From contig NZ_CP010535.1 in assembly GCF_001430825.1 (NCBI RefSeq), positions 2,770,501 to 2,834,500 on the forward strand: DNA of 64,000 nt, in the 5' to 3' direction. The notes beneath the pieces are model-generated. The model worked only from the letters and a program-made list of their open reading frames with translations, was not told the origin of the DNA and did no database searches. Each line of letters begins with the position of its first letter. Position 1 is the first letter of the stretch. Below, one piece after another: positions 1 through 64,000 of the stretch. Made by a program: the position numbers and the translations under genes. Source of the DNA: Sediminicola sp. YIK13 (GTDB lineage: Bacteria > Bacteroidota > Bacteroidia > Flavobacteriales > Flavobacteriaceae).

Positions 1-170
1 ATAAGAATCAAGCGGTCCCCATCTTCAATTAAGAGGCACCTTGCTGCAATATCGATCATGTTATTGGAATCTGCCGGATTGGTTCTGTTCCAAATGGATT
101 TTGGCACGACCCCGAACATGGCCCCTCCGTCCAATTTAAAATTCCCAGCTTCGATAGGATATAATTTCAT
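1..170 (-). CDS. MBL-fold metallo-hydrolase, N-terminal part (cut by window edge)
   Basis: Only the first 56 codons are present; the gene runs off the left edge. The start ATG is at 170-168. The N-terminus begins MKLYPIEAGNFKLDGGAMFG and continues with VVPKSIWNRTNPADSNN, which I recognise as the opening of a metallo-beta-lactamase-fold hydrolase common in Flavobacteriaceae. The metal-binding HxHxDH motif would lie outside the window, so activity cannot be judged. It is divergent from the antiporter at 417. Confidence 0.6.
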   Translation of the reverse strand, partial: MKLYPIEAGNFKLDGGAMFGVVPKSIWNRTNPADSNNMIDIAARCLLIEDGDRLIL

Positions 171-416
171 AGGTTGAAAAACAATTGACGCAAATTAAGC
201 AAAGCAAATAGTATTTTGTTCATAAACCGTAGTTTATTAGTGGTTTTTTAACATTTTTCAACTAATTTTCCAATGGATTTCCAATCATAGATTTCCCCAG
301 TAAAAATGGGATTTTAGTTGCGGAAAGTAAGGATATTAAAGTCTCCGCGTCCTTAAAATTTTCGATAGTTGGCCAAACCTATAATTTGATGGGCCATTTG
401 ATTTAATAGACCTAAG

Positions 417-2438
417 ATGGATGAAATAGTAGAGCAGGTATTGCATCATTTTAAATTGCCGCTGGAAAAACCCGTGCTCATTTTTTCATTGATATTATTT
501 GTCATTTTGATGGTTCCCATCTTAATGAATAAATTGAGGATACCGGGAATCATAGGACTGATAATTTCTGGTGCCATTATTGGTCCAAATGGTTTTAACC
601 TATTGGAGAAAAGTCTTTTTGTGGATTTGTTTTCCACTATCGGACTTCTGTACATCATGTTTATTGCTGGATTAGATCTGGACCTTAATGATTTTAAGAC
701 CAATAGGAACAAAAGTATTTGGTTTGGGCTTTTCACCTTCAGCATCCCGTTGGGAATTGGTTTTCCCGTGTGTTATTATTTTCTGGAGTACGATTTTGAT
801 GCGAGTTTATTAACGGCAAGCATGTTTGCCACCCATACCCTGGTGACCTATCCTATTGTGAGTAAGCTTGGGATCACTAAGAACCAGGAAGTGGCCATTA
901 CAGTGGGCGGAACCATTTTAACCGATACCGCGGTGCTTATCATTTTAGCAGTGTTGGTAGGGTCCCACGAGGGTAACCTAACGTATGTTTTTTGGCTAAA
1001 ACTCCTCATTTCACTCTCAATTTTTATGGTGATCATGTTTGGGGTGGTCCCTAGGGTCTCCAAGTGGTTTTTCAAAAAATTGGAAAGCGAAAAACACTCA
1101 CATTATATTTTTGTTCTGGCAATAGTCTTTTTTGCCGCTTTCTTGGCCGAATTGGCCGGGGTAGAACCTATTATTGGTGCCTTTGTGGCCGGACTGGCAC
1201 TTAACAGGCTTATTCCTCACTCTTCTGTTCTTATGAACCGAATAGAATTCATTGGCAACGCCTTGTTCATCCCTTTTTTCTTGATCAGTGTGGGGATGTT
1301 GGTAGATTTTAGTGTGATCCTAAGCGGTCCAACGGCCCTCATCGTGGCGGCCACTTTAACGATTGTGGCAATTTTTGGCAAATGGTTGGCCGCTTTTTTT
1401 ACGCAAGTGATATTTAAATATTCCAAACTGCAAAGAAGACTCATTTTTGGATTGAGCAGCTCCCATGCCGCGGCAACCTTGGCGGTTATCTTGGTGGGGT
1501 ATAAGGCAAAAATATTGGATGAAAACATATTGAACGGTACTGTGATCTTGATTTTGGCCACTTGCATTGTAGCTTCTTTTGTTACGGAACGCGCTGCAAA
1601 AAACTTGGTGATTGCCATGGAGGACGAGACCTATTCCCCCAATAAAAATCAAGAAATAAACGAACATATCGTTCTGCCTATAGCCAATAATATTAATTTG
1701 GAAAAGGCGCTGGATTTTGCCCTGCTCATCAAGGATAAAAAATCTAGTTACCCCCTTTCCATTCTTTCAGTGGTTCCCAATAATAGGGAGGCGGAAAGGA
1801 ACATCACTCGGGCCAGACAGAAGTTAAAGCAATTGATAGACCACGCCACTGCCTCAGAAACACGTGCGGAGGTAATAGCGGTCATAGATTTCAATATTTT
1901 TAGCGGCATTGCCAGAACGGCAAGGGAAATCCTGGCAAATATTATTATTCTTGGTTGGCCGCAGCGCACAGGAATTATCGATCAGTTTTTTGGAAAGAAA
2001 TTGGAAGTGCTACTCTCCAACACAGACAAAACGGTCTTTGTTTGTCATTTTGAACAGCCTTTGTCAAACCACAAAAGAATTGTTGTTGTTTTGCCACCTT
2101 TGGCAGAATTGGAACAGGGGTTTGATAACTGGATGGGTAAACTAACCAAACTGGCATCGGAGCTGGGAATAAGTATTTTATACTTTTGCAACCCTGAGAC
2201 TGAGAATGCCATAGGGAGATACACAAAAAGGTCCAAAATCACCCAGAAAAACAAGTTTCAGATTCTTGAAATTTGGGAATCAATTTTAGACGGGAAGCAT
2301 TCTATAGAAAGAGATGATCTTTTACTGTTTGTTTCGTCGAGAAGAAGTGGCATCTCCTACCTGTCCATGATGGAGAATCTACCTTCAAAACTGGAAGAAA
2401 AGTATTCGCGCAACAGTAAAATTATTATTTACCCCTAG
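417..2438 (+). CDS. Kef-type (CPA2) cation:proton antiporter with C-terminal stress-protein-like region
   Basis: A 673-residue integral membrane protein. Residues about 15-395 form a run of hydrophobic helices typical of CPA2 Na+(K+)/H+ exchangers, including the GIIGLIISGAIIGPNGFN segment near residue 45 and the VEPIIGAFVAGLALNR segment near residue 250. Instead of an RCK domain, residues about 410-673 are a soluble region that looks like one or two degenerate universal-stress-protein folds. It should exchange monovalent cations for protons at the inner membrane. The next gene is convergent, with only 9 bases between. The ion and direction of transport cannot be read from sequence. Confidence 0.85.
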   Translation: MDEIVEQVLHHFKLPLEKPVLIFSLILFVILMVPILMNKLRIPGIIGLIISGAIIGPNGFNLLEKSLFVDLFSTIGLLYIMFIAGLDLDLNDFKTNRNKSIWFGLFTFSIPLGIGFPVCYYFLEYDFDASLLTASMFATHTLVTYPIVSKLGITKNQEVAITVGGTILTDTAVLIILAVLVGSHEGNLTYVFWLKLLISLSIFMVIMFGVVPRVSKWFFKKLESEKHSHYIFVLAIVFFAAFLAELAGVEPIIGAFVAGLALNRLIPHSSVLMNRIEFIGNALFIPFFLISVGMLVDFSVILSGPTALIVAATLTIVAIFGKWLAAFFTQVIFKYSKLQRRLIFGLSSSHAAATLAVILVGYKAKILDENILNGTVILILATCIVASFVTERAAKNLVIAMEDETYSPNKNQEINEHIVLPIANNINLEKALDFALLIKDKKSSYPLSILSVVPNNREAERNITRARQKLKQLIDHATASETRAEVIAVIDFNIFSGIARTAREILANIIILGWPQRTGIIDQFFGKKLEVLLSNTDKTVFVCHFEQPLSNHKRIVVVLPPLAELEQGFDNWMGKLTKLASELGISILYFCNPETENAIGRYTKRSKITQKNKFQILEIWESILDGKHSIERDDLLLFVSSRRSGISYLSMMENLPSKLEEKYSRNSKIIIYP

Positions 2439-2447
2439 CTTTAAAAA

Positions 2448-4676
2448 TTATACTATTTCTTCAATTGGCTGTAAGACTTGGTTCAATTGTTGCGCAAAAT
2501 AGATCATGGCCTTAATTTCCTGCACACTTAGCAACCGCTCCTTTTTTTGGATCAATAAAGTAGTGCCATTGGACTCAACGTGGTAATAGGGGTTACTTTC
2601 GAAAAATAGGATGAGCTCATCTGTGAATAGGCGTTCCAATGCGGGAACGTCCTCCCCACTAAGATAGAAGCGTTTATTAAAGTCCGGATGGTTTTCTATA
2701 GCCGTATCTTCAAAACCTGCCAGGTGATAAACAAAATGTAACAGCCCTTCCCTGTCCAAAGAAAAAACAGGAATAGGTTCTCGTAAATGGACGTGCACAA
2801 TAGTTGTTTTCACCACTTCCTTAGCAATAAACTCCCCCTCCGTAAACTCAACGTCAAATACATTAAATATGCCATTGGGATCTGACAAGTGGTTGTAGAG
2901 GTAATTAATTTTTCGGGTTTTGAAAAACACAAAATGATCCAGAAAATGGGTATTGGAGCTTTTGTTTGGGATATAGTTCCAATGGTATTCCTTCGCAGTG
3001 GCTTTTAGTTGGTTCTGGCGTTTTGTGAAATAACGCTCTATGGGCTTTAAAGTTCTGAAAGGGATGATTTTTCGAATGGCAAAAGGATGAATGGAATCTG
3101 CCTCATGTTTATCCAGACCTATAATTTCCAAGCTCCCCCCTTTCCCCGTAAATGTGTCGGCGTAGTTTTCAAGTCCTTCCATCACCGTGTGGTCCACAAA
3201 ACTGCACATAGAAAAGTCCAAAATGACATCTTCGGATTCGGGAATCATATCCAGCTTAAACTTCAGTTTATAGAAATTGAGGAAGCTGCAAAAATATTTG
3301 ACACTTACATAATAGTTTCCTCCGATTTGTTCTTTAAAAAGCAGCACATTTGGTTTAAATAGATGACTAAAAAACAATCCAAAGCTCTTATTAATCAAAA
3401 TGTGGATCAAAATAGTGATCAGGATTCCTGCACTAATTCCAGTAATCAGATTCGTAAACAAAGTGGTGATCAAGGTGGTGAGAAAAATGATGATTTGCTC
3501 CTTTCCGATTTTGGCTATTTTTCGAAAGTTTTTTGGTGTGGCCAACTTATAGCCCGTGTACACCAAGATAGCGGCCAAGGCTGCCAATGGGATTTTACGC
3601 AGCTGTTCTTGAAAAAGGAGCACAAAGAGCACCAAGAACAAGCCGTGAAACAGATTTGAAGTCCTGTTGCTTGCTCTATTGTTTACATTTACGGAACTTC
3701 TTGCTATTACAGTGACCACATTCAACCCTCCTAAAAGTCCACTGGCGATAGTGGCCACCCCCAAGGCCTTTAAATCTTTATTGACATTGGACCTTCTGTT
3801 CTCCGGATCTAATTTATCCACCGCCTTAATACTCAATAAGGACTCGATGCTTGAAATTAAAGTAATGGCAAAAACAACGACCAAAAATTCTTGTTCAAGG
3901 ACCAAGGAAAAATCTGGAAAGGCCAAATTGGAAAACACATTTTTAGGAATATCTACCAAAAATGAAGCTTCCATTGGATACGGGATATTCATAGGCACCA
4001 AAATATAGCTGAAGCCGACGGTAAGGATCAAGATCCACATGGGAGCAGGAATAAGTTGGAAGTATTGGTTTCTAATTTTTGAATAATAGATCATTATTAA
4101 AAGACTCAATACCCCTATACCTCCAGCTACATGTTCGGCGGTATTGTCAGAACTCAATAGGTTCATGATCCCATTGGGAATTTGGAGCAATAGCGATAAA
4201 ATACTCCCATGCTCATTATTGTGACCAATCATGATATGGAATTGCTTGGCAAGTATCCCTAAACCTATGGCCGAAAGCATCCCCTCTATGGCAGAGGCGG
4301 GAAAGAAATCTGCCAACCTCCCCATTTTTAAAAACCCCAAAAGAAGCATTAAACCTCCAGAAAACACGATGGCCGCCAATGTAAATAGATATCCCTGGTA
4401 GAGGTCGCCGTCGGCGAGGGTAGTGATGGCCCCTAACAAAACAATGACCAAGCCGTTGCCCGGCCCTGTGATGGTCACATTGGAGCCTCCGAGAATTGAA
4501 ACAACAATACCACCCACAACAGCGGCAATGATACCGGATATTGGAGGTGCGTCACTGGCTATCGCCAACCCCAGTCCTAGTGGCAGGGCGATAAGGGAAA
4601 CTACAAACCCTGAAAAGATATTCTGAGGTAAGGAGTGGATAAAGTTTTTAGTCTGGGCGGTTTTTTTTGATGTCAA
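2448..4676 (-). CDS. SulP family inorganic anion transporter with STAS domain and extra C-terminal domain
   Basis: A 742-residue SulP (SLC26-like) transporter. Residues about 15-430 are membrane helices, with the conserved N-terminal stretch SGFVVSLIALPLGLGLAIA. A STAS domain follows (about 440-560), seen from the strand-loop-helix segment VILDFSMCSFVDHTVMEGL. Another ~170 residues without an obvious assignment come after STAS, more than typical SulP proteins carry. Substrate could be sulfate, bicarbonate or another anion. The start codon overlaps the stop of the upstream stress protein by 4 bases, so the two are co-translated. Confidence 0.88.
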   Translation of the reverse strand: MTSKKTAQTKNFIHSLPQNIFSGFVVSLIALPLGLGLAIASDAPPISGIIAAVVGGIVVSILGGSNVTITGPGNGLVIVLLGAITTLADGDLYQGYLFTLAAIVFSGGLMLLLGFLKMGRLADFFPASAIEGMLSAIGLGILAKQFHIMIGHNNEHGSILSLLLQIPNGIMNLLSSDNTAEHVAGGIGVLSLLIMIYYSKIRNQYFQLIPAPMWILILTVGFSYILVPMNIPYPMEASFLVDIPKNVFSNLAFPDFSLVLEQEFLVVVFAITLISSIESLLSIKAVDKLDPENRRSNVNKDLKALGVATIASGLLGGLNVVTVIARSSVNVNNRASNRTSNLFHGLFLVLFVLLFQEQLRKIPLAALAAILVYTGYKLATPKNFRKIAKIGKEQIIIFLTTLITTLFTNLITGISAGILITILIHILINKSFGLFFSHLFKPNVLLFKEQIGGNYYVSVKYFCSFLNFYKLKFKLDMIPESEDVILDFSMCSFVDHTVMEGLENYADTFTGKGGSLEIIGLDKHEADSIHPFAIRKIIPFRTLKPIERYFTKRQNQLKATAKEYHWNYIPNKSSNTHFLDHFVFFKTRKINYLYNHLSDPNGIFNVFDVEFTEGEFIAKEVVKTTIVHVHLREPIPVFSLDREGLLHFVYHLAGFEDTAIENHPDFNKRFYLSGEDVPALERLFTDELILFFESNPYYHVESNGTTLLIQKKERLLSVQEIKAMIYFAQQLNQVLQPIEEIV

Positions 4677-5536
4677 GGTTCGTTTCGTATAATCAATAAA
4701 TCGGTTGGTAAATCTGATAAAATATATTCTATGTCATGTGGAAAAATACGGTCAAAAATGGTCGATTTTGATGGTGCGTTCATCACCAACAAGTCGGCGC
4801 GGACCACTTCGGCATAATGGCCAATGGAGTATCCCCTTTTTCCAAAAATACTTTGATTCTTAATATTTATGGACTGGGTGTGTATTTTTGGGAGGGCTCC
4901 CACGATTTTACGAACCCTGGATTCTTCCCTATTCTTTAAGCGTTCTTTAATTATTGAGGCCCTTTTAAGAGAACGGTGATCTTCAACGTCCACATGTATC
5001 TCTTTGTTCAAAATTTCTTCCACAATGGTAATTTGTTTTGCTCCTAGGGTATTGGCCACATAAAAGGCATTGGCTATGGTATTTGGTGTGTCAGGGGCAT
5101 TTAGTCCGTTTACTACTAAATGGTTGCACGGCACGCGTACTTCGGAAGGCCTGATAAGCAAGAGAACGGAACAAGAGACCTGACGCGTTAATTTTCTGGC
5201 AATGGAGCCTACATAAAAACGGTACATATTTTCATGCTGTAACGCTCCCAGTACTAAAAGATCAATTTTGAATTCATCGCAGATTTTGCGAATTGTCTTG
5301 ATTGGCTTTCCTTCTTTCCACTGTATGTCGATCGATAGGCCATTGGGTTCTATATCCTGTATAAGGGCATTGATTTTATTTTCGTTTTCCTTGGTTTTTT
5401 CACCTACATGGAGCAATATCAGTTTGGCATTAAAAAAATGCGCAATACGGATAGTCTCCAAGAGGTTTATTTTTAGTTTTGGTGAAAATGCAAACCCAAA
5501 TAAAATTTTCTTAAAAGATTGGTGCCCAATGTTCAT
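4673..5536 (-). CDS. Tandem universal stress protein (UspA family)
   Basis: A 287-residue soluble protein made of two Usp-like halves: residues about 1-140 open with FKKILFGFAFSP, and the first half carries a G-x2-G-x9-G type nucleotide loop around VLGALQHENMYRFYVGSIAR. The second half, about 150-287, ends with PTDLLIIRNEP. It is the first gene of a two-gene unit with the SulP transporter (4-base ATGA overlap). Usp proteins beside SulP or antiporter genes are common and suggest nucleotide-linked regulation of transport, but this is inference. Confidence 0.85.
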   Translation of the reverse strand: MNIGHQSFKKILFGFAFSPKLKINLLETIRIAHFFNAKLILLHVGEKTKENENKINALIQDIEPNGLSIDIQWKEGKPIKTIRKICDEFKIDLLVLGALQHENMYRFYVGSIARKLTRQVSCSVLLLIRPSEVRVPCNHLVVNGLNAPDTPNTIANAFYVANTLGAKQITIVEEILNKEIHVDVEDHRSLKRASIIKERLKNREESRVRKIVGALPKIHTQSINIKNQSIFGKRGYSIGHYAEVVRADLLVMNAPSKSTIFDRIFPHDIEYILSDLPTDLLIIRNEP

Positions 5537-5646
5537 TAATTCCGTTTGGGCCCCAATATAGCAAATATTAAACTAGACGCTCTCCATGATTTGATAGAGC
5601 ACACGTTTTTAAAATAAAAACATTAAATTTCCCAAAAAAAAATTGA

Positions 5647-7503
5647 ATGGTTGAATTAGCAGGAATTATCATACTTGGAATTATAGCCCAATGGGTAGCG
5701 TGGCGATTAAAACTACCTGCTATTTTGCCTCTGATATTAATTGGTCTATTTGTTGGACCTGTATCCACACTTTTTACTGATCAGGGTGAAAAATGGATAG
5801 AACCTATTTGGAATGGTGAAAAAGGGCTGTTCCCCGGGGAAGGTCTTTATTATTTCGTTTCCTTGGCCATTAGTATTATTCTATTTGAAGGCGGACTCAC
5901 ATTGAAGCGATCTGAAATTGCAAATGTAGGTCCGGTGATCACCAAATTGATTACGCTGGGCTCAGTGGTGACGTTTTTTGGTGCAGGTGTCGCAGCCCAT
6001 TTTGTATTTGGATTGACCTGGCAAGTTTCTTTCTTGATTTCAGGACTTATTATTGTTACAGGGCCTACAGTTATAACTCCAATCCTTAGAAATATCCCCC
6101 TAAAAAAAGATGTTTCCGCAGTTTTGAAGTGGGAAGGGATACTTATAGATCCTATCGGTGCATTAGTGGCGGTACTGGTATTTGAATTTATCAGCGTTGG
6201 AGAGGGCCAGGCCTATACCCAAACAGCATTGATCGAGTTTGGTAAAATTCTCCTTTTCGGAACAACCTTCGGATTTACCTTTGCCCATGCCCTGGCCTTT
6301 GCCATTAAAAAGAATCTAATCCCACACTACCTCCTCAATGTGGTATCGCTTTCGGTGGTCTTACTGGTCTTTGTAGAATCGGACATATTTGCACATGAAT
6401 CCGGGCTATTGGCTGTAGTGGTGATGGGTCTGGTAATGGGTAACCTTAATCTTCCCAATATAAAGGAATTATTGTATTTCAAGGAATCCCTGAGCGTACT
6501 ATTGATATCCATATTGTTCATATTGTTGGCAGCAAATATCAACATACAAGAATTGGAGCTGATTTTCAATTGGCAAATGGTCATTCTGTTGGCCATTATT
6601 GTTTTTGTGATACGACCCTTGGGTGTATTTCTCAGTACTGCGGGGTCCGACTTAAAATTTAAGGAAAAATTGTTCATCAGTTGGGTGGGTCCCAGGGGTA
6701 TTGTAGCGGCGGGAATAGCCTCCCTTTTTGGATCCAAGTTATTGGCAAACGGCGAACCTGGGGCAGAATATATAACCCCTGTAGTGTTCACCGTGGTTTT
6801 GGGAACGGTGCTGTTAAATGCAACCACGGCCCGATTGTTCGCTAAGATGGTTGGGGTATTTCTGACGAAATCTGAAGGGATCTTGATCATTGGGGCATCA
6901 AAAGCCTCTAGGTTGATCGCAGGTTACCTGCAACAGAACAAACGACATGTTGTCCTGATAGACAACAACCAATCGAATATAGATAAGGCAAAAAAGATGG
7001 GATTGGAGGCTATGACAGCCAATATTTATTCCGATTCTTTGACCGATAATATTGAATTGAACGATATGGGCTATTTGATGGCACTAACAGGAAATCCGGA
7101 TATCAACATGTTTGCCATTAACAAATTCAGGGATCAATTCGGGGAGAACGGCTCCTTCCGCTTGGTAACTGGAGATGAAATGAATGACCCGGAAAATAAT
7201 CCAAAGGAAGGTCTTTTCTCCCATACGGATGATTTTATCAAATTGATGGAAGCTTCCAGGAAATATCCTTCCATCCATGAAATTGAACTTAAGGACAAGG
7301 AACACTACGAGGGATTGATAGAAATCACCAAATCGGATAAAAACATGGTACCCATATTTTTAAAGACGGCAGATGGGGAATTGAAAATTATACCGTCTTT
7401 CAGCAAGGAATTTGAAGATATTTCCGAAGGCTCTAAACTGGTTTATCTCGGTAAAGTATTGGAGGCGGACAAGGATATAACCGCTCCTGTTGAGAATAAG
7501 TAA
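5647..7503 (+). CDS. NhaP-type (CPA1) sodium:proton antiporter with C-terminal RCK domain
   Basis: A 618-residue protein. Residues about 1-395 are 11-13 hydrophobic helices of the CPA1 exchanger fold, including LIISGLIIVTGPTVITPIL, which resembles the unwound-helix region of NhaP, and a VGPRGIVAAGIASLFGSKLL segment. From about residue 412 an RCK N-terminal (Rossmann) domain begins with GILIIGASKASRLIAGYL and an acidic VLIDNN strand end, followed by an RCK-C-like tail. It probably exports Na+ or K+ in exchange for H+, gated by a nucleotide. ATG start; divergent from the Usp/SulP pair across 110 bases. Confidence 0.88.
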   Translation: MVELAGIIILGIIAQWVAWRLKLPAILPLILIGLFVGPVSTLFTDQGEKWIEPIWNGEKGLFPGEGLYYFVSLAISIILFEGGLTLKRSEIANVGPVITKLITLGSVVTFFGAGVAAHFVFGLTWQVSFLISGLIIVTGPTVITPILRNIPLKKDVSAVLKWEGILIDPIGALVAVLVFEFISVGEGQAYTQTALIEFGKILLFGTTFGFTFAHALAFAIKKNLIPHYLLNVVSLSVVLLVFVESDIFAHESGLLAVVVMGLVMGNLNLPNIKELLYFKESLSVLLISILFILLAANINIQELELIFNWQMVILLAIIVFVIRPLGVFLSTAGSDLKFKEKLFISWVGPRGIVAAGIASLFGSKLLANGEPGAEYITPVVFTVVLGTVLLNATTARLFAKMVGVFLTKSEGILIIGASKASRLIAGYLQQNKRHVVLIDNNQSNIDKAKKMGLEAMTANIYSDSLTDNIELNDMGYLMALTGNPDINMFAINKFRDQFGENGSFRLVTGDEMNDPENNPKEGLFSHTDDFIKLMEASRKYPSIHEIELKDKEHYEGLIEITKSDKNMVPIFLKTADGELKIIPSFSKEFEDISEGSKLVYLGKVLEADKDITAPVENK

Positions 7504-7510
7504 TTTCATT

Positions 7511-7550
7511 AAATAAGAATCCCCAAGAAATTTCTTGGGGATTCTTATTT
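7511..7550. terminator. Bidirectional intrinsic terminator, 40-bp perfect palindrome
   Basis: Twenty bases are followed directly by their exact reverse complement, centred at 7530/7531. The GC-rich core CCCCAAG/CTTGGGG has A-rich then T-rich arms, so a hairpin with a U-tract forms on either strand. It sits between the convergent antiporter (ends 7503) and lepA (ends 7553). Confidence 0.85.
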
Positions 7551-7552
7551 AC

Positions 7553-9349
7553 TTAGTCGTTAAGCTTTAATACGGCCATAAATGCTTGCTGGGGTATTTC
7601 TACGTTTCCAACGAGTCGCATGCGCTTCTTCCCTTTCTTTTGTTTTTCCAAAAGTTTACGCTTACGGGAAATATCCCCACCGTAACATTTTGCAGTTACA
7701 TCTTTACGGAGCGCTTTAATGGTTTCACGGGAAATAATTTTTGCGCCAATAGCTGCCTGTATCGGGATGTCGAATTGTTGTCTCGGAATCAGCTCCTTTA
7801 ATTTCTCACACATCTTTTTACCAATATTGGCCGCATTATCGGCGTGAATCAAAGAAGAAAGTGCATCTACAGGCTGTGCGTTCAATAGAATGTCCACACG
7901 TACCAATTTTGAAGTACGCATGCCAATAGGTGAATAATCAAAAGAGGCATACCCTTTAGAAACAGTTTTTAATCTATCATAGAAATCAAATACTATTTCT
8001 GCCAGCGGCATATCAAAAGATAATTCCACGCGTTCAGGCGTCAAATAGGTCTGATGAGTAATGACACCCCTTTTGTCGATACATAGGGACATCACATTGC
8101 CTACAAAATCGGCCTTGGTAATTATAGTAGCTTTTATGTATGGCTCCTCAACATGGTCCAAGGTAGACGGGTCCGGAAGGTCTGTGGGGTTGTTTACTAT
8201 TACAGGGACCGTGGGCTCTTTGCGGGTGAAGGCATGGTAACTTACGTTGGGTACGGTGGTGATCACCGTCATATCAAACTCACGTTCCAAGCGTTCCTGA
8301 ATAATCTCCATGTGGAGCATTCCCAAGAAGCCGCAACGAAATCCAAAACCTAAGGCGGCACTACTTTCTGGCAAGAACACCAAAGAAGCGTCGTTCAGTT
8401 GCAACTTCTCCATTGAAGATCTTAATTCTTCAAAGTCTTCTGTGTCCACCGGATAAATTCCAGCGAAAACCATTGGTTTTACATCTTCGAAGCCACCGAT
8501 GGGGTTTTTTGTGGGATTTGCAAAATCAGTAATCGTATCACCTACCTTAACTTCTCTTGCGTCTTTAATCCCCGTAATCAGGTAGCCCACATCTCCGGCC
8601 TTGATCGCCTGTTTGGGATGTTGGGTAAGTTTTAACGTTCCCACCTCGTCGGCAAAATAGCTTTTGCCAGTGGCCACAAATTTTATTTTTTGTCCTTTTT
8701 TTATCTCTCCGTTGATGACCCTGAAATATGTTTCCACCCCTCTGAATGGATTGTAAACCGAATCAAACACCAAGGCCTGTAAGGGTTCGTCAACTACTCC
8801 CTTGGGGGCAGGGATGCGTTCTATGATGGCCGTAAGAATTTCTTGAATCCCCAATCCTGTTTTAGCACTGGCCGGAATAACATCTTCGGCCTTGCAGCCC
8901 AATAATTCAACGATATCATCTGTCACCTCTTCTGGGTTGGCGCTTGGGAGATCTACCTTGTTCAAAACAGGGATAATTTCCAGATCGTTCTCCAAAGCCA
9001 AATAAAGGTTAGATATGGTCTGTGCCTGTATGCTCTGAGCCGCATCAACAATAAGTAAGGCGCCTTCACACGCAGCGATGGACCTGGAGACCTCATAGGA
9101 GAAATCAACATGGCCCGGAGTGTCTATCAAATTTAGGACATATTGTTCCCCATTATGCATGTAGTCCATTTGAATGGCATGGCTCTTAATGGTTATTCCA
9201 CGCTCTCTTTCCAGATCCATACTATCCAATAGCTGGTCTTGCTTTTCGCGATCGGTCACGGAGCCTGTAAATTCCAATAATCTATCTGCCAAGGTACTCT
9301 TGCCATGGTCTATATGCGCAATAATGCAGAAGTTTCTAATATTCTTCAT
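7553..9349 (-). CDS. lepA: Elongation factor 4 (LepA), ribosome back-translocating GTPase
   Basis: A 598-residue translational GTPase, full length for LepA. All G motifs are visible: P-loop AHIDHGKS (G1) at residues about 9-16, ERERGITI (G2), DTPGHVDF (G3) and [12 protein letters not shown] (G4). The LepA-specific C-terminal domain ends with [20 protein letters not shown]. LepA acts on stalled or mis-translocated ribosomes. It is transcribed alone from a TATATTTG -7 element 46 bases upstream and ends at a palindromic terminator. Confidence 0.97.
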
Positions 9350-9395
9350 AAATGATGTAAGTGAAATAGCTTAGTCAACACGTTTTAAGCAGATG

Positions 9396-9403
9396 CAAAT
9401 ATA
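9396..9403 (-). promoter_or_regulatory. lepA promoter, Bacteroidota -7 element TATATTTG
   Basis: Exact match to the TAnnTTTG element, read on the minus strand, 46 bases before the lepA start codon. No good TTTG -33 partner is visible at 18-20 bases, so this is a -7-only call. Confidence 0.5.
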
Positions 9404-9524
9404 CTTTATTTGACCTGCATAAAATATCTGTTCCCAAGAAATTAGCACCAAAGGACCCGAATTGAGCCAATATTCGCTTGGATTACAAATTTTGTAGTAG
9501 GACACTACATAAATTTTCTTAAAT

Positions 9525-11960
9525 TTGGTCACCAACCGAAAAAACTTGAAATTAAGCTTCTTAGTTCTGATCATGCCCCTGATCATGCCGTTATGCCTAT
9601 CTGCCCAAACCTACGAGGTTACTGGGGCTGTAAAAGATAGAAATAATGAAGCTGTAGGTTACGCCAATGTCCTTTTGTTACAAGTATCTGATTCCACAGT
9701 AGTACAAGGAGCCTCCACCGATGATTCTGGGCGGTTTGTTATAACCAACGTGCAACCAAAAACCTATTTCATAAGAGCGAGTTATATCGGCTCAACCTCC
9801 AACTTAATAGCAGTAGATGTAAGGAAGAACACTTCCATTGGCTCCATTATCATTGAAGATAGTTCCATTGATCTTGAAGGAGTGGAAATTGTAGTAAGAA
9901 AACCTACGGTGGTCCGCAAATCAGATCGGTTGGTCTTTAACGTGGAAAATACGATTGCCTCCTTAGGCAATTCATGGGATGTGCTGAGGAAAACCCCTGG
10001 GGTGATCATGGTGAATGAGCAGCTGAAAATAAAAAACCAAACGCCAATAGTATATTTAAACAACAGGAAAGTTCAGCTCACCAATGCCGAGATTAAAAAT
10101 TTATTGGAGGGAGTTTCAGGGGCAAACATCAAATCCGTTGAGGTGATCATGAACCCGCCAGCTAGCTATGATGCGGAGGGGGGACCTATTTTAAATATCA
10201 TTACCAGTAAGAACATCACCCCAGGTTATAAAGGAAGTGTCAATGGGGATTTTATACAGGCTATTTTTCCAAAATATAATTTTGGTACCAGTCATTATTT
10301 CAAGACTGAGAAATTAAGTGTTTTTGCGAACTATTCCATAAGTCCCAGAAAGGAATACAAGGACAATAACGGGTATATAAACTTTATAGATGATAATGGG
10401 GTGTTTGCCAGGTGGCAGTCCACTTTTAATAGAACCACCAGATCTGCCGCCCAAAATGCAAATCTTATCCTGGATTATGCCATTGATGATAGGAATACGT
10501 TTAATATCACTTCCAATTTAGCGGTTTCCCCTAACAAGACTTTTGATAATATATCGGAGAACCTCATGCGGAATGCCCAGAATATGTTGGATTCCACGTT
10601 TATTTCAGCTAGTAAGCTAAACATTGACCAGGCCAATTTGGGGATAGACCTTAATTATGTACATACCTTTAAAAAAGAGGGGGCATCCTTAGCTTTGAAT
10701 GCACATTACACTGATTATTATTTGGAACAAGATCAATTCGTGTCTTCCGATTATTTTGACAGCACCAATAATTTTACTAGGAATTTTAGTTTCTTGACCC
10801 AATCCAACCAAAATATTGAGATCTATACGGGACAGGCAGATTATTTAGACACCTTTGGTAAATTGTCCTTGGAGAGCGGCGCAAAATTTTCCAATATCAA
10901 TTCAAGAAGTGGCCTTGATTATTTTAATGTGACGGGCAACACCCAAACCATGAATGTATCCTTGTCAGACATTTACGATTATGATGAGACGGTTTTTGCG
11001 GGCTATATCACTATGGTCCAGAATTGGGACAAATTCTCAATAAAAGCAGGATTGAGAGGAGAGCAAACCAATGTGGAAGGGAAGTCAATGAGCGTTGTTG
11101 AAACCAATGTGCAGGATTATTTTGAACTTTTCCCGTCTTTATATCTCCTTTATAACCAATCTGACAACCATTCATTTTCCTTTAATTATGGGCGCAAACT
11201 TAGCAGGCCCAAGTATCAGGACCTGAATCCGTTCCTTTACTTTCTAAACGAAAACGTTTTTAACCAAGGGAACCCCAATCTAAGACCCAACTTTAGTCAT
11301 AATTTTAATTTTAACTACACCTACAAAGGGGAATATTTTCTGGACGTTTATTACAGGGATAATGGAAATTTTATAAGCACACTCAGTTTTCAGGACAACC
11401 AGAACCAGACCGTCAGGGAAGTACGGCAAAATGTACTAGAAAGTACCTCCTATGGATTCGATTTTACCTATATCAAATCCATCACCAACAATTGGTTCCT
11501 CATTGGCATTACCTCCTTATTTCATGAGGATGAAACCTTTTTGGCTATCGAAAGTGGAAATATCCCTGTGACCAATGAAGTGGAAGGGGTGTTTTTGTAT
11601 TTAGGTAATAATTTGACGCTTTCCAAGGACGGAACCTTTACCGGGGAACTTGGTCTTAATTATATTTCTAAATTTCTCTTGGGATCCTATGTGATTTCGG
11701 AAACAACCAACCTCACCTTTGGGCTTCGTAAGACCCTTTGGAACAATAGGGCGACCATTTCCCTTTCCTCAGAGGATATTTTGGGCAAAGCCAATGGAAC
11801 ACTTACCTCTACCTATTTGAACCAGGACAATTCCTATTCGCCCAGGCCAGAAACTCAATTTATTCGTTTTGGGTTTGCCTATAATTTTGGAAATTTTCGG
11901 TTAAAGGACAGTAAAAGAACCATTGACAAAATAGAGCGGGATCGGTTGGAATCCAATTAA
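9525..11960 (+). CDS. Outer-membrane beta-barrel protein with N-terminal carboxypeptidase-like domain (TonB-receptor-like)
   Basis: Up to 811 residues. A signal peptide (KLSFLVLIMPLIMPLCLSAQ) is followed by a CarboxypepD_reg-like beta-sandwich (about residues 30-110) and a plug-like segment containing the VVRKSDRLVFNVENT and ASYDAEGGPILNI stretches. A long barrel follows, rich in alternating aromatic strands (about 370-800). It lacks SusC-type hallmarks and belongs to the 'outer membrane beta-barrel family 3' group. Substrate unknown. The start is uncertain: the TTG at 9525 overlaps a TAAATTTG promoter-like element (9520-9527), so the TTG at 9546, giving MKLSFLV, is more likely. The next gene, dusB, has its own -7 element. 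Confidence 0.82.
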   Translation: MVTNRKNLKLSFLVLIMPLIMPLCLSAQTYEVTGAVKDRNNEAVGYANVLLLQVSDSTVVQGASTDDSGRFVITNVQPKTYFIRASYIGSTSNLIAVDVRKNTSIGSIIIEDSSIDLEGVEIVVRKPTVVRKSDRLVFNVENTIASLGNSWDVLRKTPGVIMVNEQLKIKNQTPIVYLNNRKVQLTNAEIKNLLEGVSGANIKSVEVIMNPPASYDAEGGPILNIITSKNITPGYKGSVNGDFIQAIFPKYNFGTSHYFKTEKLSVFANYSISPRKEYKDNNGYINFIDDNGVFARWQSTFNRTTRSAAQNANLILDYAIDDRNTFNITSNLAVSPNKTFDNISENLMRNAQNMLDSTFISASKLNIDQANLGIDLNYVHTFKKEGASLALNAHYTDYYLEQDQFVSSDYFDSTNNFTRNFSFLTQSNQNIEIYTGQADYLDTFGKLSLESGAKFSNINSRSGLDYFNVTGNTQTMNVSLSDIYDYDETVFAGYITMVQNWDKFSIKAGLRGEQTNVEGKSMSVVETNVQDYFELFPSLYLLYNQSDNHSFSFNYGRKLSRPKYQDLNPFLYFLNENVFNQGNPNLRPNFSHNFNFNYTYKGEYFLDVYYRDNGNFISTLSFQDNQNQTVREVRQNVLESTSYGFDFTYIKSITNNWFLIGITSLFHEDETFLAIESGNIPVTNEVEGVFLYLGNNLTLSKDGTFTGELGLNYISKFLLGSYVISETTNLTFGLRKTLWNNRATISLSSEDILGKANGTLTSTYLNQDNSYSPRPETQFIRFGFAYNFGNFRLKDSKRTIDKIERDRLESN

Positions 11961-11984
11961 ACTTCTTATGTAAGAGATATTTAC

Positions 11985-11992
11985 TATTTTTG
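11985..11992 (+). promoter_or_regulatory. dusB -7 element TATTTTTG
   Basis: TAnnTTTG match 23 bases before the TTG start of dusB. No clear -33 TTTG is present. It suggests that dusB is transcribed separately from the outer-membrane protein gene. Confidence 0.4.
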
Positions 11993-12014
11993 CATTCCAA
12001 AAACAGAAAAAGTT

Positions 12015-13013
12015 TTGCCAAAAATAGGAGATATTCAGCTGCCAGATTTTCCGTTGCTTTTAGCGCCAATGGAAGATGTTAGTGACCCGCCTTTCCGTGC
12101 CCTGTGCAAGGAACAAGGTGCAGATGTGGTGTATACAGAATTCATCTCATCGGAAGGTCTAATCCGTGATGCTGCAAAAAGTGTCATGAAATTGGATATT
12201 TACGAGAAGGAACGCCCTGTGGGCATTCAGATTTTTGGTGCTGAATTGGATTCCATGCTTCAATCCATAGATATCGTTGAAAAGTCCAATCCGGATATCA
12301 TCGATATTAATTTTGGTTGTCCCGTGAAAAAGGTAGTGTCCAAAAATGCCGGAGCCGGTATTCTCAAGGACATTCCTTTAATGATAAAGCTTACGGAGGA
12401 AATGGTGAAACGCACCCACTTGCCCATTACCGTAAAGACAAGATTGGGGTGGGACAGTGATTCCATAAAAATAGTAGAAGTTGCCGAGCGCTTACAAGAT
12501 GTGGGTATCAAGGCAATATCCATTCACGGCCGTACAAGAGTACAAATGTACAAGGGCAGTGCCGATTGGGGACCTATTGCAGCCGTAAAGAACAACCCTA
12601 GGATGCATATTCCCGTTTTTGGGAACGGCGATGTGGACTCCCCGGAAATGGCGATGAAAATGCGTGATGAATACGGGTTGGATGGCGCCATGATTGGACG
12701 CGCAAGTATAGGCTATCCGTGGTTCTTTAATGAAGTGAAGCATTATTTTAAGACAGGGACGCACAAGGCTCCCCCCACCATGGAAGAGCGGGTAGACGCG
12801 GCTCGCAGGCACCTGCAGATGGCCATTGACTGGAAAGGGGAAAAGCTTGGGGTATTTGAGACCAGAAGGCATTACACCAACTATTTTAAAGGTATTCCCA
12901 ATTTTAAGGAATACAGAATGAAAATGGTGACCAGTGACCATGCAGTAGATGTTTTTGCCGCCTTTGATGAGGTAATGGAACTATTTGGAGACCACCAGTT
13001 CACAACTGTTTAA
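12015..13013 (+). CDS. dusB: tRNA-dihydrouridine synthase (DusB-type)
   Basis: A 332-residue FMN enzyme that reduces specific uridines in the tRNA D-loop. The N-terminal TIM barrel begins LLLAPMEDVSDPPFRALCK. The signature INFGCPVKKV contains C102, the likely general acid, followed by the phosphate-binding SIHGRTR, FGNGDVDSPE and DGAMIGRASIGYPW segments. A helical C-terminal domain follows. The start is a TTG at 12015; no ATG gives a better N-terminus and the homologous start (M-x-KIG) fits. Confidence 0.93.
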   Translation: MPKIGDIQLPDFPLLLAPMEDVSDPPFRALCKEQGADVVYTEFISSEGLIRDAAKSVMKLDIYEKERPVGIQIFGAELDSMLQSIDIVEKSNPDIIDINFGCPVKKVVSKNAGAGILKDIPLMIKLTEEMVKRTHLPITVKTRLGWDSDSIKIVEVAERLQDVGIKAISIHGRTRVQMYKGSADWGPIAAVKNNPRMHIPVFGNGDVDSPEMAMKMRDEYGLDGAMIGRASIGYPWFFNEVKHYFKTGTHKAPPTMEERVDAARRHLQMAIDWKGEKLGVFETRRHYTNYFKGIPNFKEYRMKMVTSDHAVDVFAAFDEVMELFGDHQFTTV

Positions 13014-13071
13014 AAGATCAGGAAATCTCACTAAATTACGTTAGGGTCGGTTATACTGACTATTAATTCGA

Positions 13072-14280
13072 TTAGCGAGCTATCAACTTTTTATTGATTC
13101 TACTACTGGCAATTTTAGAGGCGATGATGCCTAGGATGACGATGGTGGACAGTACGATTCCTACGTTGAGCAATTTATATTCCACTGGGTACGCCAAGGA
13201 AGGGGTTATTTTTAACCAACCAAAAACAAGTTGTGACCATACCAATAAGGAGGCCATTAGCACACCAATACAGCCGCCAACGCTTGTGACCAACACGCCC
13301 TGAACAAAATAGATGCGCCTCAATTCCTTAATGGTTGTCCCTAAACTGTATAAGGTTTTAGAATTTTGTTGCTTATCCAGGATCATCATAATTATTGCCC
13401 CCACTACATTGAAAAGGGCAATGATGAGCACCAGAGTAAAAATAAGATAGGTGGCCAAATTCTCGGTATTCAACATTTTATAGAGGGTGCTGTTGAGTTC
13501 CCTTCTATCCTTTAGGATAATGGCATTGGGAAATATTTTTTCTATCGCTTCCCGAGTTTGTAAAACATCCACGGTTTCATCGAGCCTGAAATTTATTCCA
13601 GAAACTTGGGTGCTGTCCTTTTCCAAAAGATTCTGCACCAGGGAAAGCTCTGAAAACACGTATTTTTTGTCCAGATTTTCCTCAATATAATAAATGCCGC
13701 TCACAACGAGCTCCAATTGGTTATAAGGCTTATTGCGAAGGGATTGTTGTGAGATAGAGCCCTTGCCTGGCTTTGGCGCCAATACGACCAAAGGGTTTCT
13801 ATAATTGTTAGGGCTCAGTCCCAATAGATTGGCAATACCTATTCCTATGACCCCATGCTGCTGGTCTAATTCCCAGTTCCCAAAATAAATGGTACTATCC
13901 ATGGAAGTGACATTTCCATAATTGTTGTCCACCCCTTTAATGTAGGCCACATGGCTTTTTTGACTGTGGGTAAGATAAACACGCTCCTCCAATTCTTTGG
14001 AATAAGAGGCTATTCCTGCAATGTTTTTCAGTTGGACTTCTTGATCGGTAGAAACGCTAAAAAATTTACCGGTAGCAGGTTGGGCCTTAAGGTCGGGATC
14101 TACGGTATTGCTAAAAGAAAGACTAAAAGTCTTAAGTCCCGCAAAGCCGGAAAGCACTATAAATAGTGCAGCAGAGCCGATGACGATGACCAAGAAGGTT
14201 ATAAAGTTTATGATGTTTACCGCATTTTGGCTGCTTTTGGATCTAACATACCGCTGTGCGATGTAAAAGGAAAAATTCAA
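13072..14280 (-). CDS. ABC transporter permease, FtsX/LolE family
   Basis: A 402-residue inner-membrane protein. An N-terminal helix (about 25-50) is followed by a large periplasmic domain (about 55-270) and three C-terminal helices (about 275-395), the MacB/LolCE/FtsX arrangement. The opening FYIAQRYVRSKSSQNAVNII matches LolC/LolE-type permeases involved in lipoprotein release. No ATPase gene is adjacent. It lies 2 bases downstream of rbfA on the same strand, so the two form an operon, as in many Flavobacteriaceae. Confidence 0.87.
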   Translation of the reverse strand: MNFSFYIAQRYVRSKSSQNAVNIINFITFLVIVIGSAALFIVLSGFAGLKTFSLSFSNTVDPDLKAQPATGKFFSVSTDQEVQLKNIAGIASYSKELEERVYLTHSQKSHVAYIKGVDNNYGNVTSMDSTIYFGNWELDQQHGVIGIGIANLLGLSPNNYRNPLVVLAPKPGKGSISQQSLRNKPYNQLELVVSGIYYIEENLDKKYVFSELSLVQNLLEKDSTQVSGINFRLDETVDVLQTREAIEKIFPNAIILKDRRELNSTLYKMLNTENLATYLIFTLVLIIALFNVVGAIIMMILDKQQNSKTLYSLGTTIKELRRIYFVQGVLVTSVGGCIGVLMASLLVWSQLVFGWLKITPSLAYPVEYKLLNVGIVLSTIVILGIIASKIASSRINKKLIAR

Positions 14281-14282
14281 TC

Positions 14283-14675
14283 TTAGGATTTTTTTCTTTT
14301 TTCCAATAGATCTGGATTGGAAATTGGGTTTTCCTCTCCCTTCAAGGATTTTTCAATATTGTCTATGTATTCCAAGGAATCGTCCAAGTAAAAGGAAAGT
14401 TCTGGAATCCTTCTCAATTGGTGCCTTGTACGTTGTGCCAATTCATGTCTTATCAAGGATTGGTTACTTTTCATTCCTTCCAACAATTCCTTAGCATCTT
14501 TGGTCGGGAATATGCTCACATATATTTTGGCCATGGACAGGTCTGTCGGGACGCTTACTTTTGATACTGAAATCAACGTTCCTCTCAACCCTCCATCAAT
14601 CGCTGCGCGCTGTAGAATATCTACAATATCCTTTTGGATAACGCCTGCTATCTTTTTTTGTCGTTGTGTTTCCAT
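14283..14675 (-). CDS. rbfA: 30S ribosome-binding factor A
   Basis: A 130-residue KH-domain protein needed for 16S rRNA 5'-end maturation and cold adaptation. It begins METQRQKKIAGVIQKD and contains the typical LISVSKVSVPTDLSMAKIYV strand-helix core. An in-frame codon at 14690 exists, but a TATTTTTG -7 element occupies 14687-14680, so the start at 14675 is preferred and the transcript may be almost leaderless. Followed at 2 bases by the permease gene. Confidence 0.92.
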   Translation of the reverse strand: METQRQKKIAGVIQKDIVDILQRAAIDGGLRGTLISVSKVSVPTDLSMAKIYVSIFPTKDAKELLEGMKSNQSLIRHELAQRTRHQLRRIPELSFYLDDSLEYIDNIEKSLKGEENPISNPDLLEKRKKS

Positions 14676-14679
14676 GGGA

Positions 14680-14687
14680 CAAAAATA
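14680..14687 (-). promoter_or_regulatory. rbfA -7 element TATTTTTG
   Basis: TAnnTTTG match on the minus strand ending 4 bases before the rbfA ATG. With the usual offset of the start site, transcription would begin at or very near the start codon. Confidence 0.45.
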
Positions 14688-14746
14688 CACACAATATGTG
14701 TATTTTAGCGCTATACTTACCAGATACTGACATAAATTAGTGATAA

Positions 14747-15151
14747 ATGAATAAAATTGAGCATTTGGGAATTGCCGTAAAGGATTTGAAAACCTCCAAT
14801 ATCCTGTTCGAGAAATTGTTGGGGGCCCCCCATTACAAGATAGAGGACGTGTTGTCTGAAGGGGTAAAAACTTCTTTTTTTAAGGTGGGCCCCAACAAAA
14901 TAGAGTTGCTGGAGGCCACCAATGAGGATAGCCCTATTGCCAAGTTTTTAGAAAAGAAAGGTGAGGGGATTCACCATATAGCTTTTGAAGTAGATGATAT
15001 TATTATGGAGATGGAAAGGCTTAAGGCGGAGGGATTTACAATACTCAATGAAGTGCCAAAAAAGGGGGCCGATAACAAACTGGTGGCCTTTGTACATCCC
15101 AAAACCTCCAACGGGGTATTGGTAGAGCTCTGTCAGGAAATAAGAGAATAA
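14747..15151 (+). CDS. mce: Methylmalonyl-CoA epimerase
   Basis: A 134-residue VOC (glyoxalase-like) metalloenzyme that interconverts (R)- and (S)-methylmalonyl-CoA in propionyl-CoA metabolism. Two beta-alpha-beta-beta-beta repeats are visible. Metal-ligand positions appear in KIEHLGIAVKDL (His near 5), EGIHHIAFEVDD (His near 80) and the terminal LVELCQE (Glu). Divergent from rbfA. The methylmalonyl-CoA mutase genes are not nearby. Confidence 0.92.
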   Translation: MNKIEHLGIAVKDLKTSNILFEKLLGAPHYKIEDVLSEGVKTSFFKVGPNKIELLEATNEDSPIAKFLEKKGEGIHHIAFEVDDIIMEMERLKAEGFTILNEVPKKGADNKLVAFVHPKTSNGVLVELCQEIRE

Positions 15152-15228
15152 TTTCCATTATGCGTTTAGGGTGCGATTTTGCTTGCAACGTATAAAAATA
15201 AATAGTAATATTGCATCCGCAATTTGCG

Positions 15229-15302
15229 GGTCCTATAGCTCAGTTGGTTAGAGCACCTGACTCATAATCAGGTGGTCCCTGGTTCGAGCCCAGGTGGGAC
15301 CA
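15229..15302 (+). tRNA. tRNA with CAU anticodon (tRNA-Ile2 or elongator tRNA-Met)
   Basis: A 74-nt cloverleaf: acceptor stem GGTCCTA/TGGGACC (one G-U pair), D stem GCTC/GAGC, anticodon stem CCTGA/TCAGG with loop CTCATAA (anticodon CAT), T stem CCTGG/CCAGG with TTCGAGC loop, discriminator A; CCA is not encoded. The C4-G69 and C5-G68 acceptor pairs are the kind recognised by TilS, so this may be the lysidine-modified Ile tRNA rather than Met. A TAATATTG -7-like element lies at 15206-15213. Confidence 0.93.
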
Positions 15303-15313
15303 CATCAATCAGA

Positions 15314-15342
15314 AAACCCATACCATCAGGTGTGGGTTTTTT
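15314..15342 (+). terminator. Terminator after the CAU tRNA
   Basis: Stem AAACCCA/TGGGTTT with a 12-base loop and a T-run, 12 bases after the tRNA. Confidence 0.7.
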
Positions 15343-15530
15343 CATTTTCGGAAACAAAGCAGGGCTTACCCTGGCTTTTGTTCGGAAATGAAAGAAAAGA
15401 TTCGCGCGTGCGAATTGAAGTTTTCTATTTGCAGGAGTGGTCTTTCTCTGGTCCATGAGCATGGCGAACTAACGCAGGTGGGACCACAGAAATTGAATCC
15501 AATCTAGTCTTCTAGGTTGGATTTTTTTGT
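15341..15530 (+). repeat. tRNA-tail repeat, copy A
   Basis: A ~190-bp unit repeated at 17983-18174. It starts with a long imperfect hairpin (15343-15390) and includes a 26-base block around ATTCGCGCGTGCG. A 53-base block (15442-15494) is identical in both copies. Inside that block, 15475-15488 repeats the 14-base tRNA 3' end CAGGTGGGACCACA found at 15291-15304. It ends in its own terminator (15496-15527). The segment 15450-15488 also keeps GGTCC...GGGACC, like an acceptor stem without a tRNA body. Confidence 0.85.
15496..15528 (+). terminator. Terminator at the end of repeat copy A
   Basis: Stem AATCCAA-t-CTAG / CTAG-g-TTGGATT with a TCTT loop, followed by seven T. Confidence 0.7.
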
Positions 15531-15616
15531 TTCAAGGCCAGTGCTAAGACCGCCACAATAATCGTCCCAAAGAACAGGTTTTTCAAATAGGAATAGATTG
15601 TTTTCCTGTCATAGTG
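15512..15616 (-). pseudogene. Possible 3' remnant of a small membrane-protein gene
   Basis: Read on the minus strand, a short open frame without a usable start encodes HYDRKTIYSYLKNLFFG followed by TIIVAVLALALKQKNPT and a stop. The pattern (polar head, one hydrophobic helix, basic end) looks like the C-terminal helix of a DoxX-like membrane protein. Its 3' end overlaps the terminator of repeat copy A. The upstream part is missing (stop codon just before). Low-confidence relic. The rest of 15620-15850 shows no gene that I can support. Confidence 0.3.
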
Positions 15617-15852
15617 GTTTTAAAGGTTGCGGGTTTAAACTATTTCCTAAATAGCAATATGGAAACCTTTTTTGGGGAATGGAGAGTCTCACTGAAGGCT
15701 ATTTAAATTGATTTAAATATGGAAACCATTTGTAGATTTGCCCCTTATGTTAGTCATTTTTTTAACAAAATGTGCGAATAAGCCTACCTAAAGGCTTCAC
15801 AGTCATGGTTATTCAAAAGACCTGTTCCTCTTCCTTGACCCTTTTAAGAAAA

Positions 15853-15887
15853 AAACTACCCCAGCTTTTGGATTGCTGGAGTAGTTT
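15853..15887 (-). terminator. Terminator of the beta-propeller lipoprotein gene
   Basis: Stem AAACTACCCCAGC / GCTGGAGTAGTTT (one mismatch), with a T-run on the minus strand, 40 bases after the stop at 15928. Confidence 0.7.
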
Positions 15888-15927
15888 ACTTCCTATTAAA
15901 GCCGAGTGCATAGGTTCCAATGTCGTT

Positions 15928-17769
15928 CTAACGAACCTTGTTTTGGGATATCTTATAAATGACATTACTACCCCCCCCGGTCACATAGATATCACCAGAA
16001 GGCCCAACGGCTACCGCATCAAAAAAGAATGTCGCAGGAGCACCACCATCTATACCTCCTGTATCAAATTCAAGTCCTTCTGCAAGTGTGGTTTTGATTA
16101 TGTTGCTTCGATCTGAAAAGTCGAATCGCAGGAGACTGGAAGTCCCTGTTTCTACTACCAGTAATCTTCCTTCGTGGTCGAGTGCCAAGCCTTCCGGTTT
16201 GGAAAGTCCTTCTGCTACTGTAAACTTGGTAGGCGGTTCGGTACTGAGATCAACCTCATAAATATTACCGGTATTATAATCCGCGGCCCAAAGCTTTACC
16301 CCGTCCGAAGCCAATCCGCTTGCCCCGAGTTCCACTACTGGGATTGCTTCGCCTTGTTTGACGATGCCACCAGCGAAGAAATCAGAGATATATATATCAC
16401 CATTGACACGTACAGCATCAATGGGAGCGAGCTGTGGAATAATCGGCCCGTAGTTGATATTTTCGGGATCTTCCTCACCGGAAGGATCCCAGACTTGCAC
16501 AGCCCCACTAAACCAGGACGAGACCACTATTTTGTCACCATCAGGCGAAAGATTCATCGGTAAAATAAGAGATTCCGGTCCTTCGGGAATCAAAAAGCCC
16601 TTGAACTGCTCCAATTGACGGCCGTTCGTTCCATTGAATTTTCGCAAATTAAAGAGATCGGCTTCATATAGGACCTCCTGGTTGTTTGCACCTTCCATAG
16701 CTACTAATCCCTGAGGCCGAATGATCCCGCCAGGGCTGAGGAACCGTGGTTGTCCATTGTCCAAGATCTCCGCAACCCAACCTTCGTCGTTATTGGTCAT
16801 ATACAGGCTGCCATCGTCGTCGAAGGTCATGTTGTCCAGGCCTGGGTCCAGTGTACTGATCAGAGTTTTATCATCCTCTTCATCCGGGTTTACCTTAAAA
16901 AATTTTCCGGCCTGATCTAGAACATACAACATCCCGTCCGGACCAAATTTGGCCGCGGCAGGGTTGAACAGGTCTGAAGGTCCAAACGGGTCGCCTGCCA
17001 CAATTCGTATCCTTTCATCGGCTAATCCGGCTAATAAGGCGCCTAGAAAATCTGGAAATTCGGATCCCGTAGCAAAAGCGTCTATGTCAATCGCTATAAC
17101 GGCATTTAAGGCAAACAGGGGACCGTATAACCAAAGTCGTCCGTTTTCCCAACGGGTATCAAAGGAATTGAAAAATCCAAGGCAGAAACCGCCGGGGCAT
17201 AAAATGATAGGTCTGGGCTCAAGGGTTTCTGGGTTTAATTCATATATCCCGTCTCCCAAGAAGTCTAAGGCTACAAAAAGCCGAGGCTTGCTTTCCGGAT
17301 CATTCGGGTTGGGTTCAGAGAAGCGGACCGGGTTAACGCCCGGTGCAACCTCTTGATACCCCTCAAGTGAGCCATCCGGAGTTATTTTACCCACGAATCC
17401 AGTTAATATATCCGTATAGTAAATGTACTCTCCATCCGGGCTGAAGACAAGATCATCGGGACTATTCACGAATTCTGATAACCGCCGAATAATCTTGCCG
17501 CTGTTCTTGTTCATTACGGTAATGTTCTGTCCTGAAACACTGGCGACATACAAATTACCATCAGGTCCTACATCTAAACCGTTGGCGCCATTTAAAGAAG
17601 CTCCCTCGACCAGGGTCTTTAAAACAGATTTGTTGGACTTCGCATTGGTCGCCTCCAGATTATCAGCCTCCAGATCCAGCTCAGGGCTGCAGGAAAAGAT
17701 CATCACAACTAGTGCCAGTACGGCCAGATAAGAAATTTTTTTTAGATTACTTTGAATTTTTACTTTCAT
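15928..17769 (-). CDS. ScyD/ScyE-like (NHL/SMP-30-type) beta-propeller lipoprotein
   Basis: A 613-residue exported lipoprotein: the signal peptide ends in VVMIFSC with lipidation Cys at 27. Repeating blade motifs of the type GPDGNLYVA, SPDGEYIYY, GPDGMLYVLD, DDDGSLYMTN, SPDGDKIVVSS and GPSGDIYVTGG run from about 55 to 610, indicating one or two beta-propellers. Function unknown; such proteins bind ligands or act as lactonase-like enzymes in the envelope. Base composition looks richer in GC than neighbours, and the gene lies exactly between two copies of the tRNA-tail repeat, so acquisition or rearrangement is likely. A G8 run lies 45 bases before the stop. Confidence 0.75.
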   Translation of the reverse strand: MKVKIQSNLKKISYLAVLALVVMIFSCSPELDLEADNLEATNAKSNKSVLKTLVEGASLNGANGLDVGPDGNLYVASVSGQNITVMNKNSGKIIRRLSEFVNSPDDLVFSPDGEYIYYTDILTGFVGKITPDGSLEGYQEVAPGVNPVRFSEPNPNDPESKPRLFVALDFLGDGIYELNPETLEPRPIILCPGGFCLGFFNSFDTRWENGRLWLYGPLFALNAVIAIDIDAFATGSEFPDFLGALLAGLADERIRIVAGDPFGPSDLFNPAAAKFGPDGMLYVLDQAGKFFKVNPDEEDDKTLISTLDPGLDNMTFDDDGSLYMTNNDEGWVAEILDNGQPRFLSPGGIIRPQGLVAMEGANNQEVLYEADLFNLRKFNGTNGRQLEQFKGFLIPEGPESLILPMNLSPDGDKIVVSSWFSGAVQVWDPSGEEDPENINYGPIIPQLAPIDAVRVNGDIYISDFFAGGIVKQGEAIPVVELGASGLASDGVKLWAADYNTGNIYEVDLSTEPPTKFTVAEGLSKPEGLALDHEGRLLVVETGTSSLLRFDFSDRSNIIKTTLAEGLEFDTGGIDGGAPATFFFDAVAVGPSGDIYVTGGGSNVIYKISQNKVR

Positions 17770-17982
17770 AATTTTGGATTTTAGGTTACATTCTTAAAGC
17801 GTTAAGACCCATTGAAAATGAGAAAAAACAAGTATTAAATAATTATGAAGGGAACTAAACTAAGCGAGTTAATTTTTAAGGTAGGGGATTAATCGGATCT
17901 TTACAGTAATACCGGGACGAACATTTTGTTATAATGTCCGAGAAGGAGTAAATATTTACCGGGGATTTAAATTATATCAAAA

Positions 17983-18174
17983 TTTTCATTTTCAGAAAGA
18001 AAGTGGGGTCTACCCTGGATTTAGTTCAGAAATGAAAGAAAAGATTCGCGCGTGCGGATCGAAGTTTTACATTTGTAGGAGTTGACTTTCTCTGGTCCAT
18101 GAGCATGGCGAACTAACGCAGGTGGGACCACAGAAATTCAATCCAACCTATTTAACTAGATTGGTTTTTTTTGT
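17983..18174 (+). repeat. tRNA-tail repeat, copy B
   Basis: Second copy of the unit at 15341-15530. The 53-base block 18086-18138 is identical to 15442-15494 and contains the tRNA 3'-end copy CAGGTGGGACCACA at 18119-18132. The 5' hairpin half is more diverged. It ends in a terminator (stem ATCCAA/TTGGTT-type plus eight T, 18141-18173). The stretch 17770-17982 before it is the upstream region of the lipoprotein gene; I see only a small inverted repeat near 17914-17939. Confidence 0.85.
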
Positions 18175-18184
18175 TTACTTCAAC

Positions 18185-19645
18185 TTAATTCTTTAGACTC
18201 TCTTCCGCCATGTTCACCAGCTGCCAATATGGAGGCAAATAATGATTTTCAGCTTTGAAGGCATTAGCTTTTAATACGGTGGCGGATTTGCAACGTTTAA
18301 ACCGGTCTACAAAATCATTGTTCTTTAATGCGGTCACAGCGCCCATTCCTTCGGGGATAGCGCCTTCTTTTCCTATGACATTGAGAAAAAATGAATATCC
18401 TTTAACAACTCTTGCGACAGGCAGCATCCACATATTGTAATCGAGTTTTGCGCCTTTATTGGCACGGTCCAACAAGGCATCCATAACCGCATTGTCCAAA
18501 TGATCCTGAAAAAGAATTTCTTTATCCCTCCATTCAGCTACAACACTTAGCTTTGGATCGTATTCTAGATCAGATGGCATTTGGGTCACGAAATTTTCCA
18601 CTCCAAACGTATGAAGCCAATCAAAAACTCCATTTGATGAGATGGTAGACTCGTTCTCCCATAAGTCAATTCCATATTTTTTGTAGGCATATGATCCTAC
18701 TTCAGAGCAGAACATAGCGGAAGAATCGTAAAAGTCCATTTTAAAGTCATAGGGAATATGTCTTGTTTGGGATTCATTGAAAATATAGAGCGATGCCTCA
18801 TGTGGGAGCATAGGATTGGCGGTTATCTGTGCCAAATCTGCCCTTGGCCTCATGACCATAAACCTAAGTTTCTTGTCTTTTAAATACTCCTCCAATGTGG
18901 CTATAGCCACACCTTTTTCTATATGGGCTTCCACCAAATAGGGATCGTTTGTCTGTTTATCTATATATATAATTGCCACGTGTGAAAAATTTCCCGGCAA
19001 ATCATTTCCTCTAGAAATAAATGCCGAAACTTCTGCTCCGCCTCGGCTGACCAGTAAATCACCGCTATGTACTTTTATTCCCAATATAGTAGCAGATGGA
19101 GTGGCGGAAGGTTCGTCCGAAACAAACATAGTGGAGACAAACTGATCATCGCTGGACTGTAGTAAAATTTCCTCCACAGTAGCTCTCATGCCATAAAGTA
19201 TCCGGTAGGTGAGATTACGGGCGCTGGCCTTGTCGTTATCCCAAAAACGGGAATCAGATTTTAACTTTTTCCGTACCTGGTTATAATAACGAATATGCCA
19301 ATCCGTTTTGTTTTTCTGTGCGGCAATCAATGGAGCTATCTGGAAAAATCTGTCCTCTATAATTTCATAAAAACCATCATCTGGCAGTGATGTTTTCTTT
19401 TCGTTTACAAGTAGGATACTGTCTGCTTCCATGGACAATTTCAACACTATGGAATCCAGAGTTTTATCTGGCATATTTTTCGCTTCGAGAAAATTACGTT
19501 CCAATGTTTTCCAAAGCTTGTCCTGGTCCCACGTAAAAGGATTTTGTGATGCCTTTTCGGGAGTAATTTTATTTTGGGGCATGGGAATAAGAAGTAGAAA
19601 GTACACCCCAATAAGTAGCAGTAAAAAAGCAAAAAATTTCTTCAT
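18185..19645 (-). CDS. YiiX/YebB-like permuted NlpC/P60 cysteine hydrolase
   Basis: A 486-residue protein from the ATG at 19645 (an earlier in-frame codon adds nine residues before MKKFFAFLLLLIG). It has an N-terminal membrane anchor (about residues 3-20), a helical region to ~190, then a permuted papain-like domain: HSGDLLVSRGG, GNFSHVAIIY (His), YLVEAHIEKG (Glu/His) and SSAMFCSEVGSYAY (Cys). The order His before Cys is that of YiiX-type enzymes, which cleave amide bonds in peptidoglycan or lipid substrates. The active site probably faces the periplasm. Substrate unknown. Confidence 0.78.
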   Translation of the reverse strand: MKKFFAFLLLLIGVYFLLLIPMPQNKITPEKASQNPFTWDQDKLWKTLERNFLEAKNMPDKTLDSIVLKLSMEADSILLVNEKKTSLPDDGFYEIIEDRFFQIAPLIAAQKNKTDWHIRYYNQVRKKLKSDSRFWDNDKASARNLTYRILYGMRATVEEILLQSSDDQFVSTMFVSDEPSATPSATILGIKVHSGDLLVSRGGAEVSAFISRGNDLPGNFSHVAIIYIDKQTNDPYLVEAHIEKGVAIATLEEYLKDKKLRFMVMRPRADLAQITANPMLPHEASLYIFNESQTRHIPYDFKMDFYDSSAMFCSEVGSYAYKKYGIDLWENESTISSNGVFDWLHTFGVENFVTQMPSDLEYDPKLSVVAEWRDKEILFQDHLDNAVMDALLDRANKGAKLDYNMWMLPVARVVKGYSFFLNVIGKEGAIPEGMGAVTALKNNDFVDRFKRCKSATVLKANAFKAENHYLPPYWQLVNMAEESLKN

Positions 19646-19814
19646 AGTGTTTTCTGTACTAAAGCAGTTCACTGCTGTCCATCTAGTAAATATAGGTTAT
19701 TTGGAGACTAATGGTCCATGTGGGCCCTATTATGGGTGAACCTCGTAATAATCAACTGCAAATGTCACAAATAGGTATTGAAACTGAATTGTCTGCAATA
19801 CCTGTCAAAGTAGG

Positions 19815-21116
19815 TTATCTTTTTTCTAATTTTCGACTATGGTAACCATCCAATTTAAATACCAAGAAGCCCAATACCAGATTCAAAAGGCCAAGACCGG
19901 TTTCCAGGGGTTGGGCAAAAACCAAATATAGGAGGACCCATAAGCTCAGAACCAGGAAAGTGATTTGTGGAATAGGGAAAAAAGGGCTTCTAAATCCACT
20001 TTTGGTCGTGTTCTTTCGCCTTACCGCGAAGACCCCGGCCACCGCTAAGGCAGCAAATAACTGAAGTACAAATCCGCTGTAGATCATTACCTGCTCAAAT
20101 GTTCCTGTGAATAACAACACAAGGGTAATGGCAGTTTGTAGCCATATAGCGCGCAAAGGAACCTTGTTTTTTGTCTTTTTTGAAAACCACCTCCAAAGGC
20201 CATGATCCTCGGCCATAACCTGGGTTACCCTGGGACCAGCCCATACCATGGCGCTGATACTTGAAATGAGCATTAAGGCTATTCCATAACTGATGAGCGC
20301 CCCACCCTTTTCACCAAATAGGGAGATAGCGGTTATCTGCCCAATCTCCAATTGTCCCTGTATGGCTTCCAACGGATTTTGCCTCAAGAATACAAATGTC
20401 AATAACACATAAAGGACACTTACCAATACGGTTCCCAAGAGAAGGGCTCTGGGCAAATTTTTATGGACATCCTGGATTTCATCCACAATGTAGGCCGCGG
20501 CGTTCCAGCCGGAATAGGAAAAAGTGACATATACAAAGGATACTGCAAATGATGGTAGGATAATTTCTTCTTTCCAGCTATCATCCCATAGAAACGAGGA
20601 ATGCACAGGAGTCTGTGTTAAACCAAAATAGAGGAACAACACAATCAGGAAGATTTTTAAAAGGGTCGTGGAATTTTGGATAGTGCTACTCCTTTTAATG
20701 CTGATGGAATGCATAAAACTGATGGTCAAAATTGTCAAGAAGGCCAAGGCCATATCAGGAATTCCAAGATAAGGCCCTATATATTCTCCCAAGGCCATTG
20801 CAGACAAGGCTATGGGAGCTGAGAATCCTACCGTAAGTGAGACCCATCCAGATAAATATCCAAGAAGGGGGTGAAACGCTTTTGAAAGGAAATGGTATTC
20901 CCCGCCCGAGCGCACCCAATGAGTTCCCAATTCTGCGTAGCTCAACGCCCCACACAGTGCCATCAAGGCCCCTAAGGTCCACAATACAAGGATAGACCAG
21001 GTATTTGTGGTGTCCACCAATTGAAACCCTAAACTTGTGAATATTCCCGCGCCTATCATATTGGCAACAACAATGGCTGTTGCGGTGGACAACCCTATGG
21101 AATTAGGCTTGTTCAT
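19815..21116 (-). CDS. APC-superfamily amino acid permease
   Basis: A 433-residue inner-membrane protein with about 12 helices. The first helix carries the APC signature ANMIGAGIFTSLGF, and the next segment (YAELGTHWVRSGGEYHFL) matches the Glu/Gly-rich loop after helix 2. It probably imports or exchanges an amino acid; specificity is not visible. Same strand as the SAM synthetase region upstream but separated by 302 bases. Confidence 0.88.
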   Translation of the reverse strand: MNKPNSIGLSTATAIVVANMIGAGIFTSLGFQLVDTTNTWSILVLWTLGALMALCGALSYAELGTHWVRSGGEYHFLSKAFHPLLGYLSGWVSLTVGFSAPIALSAMALGEYIGPYLGIPDMALAFLTILTISFMHSISIKRSSTIQNSTTLLKIFLIVLFLYFGLTQTPVHSSFLWDDSWKEEIILPSFAVSFVYVTFSYSGWNAAAYIVDEIQDVHKNLPRALLLGTVLVSVLYVLLTFVFLRQNPLEAIQGQLEIGQITAISLFGEKGGALISYGIALMLISSISAMVWAGPRVTQVMAEDHGLWRWFSKKTKNKVPLRAIWLQTAITLVLLFTGTFEQVMIYSGFVLQLFAALAVAGVFAVRRKNTTKSGFRSPFFPIPQITFLVLSLWVLLYLVFAQPLETGLGLLNLVLGFLVFKLDGYHSRKLEKR

Positions 21117-21311
21117 AAGAATTGATAGAGTTCATTAAAATTAAAAATAAAACAAGAGGTGGCCGAACTAAGCTCGCTATCACAGGTCTTGTTCGTGATG
21201 GAAGAAACACTACAAAAGTGTTGGTCCAATTTTCAGGCTTTGGAAACTAACCGATTCTAAAAGGAATACCTATGACATTCATCAGGGATATCAACTTAAT
21301 TTCCAAGGCTT

Positions 21312-21395
21312 TTAACTCAAAAGACCACCCAGCCCAAAAACGGATTTCATTTGCGGAAGTGCCCATTGTAAAAATTTATCACAGTCTGTCTTCAT
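21312..21395 (-). pseudogene. Possible N-terminal relic of a CheR-like SAM-dependent methyltransferase
   Basis: A 27-codon frame starting 23 bases after the SAM synthetase stop. Its first 17 residues, MKTDCDKFLQWALPQMK, resemble the N-terminus of a CheR-type methyltransferase family (CxxFLxWALPxL), after which the similarity and the frame end. The rest of 21117-21311 has no supportable gene; it must contain the upstream region of the permease. If the resemblance holds, this was once the third SAM-related gene of the cluster. Judged by eye only. Confidence 0.35.
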
Positions 21396-21418
21396 CTCAG
21401 TTTCTTATGAGGCCATAA

Positions 21419-22570
21419 CTACGGGGATATGATTCGCTTCCAGTAATCGGAAAGATCATTGAGCATTTCTTTGGCCAAGTGTTCAATTTCCTTTTTTTCT
21501 GCCTTCCTATTTTTCAATTGAAAATGTAGGATTTGAGGATTATCTATGGATTTTCCAATTTGGGATACGATAAAGACTCTGGCATAATCCGCAAATTGGT
21601 TTTCAACAACGGCACGGCTCAAGTCCATTGCCAGGTAGTTGTAAATTTTACCGATATGGCTTACCGGGTTTTTGCCAGAGGTCGCCTCCAAACTCATAGG
21701 TTGGTAGGGAGTAATCAATCCGTTGATACGATTGCCCCTGCCCACCTGTCCGTCATCACCATGTTCGGCACTTGTGCCAGTCACCGTAAGGTATACGCTC
21801 TTACGATGGTAGTCGTCCGCTGTATTGATGTAAATAGTTGAACCGGATAGATGTAAACTTGAGGATACAAATACCCTTACCTGTTCTATTTTGGTGATGT
21901 AATCGTTCAAATCAGCAATGTATTTATCCACCATGGCCATGGCGATGGTAAAATAATTTGTAGAAAGATCTTTAACGCCCATTACTTTAATGTCTTCCCC
22001 TATAAAGGGAAATCTGTTTTTTGTACTTGGGGCATTCAATAATTGCTCAATACGTATAATTTGGTCTTCCAAAACGGTAGTGGGATAGTATCCTGCACCG
22101 AAAGAAGTATCATTGGCCAAGGGGATTTTACCTTTTCCGAAACGGCTGAATAGTTCAACCAAATCCGCACTTCCAGGACGTATTTTAGATATAATATCAA
22201 TCCCTTTTGAAACATCAAGGTGGCGGATATTTTTTTGTATCCATTTTTTTGCGGTTTCAACGGCAATATCTTCAACAGGAATTTTTTTGTCCATGATTTG
22301 GGAAGTGGCCCTACCGGCAATAATCAGGGAAATAGGTTGAATTATTTCTCCACCTCCATAGGAAGGTTTAGATTGTCCCCCAATCAAAAGGGCCTTATCC
22401 ACATTATAGTGCATTATCGCCCCAAACTCTTTGATATAATAGCGGCAGAGTTCCGTTGAAATTTGCTCGGTGATCTCATCGCATATGGTGTCTGGGTGAC
22501 CAATTCCTTTTCGTTCGGCCATTTCAATGCTGTCATCTACAAGGTTCCCTATGATGATGTTATTGGTCAT
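21419..22570 (-). CDS. Archaeal-type S-adenosylmethionine synthetase (methionine adenosyltransferase)
   Basis: A 383-residue enzyme making SAM from ATP and methionine. It is not the bacterial MetK: the sequence follows the archaeal AdoMet synthetase family, with ERKGIGHPDTICDEI (residues 19-33), VDKALLIGGQ, PLANDTSFGAGYYP (150-163), INTADDYHRKSVYLTVTGTS split around 248-267, then AEHGDDGQVGRGNRINGL (268-285) and ATSGKNPVSHIGKIYN (296-311). All glycine-rich and acidic positions that I know in this family look intact. It lies 89 bases downstream of a protein isoaspartyl methyltransferase gene. Archaeal-type enzymes are rare in Bacteroidota, so transfer is likely; a normal metK is expected elsewhere. 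Confidence 0.92.
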   Translation of the reverse strand: MTNNIIIGNLVDDSIEMAERKGIGHPDTICDEITEQISTELCRYYIKEFGAIMHYNVDKALLIGGQSKPSYGGGEIIQPISLIIAGRATSQIMDKKIPVEDIAVETAKKWIQKNIRHLDVSKGIDIISKIRPGSADLVELFSRFGKGKIPLANDTSFGAGYYPTTVLEDQIIRIEQLLNAPSTKNRFPFIGEDIKVMGVKDLSTNYFTIAMAMVDKYIADLNDYITKIEQVRVFVSSSLHLSGSTIYINTADDYHRKSVYLTVTGTSAEHGDDGQVGRGNRINGLITPYQPMSLEATSGKNPVSHIGKIYNYLAMDLSRAVVENQFADYARVFIVSQIGKSIDNPQILHFQLKNRKAEKKEIEHLAKEMLNDLSDYWKRIISP

Positions 22571-22599
22571 TTTAATTCTTCCAGGTATTTTATTTGCTC

Positions 22600-22628
22600 A
22601 ATGCCCCACATTTATGATAGTGGGCATT
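22600..22628 (-). other. Hairpin in the methyltransferase-SAM synthetase spacer
   Basis: Inverted repeat AATGCCCCAC / GTGGGCATT with a 10-base AT-rich loop (one bulged base). Neither side has a T-run, so it is not a standard terminator. It would sit in the mRNA about 30 bases before the SAM synthetase start. Confidence 0.4.
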
Positions 22629-22659
22629 TCTATTATTACGTTTCTAGAGATTGTCAGTC

Positions 22660-23361
22660 TCAATCCTGTTTTTTCTCTCTGGTAAATGGCACAAAGCGTA
22701 CGGCCATCAGATTTTGGGTTGTGATTTTATTTTTCTTCTTTTTTGCCAATACCAATTGTCTGATCGCATTATAAGGACCTACAGGAATTATCATCCTCCC
22801 CCCATCTTTCAATTGATCTAATAAGGGCCGGGGAATTGAATCTGCTCCCGCAGTGACCATAATGGCGTTAAAGGGTGCTTTTGCCGGCCAGCCATGATAC
22901 CCATCGCCCCATTTTACGGTAACATTTGTATAGCCCAACTCTTTTAATCGGTCTTTGGCGGTTTTCGCAAGGTCTTTTATAATTTCAATGGTATATACAG
23001 AGTCCACAATTTTGGCCAGTACTGCTGCCTGATATCCCGAACCTGTGCCAATTTCCAACACCCTGTCGCCTGATTTTAGCTGAAGGACTTCAGTCATAAA
23101 GGCAACGATATACGGCTGTGAAATGGTCTGGCCATTTCCAATAGGCAAGGGGCCGTCTATATATGCGTGCTCCTGCATGTTTTCAGGTACGAACAGATGT
23201 CTAGGAACATTCGTCATGGCATCAAGTGTTGCGAGATCTTTTATGCCCCTGGCTTGTAGTTGCGATTTTACCATTTGCTCCCTTTTGGTAGTATAGTCAT
23301 CTTGGGCAAATCCGATCGACAAGGCCAAACATAGGATAGCTGAAACCAACTGTTTTGCCAT
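22660..23361 (-). CDS. pcm: Protein-L-isoaspartate O-methyltransferase, exported form
   Basis: About 233 residues from the ATG at 23361 (the frame is open to 23451, but only this start gives a clean signal peptide, MAKQLVSAILCLALSIGFAQ). The SAM-binding fold begins with VLEIGTGSGYQAAVLA. Family motifs PRHLFVPE and ISQPYIVAFMTEVL precede it, and IMVTAGADSIPRPLLDQL follows. The enzyme methylates isoaspartyl residues in damaged proteins, starting repair. The signal peptide predicts a periplasmic location, where SAM supply is unclear. Upstream gene of the archaeal-type SAM synthetase. Confidence 0.88.
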   Translation of the reverse strand: MAKQLVSAILCLALSIGFAQDDYTTKREQMVKSQLQARGIKDLATLDAMTNVPRHLFVPENMQEHAYIDGPLPIGNGQTISQPYIVAFMTEVLQLKSGDRVLEIGTGSGYQAAVLAKIVDSVYTIEIIKDLAKTAKDRLKELGYTNVTVKWGDGYHGWPAKAPFNAIMVTAGADSIPRPLLDQLKDGGRMIIPVGPYNAIRQLVLAKKKKNKITTQNLMAVRFVPFTREKKQD

Positions 23362-23461
23362 TGTAACCATTTGCCCCAAGGTAGTCCTAACTTGCTCGCT
23401 GCGGTCCATCACCAAAGTATTCCAGATCATAACTTTTCTTGGCTTTACCATCAGTAACTTT

Positions 23462-23932
23462 TGATTTTATTATTGTGTTTTTCAACCTGAAATAGACACC
23501 TGGTATATTAAGAAGTTTATGCTTCCAGAACTATGATATGCATCATATTGACTCTTGTTTTGTCCATAGGACCCAACAGTGCCATTATTTTTACACTTCC
23601 TTGGTTTTCAGTAAAATTTGCTCTATTCCAAATTACTGAAAGTCCATACCATAGCTATTTCTGTACCACCAAAAGAACCAAATGGTTGATAATCCATACG
23701 GTACAAAAAAATCTTTCGGAGCTGCTCGAAGGAATTTAGTGCCTAGGCATCATCAGTATTTTTGCATATCGGTTGAACAGGAGTATAAGAAGTTATCCAG
23801 GACGGAAGGGGTAAGCAATAGGAAATAAAATGTTATGATGTTTTTGGAAAGAAGACAATCGCCTTTTAGAGAAGAACTAGAGAAATAGCCCTATCACAAA
23901 TGGTTTGTAGCGTATAAGTATGACTGAGGAGC
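23462..23932. other. Long spacer without a supportable gene
   Basis: About 470 bases upstream of the isoaspartyl methyltransferase gene. A 68-codon plus-strand frame (23533-23739) has no recognisable features and I do not call it. A TATTTTTG element at 23757-23764 (+) has no gene behind it. Possibly decayed sequence. Confidence 0.4.
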
Positions 23933-24109
23933 TTAATTGGAAGCTACGCCATTTTTAAAATTATTGAGGGAGGAAGCGAACGAGTGACCCACCTCATTGA
24001 AAAAATCTTTTGGGAATACCTCAAAGAACATCACCACCAGTAGGGTGATAGCGATCAACATGATGCCAATACTAATTTTATCGATTACTGTTTTTGTATG
24101 CGTATCCAT
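23933..24109 (-). CDS. Small single-pass membrane protein, 58 residues
   Basis: ATG at 24109 to TAA at 23933. Residues 1-12 are polar, residues 13-31 form one hydrophobic helix (SIGIMLIAITLLVVMFFEVF), and the tail is polar (KDFFNEVGHS...). The head-helix-tail design and clean start/stop support coding. No family recognised. It stands alone between long spacers, upstream of the Kelch gene's 3' end on the same strand. Confidence 0.5.
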   Translation of the reverse strand: MDTHTKTVIDKISIGIMLIAITLLVVMFFEVFPKDFFNEVGHSFASSLNNFKNGVASN

Positions 24110-24237
24110 GGCTAGGGTTTAGTTTCCACAAGATAACGAATATAAGCGGGTTTAACAAATATTTAAGAAAATAGAGGCTCGGAACAATTCTTAAACTCTA
24201 CTCCTCATTAAGATATATTTCGGTATAGGGGATCAAT

Positions 24238-25593
24238 TTATCTGATCAAAAAATACCTTCTTTCAATGCTGTAGGTCTTTATCCTTTTATCAATCTTGGA
24301 CTTTTGGAAGGTAATGGGGTCTGCTTTTATCCCGAGGACGGTCCTTAATTTAAAGTTGATTTCCGCGATCAGTTTATTTTTAATTTTTGTGTTATGCGCA
24401 AAATTTAGGTTTTTGTTCTCCACCAGATCCATAAGCTCCTTGGAGTTCACTTCGTCATCAGAGCGCAGTAGTAGATTAATGGCCGCAATGGAATTCTCAT
24501 CCATATCAAACTTGTTGTTTTTGTAGGACAGTCCTTTTAAGGACACAGTTATTTTATTTCTTCCCAGATACCATCTTCTTGTAAGAAATAAGAGTAAACT
24601 GATCCCTAAAGTGGATAATACCCCTAATAGGACAGAAGAGTGGGCGGTATTGGTGTCGTAAAATTCCCGTTCACTGATCAGGTCTCCAAAAAACTCTTCT
24701 TCCGGAATTACAGTAAGCTGAAAGTGATTCGGTTGTTGGGGATTCCAAATAAAACAATAAAAAGCTCCCTTAAAATAATAGGAGTTCAGAAGAGCAACTA
24801 TATTATTATTTACAGATGTCTTTTTATATAATTTTAAGGTATTGTCAATGATATCTACCACATAAATATTATCATCCTTGTCGTCTAGATATATATGTTT
24901 ATTCCCAAAGGGGATTGATTTACTGAACCGGCTTAAATCAATGTTGCCATCCCCTAACTCCTGCCAAGAAGCGGCATTGGTGTTGAATTTAAAAACTTTG
25001 TGGCTGGGGTAAAATTGTTCGGGGTTATAATCATCCATAGCAATGCCTCCAAAAATATAGATATCATCTTCCACGTTGGTTACCCATGAATCTTGGGTAC
25101 CTTTCGGTAGTATTTTGCTGCTGGAAGGTGCTACCATCTGCCATTCTGAAGAGGGCTTGTCATAATAGGTAAAAAAATTTCTTTGGGACCAAAATCCATA
25201 CCCCCCATATCTGTAAATGCTGTCCTTGTGGACAAACACTGTGGAATTAATTTGCATCTTATGGGTAAAGGAACGATCCTTTCTAATGAATTTGTTGTCG
25301 GTGTATTCAAACAACCTGCCCCCTTTGTATTCTACAAAATAAATGTTGTCGCCTATTGATATTGGATGGAAATCATAGATAAAATTTTCTTCTGGAACCA
25401 GCAGTGGGATCTTGCGTACTTTTTTTTGCTTATCAAGTTTTACGATGTAGACACTATCTGGCTGAAATAAATACAATTCTGATGTGCCCTCATTTAAAAG
25501 CACTTTTTTTAGTGGGTGAAAATTCCCTATATCCATGGTCTGGGAGTAGGAACAAAAACACGCCAACAGCCATAAAAAAAATAGTTGCTTCAT
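24238..25593 (-). CDS. Membrane-anchored Kelch-type beta-propeller protein with cytoplasmic domain
   Basis: A 451-residue protein. Signal peptide 1-18 (ending SYSQ); periplasmic beta-propeller about 25-300 with Kelch-like repeats (YRYGGYGFWS, DDIYIFGGIAMDD, KVFKFNTNAASWQEL). One transmembrane helix at 321-338 is followed by basic RRWYLGRNK and a 110-residue cytoplasmic domain (340-451). The latter contains ENSIAAINLLLRS and KIKNKLIAEINFKLR helices. Architecture suggests transmembrane signalling; a DNA-binding or winged-helix fold for the tail is possible but not shown. No partner gene is adjacent. Confidence 0.68.
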   Translation of the reverse strand: MKQLFFLWLLACFCSYSQTMDIGNFHPLKKVLLNEGTSELYLFQPDSVYIVKLDKQKKVRKIPLLVPEENFIYDFHPISIGDNIYFVEYKGGRLFEYTDNKFIRKDRSFTHKMQINSTVFVHKDSIYRYGGYGFWSQRNFFTYYDKPSSEWQMVAPSSSKILPKGTQDSWVTNVEDDIYIFGGIAMDDYNPEQFYPSHKVFKFNTNAASWQELGDGNIDLSRFSKSIPFGNKHIYLDDKDDNIYVVDIIDNTLKLYKKTSVNNNIVALLNSYYFKGAFYCFIWNPQQPNHFQLTVIPEEEFFGDLISEREFYDTNTAHSSVLLGVLSTLGISLLLFLTRRWYLGRNKITVSLKGLSYKNNKFDMDENSIAAINLLLRSDDEVNSKELMDLVENKNLNFAHNTKIKNKLIAEINFKLRTVLGIKADPITFQKSKIDKRIKTYSIERRYFLIR

Positions 25594-25775
25594 ATTGCAA
25601 TATAATGTAAACCTGCTTTTAACCTATTAATTTTACTGCATATAATCTAAAACGTCCCCAAATGAATACTGTATTTTTTATTTCCATACCCCTTATCAAA
25701 ACCAAGGTCACTGACAGGGTTTTTAGAAAAGGGGGAGTTGTTGAATTGAAAAGTGGCCGCAACATATTTAGAATT

Positions 25776-26009
25776 ATGAAAATCATAGGTTGTATATGTT
25801 TGATTTTTTTAGTGTTTTCATGTTCTGATAGATGCAACTATCCCGATTGTGGCAGAGTGGTGGCGGGGTGGATGAAATGCACAGACGCTCCCAAATCACT
25901 GTCCATTTATTGCAAGGGAGAAGCCATACAATTTGATGAGGGGGATTATTGCAGTCAGGCCCATGCGGAAAACCATAATAAAGAAGAGGTCGGTTGGCTA
26001 TTGGATTAA
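25776..26009 (+). CDS. Small Cys-rich lipoprotein
   Basis: 77 residues from the ATG at 25776 (the open frame reaches 25662, but this start gives a signal peptide MKIIGCICLIFLVFSC with a lipobox at Cys16). The mature part is short and has more cysteines: RCNYPDC, MKC, SIYC, DYC. That spacing could bind metal or form disulfides. No family recognised. Flanked by a Kelch protein (divergent) and a TauE permease (convergent). Confidence 0.55.
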   Translation: MKIIGCICLIFLVFSCSDRCNYPDCGRVVAGWMKCTDAPKSLSIYCKGEAIQFDEGDYCSQAHAENHNKEEVGWLLD

Positions 26010-26095
26010 TGCCACATGCGAGATATGGGACACCAATGATAAAGTAATGCACCTAAAGCCAAAGAACATTTTTGGGTTTAAAGGCGATGGTCGGT

Positions 26096-26869
26096 TTATC
26101 TAAATAAGATCAAGACAGCTCCTATGGCGGTCAATAACAGAATCATTTTTCGGTAATGTTTATCCTTGATAATTTTCACTAACCGGATGCCCACAAAAAG
26201 CCCCAATAAGATACCTGGCAATAGTTTGAGATTAACCATCAATGTTTCTGTGGTAATCGTTTCCCAAACAATAATGTGAAAGGGCAATTTAAATAGGTTG
26301 ACAATAAAAAATAGCCAGGCCGCTGTCCCTATAAATTCATTTTTAGGAAGGCGCATTGCTAAAAAGAAGATATTGGAAAAGGCGCCGGCCAAATTCCCGA
26401 TCATGGTGGTGATACCTGCCAAAATTCCAATGAATCCTCCAAACGCCCAATGGGTGGGTACCGCTTTAGATTTCCTTTGATCCCACCAATACATCATGAG
26501 CACGCTGCCCAAAATAATACCGGCCATCCCTATTTTAAAGATTTTTTGTGGCAAGTCCTTTCCAATGATAACACCAATAATAACACCAAGCACCATCCAG
26601 GGCAGTAAGCGGATGATGTAGCGCCATTGGGTATGCCTATGGTAGTATATAACCGCAAATATATCCCCAACAACAAGAAGGGGGACCAATAGGCCTGTAG
26701 ATTCCTTTGCGCCAAAAGCGAGGGCCATAAGGGTGACATTGATGATGGCAATCCCTTTAATGCCCGCTTTGGAGATCCCTATCACGCAAGCTGCGGTGAT
26801 GGCGAGAACCCAAGAGGTGGTTGTAATATCCAAGGTTGAAAGGATGATTATAGTGGAAGTTTGATGCAC
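26096..26869 (-). CDS. TauE/SafE (TSUP) family permease
   Basis: A 257-residue inner-membrane protein with about eight helices and the TSUP pattern of two half-repeats: an N-terminal GISKAGIKGIAIINVTLMA and a second GNLAGAFSNIFFLAMRLPK. TSUP members export sulfite, sulfoacetate or related organic anions. No sulfur-metabolism genes are adjacent, so the substrate is open. Confidence 0.85.
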   Translation of the reverse strand: MHQTSTIIILSTLDITTTSWVLAITAACVIGISKAGIKGIAIINVTLMALAFGAKESTGLLVPLLVVGDIFAVIYYHRHTQWRYIIRLLPWMVLGVIIGVIIGKDLPQKIFKIGMAGIILGSVLMMYWWDQRKSKAVPTHWAFGGFIGILAGITTMIGNLAGAFSNIFFLAMRLPKNEFIGTAAWLFFIVNLFKLPFHIIVWETITTETLMVNLKLLPGILLGLFVGIRLVKIIKDKHYRKMILLLTAIGAVLILFR

Positions 26870-26957
26870 ATCAAAAATAACCTAAAAATAATGAACAGGT
26901 CACGTCCTTCAAAATAGACTGCTATGAATGAAAACAAGAAGGGTTTTAGGAAATGGT

Positions 26958-27770
26958 CTAATTAGTGCCAAAGGCCCAATTGGTAAATTTTGGAAAGACT
27001 TTGGCCCAGGTCTTTAAATTGTGTTTTCCACCATCCAATTCCACATAGGTAATATCACCAGGAAAGGAGTAGCCCTTTTCCTGAAGTTCTTTGATGACGT
27101 CGGTAGTATCGTCGATAGAATCTATGATGCCATTATTGTTCCTGTCTGCCGTCTCGTCCTCCGTTCCGCATTGGAACCAAAATTTAAGATGGGGGTTGTA
27201 GGTACCTTTTTTAACAACATCCAACACAATACGGCTTCTGTCCGCAACATCATTGACAGTGTAGGCTTTGTTGCGCCACCAAAATGATCCACTAAAAACC
27301 CCTACTTTTCCAAAATATTGGGCGTTGTTGTAAACGATATCAAATGCAGATAAGCCACCTAAGGACATACCGCAGTACACCCAATCCTGGGCATCTTTGG
27401 AAACCTTAAATTCGGCCCTCAAAAAAGGGATGAATTCCTCTATCAAGAATTTAGAATAATTTATGGCCCTAGCACCGCGGCCCTTGAAATCTGGGGAAGA
27501 TGCTGTGCCGTATTCTTGAATGCGATTGTTATTGGCCTCTATACCGACATACACGAAAGGTTTGCCTGTCTTTGAAGAAAATGCAGAAGGAAGGGTCTTC
27601 TCCAACTCCAAATTCACAAAATCCTGCCCATCGTTCATCAATAAAACAGGGAAGGGCGTTTCGGAATCCTTGTAGTGAGGGGGGGCGACCAATCTAAAAG
27701 TAACCTTCCTACCCAAATATTTTGAATAGAGATTTCCTTTTAATCCAATAAATTCACTTTCAAATTGCAT
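26958..27770 (-). CDS. Esterase D/IroE-type alpha/beta hydrolase
   Basis: A 270-residue cytosolic hydrolase (no signal peptide). Nucleophile elbow GMSLGG at 134-139 (Ser136), HNLKTW with catalytic His250, and an acidic site near CGTEDE (201-206). Residues 209-220 (DRNNNGIIDSID) look like an EF-hand-type Ca2+ loop. It is divergent from, and paired with, the second esterase that opens the amidoligase operon. A possible -7 element (TATACTTG) lies on the minus strand at 27797-27790. It may hydrolyse an ester or peptide made by that operon; this is inference. Confidence 0.8.
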   Translation of the reverse strand: MQFESEFIGLKGNLYSKYLGRKVTFRLVAPPHYKDSETPFPVLLMNDGQDFVNLELEKTLPSAFSSKTGKPFVYVGIEANNNRIQEYGTASSPDFKGRGARAINYSKFLIEEFIPFLRAEFKVSKDAQDWVYCGMSLGGLSAFDIVYNNAQYFGKVGVFSGSFWWRNKAYTVNDVADRSRIVLDVVKKGTYNPHLKFWFQCGTEDETADRNNNGIIDSIDDTTDVIKELQEKGYSFPGDITYVELDGGKHNLKTWAKVFPKFTNWAFGTN

Positions 27771-27874
27771 TTTTTCTTCTAAGGGTCTGCAAGTATACCA
27801 ATTACTTAAAAAACCATTGCAATAGATGCGTGATTGTAAGCGTTTTTTAACATTTTTAAAGTATATTTAACTCT

Positions 27875-28585
27875 ATGGCAGAAATTCAATACATTCAATA
27901 TTATTCTAACACATTAGATAGAAACATCAACCTAGAAGTGACTGGACACTGGGGATATCCTATTTTATTGTTCCCTTCCTCGGGAGGTTCTTACACCCAA
28001 AATACTGATTTTGGGCTCAATCAATCCGTGATGCAATTTATTGAGCAGGGCCGGATCAAACTCTATAATGTGGAGACGCTTGACATGCTTACATTTTATG
28101 ATGACCATTTGGCTTCGGAAATAAAAATACAACGGTATGAACTGTACATGAAATTTCTCCAAACGGAATTGATTCCGTATATTCAAAATCAATGCAACAC
28201 CGAACGAATTGCTGTTGGGGGCTGTAGTTTTGGAGGATATCACGCAGGAAACACTGCCTTCAGATTTCCAGATCTGGTCTCCCATCTCTTCTCCATGTCA
28301 GGGGTTTTTAATATTCGGAATTTTACGCCTCTCTCTGATGATATGGCCATATATTTCAATTGTCCGGATGAGTTTATGCGCAATGAAGAGCCTTGGAAAT
28401 ACAATCATGTGGAGATTGTGCTGAGCACCTCGGATTGGGACAGTTGCCGGCCAAAAAACCTGCACATGTCGCACGTATTAAATGAAAAGGGCATACATCA
28501 TTGGTACGATGAAAAAAAATGGATAGAGCACGATTGGCCACTTTGGAAAATGGCATTTCCAGAATATGTGGAACGTTTCTTTTAA
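27875..28585 (+). CDS. Putative esterase (alpha/beta hydrolase), first gene of amidoligase operon
   Basis: A 236-residue protein of the esterase-D-like superfamily: GHWGYPILLFPSSGG (oxyanion side), GGCSFGGYHA with Ser118, and EHDWPLW with His219. Bacteroidota often annotate it simply as esterase. It starts 104 bases from the divergent esterase and is followed after 29 bases by the ATP-grasp gene on the same strand. Substrate unknown; it may trim or activate the cluster's product. Confidence 0.78.
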   Translation: MAEIQYIQYYSNTLDRNINLEVTGHWGYPILLFPSSGGSYTQNTDFGLNQSVMQFIEQGRIKLYNVETLDMLTFYDDHLASEIKIQRYELYMKFLQTELIPYIQNQCNTERIAVGGCSFGGYHAGNTAFRFPDLVSHLFSMSGVFNIRNFTPLSDDMAIYFNCPDEFMRNEEPWKYNHVEIVLSTSDWDSCRPKNLHMSHVLNEKGIHHWYDEKKWIEHDWPLWKMAFPEYVERFF

Positions 28586-28614
28586 ATGTATAATGCAAAC
28601 TAAAAATATAGATT

Positions 28615-29739
28615 ATGGTTAAGAAAGTGGGAATATTGTTTGGGATGGAAGACACCTTTCCTTGGGAATTTATAAATAGGGTCAATGAATTAGGTAATGG
28701 AAAGGTCGTTGCCGAACCAGTAAAAATCGATAAGGTACAACAAGGTATTGATTATGGATATCATGTTATTTTTGATAGGATTTCCCAAGAAGTTCCTTTT
28801 TATAGAGCTTACTTAAAAAATGCTTCCTTGATGGGGACAACTATCGTCAACAATCCATTTTGGTGGAGTGCAGATGAGAAGTTTTTCAATAACTGTTTGT
28901 CTATACAATTGGGGGTTCCTGTACCAAAAACCATTCTATTGCCGTCCAAAGAAAGACCGGATGATACTTCAGAAAAGTCGTTTCGAAACTTGGAAGCGCC
29001 ATTGGATTGGGATTATATATTCAATTATATTGGATTTCCGGCCTATATGAAACCGCACTCAGGTGGAGGTTGGAAAAATGTATACAGGGTTGACAATCCG
29101 GATGATTTTTTCAACAAATATGGGGAAACGGGTCAGTTGGTGATGATGCTGCAGGAAGAAATCGTTTTTGAAGATTACTACAGGGTTTATTGTTTGGGCC
29201 AAAAATATGTTCATATTATGCCTTACGAGCCTAGGAACGAACCTCATTTGCGATATGCTACCACGCCTAAAACAACTGGGGCCGAGCACAAAAAGTTAAT
29301 GAAAACAATCCATGACTATACCTTATTGCTGAACAAGGCTTTGGGATATGATTTCAATACGGTTGAATTTGCGGTTCGCAACGGAGTGCCTATTGCCATA
29401 GATTTTTGCAACCCTGCACCTGATGCTGATGTAAATTCAGTGGGACAGGAGAATTTTGAGTGGATTGTGGAACATTCCGCAAAACTGGCCATTGAGATGG
29501 CCAATGCGCACAAGCCCAAACAAAACAATAGTAGTTGGGGGACCTTCGTCCAGAATGCTGTGGCACCGCCAAAAAAAGCACCAATAAAAAGTTCTCTTAA
29601 GTCGGCCTCTGAGGCAAAAAAGACAGTAGTGAAAAAAGCGCCTGCAAAAGGTAAGGGTGTGTTGGCAAAGACGGTGAAGCCGGCTGCTAAAAAAGCAGCG
29701 CCCAAAAAGGCAGCCCCAAAAAAGGCAACAAAAAAATAA
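28615..29739 (+). CDS. ATP-grasp ligase with Lys/Ala-rich C-terminal tail
   Basis: 374 residues. The ATP-grasp core spans about 80-300: a flexible ATP-binding loop YMKPHSGGGWKNV (144-156), a central EEIVFEDYYRVYCLG strand pair, and the metal-binding end EFAVRNGVPIAIDFCNPAPD (251-270) with Glu251, Asp263 and Asn266. This fold makes amide bonds via acyl-phosphates. Residues 319-374 are a low-complexity tail with 20 lysines and KKAAP repeats, like histone H1 tails. It is second in the operon, 65 bases before the YbdK-type gene. The substrate pair is unknown. Confidence 0.85.
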   Translation: MVKKVGILFGMEDTFPWEFINRVNELGNGKVVAEPVKIDKVQQGIDYGYHVIFDRISQEVPFYRAYLKNASLMGTTIVNNPFWWSADEKFFNNCLSIQLGVPVPKTILLPSKERPDDTSEKSFRNLEAPLDWDYIFNYIGFPAYMKPHSGGGWKNVYRVDNPDDFFNKYGETGQLVMMLQEEIVFEDYYRVYCLGQKYVHIMPYEPRNEPHLRYATTPKTTGAEHKKLMKTIHDYTLLLNKALGYDFNTVEFAVRNGVPIAIDFCNPAPDADVNSVGQENFEWIVEHSAKLAIEMANAHKPKQNNSSWGTFVQNAVAPPKKAPIKSSLKSASEAKKTVVKKAPAKGKGVLAKTVKPAAKKAAPKKAAPKKATKK

Positions 29740-29804
29740 ACTCGGGTCCATATCTAAATTACAGATAGGACGCGCACATCTAAATTTATTAAGGCATTAA
29801 TTCT

Positions 29805-30902
29805 ATGAAAAAGTTCACACTGGGAATTGAGGAGGAATTTCAAATTTTGGATAGCGATACGCTTACCTTACGATCGCACATGTCCAAAATTTACGAAGGG
29901 GGAAAGGTGCTCCTAAAGGAACGGATCAAGGAAGAAATGCATCAGGCCGTAGTTGAAATGGGCACCAATATTTGTGAAAATATACAAGAAGCCCGGGATG
30001 AAGTCTCCTATTTAAGACAACAGGTCATAGAATTGGCCGGGGCTGAAGGACTGAAGGTGGCTGCGGCAGGGACCCATCCCTTTTCGCATTGGAGTGATCA
30101 ATTGATTACTCGCGATCCAAGGTATGATGCCCTTATTGAAGAAATGAAGGATGTGGCCAGGTCCAACCTAATTTTTGGGTTACACGTTCATGTGGGAATT
30201 CCAAGTCGGGAAGAAGGCTTACAGATAATGAATGTGGCACGTTATTTCCTGCCGCACCTTTACGCCTTGTCAACCAACTCCCCTTTTTGGGAGGCCAGGG
30301 AGACCGGATTTAAGTCGTACCGATCCAAAATATTTGACAAATTTCCCCGAACCGGAATACCGCCATACTTTTCCAGCGTGGCCGAGTACGACAAATTTGT
30401 GGATATCCTTGTAAAAACAAACTGCATAGACAACGGCAAAAAAATCTGGTGGGATATTCGTTTGCACCCATTCTACCCAACGGTGGAGTTCAGGATCTGT
30501 GATATGGTACAGACTGTAGATGAGGTTATCTGCATTGCCGCCATTATGCAATGTATTATTGCAAAACTACACAGGCTGCACCAGAAGAACCAAAGCTTTA
30601 GATCGTACCGTAGGGTGTTGATCAACGAGAACAAATGGCGGGCCGCTAGATGGGGCATGGATGCCAAACTGATCGATTTCGGTAAGGAAGAAGAAGTGCC
30701 TTTTGAAGTATTGATACAGGAACTTTTGGAGTTTATAGATGATGTGGTGGATGAATTGGGATGCCGCAAAGAAGTTAATTTTGTGTACCAAATGTTGGAA
30801 CAAGGATCTGGAGCCGATAGACAGCTTAAGGTCTTTAATGAAACCAATGACTTAAAGGAGGTTATCAAATATGTAGTAGACCAAACTTCCAAGGGATTAT
30901 AA
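29805..30902 (+). CDS. YbdK-type carboxylate-amine ligase (GCS2 family)
   Basis: A 365-residue member of the glutamate-cysteine-ligase-2 family. N-terminal LGIEEEFQILD carries the metal-binding Glu cluster; GLHVHVGIPSR and PTVEFRICDMVQTVDE supply further His/Glu ligands. E. coli YbdK joins glutamate to cysteine weakly; natural substrates of most relatives are unknown. In this operon it sits between an ATP-grasp ligase and a glutamine amidotransferase, which suggests a step in building a gamma-glutamyl or other amide compound. Confidence 0.9.
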   Translation: MKKFTLGIEEEFQILDSDTLTLRSHMSKIYEGGKVLLKERIKEEMHQAVVEMGTNICENIQEARDEVSYLRQQVIELAGAEGLKVAAAGTHPFSHWSDQLITRDPRYDALIEEMKDVARSNLIFGLHVHVGIPSREEGLQIMNVARYFLPHLYALSTNSPFWEARETGFKSYRSKIFDKFPRTGIPPYFSSVAEYDKFVDILVKTNCIDNGKKIWWDIRLHPFYPTVEFRICDMVQTVDEVICIAAIMQCIIAKLHRLHQKNQSFRSYRRVLINENKWRAARWGMDAKLIDFGKEEEVPFEVLIQELLEFIDDVVDELGCRKEVNFVYQMLEQGSGADRQLKVFNETNDLKEVIKYVVDQTSKGL

Positions 30903-30971
30903 TTTAATCTGGTTTTCAGAAAGATAAGAAGTAAAATGAGTAATTTTGCCCTCTTGAAAAAGAAAGATCTA

Positions 30972-31808
30972 ATGAAGATGAACTATAATATTGCTGTGCT
31001 CGATTTGAATGCCGGTCAATTGAACGAGGGTATGCGCTGCATTAAGAAGTTGGTAGAGCAATTTTTATCACAAGAAGATATAAATGGCCAATACACGGTA
31101 TTTGATGTCCGCAATGCCATAGAATTACCAGATATTACAGATTACGATATTTTTATCTCATCAGGCGGCCCTGGCGCCCCCTTTGTTGCAGATGAAAAAT
31201 GGGAACAACCATTTTTTGCCTTTTTGGATGCAGTTTTGGAGCATAATGCGCAACACCAGCATAAAAAACACTTGTTTTTAATATGCCATTCCTTCCAATT
31301 GGCATGTTTGCATTGGGATTTGGCCAAAGTGACCAAACGTAAGTCCACCTCCTTTGGAGTTATGCCTGTCCACAAGACCAAAGACGGACTAACAGAGCCC
31401 TTGTTCGAAGGGTTGATGAACCCATTTTTTGCCGTGGATTCCAGAGATTATCAAGTGATAAAGCCCAAATACAGCAAATTGGAAAAGTTTGGGGCAAAAA
31501 TATTGTGCAAAGAAAAGATTAGACCACATGTAGCCCTGGAAAGGGCTGTTATGGCCATACGCTTCTCCAAAGAAGTATTTGGGGTCCAATTTCATCCGGA
31601 AGCCGATTCTGAAGGAATGTTGAAATATTTCCATAGGGAGGATAAAAAAGCATTGGTTATCAAGCACCATGGAAAGAAAAAATACCAAAATATGCTGGAA
31701 CACCTTGAGGATGAGGACAAAATTGTGAGAACACACAACACCATGATCCCTGCTTTTCTAAAGCAGGCGGCCTTGTCCCTTAAGGAATCAAAACTACTGC
31801 CTATATGA
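30972..31808 (+). CDS. Class I glutamine amidotransferase-like protein
   Basis: About 278 residues from the ATG at 30972 (the frame opens at 30936). The triad of class I amidotransferases appears intact: Cys in LFLICHSFQLA, and His plus Glu in FGVQFHPEADSEG. The usual GxCxGxQ elbow is altered to ICHSFQ. It could supply ammonia from glutamine or, like PuuD, hydrolyse gamma-glutamyl amides. Its stop overlaps the next start by 4 bases, so it is coupled to that gene. Confidence 0.82.
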   Translation: MKMNYNIAVLDLNAGQLNEGMRCIKKLVEQFLSQEDINGQYTVFDVRNAIELPDITDYDIFISSGGPGAPFVADEKWEQPFFAFLDAVLEHNAQHQHKKHLFLICHSFQLACLHWDLAKVTKRKSTSFGVMPVHKTKDGLTEPLFEGLMNPFFAVDSRDYQVIKPKYSKLEKFGAKILCKEKIRPHVALERAVMAIRFSKEVFGVQFHPEADSEGMLKYFHREDKKALVIKHHGKKKYQNMLEHLEDEDKIVRTHNTMIPAFLKQAALSLKESKLLPI

Positions 31809-33001
31809 TAAAAAAGGTTCGCGAAACGTTTAATGAAAATTACAAACAGGAGTATTACGACAATCTCAAAAATGATCTGGCAAAATCATTTGGCGAACCA
31901 TGTGCATTCCGAATCTCGGAAACACCTTTTTTCATTGACAAAGAGTTAAAAAAAGAAGTTTTCGATGCGTGCGATACCATCATAGAACAATTGTGGAAGA
32001 TCGACTTTGAGGAGATTCGGGAAAAATTTATCCCCAAAAAATTACAATCTCCATCGGTACTGGGAAAACCCCATTTTCTTGCGATAGATTTTGGACTTTG
32101 CGATGACGGGCAAGGTGGAATAGCCCCTAAATTGATCGAACTCCAGTCCTTTCCCTCCCTATTTTTGTATCAAGCCTTGTTGGGAGAGTCATTTCTGAAA
32201 AATTATCCCCAAATTCCCAAGGAAGGTTTTCATTTTTATCTAAATGATCTCAATGAAGCCAGCTATTTAGAGGAATTGAAACGAGTTATAGTTGGGGACG
32301 AAAATCCAGAGAATGTAATTCTTTTGGAAATTTATCCTGAGAAACAAAAAACGAGGATTGATTTCTGGGCTACAAAACAAGCGCTGGGAATAGAGGTCCT
32401 TTGTTTGACCAAAGTGATCAAGGAAGGTAAAAATTTATTTTACGAAAAGAACGGAAGGAAGGTCAAAATCAACCGTATTTATAACCGGGTAATTCTGGAT
32501 GAGCTACTGCAGATGCCAGATTTAAAAACAGATTTTAACCTTACCGACGATGTGGATGTGGAATGGGTGACACATCCCGATTGGTTTTTTATGATCTCCA
32601 AGTGCATCATGCCCCTGCTATCACATAAAAACATCCCACAATCTTTCTATTTGAATGATTTCCCAAAGAATTTGGATTTGAGTGCCTATGTCCTTAAACC
32701 ATTGTTTTCTTTTGCGGGGAAAGGGATCAATTTAAATCCCACCTTGGAATTTATTGAGGGCATAAAGGACAGGCATAATTATATTCTTCAATCAAAAGTG
32801 AAGTACTCCCCAATCGTAAAGGCCCCAAGCGGGACAAATTCCAAGGTGGAATTGCGTATTCTTTACACATGGAGCGATACCGAGAACAGACTGATGCCGG
32901 TGATTAACCTTACCCGTATGAACAAGGGCGATTTGATCAATGTATCATATCTGTCCAATGATGACTGGGTGGGCTCTTCCATCTCCTTTTTTGAAGATTA
33001 A
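31805..33001 (+). CDS. Probable (circularly permuted) ATP-grasp-like protein, last gene of amidoligase operon
   Basis: 398 residues, usually annotated as hypothetical. Near the C-terminus YVLKPLFSFAGKGI (295-308) resembles the Lys-plus-Gly-rich ATP loop of ATP-grasp enzymes, followed by KVELRILYTW. An acidic segment PKLIELQSFPSLF (108-120) lies far N-terminal to it, the order seen in permuted members such as glutathionylspermidine synthase. The fold call is inference. Start ATG overlaps the amidotransferase stop by 4 bases; a convergent ribE ends 12 bases beyond. Confidence 0.6.
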   Translation: MIKKVRETFNENYKQEYYDNLKNDLAKSFGEPCAFRISETPFFIDKELKKEVFDACDTIIEQLWKIDFEEIREKFIPKKLQSPSVLGKPHFLAIDFGLCDDGQGGIAPKLIELQSFPSLFLYQALLGESFLKNYPQIPKEGFHFYLNDLNEASYLEELKRVIVGDENPENVILLEIYPEKQKTRIDFWATKQALGIEVLCLTKVIKEGKNLFYEKNGRKVKINRIYNRVILDELLQMPDLKTDFNLTDDVDVEWVTHPDWFFMISKCIMPLLSHKNIPQSFYLNDFPKNLDLSAYVLKPLFSFAGKGINLNPTLEFIEGIKDRHNYILQSKVKYSPIVKAPSGTNSKVELRILYTWSDTENRLMPVINLTRMNKGDLINVSYLSNDDWVGSSISFFED

Positions 33002-33012
33002 CCCTAGGTCGT

Positions 33013-33603
33013 TTATTGCTGTAAACCCATTAATCTAGAGACATATTTTCCGATAACATCAAATTCCAGGTTCACCTCTGTTCCAATAGTGTAGGTATTG
33101 AACCTAGTGTGTTCGTAGGTGTACGGGATTATGGCCACGCTAAATAGGTTCTTTTTAGAATCTACAACCGTTAAGCTAGTGCCGTCTATGGTAATGGAGC
33201 CCTTTTCGATGGTCACATTGTTTTTAGAAGGCTCGTATTCAAAGGTAAAAAACCAGCTTCCATCTTTTTGGTCAATGGCAATACAAGTCCCGGTTTGGTC
33301 CACATGTCCCTGTACCAGATGACCGTCTAACCGGGAGCCCAAGATCATGGCCCGTTCCAAATTTACAGGATCTCCTACCTCCAGTTGGTCCAGGTTGGTT
33401 TTTTCTAACGTTTCCTCTATGGCGGTTACGGTATAGGTGTCTCCATGTAAGGCAACAACAGTTAGGCAAACACCATTATGTGCAACACTTTGGTCTATTT
33501 TAAGCTCATGGGTTATGGGAGAAAATACGGTTATGTGTAAATTTCCTCCATCTTTTTTTAATTGTTTTATCTCCCCTAAAGTTTCAATAATACCTGTAAA
33601 CAT
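33013..33603 (-). CDS. ribE: Riboflavin synthase, alpha chain
   Basis: A 196-residue enzyme that dismutates two 6,7-dimethyl-8-ribityllumazines to riboflavin. Two lumazine-binding repeats are seen: residues 1-97, opening MFTGIIETLGEIKQL with the second motif VAHNGVCLTVV, and about 98-190, opening GHLVQGHVDQTG with the second motif ITIDGTSLTVVD. Length is normal. Single gene, divergent from pdxA. Confidence 0.95.
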   Translation of the reverse strand: MFTGIIETLGEIKQLKKDGGNLHITVFSPITHELKIDQSVAHNGVCLTVVALHGDTYTVTAIEETLEKTNLDQLEVGDPVNLERAMILGSRLDGHLVQGHVDQTGTCIAIDQKDGSWFFTFEYEPSKNNVTIEKGSITIDGTSLTVVDSKKNLFSVAIIPYTYEHTRFNTYTIGTEVNLEFDVIGKYVSRLMGLQQ

Positions 33604-33661
33604 GTGTCGTTTTAATTAAGTAGTTTTGTAGTGTAAAATTAGACATAAAGGTAAAGATACC

Positions 33662-34714
33662 ATGCAGGAAAGCGAAAAAATAAAATTGGGCATATCCATT
33701 GGAGATTTAAATGGGATAGGATGTGAGGTGGTGCTCAAAACTTTTGAGGATACCAGAATGCTAGATTTTTGCACGCCTATTATTTTTGCCTCTAACAAGG
33801 TAATTTCCTTTCAAAAGAATGCGTTAGGCATAGAGATCAATTACAATGGAATACAGGAAGTTTCCAAGGCTTTGGACGGCAAGATCAATGTATTTAACGT
33901 TTGGAAGGATGCTCCGGAGATCACATTCGGCGAGGCCACGGCCCAAGGGGGAGAATATGCGTTGAAGTCGCTCGTAGCTGCTGTAGACGCACTAAAAAAG
34001 GACGAAATAGATGTCTTGGTCACCGCGCCCATCAATAAAAACAACATACAAGCCAAGGACTTCAATTTTCCTGGACATACGGATTATTTGGCGAAGGAAT
34101 TGGAGGGGGAAAGCCTAATGTTTATGGTCACGGACAGTTTAAAAGTGGGCTTGTTAACGGATCATGTCGCGGTTAAAGATGCTCCTGCCGCCATCACGTC
34201 CAAATTGGTGAAGAGCAAGATAAAGACCATAGAGAATTCATTGAAAATGGATTTTGGGATTCGAAAGCCACGTATCGCCCTTTTGGGCATTAACCCCCAC
34301 AGTGGCGATAATGGTGTCATCGGCAAAGAAGATGACGAGGTGCTTAAGCCGGTGATCAAGGAGCTTATGGACGCCGGACATTTGGTCTACGGACCGTATT
34401 CCGCAGATAGCTTTTTTGGTTCGGATGCATATAAGAATTTTGATGCCATCCTCGCCGCCTATCACGATCAGGGACTTATTCCCTTTAAGACACTGTCGTT
34501 TGGGAAAGGGGTAAATTATACCGCAGGCCTGCGTAAAGTAAGGACTTCGCCAGACCATGGAACGGCCTATGAGATCGCAGGGAAGGGCAAGGCAGACCAT
34601 AGCTCTTTTAAGGAAGCGGTGTTCGCGGCACTACAAATTTTCAAGAACAGGGAAGAGTATAGGGAGTTGACGAGTAATCCTTTAAAAAAGCAGAAACTCA
34701 AACCCACAAGATAA
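33662..34714 (+). CDS. pdxA: 4-hydroxythreonine-4-phosphate dehydrogenase
   Basis: A 350-residue NAD-dependent enzyme of the DXP-dependent pyridoxal phosphate pathway. It opens LGISIGDLNGIGCEVVLK. Metal-ligand histidines are in FPGHTDYLAKEL, LLTDHVAVKD and AAYHDQGLIPFKTLSF, and the end of the active site is PDHGTAYEIAGKG. Downstream yceD has its own promoter. Confidence 0.96.
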   Translation: MQESEKIKLGISIGDLNGIGCEVVLKTFEDTRMLDFCTPIIFASNKVISFQKNALGIEINYNGIQEVSKALDGKINVFNVWKDAPEITFGEATAQGGEYALKSLVAAVDALKKDEIDVLVTAPINKNNIQAKDFNFPGHTDYLAKELEGESLMFMVTDSLKVGLLTDHVAVKDAPAAITSKLVKSKIKTIENSLKMDFGIRKPRIALLGINPHSGDNGVIGKEDDEVLKPVIKELMDAGHLVYGPYSADSFFGSDAYKNFDAILAAYHDQGLIPFKTLSFGKGVNYTAGLRKVRTSPDHGTAYEIAGKGKADHSSFKEAVFAALQIFKNREEYRELTSNPLKKQKLKPTR

Positions 34715-34819
34715 TTGTATCTTTGAACAATATTTGATCTTTGTTGGATCCCTAAAAGGTAAAAAGTTGTGCCAATTGGGATTAGGGTCAAAAAAGAGGC
34801 ATAAATAAGCCTTAAAAAG

Positions 34820-34849
34820 TTTGGAATTATTAAAATAATAGTATCTTTG
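34820..34849 (+). promoter_or_regulatory. Strong Bacteroidota promoter for yceD-rpmF-fabH
   Basis: TTTG at 34820-34823, 18 bases, then TATCTTTG at 34842-34849: an ideal match to TTTG-N18/19-TAnnTTTG. The yceD start is 45 bases downstream. Confidence 0.8.
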
Positions 34850-34893
34850 CACCCGCCTTTTAGGGGGACGGATACTCTAAACCAGTGTTAAAC

Positions 34894-35430
34894 ATGACGA
34901 AGCATAAGGAATTTGCTATTCCTTTTTCAGGATTGAAGCAGGGGAAGCATGAGTTTGAGTATAAAATAAAAAATGAGTTCTTTGAATCTTTTGAGTACGA
35001 TGACATTAATGGGGCCGACATAAATTTGTGGGTTACATTGAATAAGATGAGTACTATGTTGGAGTTGGAGATGGATGCAAAAGGGACGGTAAACGTCAAT
35101 TGTGACATCACGAACGAACCATTCGATCAAAAAATCACCTCTTCTTTGGAGTTGGTGGTAAAATTTGGGGATGAGTACAACGATGAGAACGATGAGATAT
35201 TAATTGTTCCCCACGGGGAACATCAGATCAACATTGCACAATATGTGTACGAAATGTTGGTCTTGGCAATACCTCAAAAAAGAGTACATCCTGGAGTTGA
35301 GGATGGTACCCTGGAGTCGGAAGTCATTGATAAGTTAGAAGAACTACAACCAAAAGAGGTTAAAGAAAATAAAGGAAACAATACAGATCCCAGATGGGAT
35401 GCTTTAAAAAAGTTATTAAAAGATAAATAA
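34894..35430 (+). CDS. yceD: YceD/DUF177 family protein (23S rRNA accumulation)
   Basis: 178 residues from the ATG at 34894 (an upstream GTG at 34885 adds three residues). The DUF177 pattern includes [16 protein letters not shown], with a single Cys where relatives often have a CxxC. An acidic middle follows, then [16 protein letters not shown] and a terminal [14 protein letters not shown], the classic end of the family. YceD is linked to 23S rRNA levels and is almost always upstream of rpmF, as here (8-base gap). Confidence 0.9.
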
Positions 35431-35438
35431 GGTTCACA

Positions 35439-35636
35439 ATGGCACATCCAAAAAGAAAGATTTCAAAAACCAGAAGAGATAAAAGGAGAACTCATTACAA
35501 AGCAGTAGCTCCAACAATTGCTAAAGATCCAACAACTGGTGAAATGCATTTGTACCACAGAGCTCACTGGCATGAAGGTAAATTATACTACAGAGGTCAA
35601 ATTTTGATCGATAAAACTGAAGAAGCTGCCGCTTAA
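35439..35636 (+). CDS. rpmF: 50S ribosomal protein L32
   Basis: 65 residues, basic, beginning [20 protein letters not shown]. The usual L32 zinc cysteines are absent (a C-minus form). Co-transcribed with yceD; a terminator at 35659-35690 follows. Confidence 0.96.
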
Positions 35637-35658
35637 TTAGGTTTTTATATAATATTGA

Positions 35659-35690
35659 ACTCCCACTTTAAAAGAGTGGGAGTTTTTTTA
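35659..35690 (+). terminator. Terminator after rpmF
   Basis: Perfect 10-bp stem AACTCCCACT / AGTGGGAGTT, loop of six, then T7. Confidence 0.85.
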
Positions 35691-35807
35691 TGGCACAGGG
35701 TCAAATTCAAAAACTAGAATTTTTAACCCTATAAGTCGTAAAAAATCATTAATTTTCACCACTTTTGAAGCATTTTTGAATGTTTTTGATTGAAAATCAG
35801 ATTTAGG

Positions 35808-36803
35808 ATGAACAAATTATCAGCAGCTATTACCGCTGTGGGAGCATATGTTCCTGACTTCATTTTGACCAATAAGCTATTGGAAGAGATGGTAGATACC
35901 AATGATGAGTGGATAACCAGTAGAACTGGAATCAAAGAAAGAAGAATACTGAAAAAGGAAGGTGCGGGAACTTCTTATATGGCCATAAAGGCAGCTGAGG
36001 AGCTTATTCAAAAAAGCAATTTGGATCCAACCGAAATCGATATGATCATCGTGGCTACGGCAACTCCTGATTTACAAGTTTCTTGTACCGCAGCCTATGT
36101 CGCTTCCGAGATAGGGGCAACCAATGCCTTTGGATACGATCTTCAGGCCGCTTGTTCCAGCTTTTTATATGGGATGTCCACTGCTTCAAGTTATATTGTT
36201 TCCGGACGCTACAAAAAAGTACTGCTTATCGGAGCAGATAAAATGTCTTCCATTATAGATTATACAGATAGAACCACTTGTATCATTTTTGGCGATGGTG
36301 CCGGTGCTGCATTGTTTGAACCCAATGAGGAAGGTCTTGGACTTCAGGATGAGTACTTAAGATCTGACGGGGTGGGGAGAAATTTCCTGAAAATTGATGC
36401 CGGAGGGTCACAATTGCCTGCCTCCTTGGAAACGGTTAAAAATCGCCAGCATTTTGTATTCCAAGATGGTAAGTCGGTGTTTAAATTTGCCGTATCCAAT
36501 ATGGCGGATGCCGCTGCTAAAATAATGGAACGCAACAACCTAACGGATAATGATGTATCTTGGTTATTGCCACACCAAGCCAACATGAGGATCATCAACG
36601 CTACGGCAAGCCGTATGGGTCTTGATGAATCCAAGGTATTGGTGAACATTGAAAAATATGGAAACACTACTTCTGCAACCTTACCATTGTTAATGGCCGA
36701 TTTTGAAAAGAGATTCAAAAAAGGCGATAATTTGGTTTTTGCAGCTTTCGGTGGTGGTTTCACCTGGGGCTCTATTTATCTGAAATGGGCGTATAATTCA
36801 TAA
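35808..36803 (+). CDS. fabH: Beta-ketoacyl-ACP synthase III
   Basis: 331 residues from the ATG at 35808 (the frame opens at a TTG, 35790). It starts fatty acid synthesis by condensing acetyl-CoA with malonyl-ACP. The catalytic triad is visible: Cys in LQAACSSFLYGM, His in WLLPHQANMRI and Asn in YGNTTSATLPL. The branched-chain preference common in Bacteroidota cannot be read directly. Followed by accB after 43 bases. Confidence 0.95.
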   Translation: MNKLSAAITAVGAYVPDFILTNKLLEEMVDTNDEWITSRTGIKERRILKKEGAGTSYMAIKAAEELIQKSNLDPTEIDMIIVATATPDLQVSCTAAYVASEIGATNAFGYDLQAACSSFLYGMSTASSYIVSGRYKKVLLIGADKMSSIIDYTDRTTCIIFGDGAGAALFEPNEEGLGLQDEYLRSDGVGRNFLKIDAGGSQLPASLETVKNRQHFVFQDGKSVFKFAVSNMADAAAKIMERNNLTDNDVSWLLPHQANMRIINATASRMGLDESKVLVNIEKYGNTTSATLPLLMADFEKRFKKGDNLVFAAFGGGFTWGSIYLKWAYNS

Positions 36804-36846
36804 CAAACTAACTAACTTTTATAGAACTAAAACTAAATCGAATTCC

Positions 36847-37332
36847 ATGGATATTAAAGAAATTCAAAACTTAATTAAATTTGTGGCTAAATCGGGTGCC
36901 AGCGAAGTAAAACTGGAAATGGATGATATCAAGATCACCATCCGAACGGGAGCAGCAGGTTCTGGTAACGAAACCACCTACGTACAGCAAATCCCAATGG
37001 GTCAAAACCAAATGGCTCCAATGCAGGCCGCACCTGCAACAGAAGCACCTGCAACAGAAGCCGCCCCCGCAAAGGCTGATGAGAATTCTAAATACATTAC
37101 TATAAAATCCCCCATCATTGGCACGTTTTATAGAAAACCATCCCCTGACAAACCTGTTTTCGTTGAAGTGGGAAGCACCATCAACAAAGGAGATGTTCTT
37201 TGTGTGATCGAGGCCATGAAACTTTTCAACGATATTGAATCGGAAGTTTCTGGTAAAATTGTGAAAGTATTAGTGGATGATTCTTCTCCTGTGGAGTTTG
37301 ATCAACCCTTATTCTTGGTAGATCCGTCATAA
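36847..37332 (+). CDS. accB: Acetyl-CoA carboxylase biotin carboxyl carrier protein
   Basis: 161 residues: N-terminal helical part, an Ala/Pro/Glu-rich linker (about 58-78, APATE repeats) and a biotinyl domain (81-159). The biotinylation motif is VIEAMKL with Lys125. It carries the carboxyl group between AccC and the carboxyltransferase. Next gene accC follows after 91 bases that contain an AT-rich inverted repeat. Confidence 0.96.
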   Translation: MDIKEIQNLIKFVAKSGASEVKLEMDDIKITIRTGAAGSGNETTYVQQIPMGQNQMAPMQAAPATEAPATEAAPAKADENSKYITIKSPIIGTFYRKPSPDKPVFVEVGSTINKGDVLCVIEAMKLFNDIESEVSGKIVKVLVDDSSPVEFDQPLFLVDPS

Positions 37333-37339
37333 GAATTTT

Positions 37340-37410
37340 TAAATGCTGAATTTTGAATGACAAATTTTTTTGGTCATTTAAAATCATTTAAAATTTAGAA
37401 TTCAAAATTT
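37340..37410. repeat. AT-rich inverted repeat between accB and accC
   Basis: AATGAC (37356-37361) and GTCATT (37373-37378) form a hairpin core, flanked by similar A/T-rich arms with GAATTTTGAAT-like and ATTCAAAATT-like words. Looks like a small intergenic palindromic repeat. Confidence 0.45.
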
Positions 37411-37423
37411 AAAACTTCAAGAG

Positions 37424-38776
37424 ATGTTTAAAAAAATACTTATTGCCAATAGGGGTGAAATAGCACTGCGTATTATCAGGACCTGTAAGGAAATGGGAAT
37501 AAAAACAGTTGCTGTTTATTCCAAGGCAGATGAAGAGAGCTTACATGTGAGGTTTGCGGACGAAGCTGTTTGTATAGGCCCGGCCCCCAGTAGTGAATCT
37601 TATTTAAAAATACCAAATATCATCGCAGCGGCAGAAATTACCAATGCAGATGCTATTCATCCTGGATATGGTTTCCTTTCCGAAAATTCCAAGTTTTCAA
37701 GGATCTGTGCCGAGCACGAGATTAAATTTATTGGCGCTTCTGGGGATCAGATCGATAAAATGGGAGATAAGGCTACGGCCAAGGAAACCATGGAAAAAGC
37801 TGGAGTTCCTATTGTGCCCGGTTCAAAAGGCCTTTTAAAATCAGTTGAAGATGCCAAAAAAACAGCCAAAGTTGTTGGGTACCCCGTTATGATCAAAGCT
37901 ACCGCTGGTGGTGGAGGTAAAGGGATGCGAGCTGTTTGGAAAGAGGAGGAAATGGAAAAATTGTACAATAGTGCTGTCCAGGAAGCTTCGGCTGCCTTTG
38001 GAAATGGGGCCATGTACATGGAAAAATTAATAGAGGAACCAAGGCATATCGAAATACAGATCGTTGGTGATCAGTATGGGAAGGCCTGTCACCTATCAGA
38101 AAGGGATTGTTCCATCCAAAGACGTCATCAAAAGCTTACCGAAGAGACCCCGTCTCCTTTTATGACAGATAAATTGAGGGATGATATGGGTAAGGCCGCG
38201 GTAAAAGCTGCCGAATTTATAAAATACGAAGGTGCGGGTACTATCGAATTTTTGGTGGACAAGCATAGGAATTTCTATTTTATGGAGATGAATACCCGTA
38301 TTCAGGTTGAGCATCCAATTACAGAACAGGTCATAGATTATGATTTGATCCGTGAACAAATATTGGTTGCCGCAGGAGTGCCAATTTCAGGAAAGAATTA
38401 TACCCCTAAATTACATTCTATTGAGTGCCGTATCAATGCCGAGGATCCTTATAATGGTTTTAGACCATCTCCGGGAAAAATCACAACATTGCATACGCCT
38501 GGAGGACACGGGATTCGCTTAGACACACATGTGTACAGCGGGTATACCATACCGCCAAATTACGATTCCATGATCGCTAAGCTTATTACAACGGCCCAGA
38601 CGAGAGAGGAAGCCATCAATAAGATGAAGCGTGCTTTGGACGAGTTTGTGATTGAAGGAATAAAGACGACCATTCCTTTCCACAGACAGTTGATGGACCA
38701 TCCGGATTATTTGGCGGGGAACTATACCACCAAATTCATGGAAAGCTGGGTAATGGATCCACAACCAGAAGAATAA
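37424..38776 (+). CDS. accC: Acetyl-CoA carboxylase biotin carboxylase subunit
   Basis: 450 residues, normal length. Begins [19 protein letters not shown]; the ATP-grasp loop is [16 protein letters not shown]; the biotin/bicarbonate site includes [12 protein letters not shown]; the Mg-binding end is [15 protein letters not shown]. It carboxylates biotin on AccB using bicarbonate and ATP. Confidence 0.97.
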
Positions 38777-38780
38777 GACA

Positions 38781-38808
38781 AAAACTCCGGCCAATGCCGG
38801 AGTTTTTT
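38781..38808 (+). terminator. Terminator after accC
   Basis: Perfect stem AAAACTCCGGC / GCCGGAGTTTT, CAAT loop, T-run. Ends the fabH-accB-accC unit. Confidence 0.85.
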
Positions 38809-38920
38809 TATACAATCTATTTAAACTTTTGCAAGGGATTCAGCTTAGTATTTAGACTATTTAAATAGTTCTTACTAAAATGATAACCCTTATTTTTATG
38901 ACCATAAAAAATAACTTCAC

Positions 38921-40033
38921 GTGAATTTAAGTTACTGGGAATATAAAACATGGTTGTCCAATATAGATTTTACCATTGTGGGGAGCGGTATTGTTGGTCT
39001 TAACTGCGCACTTCACCTTAAAAAACGTTTCCCAAATGCAAAGATATTGGTCCTTGAAAAAGGGATTCTACCCCAAGGGGCCAGCACCAAAAATGCTGGG
39101 TTTGCTTGCTTTGGAAGTATCTCTGAGATATTGGCTGATCTAAAACAGCACACCGAGGAAGAGGTGCTGCAACTCGTGAAAAAACGTTGGGACGGCGTAC
39201 AATTATTGCGACAAAATATTGGTGATGCCAACATGGATTTCCAGAATCACGGAGGGCATGAGGTATTTATGGAGGCCCATACGGAATTGTATCAAAATTG
39301 TTTGGAACATATTGGCGTGGTCAATGAATTACTTGCTCCGGTATTTGGTGATGACGGCTTCCGGGCCCACCCCAATACGTTTAATTTTAAGGGCATACAG
39401 CAACAGTTCATCACCAATACTTTTGAATCTCAAATAGATACGGGCAAGATGATGTCTACCTTATTGCAAAAGGTCCAAAATGCTGGAGTGGTCATCTTAA
39501 ACGCCATTCAGGTTGAAGCTTTGGAGGACGCAGAAGGGCATGTTGAGGTAAAAACAAACCAGTTTGAGTTTAAGACAGGGAAGTTATTGGTGGCCACCAA
39601 CGGCTTTGCCTCTCAATTGATAAAAGGGGATGTACAGCCTGCCCGAGCACAAGTACTCGTTACCAAGCCCATTGAAAACTTAAAGGTCATAGGGACCTTC
39701 CATTTGGATGAGGGGTACTATTATTTTAGAAACATTCAGGACAGGATTTTGTTTGGAGGGGGGCGCAACTTGGATTTTAAAGGAGAAGAAACCATGGCTT
39801 TCGGGGAGACCCAATTGATACAAAATAAGCTGGAAGATATTCTAAAACATATCATTTTGCCCGATACCCCCTTTGAAGTGGACCAACGATGGAGTGGCAT
39901 CATGGGCATGGGCACCCAAAAGAGGCCCATCATCAAGCAAATCTCAGAAAATGTTTCCTGTGGGGTTCGTTTGGGAGGCATGGGGATAGCCATCGGAAGC
40001 CTTATCGGCAAAGAACTTGCAGAACTAGTCTAA
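38921..40033 (+). CDS. FAD-dependent oxidoreductase (DadA/glycine-oxidase-like)
   Basis: 370 residues from a GTG at 38921. A dinucleotide-binding motif DFTIVGSGIVGLNCALHL sits at about 16-33, followed by an acidic-ended strand LVLEKG. The C-terminal GVRLGGMGIAIGSLIGKEL is the DAO-type FAD closing loop. It likely oxidises an amine or amino acid. No signal peptide. The GreA-C-like gene starts 14 bases after it, same strand. Confidence 0.85.
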   Translation: MNLSYWEYKTWLSNIDFTIVGSGIVGLNCALHLKKRFPNAKILVLEKGILPQGASTKNAGFACFGSISEILADLKQHTEEEVLQLVKKRWDGVQLLRQNIGDANMDFQNHGGHEVFMEAHTELYQNCLEHIGVVNELLAPVFGDDGFRAHPNTFNFKGIQQQFITNTFESQIDTGKMMSTLLQKVQNAGVVILNAIQVEALEDAEGHVEVKTNQFEFKTGKLLVATNGFASQLIKGDVQPARAQVLVTKPIENLKVIGTFHLDEGYYYFRNIQDRILFGGGRNLDFKGEETMAFGETQLIQNKLEDILKHIILPDTPFEVDQRWSGIMGMGTQKRPIIKQISENVSCGVRLGGMGIAIGSLIGKELAELV

Positions 40034-40047
40034 GTAATAGAGCACCT

Positions 40048-40506
40048 ATGGGAATAGATCCGTTAAAACAACAGTTATACGACCATTGCCAAGGTTATAT
40101 ACAAAATAGATTGGGGCGTATTCAAAAGAATATTCAGGAGATACAAGAAGCCTTGGGTTCCGAGACCAAGAGTAGTGCCGGGGACAAGCATGAAACAGGG
40201 CGCGCCATGATCCAATTGGAACGAGAAAAATTGGGGGTACAATTGTCCGAAATTCAGAAAGTACAAGGGTTGTTCCAACGTGTGCCCCTCTCAGGGCAAT
40301 CAAGAACGGTTTCTTTGGGCAGTTTGGTGAAGACCAATACCAATAGCTATTACTTGGCTATAAGTGCAGGAGAGGTCCGTATTGATGGGAAGGTGTATTA
40401 TGCCATCGCACCCAATACACCAATAGGGAAATTATTGTTGGGAAAAACCGAAAATGAAACTATAGAATTCAATGGTAAGGAAATACGTATTACTGCAATC
40501 CTTTAG
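40048..40506 (+). CDS. GreA/GreB C-terminal-domain-like small protein
   Basis: 152 residues from the ATG at 40048 (the frame opens 53 codons earlier, inside the previous gene). An N-terminal helical hairpin (about 5-70, charged, coiled-coil-like, GDKHETGRAMIQ) is followed by a beta domain (about 95-152) with YYAIAPNTPIGKLLLGKTENET, which matches the FKBP-like C-domain of Gre factors (SPIARALLGK-type). It may bind RNA polymerase; the acidic tip residues of true GreA are not clear. Databases may label it a 3-oxoacyl-ACP synthase by error. Confidence 0.65.
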   Translation: MGIDPLKQQLYDHCQGYIQNRLGRIQKNIQEIQEALGSETKSSAGDKHETGRAMIQLEREKLGVQLSEIQKVQGLFQRVPLSGQSRTVSLGSLVKTNTNSYYLAISAGEVRIDGKVYYAIAPNTPIGKLLLGKTENETIEFNGKEIRITAIL

Positions 40507-40521
40507 GTAGTTGATTGGGCC

Positions 40522-40926
40522 TTAGTCCAATTTGGGCTTGCCCCTTAAACTTTTTTTCTGCGCTTTTTTTAACTTCGATTTCAAACGCTTTTCTACAGCA
40601 GACCTTTTAGGCTTGGTCTTTCGCCTTTTTTTAGCAACCGTTAAAGCACTTCTTATAAGGTCCAAAAATTTCTGAATGACCAATTCCTTGTTTTTGTGCT
40701 GACTTCGGCTCGTATCAGAATATAGAATCAGTACATTTTCTTTGGTGAGCCTGATTCCTATTTTGGTATAGATACGTTCTTTTTCATTTTCAGATAGCCC
40801 TTTGGAAGCTGCTACATCAAAATAAAGTTCCACCTTGGAAGATACCTTGTTCACATGCTGCCCGCCCGCACCACTGCTCCTTACCGCCTTAAATTCCAAT
40901 TCCTGTACGATGCGTTCTTTGTCCAA
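40522..40926 (-). CDS. arfB: Alternative ribosome-rescue factor B (ArfB/YaeJ peptidyl-tRNA hydrolase)
   Basis: 134 residues. The catalytic GGQ motif is in VRSSGAGGQHVNKVSSKVEL (about 16-35), and the basic C-terminal tail (about 100-134, KKRRKTKPKRS...) is the part that enters the empty mRNA channel of stalled ribosomes. Stand-alone GGQ protein without codon-recognition domains, as expected. It follows the ABC ATPase gene by 5 bases. Confidence 0.92.
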   Translation of the reverse strand: MDKERIVQELEFKAVRSSGAGGQHVNKVSSKVELYFDVAASKGLSENEKERIYTKIGIRLTKENVLILYSDTSRSQHKNKELVIQKFLDLIRSALTVAKKRRKTKPKRSAVEKRLKSKLKKAQKKSLRGKPKLD

Positions 40927-40931
40927 ATTGA

Positions 40932-41906
40932 CTATGCTATTCTTGCGTTAATGGTTTCTAAGGCCACATTTAAATAGATCTTTGTTTCCGGCTTCAAGCT
41001 TTCTCTAGAAGTAAAGGACAGGGTTTCCCCGTCATCCGTTAGCCCTTCGTGCAGGTAATGGCTCCCCTTAAAAAAGGATTTCTTAACACGTACCCGTAAT
41101 CCTGTTTTTTCGGAAATCTGAAATTCATGGGGGTAGACCAAGATGGATTTGTTGATTTTGGCGTACTGTTTGAGCAATTGGATAGGTACAGTGTTGACCT
41201 CTCCGAAGAGCGATGCCGTATATAAATCTTTGGGGTGTCTGTATATGTTTTTAGGAGTGCCGTGTGCCAGTATTTCTTGATCTTTCAGAACGATCAATTG
41301 ATCGGCATAGGGCAGAACATCGTCCATATCATGTGTCGCCACCAAACATGTAATTCCTTTTCGCTTTAAATAATTGAAGAGATTTTTTCTAAAACTGTTG
41401 GTTCTAAAATTGTCAATATGGCCAAAAGGTTCATCCAGCAATAATAGTTCAGGTTCTTGAGCCAACACGCGGGCCAATGCCACGCGTTGCTGTTGTCCAC
41501 CGCTCAAAAACTGTACTTTGGTCTTGGCAAAATCTTCCATTTCTATCATTTCAAGAAGTTGCTCTGTGCGCTCCTGCAGTTCCTCGGGGTAAAAAACAGA
41601 AAGGTACTTACTCACGTTCTCTTCAACCGTAGTGTAAGGCATCAGGTCAAAATCCTGCGAAAGATATTTCATATATTTCTCCCCTGGAACCAGGTTGAAA
41701 TCGGGTCCAAGCACTTGTTTGTCGTTCCATGAAATGGTCCCATTAGCGGGCTGAAGTAGGCCGTAAACAAGTTTCAACAAAGTACTCTTGCCGCATCCAC
41801 TCTCGCCAATAATGGAAAGGTGCTCCCCTTTTCCGACAGTAAAGTTCAGGTCTTTCAGCACCGTTTTTTCGGTGTACCCAAAGGATATGGAATTAACGTT
41901 TAGCAT
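40932..41906 (-). CDS. ABC transporter ATP-binding protein
   Basis: 324 residues. Walker A GESGCGKST (34-42), Q-loop YLSQDFDLMPY, signature LSGGQQQRVALARVLA, Walker B LLLLDEPFGHID and H-loop CLVATHDMDD are all present. A ~100-residue C-terminal extension resembles the regulatory domain of importers of the CysA/PotA group. No permease is adjacent, so the partner is unknown. First gene of a pair with arfB. Confidence 0.9.
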   Translation of the reverse strand: MLNVNSISFGYTEKTVLKDLNFTVGKGEHLSIIGESGCGKSTLLKLVYGLLQPANGTISWNDKQVLGPDFNLVPGEKYMKYLSQDFDLMPYTTVEENVSKYLSVFYPEELQERTEQLLEMIEMEDFAKTKVQFLSGGQQQRVALARVLAQEPELLLLDEPFGHIDNFRTNSFRKNLFNYLKRKGITCLVATHDMDDVLPYADQLIVLKDQEILAHGTPKNIYRHPKDLYTASLFGEVNTVPIQLLKQYAKINKSILVYPHEFQISEKTGLRVRVKKSFFKGSHYLHEGLTDDGETLSFTSRESLKPETKIYLNVALETINARIA

Positions 41907-41950
41907 GGTGCAAAATTACTCAAAAAACAGATTAAGATTAAATGGTAATA

Positions 41951-41979
41951 AAAATCCGCTCCCTATGGGAACGGATTTT
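41951..41979 (-). terminator. Terminator of the S9 peptidase gene
   Basis: Stem AAAATCCG / CGGATTTT with inner TCCC/GGGA; T-run on the minus strand. Lies 21 bases past the stop at 42000. Confidence 0.75.
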
Positions 41980-41999
41980 AAATAATTAAAATAGTTTCA

Positions 42000-44156
42000 T
42001 TAGTCTTTAAACTCCTTTAAAACAGCTTGGTTGGGCAATTGTTCAAAACCCATATTGTAAAGGGTAAAGCCATAAATATCTGCGTATTGCTCTATAGTCT
42101 TGCTTACTGGGGTACCTGCGCCATGGCCTGCATTGGTCTCAATGCGGATTAAGGTAGGATTGTCCCCGCTTTGTTTTTCCTGTAATTCCGCTGCAAATTT
42201 AAAGCTATGTGCAGGGACCACCCTATCATCGTGGTCACCGGTTGTGACCAAGGTGGCCGGATAAGAGGTCCCTTTTTTAACATTGTGCACGGGGGAATAC
42301 CCTTTGAGGTATTCAAACATTTCCTTATCATCTTCTGAAGTGCCATAATCATAGGCCCATCCGGCACCGGAAGTAAAGGTGTGATAGCGCAACATGTCGA
42401 GGACTCCAACTGCTGGCAAGGCTACTTTCATTAGATCTGGACGCTGGGTCATGGTGGCCCCTACCAGTAAACCGCCATTGGATCCGCCCCTTATCGCCAA
42501 ATACTCTGAAGAGGTGTATTTGTTTTCAATAAGATATTCAGCGGCAGCAATAAAATCATCAAAAACATTTTGTTTTTTGGTTTTGATACCTGCATCATGC
42601 CATTTTTTACCATATTCCCCTCCACCGCGCAGGTTGGGAACAGCATAAACGCCTCCTTGCTCCATCCAAACAGCATTGACAATGCTGAAAGAAGGGGTGA
42701 GGCTCACATTAAATCCGCCATAACCATATAAAATGGTCGGGTTCTTTCCATTGAGTTCCAATCCCTTTTTATAGGTGATGATCATAGGAACTTTGGTTCC
42801 ATCCTTAGAGTTATAAAATACCTGCTTGGATTCATAGTCGTTGGGATTAAAATCGATTTCTGGTTTCCAGTATTGTTCATATTCCCCTGTTTCAACATTG
42901 TACTTATAGGATGATCCGGGCGTATTGTAATTGGTAAAGGAAAAGTAAAACTCCTTGTCTTCTTTTTTGCCGCCAAAACCACTTGCACTTCCCAAACCTG
43001 GTAGTTTTACTTCACGGATCATTTTCCCATTGTAGTCGTATTGATACACTTTGGAAATGGCATCTACCATATATTCCGCGAAGAAATAGCCGCCTCCAGT
43101 GCTCGGGCTAAGAACGTTTTCAGCTTCTGGGATAAAATCTTTCCAATTTTTGGGCATTGGGTTTGATGCATCCACTGTCACAATCTTTTGGTTGGGCGCA
43201 TCCATATTGGTCATGATATACAATTTGGATCCCACATTTTCGATGACATAGCTGTCAGTGTCCGTGTTGTCCAACACCGTACTAATTTTACTGTTGGGCT
43301 TTGTAAGATCCTTCATCAACAATTTATTGCCCGAAGTAGAGGTCCTTGGATAAATGAACAAATAGTGTTGATCCTCTGTCACGCTTCCGCTAACATATCT
43401 GTGTTTTTCTTCGGGAGTCCCCCCATAAATTAACAGGTCATTTTTTTGTGGGGTTCCCAACTTATGGTAATAAAGTTTGTGCTGGTCGGTTTTTGCCGAG
43501 AGTTCACTACCCTTGGGTTTATCATAACTGGAATAGTAGAACCCTTCATTTCCTTTCCAAGAGACTCCGCTAAATTTGATGTCTACAAGAGTGTCCTCAA
43601 CTATTTCCTTCGTCACGGCATTCATGACAATTACCTTTCGCCAATCACTACCCCCTTCGGAGATGGAATAAGCGGCCAAAGAGCCGTCCTTTGTAAAATT
43701 TAAGCCGGCTAAAGAGGTGGTGCCATCTTCAGAAAAGGTATTGGGATCTAAGAATATCTCGGCCTCCCCTTCTCCTTTTTTACGGTATACCACATATTGG
43801 TTCTGGAGGCCGTCATTTTTATAGAAATAGGTATAATCGCCCTCATTGAACGGGGAACCCAGTTTTTCATAGTTCCATAATTTTTCCAATCGATTTTTTA
43901 GATCTTGACGGAAAGGAATTTTTTCTAAATATCCAAAAGTGGCCGTATTCTGGGCTTTCACCCATTCTTCTGTTTCAGAACTTCTGTCGTCCTCCAACCA
44001 ACGGTAGGGATCTTGAACTTCAGTACCAAAATAGGTGTTGACGGTGTCTACTTTTTTAGTGGTGGGATAATTCACGGAAATTTTTTCTTTTTTAGGAGTG
44101 GTTTCGCAGGCTACAAAAAGAGATGCGGTCGCGAGTAATAAAAATGTTTTTTTCAT
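42000..44156 (-). CDS. Prolyl oligopeptidase family serine peptidase (S9), lipoprotein
   Basis: 718 residues. Signal peptide with lipobox LFVAC (Cys at 16). The seven-bladed propeller spans about 90-440 and the alpha/beta hydrolase domain about 450-715. Catalytic Ser in [12 protein letters not shown], Asp in [14 protein letters not shown], His in [10 protein letters not shown]. Cleaves short peptides after proline in the periplasm or at the outer membrane. Divergent from the subtilase gene across a 285-base spacer. Confidence 0.94.
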
Positions 44157-44441
44157 AATCTTTCATTTGCTTGGTCAGCTAAAAATACCAATAAATAACT
44201 TTTAGGCTGAAGCATTATAATGGTTTTAACAATTTTTCCGTGTGCTGTCAAGAATTTAGATGTATTCCAGGTATTATGGGAATCGACCAAGAGGTTGTAG
44301 AAGTTTAAAGATTGGGAATTTTGCGAATCTTGTTTAAACGAAATGGTGTTCTTCTTAAACCTTTCAACAATTTTGTTAAAAAATGTTAAATAGTTACTAA
44401 AAAATATATATTTTTAGAAAAAACCAATAACCAAATTCATT

Positions 44442-45683
44442 ATGAAGAAACGTATTTTAAAGGGCGCTGCCTTAGGTTTTACCTTGGCATTAGTAATCAC
44501 TTCTTGTTCCAACCAGGAAGATCAATTCATTGAAATTGAAAATGGGCAACTGGAAACCGAAGAACTAACAGTGTCCCAGTCGAGCCAGACTATTGAAGGC
44601 AGTTATATTATTGTCTTCAACCAAAAAGTAACAGGTGATATTGGGGCTAAATTTGGGAACGATCAGAAAGCTGCCCGCCTTGCGGTACAATCAGCGGCCG
44701 AGAAAATGTTTGCCGAAAACAAAGTGGGCACATTTGAAATCAGTAACAGTTATAGTAAGGTATTCAATGGGGTGGCTACCAAACTTAGCGGTGATGATGT
44801 GGCTCGACTAAAAACAGATAAGAGAATTGCGTATATAGAAAAGGACCAGATGGTCACCTTGGCCCCGCCTCCGGGCAAAGGCCCAGGGAACGGTGGAGGA
44901 GGATCTGCTGCACAGGAAACACCATGGGGTATTACTAGGGTAAATGGCGTTGCGGGCTATACCGGCAATGGCGTTGCCTGGGTCATAGATACAGGGATAG
45001 ATCTGGACCATCCCGATTTAATTGTTGATGCTTCAAGAGGATATAACGCCTTTTCTTCAGGTAAAGACGGTAGGTCATTGGATGATGGGAACGGACATGG
45101 ATCCCATGTTGCTGGTACTATCGCCGCAATCAATAACGATATAGGAGTAATTGGTGTCGCTCCTGGGGCCACAGTGATCCCAATTAAAGTATTGGATAGT
45201 AGGGGCAGTGGCTCTTATTCCGGGGTTATCGCAGGTATAGATCATGTAGCGGCAAAAGGTGGAAATGGTGACGTGGCAAACTTGAGTTTGGGCGGACCGG
45301 TTTCCCAAGCGGTAGATGATGCAGTATTCGCGGCCCAAACTTCGGGTGTGATATTTGTTCTAGCGGCTGGTAACGATGGAGATGATGCTAACAACCATTC
45401 CCCAGCAAGGGTAAATGGGAATAGTATTTATACCATTTCAGCTATGAGTAGCAACAATGATGCTTGGGCAAGTTTTTCTAACTATGGAAACCCTCCTGTA
45501 GATTACTGTGCGCCAGGAGTGGCAGTTAAGTCTACTTGGAAAGATGGTGGTTACAATACCATCAGTGGTACTTCTATGGCTGCGCCACATGCTGCTGGGG
45601 TATTGTTATTGGGTGGTGCTAGGGCCTCTGGAACCGTAAACGGTGATCCTGATGGCAATCCGGATGCAATTATTTCGCATTAA
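44442..45683 (+). CDS. Subtilisin-like serine peptidase (S8) lipoprotein with I9 propeptide
   Basis: 413 residues. Lipobox at LVITSC. Residues about 50-135 form an inhibitor-I9 propeptide (GSYIIVFNQKVTG ... RIAYIEKDQMV). The catalytic domain shows Asp in AWVIDTGIDLDHPDL, His in NGHGSHVAGTIA, oxyanion Asn in LAAGNDGDD and Ser in SGTSMAAPHAAGV. It closely resembles proteinase-K/aqualysin-type S8A enzymes. No type IX sorting domain at the C-terminus, so it should stay membrane-anchored. Confidence 0.94.
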   Translation: MKKRILKGAALGFTLALVITSCSNQEDQFIEIENGQLETEELTVSQSSQTIEGSYIIVFNQKVTGDIGAKFGNDQKAARLAVQSAAEKMFAENKVGTFEISNSYSKVFNGVATKLSGDDVARLKTDKRIAYIEKDQMVTLAPPPGKGPGNGGGGSAAQETPWGITRVNGVAGYTGNGVAWVIDTGIDLDHPDLIVDASRGYNAFSSGKDGRSLDDGNGHGSHVAGTIAAINNDIGVIGVAPGATVIPIKVLDSRGSGSYSGVIAGIDHVAAKGGNGDVANLSLGGPVSQAVDDAVFAAQTSGVIFVLAAGNDGDDANNHSPARVNGNSIYTISAMSSNNDAWASFSNYGNPPVDYCAPGVAVKSTWKDGGYNTISGTSMAAPHAAGVLLLGGARASGTVNGDPDGNPDAIISH

Positions 45684-45703
45684 ATAATAGTTCATAAAGA
45701 CAG

Positions 45704-45733
45704 AAAAAGGGGGGCATTTGCCCCCCTTTTTTT
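45704..45733 (+). terminator. Terminator after the subtilase gene
   Basis: Stem AAAAAGGGGGGC / GCCCCCCTTTTT with a 4-base loop and T7. Confidence 0.85.
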
Positions 45734-45761
45734 ATATTGTCAACATTTGTATTTGAAATAT

Positions 45762-46751
45762 TTAAATTAACCCATTTTCAATAAGGTACTCACCAATTTG
45801 GATGGCATTGGTAGCAGCTCCCTTTCTAAGGTTATCGGCAACAATCCACATGTTCAAGGAATTGCGTTGGGTCTCATCCCTTCGGATACGGCCAACAAAA
45901 ACATCGTCTTTTCCATGGGCATAAATGGGCATGGGATAGGTGTTGGTGTCTGTGTTGTCCTGCACTACAACTCCTGGGGTTTCACTCAGTATTTTCCTGA
46001 TTTCCGATAGTTCAAAATCATTTTCAAATTCCACGTTCACAGATTCAGAATGTCCACCTGCAGTGGGTATTCTTACTGCCGTGGCTGTCACAGAAAAAGA
46101 TTTGTCGTTAAATATTTTTTGGGGTTCCCTGGCCAATTTCATTTCTTCTTTGGTATAGCCGTTCTCCAAGAATACATCACAATGGGGAAGGGCATTTCTT
46201 CCTATGGGATAAGGATAAGCCATTTCACCTTGTATTCCTGCTATTTCATTTTCCAATTGCTGTACTGCTTTTAACCCAGTGCCTGAGACAGATTGGTAGG
46301 TAGAAACAACTACCCTTTTCATTTTGTATTTTTTGTGCAAAGGCGCCAAAACCATGACCATTTGTATGGTAGAACAATTGGGATTGGCAATTATTTTATC
46401 TTCCTTGGTCAATTCATGGGCATTTATTTCGGGCACTATCAATTTCTTGGTAGGATCCATGCGCCATGCAGAGGAGTTATCAATGACCGTAGTACCGACC
46501 TCTGCGAATTTTGGGGCCCATTCCAAGGAGGTATCCCCTCCCGCTGAAAATATGGCAATGTCCGGCTTTGCCGTAACTGCATCGCTCAACCCTATAATGG
46601 TATAATCCTTTCCGTTAAAGGCCAGTTTTTTGCCTACAGATCTTTCAGAGGCTACCAATAATAATTCAGTTATAGGAAAACTGCGTTCTTTTAGAACATT
46701 GAGCATTACTTCCCCAACCATACCGGTGGCACCAACAACAGCTACTTTCAT
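45762..46751 (-). CDS. asd: Aspartate-semialdehyde dehydrogenase
   Basis: 329 residues. NADP-binding VAVVGATGMVGEVML at the N-terminus; catalytic Cys in IANPNCSTIQM; substrate-binding VPTAGGHSE-like segment RIPTAGGHSESVNVEF. It makes aspartate semialdehyde for lysine/DAP, threonine and methionine synthesis. Monocistronic with its own promoter. Confidence 0.96.
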   Translation of the reverse strand: MKVAVVGATGMVGEVMLNVLKERSFPITELLLVASERSVGKKLAFNGKDYTIIGLSDAVTAKPDIAIFSAGGDTSLEWAPKFAEVGTTVIDNSSAWRMDPTKKLIVPEINAHELTKEDKIIANPNCSTIQMVMVLAPLHKKYKMKRVVVSTYQSVSGTGLKAVQQLENEIAGIQGEMAYPYPIGRNALPHCDVFLENGYTKEEMKLAREPQKIFNDKSFSVTATAVRIPTAGGHSESVNVEFENDFELSEIRKILSETPGVVVQDNTDTNTYPMPIYAHGKDDVFVGRIRRDETQRNSLNMWIVADNLRKGAATNAIQIGEYLIENGLI

Positions 46752-46771
46752 TGTCTATAATTTTTATGGGG

Positions 46772-46801
46772 CAAATGTACTTAAACTAAAAGAGTGCACA
46801 A
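46772..46801 (-). promoter_or_regulatory. asd promoter
   Basis: Minus strand: TTG at 46801-46799, 19 bases, then TACATTTG at 46779-46772; start codon 21 bases further. Confidence 0.6.
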
Positions 46802-46844
46802 TTATTATAAAGAAGATTAATCAAAATATAACAAAAAGTTATGT

Positions 46845-47384
46845 TTATAACAAACGTAAATACATGGTATGCATTCCTTGCCATTTTTCAATGATATTGG
46901 GAACCTCCAGTTTGAAGCTGCCTGAAATTTGAAAATTATTTTTTTGATAAAACTGAAGGGATTGTTTTTGGGTGTCCATGGCTTCCAACCACAAAAGGGA
47001 ACTTTGGTGCGCTTTACTCTGTTCAATGGTCCAATCCAATAAAAGTTGGCCAATACCAAGTCCGTGAACCTCTGGATCCAAATAAATCCGGTGCAACTTG
47101 GTTGCAGCCTCCCCAGGAAAGTCCATACATTCTTTATCGAACTGAATTCTAAGGATTCCTATACTATTGGTTTTGTAATAAATAAAATAATAAACCGATC
47201 CTTTTTCGGCCAGCTCTTGCTCTAAGTTGGTAATGCTGTAATTTTTTTCAAAATAAAACGCACCGTTGTCCGTCCATAAATGGCGGTACACCGGAAGGTA
47301 AATTTTCCTAGCTAATTCCAATAATTCCCTTTGATCTTCCAGATGGATAGGCTTGAGGGCGACTTCTTTTGAAACTTGGATCAT
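46845..47384 (-). CDS. GNAT family N-acetyltransferase
   Basis: 179 residues from the ATG at 47384 (open to 47405). GNAT fold: ALKPIHLEDQRELLELARKI at the start, acetyl-CoA-binding region LHRIYLDPEVHGLGIGQLLLD with the R/Q-x-x-G-x-G/A-type loop, and LWLEAMDTQKQSLQFYQKNNF. Substrate unknown. Confidence 0.85.
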   Translation of the reverse strand: MIQVSKEVALKPIHLEDQRELLELARKIYLPVYRHLWTDNGAFYFEKNYSITNLEQELAEKGSVYYFIYYKTNSIGILRIQFDKECMDFPGEAATKLHRIYLDPEVHGLGIGQLLLDWTIEQSKAHQSSLLWLEAMDTQKQSLQFYQKNNFQISGSFKLEVPNIIEKWQGMHTMYLRLL

Positions 47385-47426
47385 AAATAATGGCGAAAGT
47401 TGCAAAAATAGAATTTAAAAAAATAA

Positions 47427-47459
47427 CCACCTAGAGCGTCTGCGAAACGCCTTAGGTGG
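47427..47459 (-). terminator. Terminator of mscL
   Basis: Stem CCACCTA / TAGGTGG with inner GCGT/ACGC; T-rich tract follows on the minus strand. It lies 70 bases past the mscL stop. Confidence 0.7.
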
Positions 47460-47528
47460 CTTTAGTTAAACTACGGTAGTGTAGCGGTACATCCAATATC
47501 CTTTATAGGGCATAGATGTATATTTTAA

Positions 47529-47951
47529 TTATTTTTTAGCTAGCAAATCCCTTATTTCCATCAGCAATTGTTCCTGACTTGGTCCTGCAGGTTTTGCTGG
47601 TGCCGCTGCTTCTTCTTTCTTTTTGGTATTCTCATAGGCCTTTAAGAAAAGGTAAATGAACAAGCCCACAATAACAAAATTGATCAAGGCCTGTACTAAA
47701 TTCCCATAGGTCATAACCGCTGCGCCAGCCTCTTGTGCAGCAGCCAAGCTCTCATAGGTTTCCCCGTCCAGGGCAATAAATTTTTGAGTGAAATCGGTTC
47801 CTCCTGTAATTATTCCAACAACGGGCATAAGTATGTCGTTTACTGCGGAATTAACAATTTTACTAAATGCACCGCCAATTACAACTGCTGTTGCCAAACT
47901 TACGATGTCCCCTTTCATTAGAAAGGATTTGAAATCTTTAAAAAAGCCCAT
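47529..47951 (-). CDS. mscL: Large-conductance mechanosensitive channel
   Basis: 140 residues. The first helix holds [20 protein letters not shown], and the pore-lining [15 protein letters not shown] and second helix [19 protein letters not shown] match MscL. The C-terminal bundle ends [14 protein letters not shown]. It opens under hypo-osmotic shock. Confidence 0.96.
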
Positions 47952-48015
47952 TTAATTTATAGTTTTTTGGTTATTAGAAAAGAAAGATAGTAAAAAAAGG
48001 AATTATTTTAAAAAA

Positions 48016-49128
48016 TTATGATTGATCGATATATATACGTTTTACACGTTGTGATATTCCAGTAAGGAGCTCATAAGAAATAGTATTGGCTCTATTTGCC
48101 ATTTTTTCAGCGGAGACCTGTGGTCCAAAAATAATAACCTCGTCACCTTCCCTACAATCAATTCCAGTAGCGTCTACCATAATCATATCCATGCAAACAT
48201 TCCCTATAATAGGAGCCATTTTGCCATTGATAAGGACCTGACCTTTTCCCTTTCCATAAGGTCTACCTATGCCATCAGCATGTCCGAGAGGTAAGGTGGC
48301 AGTAACTTTTTTAGAACCTACTTTAAAGGCTCTATTATAGCCTACACTTTCATTGGCTTCCAAAACATGTAGTTGTGAAATGATGGTTTTCAAGGTCGCA
48401 ATAGGACGAAGTTCTGCATCAACTCTGGCCTCATTTCCATAGCCATAAAGTCCAATTCCACTGCGCACCATATCAAATTGGGCTTCTGGGTAATTGATAA
48501 TCCCAGAGGTATTCAAAATATGGCATTTGGGTCGGTATCCTAATCGTTCTTCAACTTCCAAGATAATTTCCTTAAACGTATTGATCTGCCCCGTGGTAAA
48601 TTCTCGCTCATTCTTGTCCTCTGTTGCGGCCAAATGGGAAAAAATGGAGACTACTTTAACTTCCTTTCTAGGGATCAACTTTTCTAGTAGCTGGGGGACT
48701 TGATCTTTTTTAAAACCCAAACGGTTAAGACCAGTGTTAAATTTCAGATGGATTGGATAGTCTTTTTGGCCATGCCTTTTGGCAGTGTCCAAAAATGTGC
48801 TCAGAATATGTTCGGAATAGATGCTCGGTTCCAAACATCGTTCAATAATCAAATCAAACCCAGAAGGAAGGGGGTGCAATACCAAAATGGGGGATTTTAT
48901 TCCGGCATCTCGTAATACCACTCCTTCCTTGGCGTAGGCCACGGCAAAATAATCAACTCCCAAGCTTTCCAGCTTCTGTGCCACCCTTACCGAGTCATTG
49001 CCATAGGCAAAAGCTTTGACGACACCCAGAAATTTGGTGGAAGGTTTAATTTTGGACCTTAGGTATTGGTAGTTGTGTTCTAGGGCGCTGAGGTCTATTT
49101 CTAGGACCGTTTCTGTAGCTTTAGGCAT
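48016..49128 (-). CDS. alr: Alanine racemase
   Basis: 370 residues. PLP lysine in [12 protein letters not shown] (Lys38); second catalytic base Tyr in [13 protein letters not shown]; metal/anion end [11 protein letters not shown]. Supplies D-alanine for peptidoglycan. Overlaps the end of tdk by 8 bases on the same strand. Confidence 0.95.
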
Positions 49129-49768
49129 CCGACCTTTTTTTATCCTGCTTTATTTCTTCTTCTTCCTTAACCTCTATATTCCGAATCCTTTCCTTCAGCA
49201 TAGCCTTAAAGTAGGCGGCCCTGCTCAAAGGTTCATACTCATCCGTTTCCCCAAGAAGAACCAATTTGTCATTTGTAGATTTCCTGAAACTATAATTGGC
49301 TAAGTTTCCGGTTCTGGTACAGATAGCATGTACTTTGGTCACATATTCTGCGGTTGCCATTAAAGCCGGCATGGGTCCAAAAGGGTTTCCTTTGAAGTCC
49401 ATATCCAATCCGGCAACCAATACCCGTACTCCTCTATTGGCCAAATCGTTACATACCGATACAATTTCATCATCAAAAAACTGGGCCTCGTCAATACCGA
49501 CCACATCGCACCCATCGGCCAAAAGTCGAATGTTTGCTGCGGCCGGCACCGGAGTAGATCTTATTTCGTTGGCATCGTGTGAGACCACCATATCCTCGTG
49601 GTATCGGGTATCCACAATGGGTTTAAAGATCTCTACTTTTTGTTTTGCGAATTGCGCGCGCTTAAGCCTCCTGATCAGTTCCTCGGTCTTGCCTGAGAAC
49701 ATGGAGCCGCAGATAACTTCTATCCAGCCGAATTGTTCTTTGTGGTTAACAGTATTTTCGAGAAACAT
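49121..49768 (-). CDS. tdk: Thymidine kinase
   Basis: 215 residues. P-loop [15 protein letters not shown], Walker B-like GIDEAQFFD, and a lasso region with [12 protein letters not shown] where only part of the usual zinc cysteine set is retained. Type II (bacterial) thymidine kinase of the salvage pathway. First gene of a tdk-alr pair, an arrangement frequent in Flavobacteriaceae. Confidence 0.95.
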
Positions 49769-49951
49769 TTTGTAATTTTAGACGAAAGTAATGTGTTTTT
49801 CGTTCCTATTTTATAGAACCATAAAATTATTAAAAAATTACGCCTTTGAGGTTAGTTGCCAAAAAAAGTTGTAGATAAGCGTAAAACGCTTTATTATAGG
49901 GTTGATAAACAAGGATTTATTCAGGTGTTCACGGATATTAAAAAAAGAAAG

Positions 49952-50647
49952 ATGAAAAAAAAACTTAAAGAAGAATTGGTTCGCATATCCACAGATATTA
50001 TTACCTCTAGGGACTTGAACAATATTTCCGATATGTATGAAGCAGCTAGGGGATTGTATGAAAAATTGGCGGTTCTCAAATTCATAGATGAGAGGTTAAC
50101 CGATGTAGAAGTAGATGTTTCAAAAAATGCCATTGCTGCAAAATTTGAGAAAATGGCCACCGCTGTTATGGAAGCAAATTCCAAAGTCCCGGAAAGCAAC
50201 CCACATCAGGAAGATATAATCATCCCGGGGATAGACACCATTAAGGACATGGTTTCTGAAATGCCCAACGGAAAAGGGATAGATGAGGTTTTGGCAGAAT
50301 TTATGGCACAGCCCAACTACGCCAAGAATGATAAGGAGCTATTTGAGCCACAAAAAAAGGAACAGCCAATTCCAGAATTTACTGCTCCCGTACAGCCAAC
50401 TGCCCAAGGTAAAACAGCAAAAGAGATCAAGGTAGATCTCAATGACCGTTTGGCATTTGTAAAGCATTTGTTTAACGGCAGTACAGAAGACTATAATAGG
50501 GTAATATCCCAATTAAATACCATTGCTTCAGAAGAGCGGTCCATAGCCTTTATAGTCAACATGGTAAAGCCAGATTATAATAATTGGGAAGGGAAAGAGG
50601 AATATGCCGCGCGATTTATGGGATTGATCGAGCGCAGGTTTTCATAA
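49952..50647 (+). CDS. Conserved Bacteroidota protein of unknown function
   Basis: 231 residues from the ATG at 49952 (the frame opens at 49856; the earlier start is less likely). N-terminal helices (KKKLKEELVRISTDIITSRD), a proline/charged linker (about 120-160) and a compact C-terminal domain with NDRLAFVKHLFNGSTEDYNR and KPDYNNWEGKEEYAARFM, which recurs across Bacteroidota. No enzymatic motif visible. It precedes rsmI with a terminator between. Confidence 0.72.
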   Translation: MKKKLKEELVRISTDIITSRDLNNISDMYEAARGLYEKLAVLKFIDERLTDVEVDVSKNAIAAKFEKMATAVMEANSKVPESNPHQEDIIIPGIDTIKDMVSEMPNGKGIDEVLAEFMAQPNYAKNDKELFEPQKKEQPIPEFTAPVQPTAQGKTAKEIKVDLNDRLAFVKHLFNGSTEDYNRVISQLNTIASEERSIAFIVNMVKPDYNNWEGKEEYAARFMGLIERRFS

Positions 50648-50672
50648 AAAATAGTGAATATCATTAAATACC

Positions 50673-50712
50673 GCAGCCGAAAATTGGGTTAACAATTTTC
50701 GGCTGCCTATTT
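50673..50712 (+). terminator. Terminator between the unknown protein gene and rsmI
   Basis: Perfect 14-bp stem GCAGCCGAAAATTG / CAATTTTCGGCTGC, 6-base loop, then CTATTTTT. Confidence 0.8.
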
Positions 50713-50732
50713 TTGAGCCTTTACACGACCAC

Positions 50733-51404
50733 ATGGGTAAATTATTTATAGTTCCTACGCCAATTGGCAATTTGGAAGACATTACACTTAGAGCGTTGAG
50801 AATCCTTAAAGAGGTAGATTTAATCTTGGCCGAGGACACCAGAACCAGTGGCAAATTACTACATCACTATTCCATAGGGACTCCAATGCAGAGCCATCAC
50901 ATGCACAATGAGCACAAAACGGTAGATGCCCTGGTAAAAAGGATGCAAGCAGGGGCATCCATGGCCCTTATTTCCGATGCCGGGACCCCGGCCATCTCGG
51001 ATCCTGGATTTCTTTTGACAAGGGCCTGTGTGGAAAATGGGATTGAGGTAGATTGCCTTCCTGGGGCCACAGCCTTTGTTCCTGCATTGGTAAACAGTGG
51101 CCTTCCCAATGATAAATTTGTCTTTGAGGGCTTTCTGCCAGTGAAAAAAGGAAGACAGACCCGCTTATTATTGTTGGCAGAAGAAACCAGGACCATCATC
51201 TTTTATGAGTCACCCCATAAATTGATCAAAACCCTGACGAATATTGTGGAATATTTTGGAGCGGAGAGGCCTGTATCGGTTTCCAGGGAGCTTACAAAAA
51301 TGTATGAAGAAACCGTCAGGGGAACAGCAACAGAAGTTTTGGCCCATTATACCAACAAGTCCCCAAAGGGAGAGATTGTAATCGTGGTCGGAGGGAAAAA
51401 TTAG
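50733..51404 (+). CDS. rsmI: 16S rRNA (cytidine1402-2'-O)-methyltransferase
   Basis: 223 residues of the tetrapyrrole-methylase fold: LFIVPTPIGNLEDITLRAL at the start, VDLILAEDTRTSGKLL, ALISDAGTPAISDPGF, CLPGATAFVPALV and FEGFLPVKKGRQTR. Methylates C1402 in the decoding centre with SAM. Confidence 0.96.
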   Translation: MGKLFIVPTPIGNLEDITLRALRILKEVDLILAEDTRTSGKLLHHYSIGTPMQSHHMHNEHKTVDALVKRMQAGASMALISDAGTPAISDPGFLLTRACVENGIEVDCLPGATAFVPALVNSGLPNDKFVFEGFLPVKKGRQTRLLLLAEETRTIIFYESPHKLIKTLTNIVEYFGAERPVSVSRELTKMYEETVRGTATEVLAHYTNKSPKGEIVIVVGGKN

Positions 51405-51442
51405 TGCCACAAAATTGAGAGGAATGTACTACATTGTGGGCA

Positions 51443-52570
51443 ATGATAACACCCTGGCTCATTTCCTTGTTTACCGTTATAGCGGTTTATTTTCTTGATC
51501 GATGGGAAAATAAGCATATCAAATCCCTTTTTGATTGGGTCCCGGCCATCTTGCTGGCCTATGTCATTCCCGCCCTGATTTCGTTGATCCTCAATGCCGA
51601 TTTCTCCCAGGGAACTATTCACAATTACAGCAAAGATTTTTTTATACCCCTCGCCATTATAGCGGTCATGAGCAGTCTGTCCCTAGGGCAATTAAAGTCC
51701 ATCGGGTGGAAACCTATTGTGCTGTTCGTTTCGGGATCTTTGATCATAGCAACACTCCCCGTGCTTTTGATAGTGGGATTTTCTGAGACGAATTTAATTA
51801 CCGACACCTTGGTTCAAGAAGGATACTGGAAAGGTATTCCACCTATTGTAGGTAGTTGGATCGGAGGAAGTACCAGTCAGTTGGTATTAAAGGAATTGGT
51901 TGAATGTCCTGAAAATATTTTCCTATCCGTATTGGTCATGGATACTGTTTTGGTGAATATTTGGACCATTCTGATGTTCCAGTGCATTAAAAAAAGCAGG
52001 TATTTAAATACCTTGTTCAAAATTTCAGACATTGCCCTTCCTGAAACGATCAGGACCGAAGAAAGGAAGGTTTTGTCACCTATTTGGTGCGGGTGTTTGA
52101 TGCTTATATTTGTGGTCCTCTGTAATTGGTTGTTTTCCCTTTTTGTGGTTAAGATAGTGGTGCTCTCCGTTTTGGGGCTGCTATTGGGCAATGTATTGCC
52201 GTCCTGGAATTTTAGATTTGCATTAAGGGCTGGTGGGGTTCTTATTTTGGTGGTAATGGCCATCCTTGGCCTTAAATTACAAATTAAGACCCTTGGGTTT
52301 GACACCCAGTTCCTCGGATTTTTGGTGGTTTGGTTATTGGGTCATTTTGTGTTCATGATGGGCCTTTCAAAGGCGTTGAACCTAAACATGGCATGGGTTC
52401 CTATTGCCAGTATGGCCAATGTAGGCGGCATTGCCACGGCCCCGGCAGTCACTGCGGCCTATAATAAAAAATGGATGCCCCACGCCATAGTTCTGGCCAT
52501 TCTCAGCATGGCAACCGGTACTTTTTGGGGGATGCTGACGATTTTTTTACTGGAATTCTTGGTTCAATAA
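51443..52570 (+). CDS. DUF819 family integral membrane protein
   Basis: 375 residues from the ATG at 51443 (a TTG at 51434 is possible). About ten hydrophobic helices; the family signature is PPIVGSWIGGSTSQLVLKE, repeated in the second half as PIASMANVGGIATAPAVTAAY. Related in appearance to inward permeases or sodium-dependent carriers; substrate unknown. Confidence 0.85.
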   Translation: MITPWLISLFTVIAVYFLDRWENKHIKSLFDWVPAILLAYVIPALISLILNADFSQGTIHNYSKDFFIPLAIIAVMSSLSLGQLKSIGWKPIVLFVSGSLIIATLPVLLIVGFSETNLITDTLVQEGYWKGIPPIVGSWIGGSTSQLVLKELVECPENIFLSVLVMDTVLVNIWTILMFQCIKKSRYLNTLFKISDIALPETIRTEERKVLSPIWCGCLMLIFVVLCNWLFSLFVVKIVVLSVLGLLLGNVLPSWNFRFALRAGGVLILVVMAILGLKLQIKTLGFDTQFLGFLVVWLLGHFVFMMGLSKALNLNMAWVPIASMANVGGIATAPAVTAAYNKKWMPHAIVLAILSMATGTFWGMLTIFLLEFLVQ

Positions 52571-52603
52571 GCTTTCAAGGCGAGGCTGATTTTCATAATT
52601 CGA

Positions 52604-54226
52604 TCACATTTGCAGGTCTACAAATTCAAAGGTGCTCCCACTAAATAATCCTTTGTCCGATAATTTGAGATCGGGAATTACAAGTAGGGCCATAAAAGAT
52701 AAGGTCATAAAGGGCGCCTTTAAAGTGCAGCCCAATATTTTGGACATTCCATCTATGTCCTGGTACAACCTTCCCGTTTCCCAACCATCCTTATCGCTCA
52801 TAATCCCAGCCACCGGCAAGGCCAGACTCTTTTCGTCATCAGGTCCTATGGCGCAAATACCGCCTCGGTTTTTTATAATGAGATTAACAGCCTTACAAAT
52901 CTCTTCATCCGTAGTGCCCACCACAATAATGTTATGGGAATCATGGGCCACAGAGCTGGCGAGAGCTCCTTTTTTAAGACCAAAATTTTTGATAAAGCCA
53001 ATGGCAGGGGGTTTGTTGCTGTAACGGTTAACTACGGCCATTTTTAAAATATCTGCGGAAGTGTTGGACACCAAGTTGCCATTTTGAATCAGACTTTCTG
53101 CCTTAATCTCTTTGGTGATGAGTTCCCCGTCCAAAGCCTCTATGACACGGATATGACCCCCAATGGGCTTGAGGAAAAAGTCCTCTGTAGTTTTGGGTTC
53201 TACCTTAAAATTATTTGGAGTTTCAAAGGGGATAGCCGCTATTTTGGAACGGCCGTTTTCTGCAACCAATTCTCCATCGATATATGTTTGTACTACGTTA
53301 AAATCCTTTAGATCATCCACTACAATAAAATCGGCGGCATCACCCTCTTTGAGCAGTCCAACATTCATATTATAGTGTTTGGCCGGGTTGATGCAAGCTA
53401 CTTGAAGCACTTTAAAGATATCGATTCCCTTGGCCACGGCCCGTGCACAGAGTTCGTTAATATGGCCCAAGATCAGATCATCGGGGTGTTTGTCATCCGA
53501 ACAGAACATCATTTTATTAAAATGCTCGGGGAGTAAGGGGATGAGGGCTTCAAAGTTTTTGGCAGCACTTCCTTCCCTGATGATCACTTTCATGCCCAAT
53601 TCCAGTTTTTCTTGTGCCTCCTCCTTTGTAAAGCATTCATGGTCCGTGGTAATGCCCGCAGCACAATATTTTTTAGCCTCTTCCCCACGAAGTCCCGGGG
53701 CATGACCGTCTACCGGTTTGTTGTAATGCTTCGCCCAGGCAATTTTCTTGTAGACCTCCTGATCATTGTACAACACCCCAGGGTAATTCATCATTTCGGC
53801 TAAATAATAAATGTCTGGCGATGCCAAAAGCTCTTTTATTCCCTCCGAGTCTATAATGGCCCCCGCAGTTTCAAAAGAAGTTGCCGGCACACAGGAAGGG
53901 GCTCCGAAATGAAATTTCAAAGGTGACTTTTTGCCGTTAGCAATCATAAATTGCACCCCTTCCGCTCCCAATACATTGGCAATTTCGTGGGGATCGGAGA
54001 CCGTTGCCACCGTGCCATGGCATACCGCTAGCCTCGCAAATTCTGAAGGCACCAACATAGAACTTTCTATATGGATATGGGCATCTATAAAGCCTGGTAG
54101 GATATAGTTTTTGTGATCGTGTTCCTTTTTTTCAATGGAAAGGATCTTTCCGTTATCAATGGTAACCTCTGCGGGAAAGATACTTTTCTTCTCTATAGAG
54201 ACTACTTGGCCCAGTATTTTTTTCAT
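52604..54226 (-). CDS. ade: Adenine deaminase
   Basis: 540 residues of the amidohydrolase superfamily. Metal site [13 protein letters not shown], then [10 protein letters not shown] and [12 protein letters not shown]; the C-terminal domain holds [15 protein letters not shown]. Converts adenine to hypoxanthine. The start lies directly after the stop of the peroxidase-like gene. Confidence 0.94.
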
Positions 54227-54817
54227 CTAAATGTGTTTCCCTTTTTCCCATCCGTGTTTCCCGAGGTATTGGTTGCCACCCTCCACAGCCCCCTCTTCTA
54301 TGGTAGTTCCCATGGAATCGTTCCATCTGTTGAGATACCCGAAAAGGGATATTACGCCCAACATTTCAACAATTTCTCCTTCGTTCCAGTAGGTGTACAA
54401 ACGCTTTTTTATCTCTTCGTCCACTGCATTGGGAACTTGGGATGCCAACAAGGAAAAATCCAAGGCGGCCCTTTCAGCTTCCGAAAATGAGGGATGGGTG
54501 CGATATTCCCAAATATTATCCAACTGTTCCTGTTCGGCCCCATAGCGTTCTGCGGCCCTTATGGCATGGGCTTGGCAATAGCGACATCCTGTGGCATTAC
54601 TGCTCACCCAGGCAATCATTCTTTTTAAGGCAGAAGTTACCCTCCCTTCGTTGGCCATTACCGCTTTGTTCAAGTTTATGAATGCCTTTGAAATAGCCGG
54701 TCTGTGTTGCATGGTCAATACCGAATTTGGGCAGAATCCCAAGGTCTCGTTAAAGAACTTTGCGAGTTCTTCGGTTTCGTTATCATGGGATGGGTCTAAG
54801 GGCGTGACTAATGGCAT
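54227..54817 (-). CDS. Carboxymuconolactone-decarboxylase-family (AhpD-like) peroxidase-related protein
   Basis: 196 residues, all-helical. The redox motif CxxCxxH appears as TGCRYCQAHAIRA, and the family stretch RAALDFSLLAS precedes a MLGVISLFGYLNRWNDSMG end. Likely a thiol-based peroxidase or alkylhydroperoxidase. Directly upstream of ade; cotranscription is probable, a functional link is not evident. Confidence 0.86.
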   Translation of the reverse strand: MPLVTPLDPSHDNETEELAKFFNETLGFCPNSVLTMQHRPAISKAFINLNKAVMANEGRVTSALKRMIAWVSSNATGCRYCQAHAIRAAERYGAEQEQLDNIWEYRTHPSFSEAERAALDFSLLASQVPNAVDEEIKKRLYTYWNEGEIVEMLGVISLFGYLNRWNDSMGTTIEEGAVEGGNQYLGKHGWEKGKHI

Positions 54818-54872
54818 ATTTGTATATTTATGTTGTATTTTTGAATCCTACAAGTAACAAAAAAATAAGATC

Positions 54873-55295
54873 ATGACAAATCATATTTCTACCAAATGGC
54901 TTGGTAATATGGCCTTTGAAAGCACTAATCCATCAGGGATGAATCTTCTTATAGATGCCGGACCAGAGAATGGTGGGGAGGGAAAAGGATATAGACCCAA
55001 AGCCCTTATGTTATCGGCATTGGCTGGATGTTCCGGGCTGGATATTGCTTCTATGATAAAGAAAATGAAATTGGAGGTAGATGAGTTTCATATGGAAACC
55101 ATAGCCAACCTGACCGACGAGGATCCCAAATTTTATGACAAGGTAACCCTAGAATACCATTTTCATGGCAGTAATTTGTCGGAACATAAATTACAAAGGG
55201 CAATTGATTTGTCCATTGAGAAATACTGTGGGGTCATGGAGATGTTCAGAAAGTTCGCCGAACTGGAAATCAAGCCAATATTTCACCATAAATAG
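54873..55295 (+). CDS. OsmC/Ohr family peroxidase-like protein
   Basis: 140 residues. Both family cysteines are in place: LAGCSGLDIASMIKKMK and SIEKYCGVMEMFRK. Reduces organic hydroperoxides or related species. Divergent from the AhpD-like gene, so two peroxide-related genes share a 55-base promoter region. Confidence 0.9.
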   Translation: MTNHISTKWLGNMAFESTNPSGMNLLIDAGPENGGEGKGYRPKALMLSALAGCSGLDIASMIKKMKLEVDEFHMETIANLTDEDPKFYDKVTLEYHFHGSNLSEHKLQRAIDLSIEKYCGVMEMFRKFAELEIKPIFHHK

Positions 55296-55353
55296 TCCCT
55301 TTTAGCACTATTGCCAATCTTTTAAACCTCAACTAAAAATCCATACCAATACT

Positions 55354-57042
55354 ATGCGCTGGACGCTAAAACCGAAACCGGAAGAACAAAAAGTGATGGC
55401 GTTTGCCAACGAACTTAAAGTTGATCCTTTGGTGGCATTTTTATTGTTACAACGTGGTATTGATTCTTTTGAAGCTGCAAAAACTTTTTTCAGGCCTGAG
55501 CTGACCCAATTGCACGATCCTTTTTTAATGAAGGATATGGATTTGGCAGTGGAGCGTATTGAGCGGGCCATTGTTGAAGGGGAGAATATCTTGGTCTTCG
55601 GGGATTATGATGTGGATGGAACCACTGCGGTTGCCTTGGTATCGTCCTATTTATTACAATACTACCCCAACGTTGCGACCTATATTCCAGATAGATATGG
55701 GGAGGGATATGGGGTTTCTTATGCTGGAATAGATTTTGCGGAAGACAATGGGTTTACGTTGATCATTGCCCTGGATTGTGGGATCAAAGCCATAGACAAG
55801 GTGGCGTATGCCAAAGAAAAGGGTATAGATTTTATCATATGCGACCATCACCGACCGGGAGAGTCATTACCCAAAGCTGTGGCTGTTTTAGATCCAAAGA
55901 GGAATGATTGTAACTACCCCTATGATGAACTATGTGGCTGTGGGGTAGGATTTAAGCTGATACAGGCACTTGGATCGAGAAAAGGGGAAACCATTGAAGA
56001 TGTGATACCCTTTTTGGATCTTGTTGCTACGGCCATTGGGGCAGATATTGTTCCGATAACAGGGGAGAATAGGGTTTTGGCCTATTTTGGGATGCAGGTA
56101 ATCAATTCCAGTCCTAGGGCTGGTTTTAAGGCGATTATGCAACAGGCCAAAAAACAAGAATTTACCATTACTGATGTAGTTTTTATCATCGCCCCCCGTA
56201 TCAATGCAGCGGGAAGGATGGAACATGGGCAACATGCGGTGAATTTGTTGAAGGAAACGGATTTTTCCCAGGCAGAAAAATTGGCAGCGGCGATTGAGAA
56301 ATATAATGCCGACAGACGGGAACTGGATCAGGAAATTACACAAGAGGCTCTATTGCAGATCCAAACAAATAAGGAGGAAGAGCACTATACCTCTGTGGTC
56401 TATAAGGATACTTGGCACAAGGGGGTTATTGGTATTGTGGCATCCAGACTCACCGAAACCTATTATAGGCCAACCCTGGTCTTTACAAAAAGCGGGAACA
56501 AACTAGCGGCTTCCGCAAGGTCCGTAAAGGGGTTTGATGTGTACAATGCCCTTGAAGGTTGTGCCGACTGCATTGAACAGTTTGGCGGTCATAAATACGC
56601 AGCCGGACTTACACTTTTGGAAGAGCAGTACGCGGCCTTTAAAGCGAAGTTTGAAAAAGTGGTATCGGAAACCATTGACATCAACTTACTGACCCCAGAA
56701 ATAGTGATAGATGCCCAAATTGACCTCGCTGATATTTCCCCAAAATTGATGCGGATATTGAAACAATTTGCCCCATTTGGACCAGGAAATCTATCTCCCG
56801 TTTTTATGACCGATAATTTAAAGGATACAGGCTATGCTAAAGGGGTGGGACAAGATGAAAAACATCTTAAACTTACCGCCACGCAATATGGCAACGGTCC
56901 TATTGGAGGTATTGGTTTTAATTTAGGGGATAAATTACAGATAGTGGCCAATCAGCAATCCTTTAGTGCGGTGTATTCTTTGGACGAAAATGAATGGCAG
57001 GGCAATGTCAGCCTACAATTGAAGCTCAGGGACTTGCATTAG
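55354..57042 (+). CDS. recJ: Single-stranded-DNA-specific exonuclease RecJ
   Basis: 562 residues. DHH motifs: FGDYDVDGTTAVALVSS, ALDCGIKA, ICDHHRPGESLP; DHHA1 motif FGGHKYAAGLTL; C-terminal OB-like domain. 5'-3' ssDNA exonuclease used in recombination and mismatch/base excision repair. Confidence 0.96.
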   Translation: MRWTLKPKPEEQKVMAFANELKVDPLVAFLLLQRGIDSFEAAKTFFRPELTQLHDPFLMKDMDLAVERIERAIVEGENILVFGDYDVDGTTAVALVSSYLLQYYPNVATYIPDRYGEGYGVSYAGIDFAEDNGFTLIIALDCGIKAIDKVAYAKEKGIDFIICDHHRPGESLPKAVAVLDPKRNDCNYPYDELCGCGVGFKLIQALGSRKGETIEDVIPFLDLVATAIGADIVPITGENRVLAYFGMQVINSSPRAGFKAIMQQAKKQEFTITDVVFIIAPRINAAGRMEHGQHAVNLLKETDFSQAEKLAAAIEKYNADRRELDQEITQEALLQIQTNKEEEHYTSVVYKDTWHKGVIGIVASRLTETYYRPTLVFTKSGNKLAASARSVKGFDVYNALEGCADCIEQFGGHKYAAGLTLLEEQYAAFKAKFEKVVSETIDINLLTPEIVIDAQIDLADISPKLMRILKQFAPFGPGNLSPVFMTDNLKDTGYAKGVGQDEKHLKLTATQYGNGPIGGIGFNLGDKLQIVANQQSFSAVYSLDENEWQGNVSLQLKLRDLH

Positions 57043-57113
57043 AAAAAATCACTGCTAGTTATGGAAAATAAATTTTTAATAACTAAAGGTTATTAAAAAA
57101 AATGAAGAAAAGT

Positions 57114-57295
57114 AGAAAAAAGTGAACCTGGACACTCCTGTCCAGGTCCTGAAATTAAACTAACTCAAACTTAAACGAACACATTTTTTAATTATTCCTG
57201 CGTTGAAGATTACGCTTAGTGGAATACTTACTTTTTAGAGGGTTTTGTCCTCTAAAAAACACCATAAAGTGTTTTACTTATGTTGTTTAAATAAA
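57114..57295 (-). ncRNA. Candidate structured small RNA (about 180 nt)
   Basis: Minus strand, in the 446-base space between recJ and lpxH. A TATATTTG -7 element (57309-57302), with TTTA 18 bases upstream, is followed by four hairpins: AAAACAC/GTGTTTT (57275-57256); a 10-bp stem TTTTTAGAGG/CCTCTAAAAA (57258-57232), partly exclusive with the first; a two-part stem TATTCC..GCGT/ACGC..GGAATA (57226-57193); and ACCTGGACA/TGTCCAGGT with a 4-base loop (57147-57126), followed by T6, a good terminator. No open frame of note. Not the single long hairpin of 6S RNA. It may match a known Flavobacteria Rfam motif; I cannot check. Confidence 0.6.
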
Positions 57296-57301
57296 CTTAC
57301 C

Positions 57302-57331
57302 CAAATATACGTTATTTTTAATAAATCTAAA
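57302..57331 (-). promoter_or_regulatory. Promoter of the candidate small RNA
   Basis: TTTA (57331-57328), 18 bases, TATATTTG (57309-57302). One mismatch to TTTG-N18-TAnnTTTG. Confidence 0.6.
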
Positions 57332-57488
57332 TAAGGTTTAATATAATTATAACATTTTCAAGGTGTTAGAATAGATTTTTTATGAATCGCTGCTTCTAAC
57401 AATACCTAATTGTAGATTAAAGGCTGTATTAAGGAAGACAATACGAGTGTTGATTAAGAAAGATTGGAGAGGAAAAATGATTATTTCT

Positions 57489-58256
57489 CTATGGTTTGTA
57501 GGTTTCCAAGGTTAGGGTGTTTCCGTCAAAAACGCCATAGGTAAAATAATTTATCCAATCTCCTAGGTTTACATAGGTAGCTTTGTCGTTCAGGGCAATG
57601 GTCAATGGAAGGTGCCTGTGTCCAAAAACAAAATAATCGTAATGGTCCTGTTCCAGTTTTCTTTTGGCATATTGCACCAGCCATTCTTTGTCCTCTCCCA
57701 AGAATTTGGCATCATCGTCTCCTGAAATGAGCTTGTTCTTAACGGAGAGATATTTTCCCAATTTCACCCCCAAATCTGGATGGAGCCAATTGAAGAACCA
57801 TTTGGATACGGGATTGGTAAACACCTTTTTCATCCTCTTAAAACCTTTGTCATCCGGACCCAGACCGTCCCCATGGCCTATAAAAAAGATGGTGTCATTT
57901 AGTTTAAATTGTTGTGGCTTGTGAAAAACAGGAATGTTCAATTCTTCCTCAAAATAGCCATGCATCCAAAGATCATGATTTCCCACAAAAAAGTAAACGG
58001 GAATACCGGCATCGGTAAGCTCTGCCAATTTCCCCAGCGTACGGGTATAACCTTTAGGAACAACGGTCTTGTATTCGAACCAAAAATCGAACAGGTCGCC
58101 CAATAAAAAAATCGCAGCGGCATCTTGTTTAATATGGTCTAACCAGGCGACAAACTTTTTTTCTCTAGGTCGACTTTCTTCCATAGTAGGAGCCCCCAAA
58201 TGGTTGTCACTTGCGAAATAAACTTTTTTCCCTTTGGCAACCGTTATCTTCTCCAT
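57489..58256 (-). CDS. lpxH: UDP-2,3-diacylglucosamine diphosphatase (LpxH-like metallophosphatase)
   Basis: 255 residues. Calcineurin-like metal motifs: ASDNHLGAP, LGDLFDFWFE, FVGNHDLWM, IGHGDGLGP and FGHRHLPLT. Produces lipid X in lipid A synthesis. 9 bases downstream of the queD-like gene; likely cotranscribed. Confidence 0.92.
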   Translation of the reverse strand: MEKITVAKGKKVYFASDNHLGAPTMEESRPREKKFVAWLDHIKQDAAAIFLLGDLFDFWFEYKTVVPKGYTRTLGKLAELTDAGIPVYFFVGNHDLWMHGYFEEELNIPVFHKPQQFKLNDTIFFIGHGDGLGPDDKGFKRMKKVFTNPVSKWFFNWLHPDLGVKLGKYLSVKNKLISGDDDAKFLGEDKEWLVQYAKRKLEQDHYDYFVFGHRHLPLTIALNDKATYVNLGDWINYFTYGVFDGNTLTLETYKP

Positions 58257-58265
58257 AAGGTAAAA

Positions 58266-58718
58266 TTAAAGGTTGTCACTGGCATACCATTCTGCAAATG
58301 AAGAATCGGTTTCTTGTAATTTTAAGGAATGTAGAAGTATGTTTTCCGGCAGGCGCAGCTTTATTTTGTCAGCAAAATCCAAAACCATATTCTCACTGGT
58401 AGGCTGATATTCCGCCAAAATAACATTATGTCCCCTTTCCATGAGTTCCTTGGCCAATTCTAAATGGGGAGTATTCTTGTTAAATACGGTGGCATGGTCA
58501 AACTGATCCACAATCTCCTCCTTTACAATATTCTTTAAATCAGTGAAGTCAATGACCATTCCCAATTTAACGTGTGAGGTGTCCGTTATGGGCTTCCCAA
58601 TGACCGTAACAGATAATTTATAACTATGACCATGAACATTTCTGCACTTGCCATCATAGCCGAAAAGAGCGTGGCCTGTTTCGAAACTGAATTGCTTGGT
58701 GATTCTGATATTGCCCAT
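58266..58718 (-). CDS. queD: 6-carboxytetrahydropterin synthase / 6-pyruvoyl-tetrahydropterin synthase homolog
   Basis: 150 residues from the ATG at 58718; a TACTTTTG promoter element at 58743-58736 excludes the longer frame. Zinc His residues in FSFETGHALFG and VHGHSYKLSV with the Cys in GKCRNVHG; catalytic His in QFDHATVFN; substrate-binding Glu in PTSENMVLDF. Acts in queuosine or pterin synthesis; the neighbours do not decide which. Confidence 0.88.
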   Translation of the reverse strand: MGNIRITKQFSFETGHALFGYDGKCRNVHGHSYKLSVTVIGKPITDTSHVKLGMVIDFTDLKNIVKEEIVDQFDHATVFNKNTPHLELAKELMERGHNVILAEYQPTSENMVLDFADKIKLRLPENILLHSLKLQETDSSFAEWYASDNL

Positions 58719-58735
58719 ATTGTTTATTTGCACTA

Positions 58736-58763
58736 CAAAAGTATGGATTCTTGTAAAACCAAA
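58736..58763 (-). promoter_or_regulatory. queD-lpxH promoter
   Basis: TTTG (58763-58760), 16 bases, TACTTTTG (58743-58736). Spacing is a little short. Confidence 0.5.
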
Positions 58764-58921
58764 CCATCTAGTTGTGCATCAAAACAAATTTCCTTCATAA
58801 TAATTAATCCAAATGATACTTCCATGAAGAACAAAATAGTTGTTCTTTGTCCTTATTGGGGGCTTTTGTGAATTGATTTTGGGCCAGTATTTTTAATTGC
58901 AGGTTAGAATCATAAATAAAT

Positions 58922-58929
58922 TACATTTG
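58922..58929 (+). promoter_or_regulatory. -7 element TACATTTG for the 2OG oxygenase gene
   Basis: Exact TAnnTTTG, 23 bases before the ATG at 58953; a TTG lies 22 bases upstream of it. Confidence 0.5.
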
Positions 58930-58952
58930 CGGGCTTTTTTAGAAAACTGGAT

Positions 58953-59591
58953 ATGGAACTTTTTGAACAACTGGAATTTAAGGAAATCCCTCTTTATGAA
59001 GGGGTCATTAATGACCTCCTTTCACAGAAGTACAGCATTGTGGACGATTTCTTTTCTCCAGATGAGATCTTGACCTTGAGAAACAGCCTACTTCTTAAAT
59101 ATGAAGAAGACCAGTTTAAGAAAGCGGCCATTGGGAGCAAAACCAACGAATTGATCGTAAGGTCCATTCGGGGTGATTTTATTCTTTGGATGGACGAAAA
59201 AGCCCAGGAAGAGGCAGAAAAACTGTTCTTCTCCAAAATAAACGAATTTGCCAACTATCTGAACAAAACCTGTTTTTTGGGCATCCTTCATAAAGAGTTT
59301 CATTATGCACTCTATCCGGAAGGTACCTTCTATAAGCGTCATTTGGATACCTTTCAAAACGATGATAGGCGCAAATTATCAATCGCCCTGTACCTGAACG
59401 AACCCAATTGGCAACCCGAACATGGAGGGGAGTTGGCCATTTACCTAACAGAGGGTGCCCAAGAAAACACCATAGAAATACTACCCAAACAAGGGCGTAT
59501 GGTCATTTTTGAAAGCCAGGAACTGGAGCATGAGGTAAAAACGGCAAATAAGAACCGGTTGAGTATCACCGGATGGTTAAAGACGAGGTAG
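58953..59591 (+). CDS. 2-oxoglutarate/Fe(II)-dependent oxygenase
   Basis: 212 residues, prolyl-4-hydroxylase-like double-stranded beta-helix. Iron ligands H130 and D132 in YKRHLDTF, H193 in QELEHEV, 2-oxoglutarate Arg202 in NRLSITGW. Relatives hydroxylate ribosomal proteins, EF-Tu or other residues; the substrate here is unknown. Confidence 0.88.
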   Translation: MELFEQLEFKEIPLYEGVINDLLSQKYSIVDDFFSPDEILTLRNSLLLKYEEDQFKKAAIGSKTNELIVRSIRGDFILWMDEKAQEEAEKLFFSKINEFANYLNKTCFLGILHKEFHYALYPEGTFYKRHLDTFQNDDRRKLSIALYLNEPNWQPEHGGELAIYLTEGAQENTIEILPKQGRMVIFESQELEHEVKTANKNRLSITGWLKTR

Positions 59592-59594
59592 TTT

Positions 59595-59708
59595 TTATCT
59601 CTTGAACCTTTTTTGGTTTCTGACCCTGTTGACGAAATAAACCACTACTAGAATTAGGGCCAGGATTGGGAAAATGAAATTTCCGTTTAAAAATGATAAT
59701 ATATCCAT
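59595..59708 (-). CDS. Tiny membrane protein, 37 residues
   Basis: ATG at 59708, TAA at 59595. Residues 10-27 (NFIFPILALILVVVYFV) form one helix followed by a basic tail NRVRNQKRFKR, so the C-terminus is cytoplasmic. It starts 24 bases after the DUF4199 gene on the same strand and overlaps nothing. Too short for most gene finders. Function unknown. Confidence 0.5.
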   Translation of the reverse strand: MDILSFLNGNFIFPILALILVVVYFVNRVRNQKRFKR

Positions 59709-59732
59709 GCTGTTGAATATGTATAAAGTTTG

Positions 59733-60209
59733 TTATTGTTTTTTAAGGAAAAGTGCTACTACGGCCGAGGTTACCACACCCATGGTTAAGGCACCAAAAG
59801 TACCTTGTACCATGTAACTTTTAAGATTGAAATAATTCTTAGCTCCTTCTTCAGTCATTTTACCAGTCTCCACCATGTAGTTGATGATATTGGGAAAATA
59901 GTTTGGGGCTATCCATGTGTTGCCAATATATTGAATCAATGGGGTCAATATGGCCACCACAATACTGATGATGATGCCACTTATAAAACCTTGTTTCCAA
60001 GACATTTTGCCTCCTAAATCCTTCTTTCTTTTCTCTTTGAGTGCCAAGACAAAGATGACAATGGCCACAAGGGCAAATAAATTGGTGTAGATGACTTGTT
60101 GGGCAATCAGCTCATCGTGCCATCCCATAGCTTTCTCAAAATATAGCCAGACCAAGCTAGATATGGCAAAAATGACTCCCCATTTGATCTCTGTACTGTA
60201 CTTTTTCAT
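59733..60209 (-). CDS. DUF4199 family membrane protein
   Basis: 158 residues, four hydrophobic helices (about 10-25, 35-57, 70-95, 128-152), with the family stretch GKMSWKQGFISGIIISIVVA. Found almost only in Bacteroidota; no function known. Between the enoyl-CoA hydratase-like gene (28 bases upstream) and the 37-residue membrane protein. Confidence 0.85.
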   Translation of the reverse strand: MKKYSTEIKWGVIFAISSLVWLYFEKAMGWHDELIAQQVIYTNLFALVAIVIFVLALKEKRKKDLGGKMSWKQGFISGIIISIVVAILTPLIQYIGNTWIAPNYFPNIINYMVETGKMTEEGAKNYFNLKSYMVQGTFGALTMGVVTSAVVALFLKKQ

Positions 60210-60237
60210 AGATGGAATTCTGATGTAAATGTAAAAT

Positions 60238-61011
60238 TTATTTCTTGAATTTATCCAATGCCTGTTTGGTGAAATCGGAGAGTACTAATTTCCCCGAAAG
60301 CTCTGCTCTTTCCGATAATAGGGAATCCCAATGTCCTGTTCCTTCCCATAGGATACTCTTCATATCCTCTAAGGCCTGTGGGTTATACGAGGCCAACTTT
60401 GTGGTGAATAGGTCCATTTCTTCGTCCATTTCTTTGCTGTTTTCAAAAACCTTGGCAAAGAGTCCCTTTTCTTTTCCCCAATAGGCATTCTTCCATTCTG
60501 TAGGTGCCAGGGACAGTTCCGCCAGTCCGGAATTCCCTATTTTTCGTTCTACGGCAGGGGCAATGACAAAAGGACCAATACCAATGGTGAGTTCAGATAG
60601 TCTAATTGAGGCGTCTTCAACGGCAAAGGCATAATCACAGGCAGCGATGAGTCCAACCCCACCTCCCACGGCCTTGCCCTGTACGCGGCCAACTATCAAT
60701 TTCTTGCAGGTACGCATGGCATTGATGACATTGGCAAACCCACTAAAAAAAGCCTTTCCCTCTTCCAAATTGGAGACCGCCACCAACTCATCAAACGAAG
60801 CACCTGCACAAAAGGCACGATCTCCTTCTGATTTAAGGACGATTAGGGAAACTTCTTCCTTTTCTGATAATTCTTTCAGTTCATCGGCTAGTCTTGCCAA
60901 CAGTTCGGCTGCAAAGGAATTGCTCGCTGGATGACCGAATTCTACAGTGGCAATTCGGTTCTCGATGGAAGTGTACAAACTCCCATTTGTTCTGGTTGTA
61001 CCCATATTCAT
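60238..61011 (-). CDS. Enoyl-CoA hydratase/isomerase family protein
   Basis: 257 residues from the ATG at 61011 (61005 also possible); the longer frame overlaps the MATE gene and is unlikely. Crotonase fold: FGHPASNSFAAELL, the acyl-CoA oxyanion loop GDRAFCAGASFDEL and the second GKAVGGGVGLIAACDYAFA. Catalytic Glu positions in RLSELTIGIGPFVI are only partly conserved, so the reaction is uncertain. Confidence 0.87.
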   Translation of the reverse strand: MNMGTTRTNGSLYTSIENRIATVEFGHPASNSFAAELLARLADELKELSEKEEVSLIVLKSEGDRAFCAGASFDELVAVSNLEEGKAFFSGFANVINAMRTCKKLIVGRVQGKAVGGGVGLIAACDYAFAVEDASIRLSELTIGIGPFVIAPAVERKIGNSGLAELSLAPTEWKNAYWGKEKGLFAKVFENSKEMDEEMDLFTTKLASYNPQALEDMKSILWEGTGHWDSLLSERAELSGKLVLSDFTKQALDKFKK

Positions 61012-61030
61012 CAGATTGTAAGTTTCAAAA

Positions 61031-62365
61031 TTAAGCGTTTTGCAAGAGGGGGCGAAATTTCCTCCTGAATTTCCAAACGAGGGCACCACCACGTATCGCC
61101 ATCCACAGGACAAAGGCTATCCATATACCACTAAAGCCCCATCCAAAATATTTGCTTAAAAAAAGGACGGGGATAAACCCAAGAAAGGTGGCGGACAACA
61201 ACACATTTCTCAAATATTTCATCTCTCCCATTCCCTTGAACATGCCGTCCAAAACAAAGGCCACGGTATTTACGGGCAGACTGAGAATCAGGATGTAAAA
61301 AACACCGTAAAAAGTGTTCAAAACGATGGTCTCATTAGAGAAAATTCGCCCTACTGGATAATAAAATATAAAAGCAAGTACTATCAATACCGCACTTACG
61401 GCCATCCCATATAGGGTGATTTTTTTTGCCAATTTCCAAAGGCCGTCGTAATCTTTGGCGCCCAACAGTTTCCCTCCCATAATATTCCCAGCGGCTCCAT
61501 AACCATCAATAAAAAATGAAGAAAAGAGCCATAGGTTGATCGCTATGGTGTGGGCGCCGATATAACGGTCCCCCAATGCTGTTGCCTCCCGTACGGCCAA
61601 TATCAAAGCCGCATTTAAGGCCAATGCCCGCACAAATAAATTCAGGCTCATGACCACTAATTTCCCTAGTTCTGGATGTAACGGAAAACGGAGCTTAAGA
61701 CTTATATCGGTTTTGACAATCAGGAATATAAAGGTCATAAGCGCCATAACACCTTGGGATATTAAACTGGCATAGGCTGCCCCCTCCAAATACATAGGAG
61801 TGATGAGACCTTCCACCCCATAGACCAGTAAAAAGTCCAAAAATATGTTCAGCACCGCTCCGGTAATAGCTATAAGCATGGTCCAATAGGTATTTTGGAG
61901 GCCTCTAAAAATTCCAAAAACGGCAAATGTAAAGAGGGTCAAGGGAAAGCCCCATACCCTGATGGCGTAGTATTTTACACAGTAATCCAAAATCTTTCCC
62001 GTGGCATTCAACAGTTGAAAAATATCTTCGATTACAAAAATGGTGGATAATAAGATGATGATACTCAAGGCAATATTCAGAAAAATGGCCTGGGCAGGAA
62101 GGGTTTTAACTTCTTCCAGCCTGCCTGCACCCAAATATTGTGAAATAATTGCGGAAATGGCGCTTCTGGTTTGTCCAAGGACCCAGATCAACATGGATAG
62201 AAAGGAGCCCACGATACCTGCTGCGGCAAGGGATTCTAATCCGTCCACGGGAATATTTCCAACAATTGCAGTATCCGTAATAGATAAAATGGGTTCTGCT
62301 ATTCCTGCAATCGTTGCGGGAATGGCCAATTTGTTAATGGTCTTAAAATTGACGGCTGTTTTCAA
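61031..62365 (-). CDS. MATE family efflux transporter
   Basis: 444 residues, 12 helices. DinF-like opening KLAIPATIAGIAEPILSITDTAIVG, with pseudo-repeat in the second half (LALNAALILAVREATALGDRYIGAHTIA split over helices 7-8). Exports drugs or metabolites using Na+ or H+. Between a GNAT gene (11 bases upstream) and the crotonase-like gene. Confidence 0.9.
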   Translation of the reverse strand: MKTAVNFKTINKLAIPATIAGIAEPILSITDTAIVGNIPVDGLESLAAAGIVGSFLSMLIWVLGQTRSAISAIISQYLGAGRLEEVKTLPAQAIFLNIALSIIILLSTIFVIEDIFQLLNATGKILDYCVKYYAIRVWGFPLTLFTFAVFGIFRGLQNTYWTMLIAITGAVLNIFLDFLLVYGVEGLITPMYLEGAAYASLISQGVMALMTFIFLIVKTDISLKLRFPLHPELGKLVVMSLNLFVRALALNAALILAVREATALGDRYIGAHTIAINLWLFSSFFIDGYGAAGNIMGGKLLGAKDYDGLWKLAKKITLYGMAVSAVLIVLAFIFYYPVGRIFSNETIVLNTFYGVFYILILSLPVNTVAFVLDGMFKGMGEMKYLRNVLLSATFLGFIPVLFLSKYFGWGFSGIWIAFVLWMAIRGGALVWKFRRKFRPLLQNA

Positions 62366-62376
62366 ATATAAGGGGA

Positions 62377-62877
62377 TTAAAGTACCATTTCATAGCAGTG
62401 AAAATGGTCATCACTTTGTTCGGGGAAATAAATATCACCTAGTTTTTGATAGCCTCTAGTTTCATAAAAAAGCTGATTGCGTTTGTTCTGGCTAAAGGTG
62501 TCCAAGCGTATGGAGGCATATTTTTTTGCCCTGGCGTAATTTTCGGCAAAATTCATTAACTCTTGGGCGTACCCTTTTTTTTGGTGTTGCGGATGTACTG
62601 CCAATCTGTGGATATATAAATTGTTATCGGATGGTGTCAACCATTTGACTGGTGCGTATTCCGCGTCCATATGGGTAGAAATTACGATGGTTCCTACAAG
62701 TTTTCCTTCCACTTCCATAACATAAAGCTCATTTCTCTTAATGTCATTTTCGAAGATACCAATAGTAGGATAGGAAGAGCTCCATTGTAAAATATTGTTT
62801 TTGATCAATTGCGCCGCACAGGCTTCTGTGATTGCAATTATGTCGGTCAATTCTCCTAACTTTGCGGTTCGGATCAT
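62377..62877 (-). CDS. GNAT family N-acetyltransferase
   Basis: 166 residues. GNAT core: LYIHRLAVHPQHQKKGYAQ with the Q-x-x-G-x-A loop, then IRLDTFSQNKRNQLFYETRGYQ. First gene of a run GNAT-MATE-crotonase-DUF4199 with short gaps. Acetylation plus efflux could be a detoxification pair; inference only. Confidence 0.87.
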   Translation of the reverse strand: MIRTAKLGELTDIIAITEACAAQLIKNNILQWSSSYPTIGIFENDIKRNELYVMEVEGKLVGTIVISTHMDAEYAPVKWLTPSDNNLYIHRLAVHPQHQKKGYAQELMNFAENYARAKKYASIRLDTFSQNKRNQLFYETRGYQKLGDIYFPEQSDDHFHCYEMVL

Positions 62878-62931
62878 GTATAGGTTTTATTTTAGTTGTA
62901 AATTTAACCTATAAAATTTTAAAACCTTATT

Positions 62932-63732
62932 ATGAAAAATATTTTGGTTCCAATAGGGACTTCTCCGGAAGCCCACGAAACATTGCAATACGCTGTTGAT
63001 TTTGCTTCTGAATTTTCCTCTCAGGTTTTTGTGATGGAAGTATTTAATGTTAAGGGGACCGGTGCCGGCACATTGGCTAACCTTCAAGAGAAAGTGGCCG
63101 AAAGTAGTAAGGAACGATTAATGGAGGTCATAAATAAGGTTGATGCAAAAAAGGTTGAGATAAAAATTGCCACCTATAATGGAGATTTGGTAGACGGATT
63201 GATATCTATCGACAGTGAATTGGGCATCGATTTGATCATTATTTCACCAAGAAGCAATGATATTAAAGAGGAATTGTATTTGGGCCATACCTCTGGAAGG
63301 GTAGTAAAAAGAACAGATATTCCAACACTAATTGTACCCAAAGGGACCGTTTTTAAACCTTTTAAAACAATTTTGACCGCTTTTAAATCTGGTGTGTTAA
63401 AAAGAAAAAGGATTCTGGATCCTTTAATGGATATCCAAAAAAAGTTTGCCTCAAAAGTGAACCTATTAATGGTGAAAACACCTGGGTATTCCGATGATGA
63501 TCTAAAGATCAATACGGCACTGATGGACATAAGCTCCCAACTTACGTTGACAGAAAATTCTTCTACCTATTTAGGGGTTTTGGAGCATTTTAGATCGCAG
63601 CATCCAGATTTACTCTGTGTATTTAGGAGAAAACGTGGTTTTTTTAAGAATTTATGGGAAAAGAACACAATTCTAAAGTCGGAATTTTTCGCTCCAGTAC
63701 CGGTTTTGGTACTAAGTGTGAAAAAAGATTAA
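62932..63732 (+). CDS. Universal stress protein (UspA family)
   Basis: 266 residues. First Usp domain about 1-140: KNILVPIGTSPEAHETLQYAV, GDLVDGLISIDSELGIDLIII and a GHTSGRVVKRTDIPTLIVPK end. The second half (about 145-266) is degenerate. Divergent from the GNAT gene. Confidence 0.87.
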   Translation: MKNILVPIGTSPEAHETLQYAVDFASEFSSQVFVMEVFNVKGTGAGTLANLQEKVAESSKERLMEVINKVDAKKVEIKIATYNGDLVDGLISIDSELGIDLIIISPRSNDIKEELYLGHTSGRVVKRTDIPTLIVPKGTVFKPFKTILTAFKSGVLKRKRILDPLMDIQKKFASKVNLLMVKTPGYSDDDLKINTALMDISSQLTLTENSSTYLGVLEHFRSQHPDLLCVFRRKRGFFKNLWEKNTILKSEFFAPVPVLVLSVKKD

Positions 63733-63760
63733 GACAGGTTGTTTTTTGTTGGGGTTGCAT

Positions 63761-63791
63761 TTTGATTCCATGTGAAAATGTATTTTCTTTG
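63761..63791 (+). promoter_or_regulatory. tRNA-Ala promoter
   Basis: TTTG (63761-63764), 19 bases, TTTCTTTG (63784-63791; one mismatch to TAnnTTTG), 13 bases before the tRNA. Confidence 0.5.
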
Positions 63792-63804
63792 CCGCAGCCA
63801 AAAA

Positions 63805-63881
<77 letters not shown>

Positions 63882-63892
63882 GTAACCAAAGG

Positions 63893-63925
63893 GCTTCAAG
63901 AGTTTTTGACTTTTGAAGCTTTTTT
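63893..63925 (+). terminator. Terminator after tRNA-Ala
   Basis: Stem GCTTCAA / TTGAAGC, loop of 13, then T6. Confidence 0.7.
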
Positions 63926-63926
63926 C

Positions 63927-63948
63927 ATTTGCACGCAATTTGCACGCA
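63927..63948. repeat. Tandem direct repeat, 2 x 11 bp
   Basis: ATTTGCACGCA occurs twice back to back, right after the tRNA-Ala terminator. Position suggests recombinase (integrase) binding sites; the adjacent gene is outside the window. Confidence 0.5.
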
Positions 63949-64000
63949 AAATATGTTTAAAATTAACTTTGATATTCTTTGATCCAAATTGGATCCATAT

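Follow-up and report, generated by a model that had tools for sequence, protein, structure and literature searches.

In Sediminicola sp. YIK13, five forward-strand genes (A to E) at positions 27875–33001 of the window (the whole stretch of 64,000 nucleotides that was analysed) combine three predicted amide-bond-forming enzymes with a predicted class I glutamine amidotransferase and a hydrolase, and it is strongly supported that they form one functional unit. The reading that we modestly favour is that the unit works in the cytosol, without a carrier, as an assembly line for a small metabolite joined by amide bonds, most likely a γ-glutamyl peptide or amide.

Gene organization and predicted enzymes

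The coordinates in the ORF list bore out the arrangement described in an earlier note on this DNA, namely five same-strand genes with short gaps (29 bases between A and B, 65 between B and C, and 33 between C and D) and one overlap of 4 bases (between D and E). These gaps leave no room for a carrier or precursor gene inside the operon, including a small precursor peptide gene, the hallmark of graspetides; the list of surrounding ORFs covers those of at least 80 aa. The next gene after E (33013–33603) is convergent to the operon. Upstream, the esterase gene E0 (26958–27770) lies on the reverse strand, and the AT-rich region between the divergent E0 and A (27771–27874) is the presumed promoter region of both E0 and the operon, containing 20 promoter-like sites against 14.9 expected (sd 3.0).

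The Ser hydrolase of the operon and the second, diverging esterase, both named in the same note, were confirmed by Pfam as members of PF00756. The product of A (27875–28585; 236 aa), an α/β hydrolase, scored 35.4 bits (cut-off 22), and E0, which has a GMSLGG motif, scored 88 bits. S118, D189, and H219 of A are invariant across 74 aligned sequences and are taken, by motif, as its putative catalytic triad.

The three ligases were predicted from Pfam and NCBIfam for C and from structure prediction for B and E, in agreement with the types proposed earlier (YbdK for C and ATP-grasp for the other two). C (29805–30902; 365 aa) clearly belongs, by sequence, to the YbdK/GCS2 carboxylate-amine ligases and is predicted to have such an activity: it matched PF04107 over its full length at 221 bits (cut-off 21) and exceeded the cut-off of NCBIfam PRK13515 (547 versus 371 bits). 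It is the sole PF04107 match in its own genome. In NCBIfam, C is also related to glutamate–cysteine ligases.

B (28615–29739; 374 aa) gave no Pfam match at E ≤ 1. Its predicted structure (mean pLDDT 80) showed, in a Foldseek search, the ATP-grasp fold of RimK, LysX, and Ddl, and also of ArgX, and invariant residues are present in an alignment of 38 sequences. The resemblance to RimK is one of fold only, with a score of 18.6 bits against NCBIfam rimK_fam (cut-off 143.4). B thus shares a fold with the RimK, LysX, ArgX, and D-Ala-D-Ala ligases, but differs from RimK-type ligases in falling far below this cut-off, in having a C-terminal tail rich in Lys, Ala, and Pro, and in lying in an operon without a carrier-protein gene.

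E (31805–33001; 398 aa) likewise had no Pfam match at E ≤ 1, and profile comparisons with B and with YgiC/YjfC/Gss each returned a probability of 0.1%; a single weak profile hit was to YgiC (E-value 0.0012). The profile comparisons gave no link, and the fold came from the structure model, which is confident (pLDDT 91.5). The model matched YgiC (Z 26.5), GspS (25.2), human glutathione synthetase (GS; 24.4), and Cp1B (22.6) over the whole length. Altogether 26 entries of the GS/GspS/YgiC group aligned over 314–371 residues with Z of 19.3–26.5, and the next matches were at Z 12.4 (a putative γ-glutamylcysteine synthetase, 253 residues) and then 8.7; Foldseek E-values reached 2e-13. D95, E112, Q114, K266, and K298, invariant in 43 sequences, align with Asp, Glu, Asn, and Lys residues of YgiC/YjfC/Gss; we take the first three to be metal-binding and the two lysines to be the ATP lysines. 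In the three Escherichia coli proteins an Arg stands two positions ahead of the Asp; the seven aligned E sequences appear to have Ala or Thr there, in a gapped and uncertain column. By its modelled whole-chain fold and conserved residues, E is predicted to be a GS/GspS/YgiC-type ATP-grasp ligase.

D (30936–31808 with the listed start; 290 aa) carries the sequence features of a class I glutamine amidotransferase and is a putative member of that class. It matched PF00117 at 36.5 bits (cut-off 22.8), and the intact Cys-His-Glu triad noticed earlier proved invariant in 25 aligned sequences. D is divergent; every NCBIfam GATase model that it matched scored far below its cut-off. Relatives of D begin ~12 codons downstream of the listed ATG, and the true start is therefore probably near 30972–30978.

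Conservation and concerted inheritance

Gene order was compared in the 80 best-matching named loci, all from Bacteroidota. The order and strand of A-B-C-D-E are kept in 69 of them, from many genera, and the set is thus not confined to close relatives. A is found in 78 loci. E0 has a match in 45, on the opposite strand, as in YIK13, in 41, and 36 of these 41 also contain A to E.

Co-occurrence was profiled for B, C, D, and E in 247 Bacteroidota genomes; A was left out because of too many low-identity relatives (found in 110 genomes). B and C occur jointly in 70 genomes, B and E in 70, C and E in 68, and all three in 65. When presence was shuffled within mixed families, not one of 20,000 shuffles attained, for any pair out of the six, the overlap seen in the data. 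The four genes have been gained and lost together across the phylum, and also within families, beyond chance. This concerted gain and loss and the order conserved in the loci support the functional unit. C is absent from four genomes of one family that retain the other three genes, and 24 genomes holding B, C, and E lack D; neither is therefore needed everywhere, unless unrecognised replacements exist.

B and D occur without E in 13 of the 247 genomes, and each of these encodes, between B and D, a circularly permuted ATP-grasp protein, X, which is not in the window. Strong matches to X were found in 13 genomes, each of which has B and D but lacks E, and the X-type clusters contain neither C nor E. 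Of three X proteins compared with PF14403 (cut-off 32), two passed (37.3 and 32.5 bits) and the third scored 31.6. A profile comparison between E and X gave a probability of 2.2%.

Other genes join the run in particular lineages. An ATP-grasp gene and an M17 aminopeptidase gene are added in 26 of the 80 best loci (Chryseobacterium group). In 12 loci E is followed, on its own strand and within 193 bases, by a class III aminotransferase gene; these 12 come from Dyadobacter, Lacihabitans, Spirosoma, Arundinibacter, and one Cytophagales MAG. The aminotransferase is nearest to acetylornithine/putrescine aminotransferases, and each of the two tested scored below all cut-offs of the 25 families listed. 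In 10 loci of the Chryseobacterium group, E is followed at 162–1347 bases by a cyanophycin synthetase gene, and 8 of these have a cyanophycinase gene further on; in Hymenobacter a cyanophycinase gene lies 4.6–6.0 kb before A in 6 loci.

Where B, C, and E lie apart, their flanks showed no repeated theme (10 flanking genes, Pfam). B had no match in 72,556 plasmid records or in viral contigs, and a mobile origin was rejected on these grounds. An anti-phage defence system was also rejected for want of real PADLOC support: five of the six proteins submitted were unmatched, and E gave one weak Csx19 hit (E-value 0.0049).

Proposed pathway and alternative explanations

From the observed gene structure, folds, catalytic residues, and concerted inheritance, we infer the following substrates, order of steps, and roles of D and the hydrolases. 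C would join the side-chain carboxylate of glutamate to an amine. E would then phosphorylate the free carboxylate of this product and join a second amine, either an amino acid, as in eukaryotic GS, or a polyamine, as in YgiC/GspS. B may add a further unit by a RimK/LysX/Ddl-type reaction. D would hydrolyse or transfer the γ-glutamyl group, for deprotection or turnover, although it could instead supply ammonia, and A, with E0, may cleave an ester or amide in the product or in one of its intermediates. We count the clear YbdK/GCS2 identity of C, the modelled folds of B and E, the conserved gene order, the concerted inheritance, and the exchange of E for X in favour of this assembly line, and the amine- and peptide-type enzymes added to the run (M17 aminopeptidase, aminotransferase, and ATP-grasp protein) in favour of a small-metabolite pathway. 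On the other side, relatives of YbdK may accept other acids in place of glutamate, C or D is missing from some genomes, and the X type lacks C and E in the cluster.

The earlier note had suggested a pathway for a small peptide, γ-glutamyl amide, or peptide tag. That the genes form a functional unit is upheld by the conserved order and co-inheritance, and a small peptide or amide fits best, whereas a tag is less favoured, there being no room for a carrier or precursor. In protein or peptide tagging, which we consider unlikely, a protein would receive residues through B and E or X and lose them again through D and A. The RimK/LysX/ArgX fold of B, the annotation of YgiC and YjfC as peptide–spermidine ligases, and the place of X among the circularly permuted ATP-grasps, which Iyer et al. 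(2009) reportedly associated, on comparative-genomic evidence, with a predicted tagging system, would suit it; the absence of a carrier or precursor gene from the three gaps and the small-molecule enzymes in the run of some lineages argue against it. The pairing of a GCS2 ligase with a class I GATase-like protein recalls instead PuuA and PuuD, by which an amine is γ-glutamylated and the glutamate is removed after processing. That C caps an amine and D uncaps it, for amine use or detoxification, would also accommodate the aminotransferase behind E. However, this gene is limited to the few lineages given above, 24 genomes with B, C, and E have no D, and B and E are left unexplained; such a role seems rather improbable.

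The kinship of C with glutamate–cysteine ligases and the GS fold of E could also indicate a glutathione-like thiol, in which C would make γ-Glu-Cys and E would add the third residue, but a tripeptide thiol would not need a third ligase, and we find this quite improbable. BshC, which we use as the marker for bacillithiol synthesis, occurs in 242 of the 247 genomes, including that of YIK13; a replacement thiol is therefore unlikely and was set aside. The GshB family PF02955 was little informative: it matched in 110 genomes (above cut-off in 106), and among the matches listed, 17 in 15 genomes had E < 1e-45, the remainder, which start at 3e-27, being taken as other ATP-grasp proteins. Least probable, and only barely credible, is an accessory role in cyanophycin metabolism with ligases acting on Asp-Arg derived units. 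The neighbouring cyanophycin genes of the Chryseobacterium group and Hymenobacter speak for it, but YIK13 has no match to the N-terminal family of cyanophycin synthetase, and other genes intervene between cyanophycinase and A in the 4 Hymenobacter loci laid out (of 6).

Significance and relation to known systems

If the assembly-line reading is true, 65 of the 247 sampled Bacteroidota genomes (those having B, C, and E) and a further 13 (those having B, X, and D), roughly a quarter to a third overall, carry this so far unassigned pathway, and it would provide a physiological setting for the YbdK and YgiC-fold ligases, both of which also occur in E. coli. Inheritance as a unit, the exchange of E for X, and single-copy genes make it a tractable target. 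Tentatively, the product may be an undescribed small peptide metabolite of many environmental Bacteroidota, whose conservation resembles that of a cofactor or compatible solute more than that of an antibiotic and which is made by three free-standing ligases of three types, with X having replaced the GS-type ligase and the in-cluster YbdK in several lineages.

Systems of this kind are known in broad terms, and a search of open-licence papers turned up none on these genes. Multi-amidoligase operons combining ATP-grasp and GCS2 ligases with hydrolases were reportedly described from comparative genomics by Iyer et al. (2009), and they share this combination of enzyme types with the present operon. 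Eukaryote-type glutathione biosynthesis likewise uses a GCS-type and a GS-fold ligase; in the present operon, however, C belongs to the YbdK ligases, E and human GS share 14% identity across 366 aligned residues, and a third ligase is encoded along with hydrolase-type proteins. YgiC, YjfC, and glutathionylspermidine synthetase are the best full-length structural matches of E (Z 25–26), and their presumed metal ligands and ATP lysines align, but identity is 13–14% and E has no amidase domain. As described in the available part of one source, which mentions no YbdK ligase or GATase, the E-64 pathway is fungal and starts from an oxygenase-made acid (PMC12568646). In this small-molecule pathway, a pseudodipeptide is made by the free-standing ligase Cp1B (PMC12568646), which shares the GS fold with E (Z 22.6).

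Organization of the operon and its conservation in Bacteroidota

The five-gene operon described in the earlier note was confirmed at 27875-33001 of the window, where five open reading frames on the plus strand encode a Ser hydrolase (A), an ATP-grasp ligase (B), a YbdK-type ligase (C), a class I GATase-like protein (D) and another ligase (E). The intervals A-B, B-C and C-D measure 29, 65 and 33 bases, and D and E overlap by 4 bases. An esterase gene (E0, 26958-27770) lies divergently upstream of the operon, and the next gene downstream of E is convergent and starts after 11 bases. The flanks (26096-26869 and 33013-36803) look ordinary: Pfam recognizes a TauE/SafE permease and a YceD protein, and visual inspection suggests riboflavin synthase, PdxA and FabH-like genes. 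Pfam and NCBIfam identified A as an esterase-type alpha/beta hydrolase, C as a YbdK/GCS2 ligase well over the cut-off and D as a class I GATase-like protein. Residues S118, D189 and H219 of A are unvaried across 74 aligned sequences, and the Cys-His-Glu triad of D, previously reported as intact, proved invariant at all three positions in 25 of 25 aligned sequences. C is the sole GCS2 match in the strain YIK13 genome, in which A, B, D and E each had a single match when used as queries.

A scan with the B alignment yielded at least 578 relatives, and the best 80 loci, all from Bacteroidota by record title, were analysed. A is present at 78 of these best 80 loci; the corresponding numbers are 77 for C, 72 for D, 70 for E and 45 for E0, which is on the opposite strand at 41 loci. 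The five genes, taken as one unit in the earlier note, indeed stay together across many genera: the order A-B-C-D-E is kept on one strand in 69 of these loci, and 36 of the 69 also share the divergent E0 of the window. Seven of the remaining 11 loci are on contigs of <9 kb. The genera represented include Maribacter, Muriicola, Chryseobacterium, Elizabethkingia, Dyadobacter, Runella, Hymenobacter and Algoriphagus.

Co-inheritance of the genes and replacement of E

Among 247 genomes spread over the phylum, B was found in 87 (including weak or distant matches in genomes G216, G087, G007 and G160), C in 79 (including six genomes at 35-42% identity), D in 60 (including a weak or distant match in G215) and E in 73. 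A was matched in 110 of the 247, many at low identity, and was excluded from the co-occurrence test. The pairs B-C and B-E co-occur in 70 genomes each and C-E in 68 (Fisher p <=1e-34), and B-D, C-D and D-E co-occur in 58, 48 and 46, respectively. Because related genomes are not independent, labels were also shuffled solely inside the families that vary; in 20,000 shuffles, the observed overlap was not attained once for any of the six pairs. D is missing from 24 genomes with B, C and E, and in 20 of them the latter three genes do not all fall within 8 kb of one another. Therefore, their co-occurrence is not mere physical hitch-hiking. There are two exceptions: one family (f5) contains B, D and E in four of five genomes and C in none, and genome G154 (locus L182) retains C-D-E, with no match in searches for A and B. 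The latter genome represents a natural test of which operon genes are needed.

Thirteen genomes contain B and D without E, and in all 13 a circularly permuted ATP-grasp protein of approximately 450-470 residues (X), which is absent from the window operon, is encoded between B and D. Of three X proteins compared with PF14403 (circularly permuted ATP-grasp), two scored above the 32-bit cut-off and one at 31.6. In the phylum-wide search, strong X matches (>=52% identity) occurred only in the same 13 genomes out of 247, and the 73 genomes with E contained none; a relative at 37% identity is present in one E-containing genome (G137), and the remaining matches were weak. This confinement of strong X matches to genomes with B and D but without E argues that X takes the place of E. 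Since a profile comparison of E with X was not significant, the replacement looks, at the sequence level, like an exchange between ligase types. A YbdK protein (46-49% identity) is encoded off-cluster in five of the 13 X genomes. In strain YIK13, a weak X match (E-value 8.7e-4) lies away from the operon, at G000:C1:1108066-1108554.

Folds of the ligases E and B

Pfam gave no match for either E or B. A model of E, for which 42 relatives chosen for diversity out of 68 complete ones were combined with the window protein, had a mean pLDDT of 91.5, and its top Foldseek matches were yeast and human glutathione synthetase (GS), Escherichia coli YgiC and YjfC, and glutathionylspermidine synthetase (GspS) (E-values 2e-13 to 7e-11). 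VIA-align gave Z scores of 26.5 against YgiC (3.4 A over 345 residues), 25.2 against GspS and 24.4 against human GS; 26 rows of the GS/YgiC/GspS group scored at least 19.3, the next row 12.4 and other ATP-grasp proteins 8.7 or less. D95, E112 and Q114 of E align with Asp, Glu and Asn, and K266 and K298 with two lysines, of E. coli YgiC, YjfC and Gss, the presumed metal ligands and ATP lysines of these proteins. The Arg located two residues before the Asp in the E. coli proteins is apparently replaced by Ala/Thr in E, where the alignment is gapped. YgiC and YjfC are peptide--spermidine ligases in the RefSeq record and are termed peptidylpolyamine synthetases in PMC12568646. The putative kinship of E with YgiC is hardly visible to sequence profiles: a single weak match (E-value 0.0012) was obtained, and profile-profile comparison of E with YgiC, YjfC and Gss detected no link.

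B matched NCBIfam rimK_fam weakly (18.6 bits; cut-off 143.4), and its model (mean pLDDT 80; tail mostly <50) has, according to Foldseek, the fold of Ddl, RimK, LysX/ArgX and RiPP ATP-grasp ligases. The Lys/Ala/Pro-rich C-terminal tail of B (29551-29739) resembles tails of small DNA-binding proteins. The core-end motif was located in 32 of 71 relatives; 29 of these have a tail of at least 20 residues, in 24 of which K, A, P or R make up at least half of the tail. The tail is not essential, because B is tail-less (approximately 317 aa) in many Chryseobacterium loci. At another locus (L068:6760-7692), a B-like protein with 43% identity directly adjoins two squalene/phytoene synthase genes; searches of that genome gave no match for C, D or E and one distant A-like match elsewhere, and this protein is perhaps a recruited paralogue.

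Possible product and neighbouring genes

Three amide ligases with conserved sites, inherited as a unit with a GATase-like protein and Ser hydrolases, are most simply explained by a small amide-linked product. C would join glutamate to an amine, yielding a gamma-glutamyl amide, because YbdK has gamma-glutamyl:cysteine ligase activity according to the title of Lehmann 2004 (in the references of PMC2588565). By analogy with enzymes of the same fold, E may lengthen this compound at a free carboxylate, and B would attach another unit. For D, the role of a gamma-glutamyl hydrolase or transferase is more probable than that of an ammonia donor, since ammonia is not required by these ligases and a synthetase partner cannot be recognized. 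The product is unlikely to substitute for the main thiol, because BshC is present in 242 of the 247 genomes. A peptide tag, another product envisaged in the earlier note, is conceivable, but the operon has no space for a carrier or precursor gene. Operons combining mixed amidoligases and hydrolases were reportedly catalogued by Iyer et al. in 2009, so this kind of operon is already known. A search of open-licence papers found no literature on this gene set, and there is a fair chance that a hitherto undescribed metabolite lies behind it.

The survey of neighbours covered the 28 most frequent gene clusters in the flanks (up to 8 kb) of the 80 loci, with one or two members of each cluster family-searched. 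A class III aminotransferase gene on the same strand starts at the end of E or within 193 bases of it in 12 loci (L104:12191-13378, L115:12622-13854 and ten others), from Dyadobacter, Lacihabitans, Spirosoma, Arundinibacter and one Cytophagales MAG. The two tested most resembled acetylornithine, ornithine and putrescine aminotransferases, below the cut-off of all 25 families listed; the enzyme perhaps makes or uses an amine building block. Together with the YgiC-like fold of E, it allows for a diamine or polyamine moiety in the amide-linked product.

An M17 aminopeptidase and an ATP-grasp_4 protein are encoded upstream of A on the same strand in 26 of the 80 loci (25 with Chryseobacterium-group genus names and one titled Flavobacteriaceae bacterium); the ATP-grasp_4 gene lies 10-314 bases before A in the 25 measurable loci, and 21 of the 26 have an extra esterase. 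Cyanophycin synthetase is encoded 162-1347 bases beyond E in 10 Chryseobacterium-group loci, and cyanophycinase is nearby in 14 loci (eight Chryseobacterium group, six Hymenobacter); the N-terminal family of cyanophycin synthetase is not matched anywhere in the strain YIK13 genome. A beta-aspartyl-peptidase-like gene is near nine loci (one tested: 359 bits, cut-off 567). E0 is approximately 517 aa long in L113 (5523-7079) and eight other Hymenobacter loci, and in L113, the one tested, it is fused to a DinB_2/mycothiol-transferase-like domain.
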